This document shows positions 1-12,809 of a stretch of 12,809 nt of DNA, piece after piece. This stretch comes from Bacillota bacterium (GTDB lineage Bacteria > Bacillota_G > Limnochordia > DTU010): positions 1 through 12,809 of the forward strand of contig JAAZLQ010000363.1 of the NCBI GenBank assembly GCA_012799255.1, written 5' to 3'. Position 1 is the first letter of the stretch. Every line of letters begins with the position of its first letter. The translations under genes were made by a program, and so were the position numbers. The notes under the pieces are model-generated. The model made no database searches. It saw nothing but the letters and a program-made list of their open reading frames with translations, and was not told the DNA's origin.

Positions 1-1
1 G

Positions 2-2371
2 GAAAGAACGCTACAGGTGTTAGACTATGCTATCTTAGTGATTAGCGGTGCAGATGGAGTACAAGGACACACCGCTACACTTTGGCGGTTGCTTGCCATG
101 TACAAAGTGCCTGTGTTTTTGTTCATTAATAAGATGGATCAGCCTGGAACAAACGAAGAGGCGCTTCTAAAGGAACTCCAGCAACAATTGGATCTTGGCT
201 GTACCAAGTTTGGAACTGAGCAGACGGAGCAGTTTTTTGAACAACTGGCTCTCTGCCACGAAACTCTGATGGACACTTACTTTGAAACGGGCAAGATCGA
301 GCATGAGCAAATCCAGCTGGCTATCCAGAGTCGGAAAGTGTTCCCTTGTTATTTTGGTTCCGCTTTGAAATTGATCGGTGTGGAAGAATTCTTGCAGGGG
401 TTGGTTCATTACACGCAGACTCCGGTTTTCCCAGCAGAGTTTGGCGCTAAAGTATTTAAGATCTCTAGAGATGACCAGGGGAACAGACTGACCCATCTTA
501 AAATTACTGGTGGAACCCTTAAGGTTAGGGATGCAGTGAGTAATGGTCAGTGGGAAGAAAAGGTGAATCAGATTCGCCTATATTCCGGTGAGAAATACGA
601 GTTAGTTGATGAACTGCCTGCAGGCTCCGTCTGCGCTGTGTTAGGACTCAGTCAGACTAAGCCTGGTGAGGGCTTAGGTTTCGAGGGAGGGTCGCCTCCT
701 CCAGTTTTAGAACCTGTCCTTTCTTACCGAGTACTTCTTCCTGAGGGTTGTGATCCACGGGAAATGCTCCCTAAACTACGTGAGTTAGAGGAAGAAGAAC
801 CAGAGCTACGCGTTGTGTGGGAAGAGCAGTTGCAGGAGATCCAGGTTCAGATTATGGGAGAAGTTCAAATCGAGATTCTGCAGAGACTTATCCAAAGAAG
901 GTTTGGAGTGGAAGTTCAGTTTGATGCAGGTAGGATTCTTTATAAAGAAACGATTGCGCACAAAGTGGAAGGTGTGGGTCATTTTGAACCTTTGCGACAT
1001 TATGCAGAAGTCCATCTCTTGCTCGAGCCTCTGGAACGGGGAAGTGGGCTCCAGTTCGCTTTAGAATGTAGTGAGGACATTTTGGCGAAAAACTGGCAAC
1101 GTCTAATTCTTTCTCACCTCCAAGAGAAGACTCACAAGGGTGTTCTGACTGGTTCTCCCATTACGGATCTGAAAATTACCGTGGTTTCGGGGCGGGCCCA
1201 TAAGACTCATACAGAAGGCGGCGACTTTAGGGAAGCAACCTATCGTGCAGTACGGCAGGGGTTAAAAGAGGCGGAATCCATCTTGCTTGAGCCTTACTAC
1301 TCTTTTCGTCTGGAGGTCCCAGAAAAAGTGGTGGGCAGGGCTATGACAGATATTGAGAAAATGCAGGGAAGTTGGGAAATAGCTGAGACTACAGCTTCTG
1401 GAGTAGTTTTGGTTGGTACTGCTCCAGCCGTGAACATGCGCAACTACCACCAAGACGTTATCGCGTACACAAAAGGAGAGGGGCGGCTGTTTCTCACACT
1501 TGCAGGTTACCAACCTTGTCATAATGCTGAGGAGGTTATCGAGTCCCTTGGTTACGATTCGGAACGGGACTTGGACAACCCCACGGGCTCGGTATTTTGT
1601 GCTGGTGGCACTGGCTTTTACGTCAAATGGGATCAGGTCAAGGATTACATGCATGTGGAAAGTGTATTGCCGAAGGAACGTGTGGAAGAGCGAGCAGTCC
1701 GCACTTTCGCCCCTGACTATGTTGACCTGGACTATACTTACCTTAACACAACTGCTAACCAGGGCAAGAGGTACGGTTGGAATCGGCGGAGCGAAGTTCC
1801 AGAGGGGTCTAGTGAAATCCGTCCTGTAAAGCCTATTGTGGAAGATGCTCGGGAAGAATACCTGCTAGTTGATGGGTACAATGTGATCTATGCTTGGCCA
1901 GAACTGAAGGAGATTGCTGAGGAAAACATGGATGGTGCCCGCACAAAGCTACTTGACATTCTTTCCAGTTTCCAGGGCGTTAAGAACTGCCAGGTAATAG
2001 TTGTTTTTGATGCTTATCGGGTGCAAGGGCGTTATCTAGAAGAAATTATTGACTATCATAATGTTCATGTGGTGTTTACTAAAGAAGCCCAAACCGCCGA
2101 TCAGTATATCGAGAAATTCGCTCACGCTCATCAGAAAAAATATAAGATTACAGTGGCCACTTCTGATGGCTTGCAGCAGGTGATTATTCGCGGAGCTGGA
2201 AGTGCCCTTTTATCAGCCAGGGAGCTACGGGAAGAGGTTCAGATCGCTCTTGAATTCGCACACAAATCTTTTCTTCAGACACAGGGCAAGACCCGTACTG
2301 TCCTCCAAGAGGGGTTGACTGCTGAAGTGAAGGAGCAGATGGAAGGGCTTCGGCGGGATCAAAAGAAGTAA
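2..2371 (+). CDS. Ribosomal-protection GTPase (EF-G/Tet(M)-like) fused to a C-terminal NYN/YacP nuclease domain, 5'-partial
   Basis: The reading frame is open to the window edge and the G1 and DTPGH motifs are missing, so the start lies upstream; about 90 residues are lost if it resembles Tet(M). Residues are counted from the GTG at 17. Seen: end of the G domain with NKMD (38-41) and FGSAL (113-117), EF-G domains II to V (about 143-505; domain IV carries HTEGGDFREATYRAVRQGL near 398), an NPTGSVFC segment, a linker, then an NYN/PIN-like domain (about 613-755). That domain keeps four acidic positions: D619 in VDGYN, D665 in FDAYR, D695 in TADQYIE and D717 in TSD. Family knowledge: Tet(M)/EF-G relatives bind at the ribosomal A site; YacP/Rae1 is a ribosome-associated endoribonuclease. 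The combined role is inferred. Tetracycline resistance cannot be claimed. It probably shares an operon with the alkD-like gene. Confidence 0.9.
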   Translation, partial: ERTLQVLDYAILVISGADGVQGHTATLWRLLAMYKVPVFLFINKMDQPGTNEEALLKELQQQLDLGCTKFGTEQTEQFFEQLALCHETLMDTYFETGKIEHEQIQLAIQSRKVFPCYFGSALKLIGVEEFLQGLVHYTQTPVFPAEFGAKVFKISRDDQGNRLTHLKITGGTLKVRDAVSNGQWEEKVNQIRLYSGEKYELVDELPAGSVCAVLGLSQTKPGEGLGFEGGSPPPVLEPVLSYRVLLPEGCDPREMLPKLRELEEEEPELRVVWEEQLQEIQVQIMGEVQIEILQRLIQRRFGVEVQFDAGRILYKETIAHKVEGVGHFEPLRHYAEVHLLLEPLERGSGLQFALECSEDILAKNWQRLILSHLQEKTHKGVLTGSPITDLKITVVSGRAHKTHTEGGDFREATYRAVRQGLKEAESILLEPYYSFRLEVPEKVVGRAMTDIEKMQGSWEIAETTASGVVLVGTAPAVNMRNYHQDVIAYTKGEGRLFLTLAGYQPCHNAEEVIESLGYDSERDLDNPTGSVFCAGGTGFYVKWDQVKDYMHVESVLPKERVEERAVRTFAPDYVDLDYTYLNTTANQGKRYGWNRRSEVPEGSSEIRPVKPIVEDAREEYLLVDGYNVIYAWPELKEIAEENMDGARTKLLDILSSFQGVKNCQVIVVFDAYRVQGRYLEEIIDYHNVHVVFTKEAQTADQYIEKFAHAHQKKYKITVATSDGLQQVIIRGAGSALLSARELREEVQIALEFAHKSFLQTQGKTRTVLQEGLTAEVKEQMEGLRRDQKK

Positions 2372-2390
2372 CTTGGTAAAGGGGTATACC

Positions 2391-3104
2391 ATGGGTATAA
2401 TTGCTGAGATCAAACAGGAACTAGACAAGCATCGTGATCCTGAAAAAGCGGCCTTTTTCCCTAGGTTTTTCCAAGCAGGGCCGGGAGGCTATGCAGAAGG
2501 GGATCAGTTTATCGGGGTGACAGTACCAGTTCAGCGCAGAATAGCAAAACAGTTCTACCGAGAAATCTCTCTGGAAGAACTCCAGGTGCTTCTTGGGGAC
2601 CCAATTCATGAGTGCCGCCTAACAGCCCTATTGATGCTGGTTAACAAGTATCAGCGGACAAAAACTGAGACCGAGAGGAAAGTTCTTGTTGAGTTTTATT
2701 TGGCTAATACCGTCTTTATCAACAACTGGGATTTGGTAGACACCTCGGCAGATAAGATTCTCGGAGCTTACTTGTTCGAAAAAGAACGCGACCTGCTGTT
2801 TGAACTTGCGCAATCAGGAGATCTATGGCAGCAAAGGATAGCGATTATTGCCACCTTCTATTTCATTCGTCAGGGTGACTTCCAAGATACATTGCACCTT
2901 GCTAAACTTCTTCTCCACCATGAACACCACTTGATTCACAAAGCGGTGGGCTGGATGCTACGGGAAGTTGGGAATAGAGACTTTCAAGTGGAATACGATT
3001 TCTTAAAGGAGCACTATCAAGAAATGCCCCGCACAATGCTCCGCTATGCCATTGAAAAGTTTAACCCCGTGCTCAGGCAGGACTTTTTAAAGGGCCGGAT
3101 TTAA
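2391..3104 (+). CDS. DNA alkylation repair protein, AlkD-type HEAT-repeat glycosylase
   Basis: 237-residue all-helical protein of the AlkD family, which excises bulky or cationic alkylated bases such as N3- and N7-alkylpurines. The expected active-site pattern is present: W113 and D117 in NNWDLVD match the Trp and Asp that sit four residues apart in Bacillus cereus AlkD, and W188 in KAVGWMLREVG matches its third key aromatic residue. Length is normal for the family. An in-frame TTG exists at 2373, but the ATG at 2391 is preferred because GGGG at 2381-2384 lies 6 nt before it. It begins 19 nt after the upstream GTPase-NYN gene, so the two are probably co-transcribed. Confidence 0.93.
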   Translation: MGIIAEIKQELDKHRDPEKAAFFPRFFQAGPGGYAEGDQFIGVTVPVQRRIAKQFYREISLEELQVLLGDPIHECRLTALLMLVNKYQRTKTETERKVLVEFYLANTVFINNWDLVDTSADKILGAYLFEKERDLLFELAQSGDLWQQRIAIIATFYFIRQGDFQDTLHLAKLLLHHEHHLIHKAVGWMLREVGNRDFQVEYDFLKEHYQEMPRTMLRYAIEKFNPVLRQDFLKGRI

Positions 3105-3182
3105 GGGTATGTAACTGTAAACATAATTCAACTGAGCCTCGGTCAAGATAAAAGTACGCGTTTGGAATGGGGAGTGAGGGAA

Positions 3183-3536
3183 ATGAGCGTTACAGGCAGG
3201 GCACTAGCTATCAAGTTTCTCCTTACATTTGGAGCTGCTGGTTTAATACTATCCATATTTGATACCAATCCATGGTCCTTAGTTTTCCTGTACAGCTTAG
3301 TTGTGGTTCCCATAAACTATCTGGTTGGAGACATGTTCGTTTTCCCTTCCATGGGGACTATAGCCGCGGCCATCGGGGATGGAATCATGGCTGCCTTGGT
3401 TGCGTATCTTTATGGTGAGATTGTAGTTGATTTCCAAACGAGTGTATATACCTTGATCGTACTAGGTGGGATGGTTGCAGCCGTGGAGTTTGTCTTTAAT
3501 GGCTTTTTAATAAAGTCCGGTAGGGTGGCTCCCTAA
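3183..3536 (+). CDS. DUF2512 (YndM-like) small membrane protein
   Basis: 117-residue hydrophobic protein with about four membrane segments (near residues 7-25, 31-48, 55-77 and 86-107), joined by short loops including NYLVGDMFVFP. This pattern fits DUF2512, a family of small membrane proteins common in spore-forming Firmicutes; its function is unknown to me. The ATG at 3183 is chosen over the TTG at 3162 because GGGGAG (3169-3174) sits 8 nt upstream. It follows the alkD-like gene by 78 nt and ends just before a strong hairpin, so it may close the operon or have its own promoter; I could not identify one. Confidence 0.75.
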   Translation: MSVTGRALAIKFLLTFGAAGLILSIFDTNPWSLVFLYSLVVVPINYLVGDMFVFPSMGTIAAAIGDGIMAALVAYLYGEIVVDFQTSVYTLIVLGGMVAAVEFVFNGFLIKSGRVAP

Positions 3537-3567
3537 CTTTAGCTGGGCTCCATAGTTTTCTTTAGGC

Positions 3568-3603
3568 GAAACACCGCGAGAGTAATCCGTCTCGCGGTGT
3601 TTC
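3568..3603. terminator. Hairpin terminator between convergent genes
   Basis: GAAACACCGCGAG at 3568-3580 is the exact inverse of CTCGCGGTGTTTC at 3591-3603; one more A-T pair gives a 14-bp stem with an 8-nt loop. It lies between the end of the DUF2512 gene (plus) and the end of the small spore-type gene (minus), so it probably serves both. The T runs outside the stem are weak on both sides. Confidence 0.8.
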
Positions 3604-3614
3604 ACTTGACACAG

Positions 3615-3818
3615 TTACTTGACCAATCGAACGTAACAGATTTTTCCGCATTGAATTATAGTTAGCTCAAAGCGCGGATCCAATTCTTCCACTTCTAGAA
3701 AGGTTTCCCCGAATGCTCGGAGAATGCCCGTAATCTCTCCGCACTTAGTGTCCACCAAGACACGCCGATCAAGTAGGGGCACTAAACCTTCTGGACATTG
3801 ACAGCAATCACAGCTCAT
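3615..3818 (-). CDS. Small Cys-rich protein with a DUF2642-like (Sm-like) domain
   Basis: 67-residue protein: a cysteine cluster at the N-terminus (C3, C5, C6, C8), then a beta-rich domain from about residue 16 to the end. The domain closely parallels the C-terminal 55 residues of the LysM protein just upstream (CGxxxGxL, then II-C-xx-IC-VR), so the two look like tandem relatives. The fold resembles small Sm-like DUF2642 proteins of Bacillus spores, but that assignment is tentative. The frame is open upstream to 3899; the ATG at 3818 is chosen because AGGAGGGG precedes it by 8 nt. It overlaps the LysM gene by 11 nt, which suggests translational coupling. A spore-surface role is inferred from context. 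Confidence 0.75.
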   Translation of the reverse strand: MSCDCCQCPEGLVPLLDRRVLVDTKCGEITGILRAFGETFLEVEELDPRFELTIIQCGKICYVRLVK

Positions 3819-4260
3819 CAGTGTTTCCCCTCCTATAGATTCGGACAAAGCAGATTTCTTTGCACCGAATAATAATAGGGTGGTTTGTTTTGTGTTCATT
3901 CAAGGTGATTGAGTTATCGCCAACAAAGACAAGGTTTCCAGAGACGACACCACAGGGAGTTGCAACTTGCACAGAGCGACCAATGAACTCAGTGAGTGTG
4001 ATCGGACAGGGGCATTTGTCACGAGGTGGTGGCGGAGGTGGTGGAGGTGGCATTTTTTGTGGTACGCAGAGAACATCACCTGGGAAGATTAGGCTCGGAT
4101 TAGGAATATGTGGATTAGCCGCTATAAGAGCGTCTAGCGAGACCCCAAAGCGCTGTGCAATAAAGAACATGGTGTCACCTTGAACAACCGTATATCTACC
4201 CGTAAAACCTGGCGGGCAATAGGTTGGAACCCGTGGGTAACTGGGGTGACCGGAATACAT
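3808..4260 (-). CDS. LysM-domain protein with polyproline linker and DUF2642-like C-terminal domain
   Basis: 150 residues. A LysM domain spans about 22-67 (YTVVQGDTMFFIAQRFGVSL start, ending GDVLCVP); a run of nine prolines fills 71-79; a C-terminal domain (about 92-142) resembles the whole downstream protein. LysM binds peptidoglycan and chitin-like glycans and is used by spore-cortex and coat proteins such as SafA. There is no signal peptide, which fits a protein made in the mother cell and deposited on the forespore (inference). The start is set by GGAGG 9 nt before the ATG. The nine consecutive prolines probably require EF-P for translation. Confidence 0.85.
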   Translation of the reverse strand: MYSGHPSYPRVPTYCPPGFTGRYTVVQGDTMFFIAQRFGVSLDALIAANPHIPNPSLIFPGDVLCVPQKMPPPPPPPPPRDKCPCPITLTEFIGRSVQVATPCGVVSGNLVFVGDNSITLNEHKTNHPIIIRCKEICFVRIYRRGNTDEL

Positions 4261-4298
4261 TGAGGACTTCCTCCTTTTTTAGTGATAACTGGCGATAA

Positions 4299-4326
4299 TA
4301 TTATATGTACCTGCTTTAAAGCGCGT
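4299..4326 (-). promoter_or_regulatory. Candidate mother-cell (sigma-K/sigma-E type) promoter for the LysM operon
   Basis: On the minus strand CATATAATA (4307 down to 4299) matches the sigma-K -10 pattern CATAnnnTA, and an AC at 4326-4325 lies 17 nt upstream at the -35 position. CATATAAT is also 7 of 8 to the sigma-E -10 pattern CATACAmT. The -10 element lies about 38 bp upstream of the LysM start codon. The -35 part reaches towards the ribosome binding site of the divergent CPBP gene. Confidence 0.5.
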
Positions 4327-4348
4327 ACTAGGAGAGGGGTACTATACT

Positions 4349-5014
4349 GTGTCCAAGGAAAGATCGTCTGCAATTAGGATTGTAAAGTCTACTTACCTTA
4401 TCTTTATCTCAATTATGGTAGCCTGGTTTGGTGCCTGGTTGTTGAAAATCCAGCTTGAGCGGGGGTTGACTTGGCTGACAACAAGCCGTGGCAGTTTTGC
4501 ATTTTGGACTGTTACCAAGCTGATCCTGTGGATCATACCTGCTTTGTATTTATTGCAAATATCTCAGCGCAGTGTCTGGGAACTGTTCAATTTCGCCAAC
4601 TGGATCAGTTGGCTGAAATGGGGCGGAGGCTTGGGTCTCTTGATCGCGCTTACTGCTTTAGTTCCCAACTACTTGCAGGGAAACCCCCTTTTACCAGCTG
4701 GATTAAGTTGGCCCTTGGTCAATGTAATATTAATTGCACCTTTCTTTGAGGAGTTTCTGATGAGGGGGGCGATCCTGGGGAACTTGCAGTTGAGGTACTC
4801 CTTTTTTACTGCAAATATAATCTCATCACTGATGTTTTTGATTCTGCATATCCCAGGATGGTTTTTCACGGGCGTTTTGCAGCAAAGCTTTAGGCAGCCA
4901 ATAGGTGGAGCACTTTCCATATTCTTAGTGAGTTTGGTATTTGGTTGGGCAACGCATCGTTCTAAGTCATTAATGGCAGGCATCCTTGCGCATTTTCTCA
5001 ATAACTTGTTTTAG
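4349..5014 (+). CDS. CPBP-family intramembrane glutamic protease (CAAX/Abi type)
   Basis: 221-residue polytopic membrane protein with the three CPBP motifs: EExxxR at E134-E135...R139 (FFEEFLMRG), a histidine in a membrane helix at H167 (LILHIPG), and the C-terminal H215 with N218/N219 (HFLNNLF). The glutamates and histidines form the intramembrane active site of Rce1-like proteases. Substrates in bacteria are mostly unknown; roles include peptide processing and bacteriocin immunity. The start is GTG at 4349, 9 nt after GGAGAGGGG (4331-4339). It is divergent from the LysM operon, and its stop codon overlaps that of the CapA-like gene on the other strand. Confidence 0.9.
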   Translation: MSKERSSAIRIVKSTYLIFISIMVAWFGAWLLKIQLERGLTWLTTSRGSFAFWTVTKLILWIIPALYLLQISQRSVWELFNFANWISWLKWGGGLGLLIALTALVPNYLQGNPLLPAGLSWPLVNVILIAPFFEEFLMRGAILGNLQLRYSFFTANIISSLMFLILHIPGWFFTGVLQQSFRQPIGGALSIFLVSLVFGWATHRSKSLMAGILAHFLNNLF

Positions 5015-6663
5015 CGCAGTTTTAGGGAATAATGGCGAATCTGCCGATAAACCGCATCTCGGTGGGAACCCTGGAGTATATGTGGCTGTACGCCAAAGAT
5101 ATAGGCAGGGACTATTGTCAGATCTCGTACTCCAGAAGGTGATAGTGTGAAATCTAGGATCATGGTTTCCCAGGTTTTGGGCAGGTTTATATCGAAGACA
5201 AAGTTTCCTAAACTATAGGCAATCACGCCATGTTGATAGAACTCGATCCCCTGTAATACGTGGGGATGGTGCCCTAAGACTAGATGAGCACCAGCGTCTA
5301 CCGCGGCCCTGGCCAGGGTAAACTGTTCGGCTGTGGGCTCGTGGACATATTCCTTACCCCAATGCACCGAAACAATCACCACATCAACCAGGTCACGGAG
5401 CTTGGTCACGTCGTCCACAATCGTCTCCAATCTGGCCGGAGCTACTCCAGGCTCATCTTGGGTTGCTTGCCAGCTAATCGGTTCTCGGGTATAGACAAAC
5501 CACATTTCCGTGTAACTCAAAAAGCCTACCTTAATTCCTCCGATTTCTTTAATCAAGGGGCTGCGTGCTGCATGAATGTCTTGGCCGGCTCCAACCCAGT
5601 CAATACCATGTTCTTCCAACAGCCGCATGGTTTCAAACATGCCCTCAATATGGAAGTCTAGAGTGTGATTGTTGGCTAGAGAGACCACATCAAAACCAGC
5701 ATAAGCAATGCCCTGCACAGCTTCGGGAGGTGCCTGAAACATATTAATGAATCGTCCCTTGTCACCGATGGGTGATTCTAGATTGGCAAAGGCCAGATCC
5801 GCTTCTTGGATAAAGGGGGCAACCTCAGAAAAAATGTGTTCCCAGCCCTTTTGTAAGCCAACTTTCTCTACATCACGGTCCAACATAATATCGCCCACGG
5901 CAACAAATTTGATCTGGTTTGCCCAAGGATTGAAGTACGTTGACTCTAATGCCGCCAAGCGGATTTCATCGAGGCTTTTACCTTTGCTCTCGTTGTAACG
6001 ATCTTTTAATCGGTTTGCAAGGTTTCGCTCTGCTCTGCTCAAGTAGATGGTACGACTTAACGGATAAGTAGAAGGCGGGTCAAGTGGCTGGCAAGGATCT
6101 ACTTGGGAAAGGGGTACAACACGGACACTTGGCGTACGATCTTGCACAGGTATGATTCCTAGTTTCCCGTGTCCAGTAGTTAGTTCCTGGATAACTTCTG
6201 CCGAGGGTAAATAGCGGACTGGTAGGCCGAACCAGGGGAAACCAGGTAAGGCCAAAACTTCGGATACCACGACTGAGTGGGGCTCCCCGTTCAGGATGTC
6301 CATGAGCTCCTGCATGGTTATCTCACCAGACGGATCGAAGAAAGGAACTACGATCGCCGGTACAAGGTATCCTAAAAACCAGTTTGCAAAGGACGAAGTG
6401 GGTTCATCTAGTTCAACTAGGTAATCAAGTTCACCTTTTTCCAAGTGTTCGAGTAGCTCGCTTGGTGTGCCGTGATAGATTTTCCCCAGTTCGGTGTTTG
6501 GGAGCAAACCTTGAATTAGTGCTGGAGAAATTCCAGATATACCGATTCTGGGTGGAGGAGTGGGTGCGTTTAGCCAGCTCCAAACCGAGATGACCACTCC
6601 TATTATGACTAAGTTGATCGCGATGTGGAAAACTAAGACTCTACCCCTTAAGACGATAAACAT
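5011..6663 (-). CDS. Membrane-anchored CapA-family metallophosphatase-like protein with N-terminal substrate-binding-like domain
   Basis: 550 residues. One N-terminal membrane helix (about 8-31) is followed by a proline-rich spacer, an extracytoplasmic alpha/beta region (about 39-210), and a CapA/PgsA-type domain (about 252-500). The latter has the family's metal-site motifs: GDIMLDR (257-263), NLESP (294-298), NNH (331-333), HWGKEY (434-439), GHHPH (464-468) and SLGNFVFD (484-491). CapA/PgsA proteins are linked to poly-gamma-glutamate synthesis, but no capB, capC or pgs genes are visible here. The first region resembles a phosphate- or molybdate-type binding protein (GISGISPALIQGLLP near the start, TMQELMDILNG in the middle); this is judged by eye. 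The ATG at 6663 is chosen over 6708 because AGGGAGG lies 8 nt upstream. Confidence 0.88.
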   Translation of the reverse strand: MFIVLRGRVLVFHIAINLVIIGVVISVWSWLNAPTPPPRIGISGISPALIQGLLPNTELGKIYHGTPSELLEHLEKGELDYLVELDEPTSSFANWFLGYLVPAIVVPFFDPSGEITMQELMDILNGEPHSVVVSEVLALPGFPWFGLPVRYLPSAEVIQELTTGHGKLGIIPVQDRTPSVRVVPLSQVDPCQPLDPPSTYPLSRTIYLSRAERNLANRLKDRYNESKGKSLDEIRLAALESTYFNPWANQIKFVAVGDIMLDRDVEKVGLQKGWEHIFSEVAPFIQEADLAFANLESPIGDKGRFINMFQAPPEAVQGIAYAGFDVVSLANNHTLDFHIEGMFETMRLLEEHGIDWVGAGQDIHAARSPLIKEIGGIKVGFLSYTEMWFVYTREPISWQATQDEPGVAPARLETIVDDVTKLRDLVDVVIVSVHWGKEYVHEPTAEQFTLARAAVDAGAHLVLGHHPHVLQGIEFYQHGVIAYSLGNFVFDINLPKTWETMILDFTLSPSGVRDLTIVPAYIFGVQPHILQGSHRDAVYRQIRHYSLKLR

Positions 6664-6739
6664 GTGGTTCGCCTCCCTATCTAATACTATGATTAACAAC
6701 GGGGGCAATGCGAGAAAGCATTTATGGTTCTGTGCCAGT

Positions 6740-6767
6740 AATTTCCATAAAGGTGGAAGAGGAAATT
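6740..6767. repeat. Inverted repeat straddling the -35 region of the CNNM promoter
   Basis: AATTTCC (6740-6746) and GGAAATT (6761-6767) are exact inverse arms separated by 14 bp. They flank the position of the -35 element of the 6774-6782 promoter, whose own -35 sequence is poor. A regulator-binding site is a reasonable guess; no regulator gene lies next to it. Confidence 0.4.
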
Positions 6768-6773
6768 GCTTTG

Positions 6774-6782
6774 TGTTATAAT
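6774..6782 (+). promoter_or_regulatory. Extended -10 promoter for the leader ORF and CNNM transporter
   Basis: TGTTATAAT: a perfect TATAAT (6777-6782) preceded by the TG of an extended -10 element. The -35 region 17 nt upstream (TGGAAG) is weak, which is common with extended -10 promoters. Predicted transcription start is near 6789, giving a leader of about 230 nt before the CNNM start codon. Confidence 0.6.
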
Positions 6783-6814
6783 TACGTTAGAGATTAGTAG
6801 AAGAGGAGATGAAC

Positions 6815-6967
6815 ATGGACGAACCGCCGGATCGAAGTAGCTACAGGTTTTTTGAGTTGCTCCTGAGTATTACGGTGTCCATCGTTTTGCAGTACTCGAG
6901 ACTGCGGGTATTGCGACGCTCGTGTTTTGCACATGGAACCGTTCCTTCTGTTTACCAACTCTGTTGA
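6815..6967 (+). CDS. Possible 50-codon leader ORF upstream of the CNNM transporter
   Basis: ATG at 6815 follows AAGAGGAG (6801-6808) by 6 nt and opens a 50-codon frame ending TGA at 6967, 49 nt before the CNNM start. The peptide begins MDEPPDRSSY, has a moderately hydrophobic stretch (FFELLLSITVSIVLQ, about 12-26), then an arginine-rich part (RLRVLRRS) and ends in Cys. An alternative ATG at 6809 lies on top of the ribosome site. I recognise no family. The acidic/proline N-terminus in front of a predicted Mg2+ transporter recalls regulatory leader peptides such as MgtL. It could also be a chance frame within a structured leader, where GCAGT (6889-6893) can pair with ACTGC (6901-6905). Confidence 0.35.
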   Translation: MDEPPDRSSYRFFELLLSITVSIVLQYSRLRVLRRSCFAHGTVPSVYQLC

Positions 6968-7016
6968 TTCCTTAGTGGATTCAGAGAGCAAAAGTAAATG
7001 GAGGGGATTAGATTAA

Positions 7017-8282
7017 ATGGACGGTAGTATTACGCTGATTGCAAGCTTGGGTGTACTGCTGTTGATGTCAGCTTTTTTTTCGGCTACAGAAACTGCTTTT
7101 ACCTCATTCAACTCAGCTAGGGTCAAGAATGCAGCTTCCAGTGGAAGTAAGAAGGCCTCTTTGGTACTTGAGTTAGCCGAGGACTTCGATAGGGTTTTGA
7201 CCACGCTCTTAATCGGCAATAACATTGTCAATATCACAGCGGCCTCTATAGGTACGTTGATTTTCACACGCAGTTTTGGTGATCTAGGTGTGTCCATTTC
7301 TACGGTGGTCATCACACTTTTAGTGCTAATCTTTGGAGAGATCTTCCCCAAGACGCTGGCCAAAGAATCTCCAGATCGTTTTGCCATGTCTGCGGCTCCT
7401 ATAGTTCGAGTATTGCTGGTGGTTTTTGCCCCGCTCAACCTCTTTTTCGCTTGGGCGAAGACCCTGATGGCCAGAAAATTAAACGTAATCCCTGACGACA
7501 AAGGGATTACTGAAGAAGAATTGCTGACGATTGTAGAAGAAGCCCAAATTGACGGGGGAATTAACGAGCAAGAGGGCGATCTTATTCGGAGCGTAATTGA
7601 ATTCGACGATTTAGAAGTGGTCGATATTGTTACGCCGCGGGTTGATGTAGTTGCGATTCCTGAGACTGCATCATCTGACGAGATTCTCGAGGTGTTCCGT
7701 GACACCGGTTACTCCAGACTTCCCGTCTATCACGACTCAATTGATGACATTATTGGAGTAATCCATCAAAAAGATTTCTATAATGAAGTTGTCCAAGCCG
7801 AAAAATCGATAGAGAGTATTATGAAACCGGCGATTTTTGTCACCGAGACCATGAAGATCTCAAGCTTGATGAGTCATCTTCAGCAGAACAAGTCTCATAT
7901 TGCGGTGGTCACTGATGAGTTTGGTGGCACTGTGGGAATAGTCACGATGGAAGACATTATTGAAGAACTGGTAGGCGAAATCTGGGACGAACATGACGAA
8001 GTCGTTGAAGAGGTGGAGCAACTGGCGGACAATGAGTTTAAAGTGATGGCCAGTGCCAATTTGGATAAGACTTTCCGCATGTTTGGTGTTGATGATGAAG
8101 AAACAGATGCGACAACTGTTGGTGGTTGGGTGATCGAACAGTTGGGACGAGTTCCTCAAGAAGGGGACCAGTTTGACTTCGAAAACCTCTCGGTCACCAT
8201 CGCGAAGACTAGTTCCCGCCGGGTCTTAGAGGTTGTATTCCATGTTCAGGAAGAATATGAGCTTCAAGATGAAGTGAGTTAA
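7017..8282 (+). CDS. CNNM/CorC (HlyC)-family transporter, DUF21 plus CBS pair
   Basis: 421 residues in the standard order: DUF21/CNNM membrane domain (about 5-155; FFSATETAF at 20-28, IGNN at 67-70, GEIFPKTLAKE at 107-117), an acidic connector, a CBS pair (about 205-255 and 270-320; TPRVDVVAIP, GYSRLPVYH, MEDIIEELVGEIWDE), and the C-terminal CorC/HlyC domain (about 335-410; TTVGGWVIEQLGRVPQEGD). The family includes Bacillus MpfA and the eukaryotic CNNMs, which move or regulate Mg2+ or Na+; the CBS pair binds nucleotides and senses Mg2+-ATP in characterised members. The older haemolysin label is misleading. GGAGGGG (7000-7006) precedes the ATG by 10 nt. Confidence 0.95.
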   Translation: MDGSITLIASLGVLLLMSAFFSATETAFTSFNSARVKNAASSGSKKASLVLELAEDFDRVLTTLLIGNNIVNITAASIGTLIFTRSFGDLGVSISTVVITLLVLIFGEIFPKTLAKESPDRFAMSAAPIVRVLLVVFAPLNLFFAWAKTLMARKLNVIPDDKGITEEELLTIVEEAQIDGGINEQEGDLIRSVIEFDDLEVVDIVTPRVDVVAIPETASSDEILEVFRDTGYSRLPVYHDSIDDIIGVIHQKDFYNEVVQAEKSIESIMKPAIFVTETMKISSLMSHLQQNKSHIAVVTDEFGGTVGIVTMEDIIEELVGEIWDEHDEVVEEVEQLADNEFKVMASANLDKTFRMFGVDDEETDATTVGGWVIEQLGRVPQEGDQFDFENLSVTIAKTSSRRVLEVVFHVQEEYELQDEVS

Positions 8283-8319
8283 AACCATATTTTACCAGAA
8301 TATCTGGAGTGGAAAAGGT

Positions 8320-8325
8320 TATAAT
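8320..8325 (+). promoter_or_regulatory. Promoter -10 element (TATAAT) upstream of a structured RNA
   Basis: Perfect TATAAT whose expected start point (about 8332) coincides with the first base of a 16-bp long-range stem. The -35 position is not a good match, but an imperfect palindrome, CCAGA-ATA-TCTGG (8295-8307), covers it, suggesting regulation or activation (inference). Confidence 0.5.
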
Positions 8326-8331
8326 ACGAAT

Positions 8332-8461
8332 AGGGATTGACTCGACAAAGTGTGTTTAAACGCTCATGACTAGACTCATGCAGAGCGCTTTGGTTGTCGG
8401 TGTCAGTCCCTTTATGTTATGTAGTATCCAGGCTGGAAGTATTTGGCCTGGATTTGTTTTG
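8332..8461 (+). ncRNA. Candidate structured small RNA or attenuating leader (about 130 nt)
   Basis: From the predicted start, AGGGATTGAC (8332-8341) pairs with GTCAGTCCCT (8402-8411) with one G-U pair. After a 1x2 internal loop, CGACAA (8343-8348) pairs with TTGTCG (8394-8399). Inside, AAACGCTC (8358-8365) pairs with GAGCG plus TTT (8383-8391) with one bulged C. A terminator hairpin follows at 8426-8461. Promoter, closed multi-part stem and terminator all fit one short transcript. It matches no riboswitch or sRNA class I know. It lies between the CNNM gene and a zinc-ribbon gene starting at 8529, so it is either a free sRNA or a leader that controls the zinc-ribbon gene by termination. Confidence 0.45.
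8426..8461 (+). terminator. Intrinsic terminator
   Basis: ATCCAGGC (8426-8433) pairs with GCCTGGAT (8446-8453) around a 12-nt loop, followed by TTGTTTTG. It ends the candidate RNA starting at 8332 and would also stop read-through from the CNNM gene. Confidence 0.7.
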
Positions 8462-8528
8462 TCACACCCATGGATGCAATGGTTGCAAGTTTGACTCGTT
8501 TTTTAGTAAAATGACATGGGGCGGTATT

Positions 8529-8894
8529 ATGTTCTTTATTGGGATTTTTGGGATTCAATCAAAAAGCGAAGTAATCAGGACAGAACAAAGCGTTATCTGT
8601 CCCATTTGTGGTGCTTATGATCGATATGACGTAATCAAAACCTTCAATTATTTCCACGTCTTTTTTATCCCCGTTTGGAAATGGAACTACCGCTATTTTC
8701 TACAAACACGTTGCTGCCAGCAAACCTGTTCTTTAGAACAACAGATTGGCGAGAGAATCGATCGCGGTGAAGTGGTCAGCCTTGGTAAAGAACATGTCCA
8801 TTGTAGCCAAGGGCAGGGACGGATCTGCCCAAATTGCCGAGCTGGCCTTGATGCAACATACAACTATTGTCCCACGTGCGGAGAGCGTCTCTAG
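8529..8894 (+). CDS. Zinc-ribbon protein of the MFFIGIFG-type family
   Basis: 121 residues beginning MFFIGIFGIQ. It has four cysteine pairs or clusters: CPIC (24-27), CCQQTC (62-67), CPNC (100-103) and CPTC (114-117). The second two form a typical C-terminal zinc ribbon; the first two flank an aromatic stretch (FNYFHVFFIPVWKWNYRYF). The layout matches small zinc-ribbon proteins of Firmicutes whose role is not known to me. The frame is open upstream to 8394, but the ATG at 8529 is chosen because the family starts with this motif and GGGGCGG (8518-8524) sits just before it, though closer than usual. The upstream extension would run back through the terminator at 8426-8461. Confidence 0.8.
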   Translation: MFFIGIFGIQSKSEVIRTEQSVICPICGAYDRYDVIKTFNYFHVFFIPVWKWNYRYFLQTRCCQQTCSLEQQIGERIDRGEVVSLGKEHVHCSQGQGRICPNCRAGLDATYNYCPTCGERL

Positions 8895-8931
8895 AACAAT
8901 GAGTCTTATTGTAATCAATTTATGACAACGC

Positions 8932-8961
8932 AGGCGAACCGATAATCGGTTCGCCTTTTTT
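8932..8961 (+). terminator. Strong intrinsic terminator after the zinc-ribbon gene
   Basis: AGGCGAACCG (8932-8941) and CGGTTCGCCT (8947-8956) form a perfect 10-bp stem with loop ATAAT, followed by a run of six T (8956-8961). Confidence 0.93.
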
Positions 8962-9087
8962 GAATCAATCAAATTGTGAACCTCATCGTAAAGATCATAA
9001 ACTTAACAGGAAATTTGCGTTGTTAAACGAAGATGTAATCGTTTGTACTATTCGGGGCAAGAAAAATAACGGTAAGGGGTAATGGGA

Positions 9088-9873
9088 ATGGCGAATCCAA
9101 TGCAAGATCTCGACTTCGTGGATTTACAGGGCGCGGAAGAACAGATCCGCACGTTGCAAGAGAAGCTGGATTGGGAACGGAGACTTCTTAGGACCATTAT
9201 CGATAACCTTCCTACAGCAATTTACGCAAAAGACACAGAAGGACGGAAGATCTTAGCGAACCGCGTTGACTTGGAGAATCAAGGAGTACAAGATGAAGCG
9301 GAAGTGTTGGGGAAGACAGATTTTGATATGTTCCCCCGGCATATTGCGGATCAGTTCTTTCGAGATGATTCCATTGTCCTCAAGCAAGGACAATCCATTA
9401 TTGACCGGGAGGAACTGATGGCTGAAAGTAATGGGATAGAAAAGTGGCTCCGGACGTCCAAACTGCCTATCATTGGGGAGGATGGCGAAATCCTCGGGTT
9501 AGTAGGGTTTGGGCAGGACATAAGCCTCGAAAAACAGTTGGAGAAAGAAAACGCTCAAGCAGCCGAGAAAATTCGCGATCAGGAAAGAATGATCGAGGAG
9601 ATGATGGTTGACTTGGCCGAGATACCCGATAAAATTGGACGCCTGGTGAATGGTATTACATATATTGCGAAACAAACAAAAATGGTCTCAATCAACGCTA
9701 CAATTGAAGCTGCCAGGTTAGGAGATCTAGGCCGTGGCTTTGAAGTGGTGGCTGAAGAAATGGGGCAGCTATCCGATCGCTCTAGTGAAGCAGCTACCCA
9801 AGTCAGAGATGCAATTACTGAAGTCGAACGCCTAGTATCTCAAATCTTAGAGGTTTGGGGTGGAAGGGAGTAA
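9088..9873 (+). CDS. Soluble PAS-domain protein with a minimal methyl-accepting-chemotaxis signalling tip
   Basis: 261 residues, no membrane helix. A short N-terminal helix (about 13-36) leads into a PAS domain of the PAS_4 type (about 36-148; NLPTAIYAKDTEGRK, GKTDFDMFP, GFGQDIS), then a coiled coil (about 150-180) and a short MCP-like segment (about 188-250) with AKQTKMVSINATIEAARLGD and GRGFEVVAEEMGQLSDRSSEAA. That segment holds the CheA/CheW-contact tip and part of the returning helix but lacks most of the roughly 250-residue MCP helical hairpin and any HAMP domain. No haem or flavin ligand is evident in the PAS. The ATG at 9088 is preferred over 9082: AAGGGG (9074-9079) is 8 nt from the former and only 2 from the latter. 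The transcription unit appears monocistronic. Confidence 0.88.
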   Translation: MANPMQDLDFVDLQGAEEQIRTLQEKLDWERRLLRTIIDNLPTAIYAKDTEGRKILANRVDLENQGVQDEAEVLGKTDFDMFPRHIADQFFRDDSIVLKQGQSIIDREELMAESNGIEKWLRTSKLPIIGEDGEILGLVGFGQDISLEKQLEKENAQAAEKIRDQERMIEEMMVDLAEIPDKIGRLVNGITYIAKQTKMVSINATIEAARLGDLGRGFEVVAEEMGQLSDRSSEAATQVRDAITEVERLVSQILEVWGGRE

Positions 9874-9882
9874 GAAAAGCAA

Positions 9883-9916
9883 AAATGAGCTCAGACAGAT
9901 GCTGAGCTCATTTCTA
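9883..9916. terminator. Bidirectional hairpin terminator
   Basis: AAATGAGCTCAG (9883-9894) pairs perfectly with CTGAGCTCATTT (9902-9913) over a 7-nt loop, with A runs before and T-rich sequence after. It lies between the PAS-MCP gene (plus) and the small zinc-ribbon gene (minus) and can serve both. Confidence 0.88.
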
Positions 9917-9927
9917 TTATTCAAAGG

Positions 9928-10116
9928 TTAATTCAAGGCATGCCTATTGGATCTTGTGAGAAAATGATACTTGACCGGTACTCGGCGTGGCCTCTTCTTG
10001 GTGATCTTGACACTGAGATAAGGGCGAGTATCGTGACTGGTCAGGGCGCCTGAACATTTTTGGCAATAAGAATGATAAGACCGATTCACGGTAAGGCAAT
10101 CGTGACAAATTCTCAT
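9928..10116 (-). CDS. Small zinc-ribbon protein with basic C-terminal tail
   Basis: 62 residues. A compact zinc ribbon opens the protein: CHDC (4-7) and CQKC (18-21); the rest is basic, including KITKKRPRRVPVKYH, suggesting nucleic-acid or ribosome contact (inference). I do not recognise a family. The frame is open to 10188, but the ATG at 10116 is chosen because AAAGGAG lies 8 nt upstream, while the upstream ATG would place its start inside a terminator-like hairpin. Gene expression may be controlled by the structured leader at 10152-10323. Confidence 0.7.
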   Translation of the reverse strand: MRICHDCLTVNRSYHSYCQKCSGALTSHDTRPYLSVKITKKRPRRVPVKYHFLTRSNRHALN

Positions 10117-10151
10117 GAGACCATCTCCTTTTGAATTAGTATTTTGGGAAC

Positions 10152-10191
10152 AAAAAAACGCATGACTGACCCACACATAAGTCAACATACG
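10152..10191 (-). terminator. Terminator-like hairpin in the leader of the small zinc-ribbon gene
   Basis: On the minus strand CGTA (10191-10188) and TGACT (10184-10180), separated by a 3-nt bulge, pair with AGTCA (10167-10163) and TGCG (10162-10159; one G-U pair). Seven U follow (10158-10152). It ends 35 bp before the start codon at 10116, an attenuator-like position. Confidence 0.5.
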
Positions 10192-10245
10192 CTTGGTGTA
10201 CTCCTACGAGGTTAGCTGACGGGTTAGGACACCCAAGTTGCCCCT

Positions 10246-10271
10246 CTTGTTTAGTATGTATACTAAACAAG
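10246..10271. promoter_or_regulatory. 26-bp perfect palindrome, probable operator
   Basis: CTTGTTTAGTAT (10246-10257) and ATACTAAACAAG (10260-10271) are exact inverse arms around a GT. No T tract follows on either strand, so it is unlikely to be a terminator. A dimeric repressor site or an RNA hairpin in the minus-strand leader are both possible. Confidence 0.6.
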
Positions 10272-10464
10272 ATTCACCCCAAATTTGGTTCCCCCGCTAT
10301 CAAATACGTAATTCGGAGATGTTACTTATATTATATCTCATTTCCCCTAAAACGCAAGTGCTATTTGAAGTATTATGTATGTATCTTCAAAAAGGCCAAA
10401 CCCTTCTGCCAACGTATATAAATATATAGTTTACACTGGGCATATTGCCTTGTCAATACTAAAT
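10272..10464. other. AT-rich intergenic stretch without a convincing gene
   Basis: Together with the leader to its left, this belongs to a gap of about 410 bp without a gene (10117-10530). On the minus strand it holds TATAAT (10335-10330) with a weak TTGCGT 16 nt upstream, the likely start of the leader RNA. CCAAATTTGG is a short palindrome near 10279-10288. TTTGAAG and CTTCAAA, 14 nt apart near 10369-10396, can form a loose hairpin. No supported ORF is seen. Confidence 0.5.
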
Positions 10465-10493
10465 TTGAGTTTTTATCTATCTTGTGTTATGAT
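10465..10493 (+). promoter_or_regulatory. Sigma-A-type promoter for the Tudor-like/coiled-coil gene
   Basis: TTGAGT (10465-10470), a 17-bp spacer, then TATGAT (10488-10493) with an extended -10 TG at 10485-10486. Predicted start is near 10500, about 30 nt before the ATG at 10531. Confidence 0.75.
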
Positions 10494-10530
10494 AGAAATG
10501 AACGTAATTACAAGATGTGGAGGCACACCA

Positions 10531-11388
10531 ATGAATCTAGAAAATGTGCAGGTAGTGCACAAGAGTTTTGGGGAAGGTAGCGTGGTTGAACATAACGGCT
10601 CATACGTAGAAGTGTGTTTTCCATGTGGAAATAAGCGATTTGTTTACCCTGATGCTTTCGGAACCTTTTTGAAGGTTGCTGACCCCCAAATTGCTCAGCG
10701 GGTTGATGACATTCGGGAAGAATTGGAAAAGGAACGGCGAGAAAAGGAGTTGGCGGAGGCGGAAATCAGGGCTGAGGAAGAGGAAAGACGGCAACTGCTC
10801 TTGGAAAGGGAGAGGCTGATTAAGTCCCATAAATTATCTCCAGCATCGCAGGCTGTCTTTTGGTGTGACGAGGAGGAGCAAGACAGGGTGTTCACTGAGT
10901 GGACAGTCTTTACCGGGCTAAGACAGAGTGGAGTTAACCAAGGACAACCCAATCGCCTCGTACGTCTCCATCACAATAGTGCATGTCTGATTACTAGCCG
11001 GGAAGATGATGTATCTGAATCGGAACGGCGAATTCTAGGTCTGTTTATGGTGGAGCCATCCTTTGTTGGCAGTCTGTGCGAAGATGGCTATATACCAGCC
11101 CATCCCAAGTTCAGAATGCGTTTTTCGGATGAAGAGTCAAGAAGGCTGCTGTTCTGGAATTATTATGTCAACGAACGCTATCCAAATAACATGACTTGGA
11201 ATAGCGGCAGACACCGGTATTTCGATAATGTGTGGATGGCTCAGATTCTAAAGGATGTTCTTGAGCTGAAACAAGGAACGGAAGAACAAAAGTTAGCAGA
11301 GGAACTTCTGGCTTACTTTTGCAACTTGAATCTTCTGGATTCAGCTAATCTATCAAAACCAAATGGTGCATTAGCTCGCAATGCTTAA
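10531..11388 (+). CDS. Protein of unknown function: Tudor/SH3-like N-terminus, coiled coil, conserved C-terminal domain
   Basis: 285 residues. Residues 6-48 (VVHKSFGEGSVVEHNG, then a strand-rich part ending KRFVYPDAF) resemble the small Tudor/SH3-like module found at the C-terminus of PcrA/UvrD helicases and in several Firmicute proteins. A highly charged coiled coil spans about 55-98. The C-terminal domain (about 110-265) has GLRQSGVNQGQPNRLVRLH, RRILGLFMVEPSFVG, AHPKFRMRF, LFWNYYVNE and RYFDNVWMAQILKD. I have seen similar C-termini in uncharacterised Firmicute proteins but know no function; a PUA/EVE-like fold is only a guess. GGAGG 7 nt before 10531 sets the start; the frame extends upstream through the promoter. 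It is a single-gene unit with its own promoter and terminator. Confidence 0.8.
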   Translation: MNLENVQVVHKSFGEGSVVEHNGSYVEVCFPCGNKRFVYPDAFGTFLKVADPQIAQRVDDIREELEKERREKELAEAEIRAEEEERRQLLLERERLIKSHKLSPASQAVFWCDEEEQDRVFTEWTVFTGLRQSGVNQGQPNRLVRLHHNSACLITSREDDVSESERRILGLFMVEPSFVGSLCEDGYIPAHPKFRMRFSDEESRRLLFWNYYVNERYPNNMTWNSGRHRYFDNVWMAQILKDVLELKQGTEEQKLAEELLAYFCNLNLLDSANLSKPNGALARNA

Positions 11389-11392
11389 CAAC

Positions 11393-11428
11393 AAGGCTGA
11401 CGTCTCTGGTGAGAAAGTCAGCCTTTTT
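11393..11428 (+). terminator. Intrinsic terminator
   Basis: AAGGCTGAC (11393-11401) pairs with GTCAGCCTT (11417-11425) around a 15-nt loop and runs into TTTTT, just after the Tudor-like/coiled-coil gene. Confidence 0.88.
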
Positions 11429-11475
11429 CCATCTGTGAGCAAATAGGCATGAACTGCAAAGACTTCGTTAGCGGG

Positions 11476-11494
11476 GGCCAAGGTATGCTTGGCC
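11476..11494. promoter_or_regulatory. Palindrome centred on the -35 element of the splB promoter
   Basis: GGCCAAG (11476-11482) and CTTGGCC (11488-11494) are exact inverse arms around GTATG, the proposed -35 element. The position suits a repressor operator. The arms could also pair in RNA from read-through, but no T tract follows. Confidence 0.5.
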
Positions 11495-11511
11495 GAACTT
11501 AGCTCATAATA
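11483..11511 (+). promoter_or_regulatory. Candidate forespore (sigma-G type) promoter for splB
   Basis: GTATG (11483-11487), a 17-bp spacer and CATAATA (11505-11511) fit the sigma-G pattern (GHATR then CATnHTA). Bacillus splAB is sigma-G dependent, so the match agrees with the gene downstream. The ATG follows 42 bp later. Confidence 0.65.
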
Positions 11512-11553
11512 AGCCCGAGAACATGATGGAGTTCTGGAGAGGAGCGACGCTTC

Positions 11554-12573
11554 ATGAGACGGTTTGTTCCGCAACGCGTGTTCTTTGAACCAACAGCACT
11601 TTCCTATCCCTTAGGCCAGCAGCTTGAAGAGAAGTTCAAAAATATGGGGATACCAATTGAGTTTACCACATCCCATAATCGGGTTACGGGAATTCCGGGT
11701 AATACTGCAAGGGAGAAATATGTGCAGGCCAAGCGCAGTCTGGTTGTGGGGGTGCGTCGCACCCTAAGGTTCGCCCCGTGCAAGCCGTCGGCGCACTACC
11801 AACTCCCCTTAGTAACCAGTTGTCCCGGTCTCTGTGAATATTGCTATTTACAGACCACCCTTGGACCAAAACCGATCAACCGAGTTTACGTCAATGTTGA
11901 GGAAATACTGGGCCAAGCAGAACAGAACATTAAGGATAGGGAACCGGAGATTACCGTCTTCGAAGGGGCAGCTACTTCTGATCCCATACCGGTTGAGTAC
12001 TTAACTGGCTCTCTAAGGCGGACCATTGAGTTTTTTGCAGGACAAGAGCTGGGACGTTTTCGGTTTGTTACCAAGTTCTCTGATATCGATTCACTTTTGG
12101 ATATAGTCCATAACAATCACACGGAGGTTCGTTTCTCCCTAAATACAGAAAGTGTCATTAATGAATATGAGAGAGGCACCGCTTCTGCTCAGGACCGGAT
12201 AAATGCGGCGAAAAAGATTGCTCAGGCGGGGTATCCATTGGGATTTCTTATTGCGCCAATTGTGATCTATCCAGAGTGGAAAAGGCAGTATGCTGAGCTA
12301 ATTAGCACCCTAAGGGACTCTCTTCCCGGGGGAGCTCGGCCCAAATTCGAGCTAATCACCCATCGGTTTACTGCACGAGCCAAAAAGAATATTGAAGCGG
12401 TGTTTCCTGGGTCAACGTTGCCCATGAATGAAGAAGAAAGGCAGTTTAAGTACGGACAATTTGGGTATGGCAAGTATGTTTATCCCAAAGATACTATGGA
12501 GGAGATTGAAGAGCTTTTCCGGCAAGAACTTGAGGTGCATTTCCCTGAGGTCGAAATAGCGTATCTAGTGTGA
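11554..12573 (+). CDS. splB: Spore photoproduct lyase (radical SAM)
   Basis: 339 residues, full length for the family. The enzyme uses a [4Fe-4S] cluster and S-adenosylmethionine to reverse the spore photoproduct (5-thyminyl-5,6-dihydrothymine) in DNA during germination. The cluster motif CxxxCxxC is C90, C94, C97 in SCPGLCEYCYL, with Y96 and Y98 as in Geobacillus SPL; the flanking family segment PCKPSAHYQLPLV is also present (C76). Oddity: in the FExAxTSD motif the position of the hydrogen-donor cysteine (C140 in Geobacillus, C141 in B. subtilis) is alanine, A140 in FEGAATSD. GAGAGGAG (11537-11544) lies 9 nt before the ATG. No splA-like gene precedes it. A sigma-G-like promoter and a terminator frame it as one unit. 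Confidence 0.95.
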   Translation: MRRFVPQRVFFEPTALSYPLGQQLEEKFKNMGIPIEFTTSHNRVTGIPGNTAREKYVQAKRSLVVGVRRTLRFAPCKPSAHYQLPLVTSCPGLCEYCYLQTTLGPKPINRVYVNVEEILGQAEQNIKDREPEITVFEGAATSDPIPVEYLTGSLRRTIEFFAGQELGRFRFVTKFSDIDSLLDIVHNNHTEVRFSLNTESVINEYERGTASAQDRINAAKKIAQAGYPLGFLIAPIVIYPEWKRQYAELISTLRDSLPGGARPKFELITHRFTARAKKNIEAVFPGSTLPMNEEERQFKYGQFGYGKYVYPKDTMEEIEELFRQELEVHFPEVEIAYLV

Positions 12574-12596
12574 GATCCAAGAATGCCATTTATCCG

Positions 12597-12626
12597 GAAC
12601 CTTGCAGAAAGCAGGGTTCTTTTTTT
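12597..12626 (+). terminator. Intrinsic terminator after splB
   Basis: GAACCTTGC (12597-12605) pairs with GCAGGGTTC (12611-12619; one G-U pair) around AGAAA, followed by seven T (12620-12626). Confidence 0.92.
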
Positions 12627-12760
12627 GTGTTTTCCAGGTAGGTAGCATTAAAACTTAAAAAATCATTGAAAAATTTGAAACAAAGAAGGATAACAAGGTA
12701 ATAACAAGAAGAACTTTGCCAAGAGTTTGTTAAATGTATGGAAAACTAAGGAGCGAATCA

Positions 12761-12809
12761 ATGCCTACTCTAAGAGATATTGCGGCCCGCTCTGGGACGT
12801 CTTTAGCGA
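12761..12809 (+). CDS. LacI-family transcriptional regulator, 3'-partial (first 16 codons)
   Basis: Only MPTLRDIAARSGTSLA is inside the window; it matches the start of the LacI-type helix-turn-helix (family pattern T-I-x-D-V-A-x-x-A-G-V-S). AAGGAG (12748-12753) is 7 nt before the ATG. A possible promoter upstream is TTGAAA (12675-12680), an 18-bp spacer and TAATAA (12699-12704). The ligand and target genes lie outside the window. The odd point is SGTS where AGVS is usual. Confidence 0.75.
   Translation, partial: MPTLRDIAARSGTSLA

What the first reader, a model, noticed from the sequence alone, without database searches (positions are those of the whole stretch)
2..2371. Ribosomal-protection GTPase fused to a Rae1/YacP-like RNase domain
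Sequence: EF-G/Tet(M) domains II-V run directly into an NYN domain with all four acidic positions kept (D619, D665, D695, D717 from the GTG at 17). Known: Tet(M)-like factors enter the ribosomal A site, and Rae1 (YacP) is a ribosome-associated endonuclease acting at the A site. Inference: one protein could clear a stalled ribosome and cut its mRNA, a combined rescue and decay factor rather than a tetracycline-resistance protein. I believe similar fusions are annotated in Clostridia, usually as Tet proteins, but I know of no functional study.
Basis: partly seen in the sequence, partly recalled or inferred. Interest (0 to 1): 0.75.

Follow-up and report, generated by a model that had tools for sequence, protein, structure and literature searches.

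The report
Ribosome GTPase fused to mRNA nuclease
A clostridial protein joins an EF-G-like ribosome GTPase to the ribosome-associated mRNA-cutting enzyme Rae1, and in the bacteria that carry it this fused form appears to have taken the place of the usual free-standing Rae1 gene.

Summary
Window 2-2371 is a 5'-truncated ORF running from an EF-G/Tet-like GTPase straight into a NYN_YacP (Rae1) nuclease domain with all four acidic residues; a full-length relative has 874 aa. The fusion is not new: a 2015 survey reported it in ten clostridial species as Tet plus YacP-like NYN. New evidence here concerns what it is. (1) In four genome draws, 324 distinct genomes carry NYN_YacP over the cut-off; none shows both a fused and a free copy. 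(2) Free rae1 lies after rlmB in 13 of 13 genomes tested; in fused genomes it is missing there in 37 of 37, with rlmB next to sigH in 18. (3) Free Rae1's C-terminal tail is kept in 71 of 72 free proteins but cut short in 50 of 83 fused. (4) It fails the Tet and EF-G cut-offs and lacks the Tet(M) antibiotic-contacting tip. Best reading: these bacteria's only Rae1, carried to ribosomes by a dedicated GTPase through a flexible linker. The 'clear the A site, then cut' order is inferred and untested; tetracycline resistance is not excluded.

The parts
2..2371 (+). 5'-truncated gene for the GTPase-NYN fusion (789 aa in window; relative P0001 874 aa)
5..418 (+). C-terminal part of the GTPase (G) domain
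   Evidence: PF00009 residues 2-139
440..661 (+). EF-G domain II
   Evidence: PF22042
710..922 (+). EF-G domain III
   Evidence: PF14492
929..1273 (+). EF-G domain IV
   Evidence: PF03764
1190..1231 (+). tip sequence of domain IV, GRAHKTHTEGGDFR, where Tet(M)/(O)/(W) have GLYYSPVSTPADFR
1283..1525 (+). EF-G domain V
   Evidence: PF00679
1520..1657 (+). folded C-terminal extension (CHNxEEVI..GYD..SVFC..G.GF.V.W..V..YMH), shared with the unfused sister GTPases, not seen in the Tet(M)/(O)/(W) compared
1658..1852 (+). linker, mostly predicted disordered (pLDDT under 50 for P0001 647-698)
1730..1789 (+). conserved linker motif of the fusions; in this sub-group the degenerate form DYTYLNTTANQGKRYGWNRR
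1862..2356 (+). NYN_YacP (Rae1-like) endoribonuclease domain
   Evidence: PF05991 residues 621-785; 5mq9 match; Asp codons 1871-1873, 2009-2011, 2099-2101, 2165-2167

Best explanation
The gene encodes its lineage's only Rae1: a ribosome-targeted endoribonuclease whose free-standing gene was lost after the NYN domain was joined to a dedicated EF-G/Tet-like translational GTPase. Proposed working: the GTPase body binds the factor site of ribosomes with an accessible A site (paused or stalled), taking over part of the recruitment job of free Rae1. GTP hydrolysis releases domain IV from the decoding site while the linker (64-124 residues), which carries a conserved helix-plus-basic motif, keeps the nuclease close, so the NYN domain can then enter the emptied A site and cut the mRNA there. 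Shown by computation: architecture, intact GTPase and nuclease motifs, one NYN_YacP gene per genome, rae1 missing after rlmB, tail loss, linker motif, no widely conserved neighbour. Inferred: ribosome recruitment by the GTPase, the bind-leave-cut order, the A site as cutting place.
Against: No biochemical or genetic data on any fused protein. Exclusive distribution is confounded by shared ancestry: the fused forms are nearly one clade, so independent replacements may be few. Domain IV and NYN can hardly be in one decoding site together. An unfused plasmid-borne L. salivarius copy sits inside the fused GTPase clade and a free NYN (G231) inside the fused NYN clade, so the halves can part. 82 of 243 class genomes have no NYN_YacP over the cut-off, so the function is dispensable. 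The window's own protein keeps the LRR tail and its linker does not match the motif expression.
Confidence: 0.6

Rival explanations
1. An intrinsic tetracycline-resistance (ribosomal protection) protein that gained an RNase as an extra resistance mechanism, as suggested in the 2015 survey.
For: Database names; Tet is the best-scoring NCBIfam family; proposal in PMC4342817 (passages). A chromosomal TetM-like gene of B. toyonensis (1944 nt) gives resistance by knockout and by expression in B. subtilis (PMC5209696, passages); its length fits the unfused sister family, but membership was not tested.
Against: 292 bits (window) and 420 bits (full length) against a Tet cut-off of 775; about 30% identity to Tet(M), Tet(O), Tet(W); the YSPV tip with the drug-site proline (Pro-509, PMC8161019, passages) is absent, though the sister family shares that absence; the gene takes the place of a translation-linked nuclease; best-conserved neighbour family in only 9 of 81 loci.
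Confidence: 0.17
2. An rRNA/tRNA maturation or ribosome-assembly factor: the GTPase docks on maturing subunits and the NYN domain trims precursor RNA.
For: The domain was first proposed to act in rRNA and tRNA maturation (quoted in PMC4342817); free rae1 lies beside rlmB (23S rRNA methyltransferase, PMC6613710) and a gene I take to be mrnC (name recalled, no family match).
Against: B. subtilis Rae1 work points to translation-dependent mRNA cleavage (passages); precursor processing was not testable here.
Confidence: 0.12
3. A loose fusion: two independently working domains, an accessory translocase-like GTPase and an untargeted Rae1, kept together only for co-expression.
For: Disordered, length-variable linker (64-124 aa); split forms exist.
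Against: The linker holds a motif found in 75 of 96 linkers (74 of 95 distinct), at most 5 of 96 after shuffling; the Rae1 tail is cut short in most fusions; close GTPase relatives occur almost only fused.
Confidence: 0.11

Closest known systems
Clostridial 'Tet' proteins with a YacP-like NYN RNase domain (Atkinson 2015, PMC4342817)
   Same: Same architecture; the window is taken to be one of these.
   Different: The passages seen name ten species and suggest a resistance role; here the form is found in all three class-level draws as the only Rae1 of its genomes.
Rae1/YacP, ribosome-associated endoribonuclease of B. subtilis (PDB 5mq8, 5mq9)
   Same: Same domain, same catalytic Asp positions, one copy per genome in the draws.
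   Different: Free protein; in the genomes tested here the free gene sits between rlmB and sigH and has a conserved LRR tail; no GTPase.
Tet(M)/Tet(O)/Tet(W) ribosomal protection proteins
   Same: EF-G-like five-domain GTPase; TetM 3j9y aligns over model residues 1-629.
   Different: About 30% identity; different domain IV tip; no such C-terminal extension, linker or nuclease.
Unfused sister GTPases (13 on the tree, 645-671 aa; relatives often named 'translation factor GTPase family protein') of Bacillaceae and Clostridia
   Same: 43-51% identity, same domain IV tip and same C-terminal extension.
   Different: End after the extension: no linker, no NYN.

Membership tests
Rae1/YacP (PF05991) | Score over the family cut-off along the whole domain | tested here: met
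   172.6 bits vs 24.6, profile 1-166 of 166
Rae1/YacP (PF05991) | Catalytic Asp residues | tested here: met
   96 of 96 fused rows; same columns 35 of 35 free
Rae1/YacP (PF05991) | Ribosome-dependent A-site mRNA cleavage | not testable with these tools
   no experiment
Clostridial Tet-NYN fusions (Atkinson 2015) | EF-G/Tet domains followed by a YacP-like NYN domain in one protein | tested here: met
   the paper's own sequences were not compared
Tet ribosomal protection proteins (NF012153) | Curated score cut-off 775 bits | tested here: not met
   292 bits window, 420 bits full-length relative
Tet ribosomal protection proteins (NF012153) | Domain IV tip with the drug-site proline (YSPV) | tested here: not met
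   alignment with Tet(M), Tet(O), Tet(W)
Tet ribosomal protection proteins (NF012153) | Tetracycline resistance phenotype | not testable with these tools
   no experiment
EF-G (TIGR00484) | Curated score cut-off 659.4 bits | tested here: not met
   209.6 bits window, 313.2 bits full-length relative

The most novel reading that the evidence does not exclude
[quoted passage not shown] this one-protein version has displaced free Rae1 in several Bacillota classes, including gut anaerobes in which it is filed as antibiotic resistance.
Probability: 0.3. Interest if true: 0.82.

Novelty: new variant of a known kind. Interest (0 to 1): 0.6.

Why it matters
As far as the passages seen tell, how Rae1 finds ribosomes is not settled; a natural fusion in which a translational GTPase may stand in for part of Rae1 makes the recruitment question directly testable. 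It also indicates that some 'TetM/TetW/TetO/TetS family' annotations in Lachnospiraceae, Desulfosporosinus and similar genomes may be a translation-linked nuclease, which matters for resistome surveys. The linker motif gives a short element to test for ribosome or partner binding.

Tried and rejected
Chance or assembly artefact: rejected, 80 of 80 kept loci (of 322 relatives) have both halves in one frame. Both forms in one genome: three apparent second hits (G142, G196, G230) score 21.3-21.5 bits, below the 24.6 cut-off, over positions 3-49; G563's two hits are non-overlapping pieces on two contigs. Conserved operon: best neighbour family in 9 of 81 loci. Mobile carriage: of 72,556 plasmid records two cover 80% or more of the protein (Monoglobus 518 kb, Agathobacter 252 kb); of 50,697 phage records two unverified faecal 'Bacteriophage sp.' contigs (one opened), not analysed further. 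Strict single clade of fusions: on the GTPase tree an unfused L. salivarius copy lies inside; fused monophyly is not rejected (p-AU 0.361). On the NYN tree 35 of 37 fused rows form one clade with one free row inside (100/100); two long-branch fused rows (L194, L195) fall elsewhere, so more than one origin is not excluded. First AlphaFold job (30 rows): mean pLDDT 59, dropped. Whether the B. toyonensis TetM belongs to the sister family: the best 120 show no name that I recognise as of the B. cereus group; unresolved. Fold search: the listed rows concern residues 1-627; the NYN half was not tested by fold.

Rows dropped before counts: G093 (contig end) and the 5 broken frames from the tail count; L231 (49 bp downstream) from the rlmB count. 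Among the 37 rlmB sites, 19 showed no sigH within 600 bp or at all in the stretch held (about 0.8-1.5 kb for the 30, up to 4.7 kb for two of the first 8). One search drew from the same phylum as and is not counted. Counts for searches were made by eye from the tables: 12 fused, 95 free, 1 of 308 aa, 28 fused, 9 free, 2 unclear, 26 fused, 3 broken, 1 unclear. The 324 total is these plus the 161, less 14 genomes drawn twice. The GTPase search scored only 5 candidates per genome and kept E 1e-90 or better.

Full report
What is there. Window 2-2371 (+) is one open frame of 789 codons cut by the window's left edge. Pfam finds the end of a translational GTPase domain, EF-G domains II-V, and a complete YacP-type NYN domain. 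The full-length relative P0001 (874 aa, two differences) supplies the missing start. The nuclease half matches B. subtilis YacP (PDB 5mq9) at E 2.2e-25.

Already in print. [quoted passage not shown] Eight full-text searches of the held library listed no other paper on the fusion that I could recognise; I saw titles and abstract starts, and four of the lists show only part of the papers found. Two key Rae1 papers (Leroy 2017; Condon 2018 on Rae1 distribution) are not held, so priority on distribution is uncertain.

Replacement of free Rae1. In 22 of 22 genomes chosen for carrying the fusion, the only NYN_YacP is one match, in a frame of 875-941 aa (in one, G014, the matched stretch runs past stop codons). 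In an even draw of 243 genomes of the class of an Anaerocolumna genome (G004), 161 have the domain over the cut-off, each once: 72 in frames of 160-216 aa (free), 84 in frames of at least 618 aa (fused), 5 in frames of 295-451 aa; 82 genomes have none. A phylum draw (199 genomes) gives 12 fused, 95 free and 1 of 308 aa. The class of a Desulfosporosinus genome (80 genomes) gives 28 fused, 9 free, 2 unclear. The class of the window's near relative L004 (72 genomes) gives 26 fused, 3 broken, 1 unclear and no clear free copy. Across these draws, 324 distinct genomes, none shows both. Under independence 26.4 of the 243 would; related genomes make any p-value too small, but two classes each contain both states.

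Vacated site. The neighbours were named by family model for rlmB (TIGR00186), sigH and cysS; mrnC is a recalled name. In 13 of 13 free-Rae1 genomes, rae1 follows rlmB (within 220 bp in 12, 3.0 kb in one); sigH was found beyond it in 12. Of 38 fused genomes, one lacked downstream sequence; no free rae1 follows rlmB in 37 of 37, and in 18 of these rlmB is within 600 bp of sigH with no match to rae1 between; in the other 19 sigH was not found in the stretch held. In one (G213) the fused gene itself lies about 7 kb downstream of rlmB.

Origin. GTPase matches at 52% identity or more were found only in genomes with the domain: 80 genomes fused in one frame, 4 with the NYN in a broken frame (the line was drawn afterwards, and G200 has an unfused match at 51%). 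Below that lie unfused GTPases of about 645-755 aa and a few divergent fusions (G023, G143, G212, G220). Further unfused relatives carry names of Bacillus-type genera and Clostridium. On the GTPase tree all 40 fused rows plus one unfused L. salivarius plasmid protein form a clade (97/97) beside 13 unfused sisters (85/47, weak); Tet(M)/(O)/(W) group apart with two more distant unfused rows. Desulfosporosinus rows sit among rows of other Clostridia, which suggests horizontal transfer; this was not tested formally. On the NYN tree 35 of 37 fused rows group at 100/100 together with one free copy, G231, with no rlmB-like gene recognised beside it (neighbours judged from ORF positions only): probably a later release of the domain.

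Anatomy of the join. The second AlphaFold model (108 rows, mean pLDDT 87.3, pTM 0.69) shows a five-domain GTPase with a folded C-terminal extension, a disordered stretch 647-698 and a separate NYN body. Linkers are 64-124 aa, poorly conserved except for one motif, roughly EEIDxIIxxTxxANxxKK followed by W and basic residues: E in 90, I in 91, T in 84 of 96; the regular expression used matches 75 of 96 linkers, against a mean of 0.95 and at most 5 of 96 in shuffles. The expression was written after seeing the sequences, and the window's sub-group carries a degenerate form that it does not match. The Rae1 profile match reaches position 158 in 71 of 72 free proteins but stops short in 50 of 83 fused; the window's own protein keeps the tail. 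In B. subtilis R166P in this tail was recovered among rae1 loss-of-function suppressors (PMC6613710, passages); its place in the tail rests on the 5mq9 alignment and on that chain using native numbering.

Is it Tet? It scores 420 bits full length (292 in the window) against the Tet cut-off of 775, and 313 (210) against the EF-G cut-off of 659. The domain IV tip reads GRAHxKHTEGGDFR, not GLYYSPVSTPADFR; Pro-509 of TetM lies in the drug site (PMC8161019, passages). But the sister family shares this tip, and a chromosomal TetM-like protein of B. toyonensis, possibly of that family, does protect (PMC5209696, passages). So the Tet role is disfavoured, not excluded.

Mechanism. Shown: architecture, intact catalytic sites, replacement pattern, linker motif, tail loss. 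Reported for free Rae1 (passages): translation-dependent mRNA cleavage, proposed entry into the A site. Inferred: the GTPase delivers the nuclease to ribosomes. Because domain IV and NYN should not share one decoding site, cutting should follow departure of domain IV, or act on a neighbouring ribosome or at another place on the mRNA. I put about 0.6 on 'GTPase-delivered Rae1 replacement' and about 0.3 on the full clear-then-cut cycle.

Noticed in passing
L201:3001-4920 (Ligilactobacillus salivarius plasmid): An unfused 639-aa GTPase, about 51% identical to the fused GTPase over residues 1-638, lies inside the fused clade (placed beside a long-branch row, 87/73) with transposase genes on both sides: possibly transferred and without its NYN domain.
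   Followed up: partly
L207:6786-7307 (genome G231): A free NYN protein nested in the fused NYN clade: probably a fission product.
   Followed up: partly
phage records MT835563.1 and MT835514.1: Two unverified 'Bacteriophage sp.' faecal contigs match 94% and 97% of the fused protein; perhaps bacterial contigs filed as phage.
   Followed up: no
L198 (genome G212): A divergent fused gene interrupted by an in-frame TAG; pseudogene or assembly error.
   Followed up: no
window 2373-3104: DNA alkylation repair (PF08713) gene starts right after the fusion gene on the same strand; no family that includes a window gene was among the 13 most widespread neighbour families of the 80 relatives.
   Followed up: partly
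window 10375-11388: 337-aa ORF with no Pfam or NCBIfam match.
   Followed up: no
window 3808-4260 and 11554-12573: LysM protein resembling SafA (57.8 bits, under its 67.85 cut-off) and spore photoproduct lyase (over its cut-off): the host is probably a spore former.
   Followed up: no
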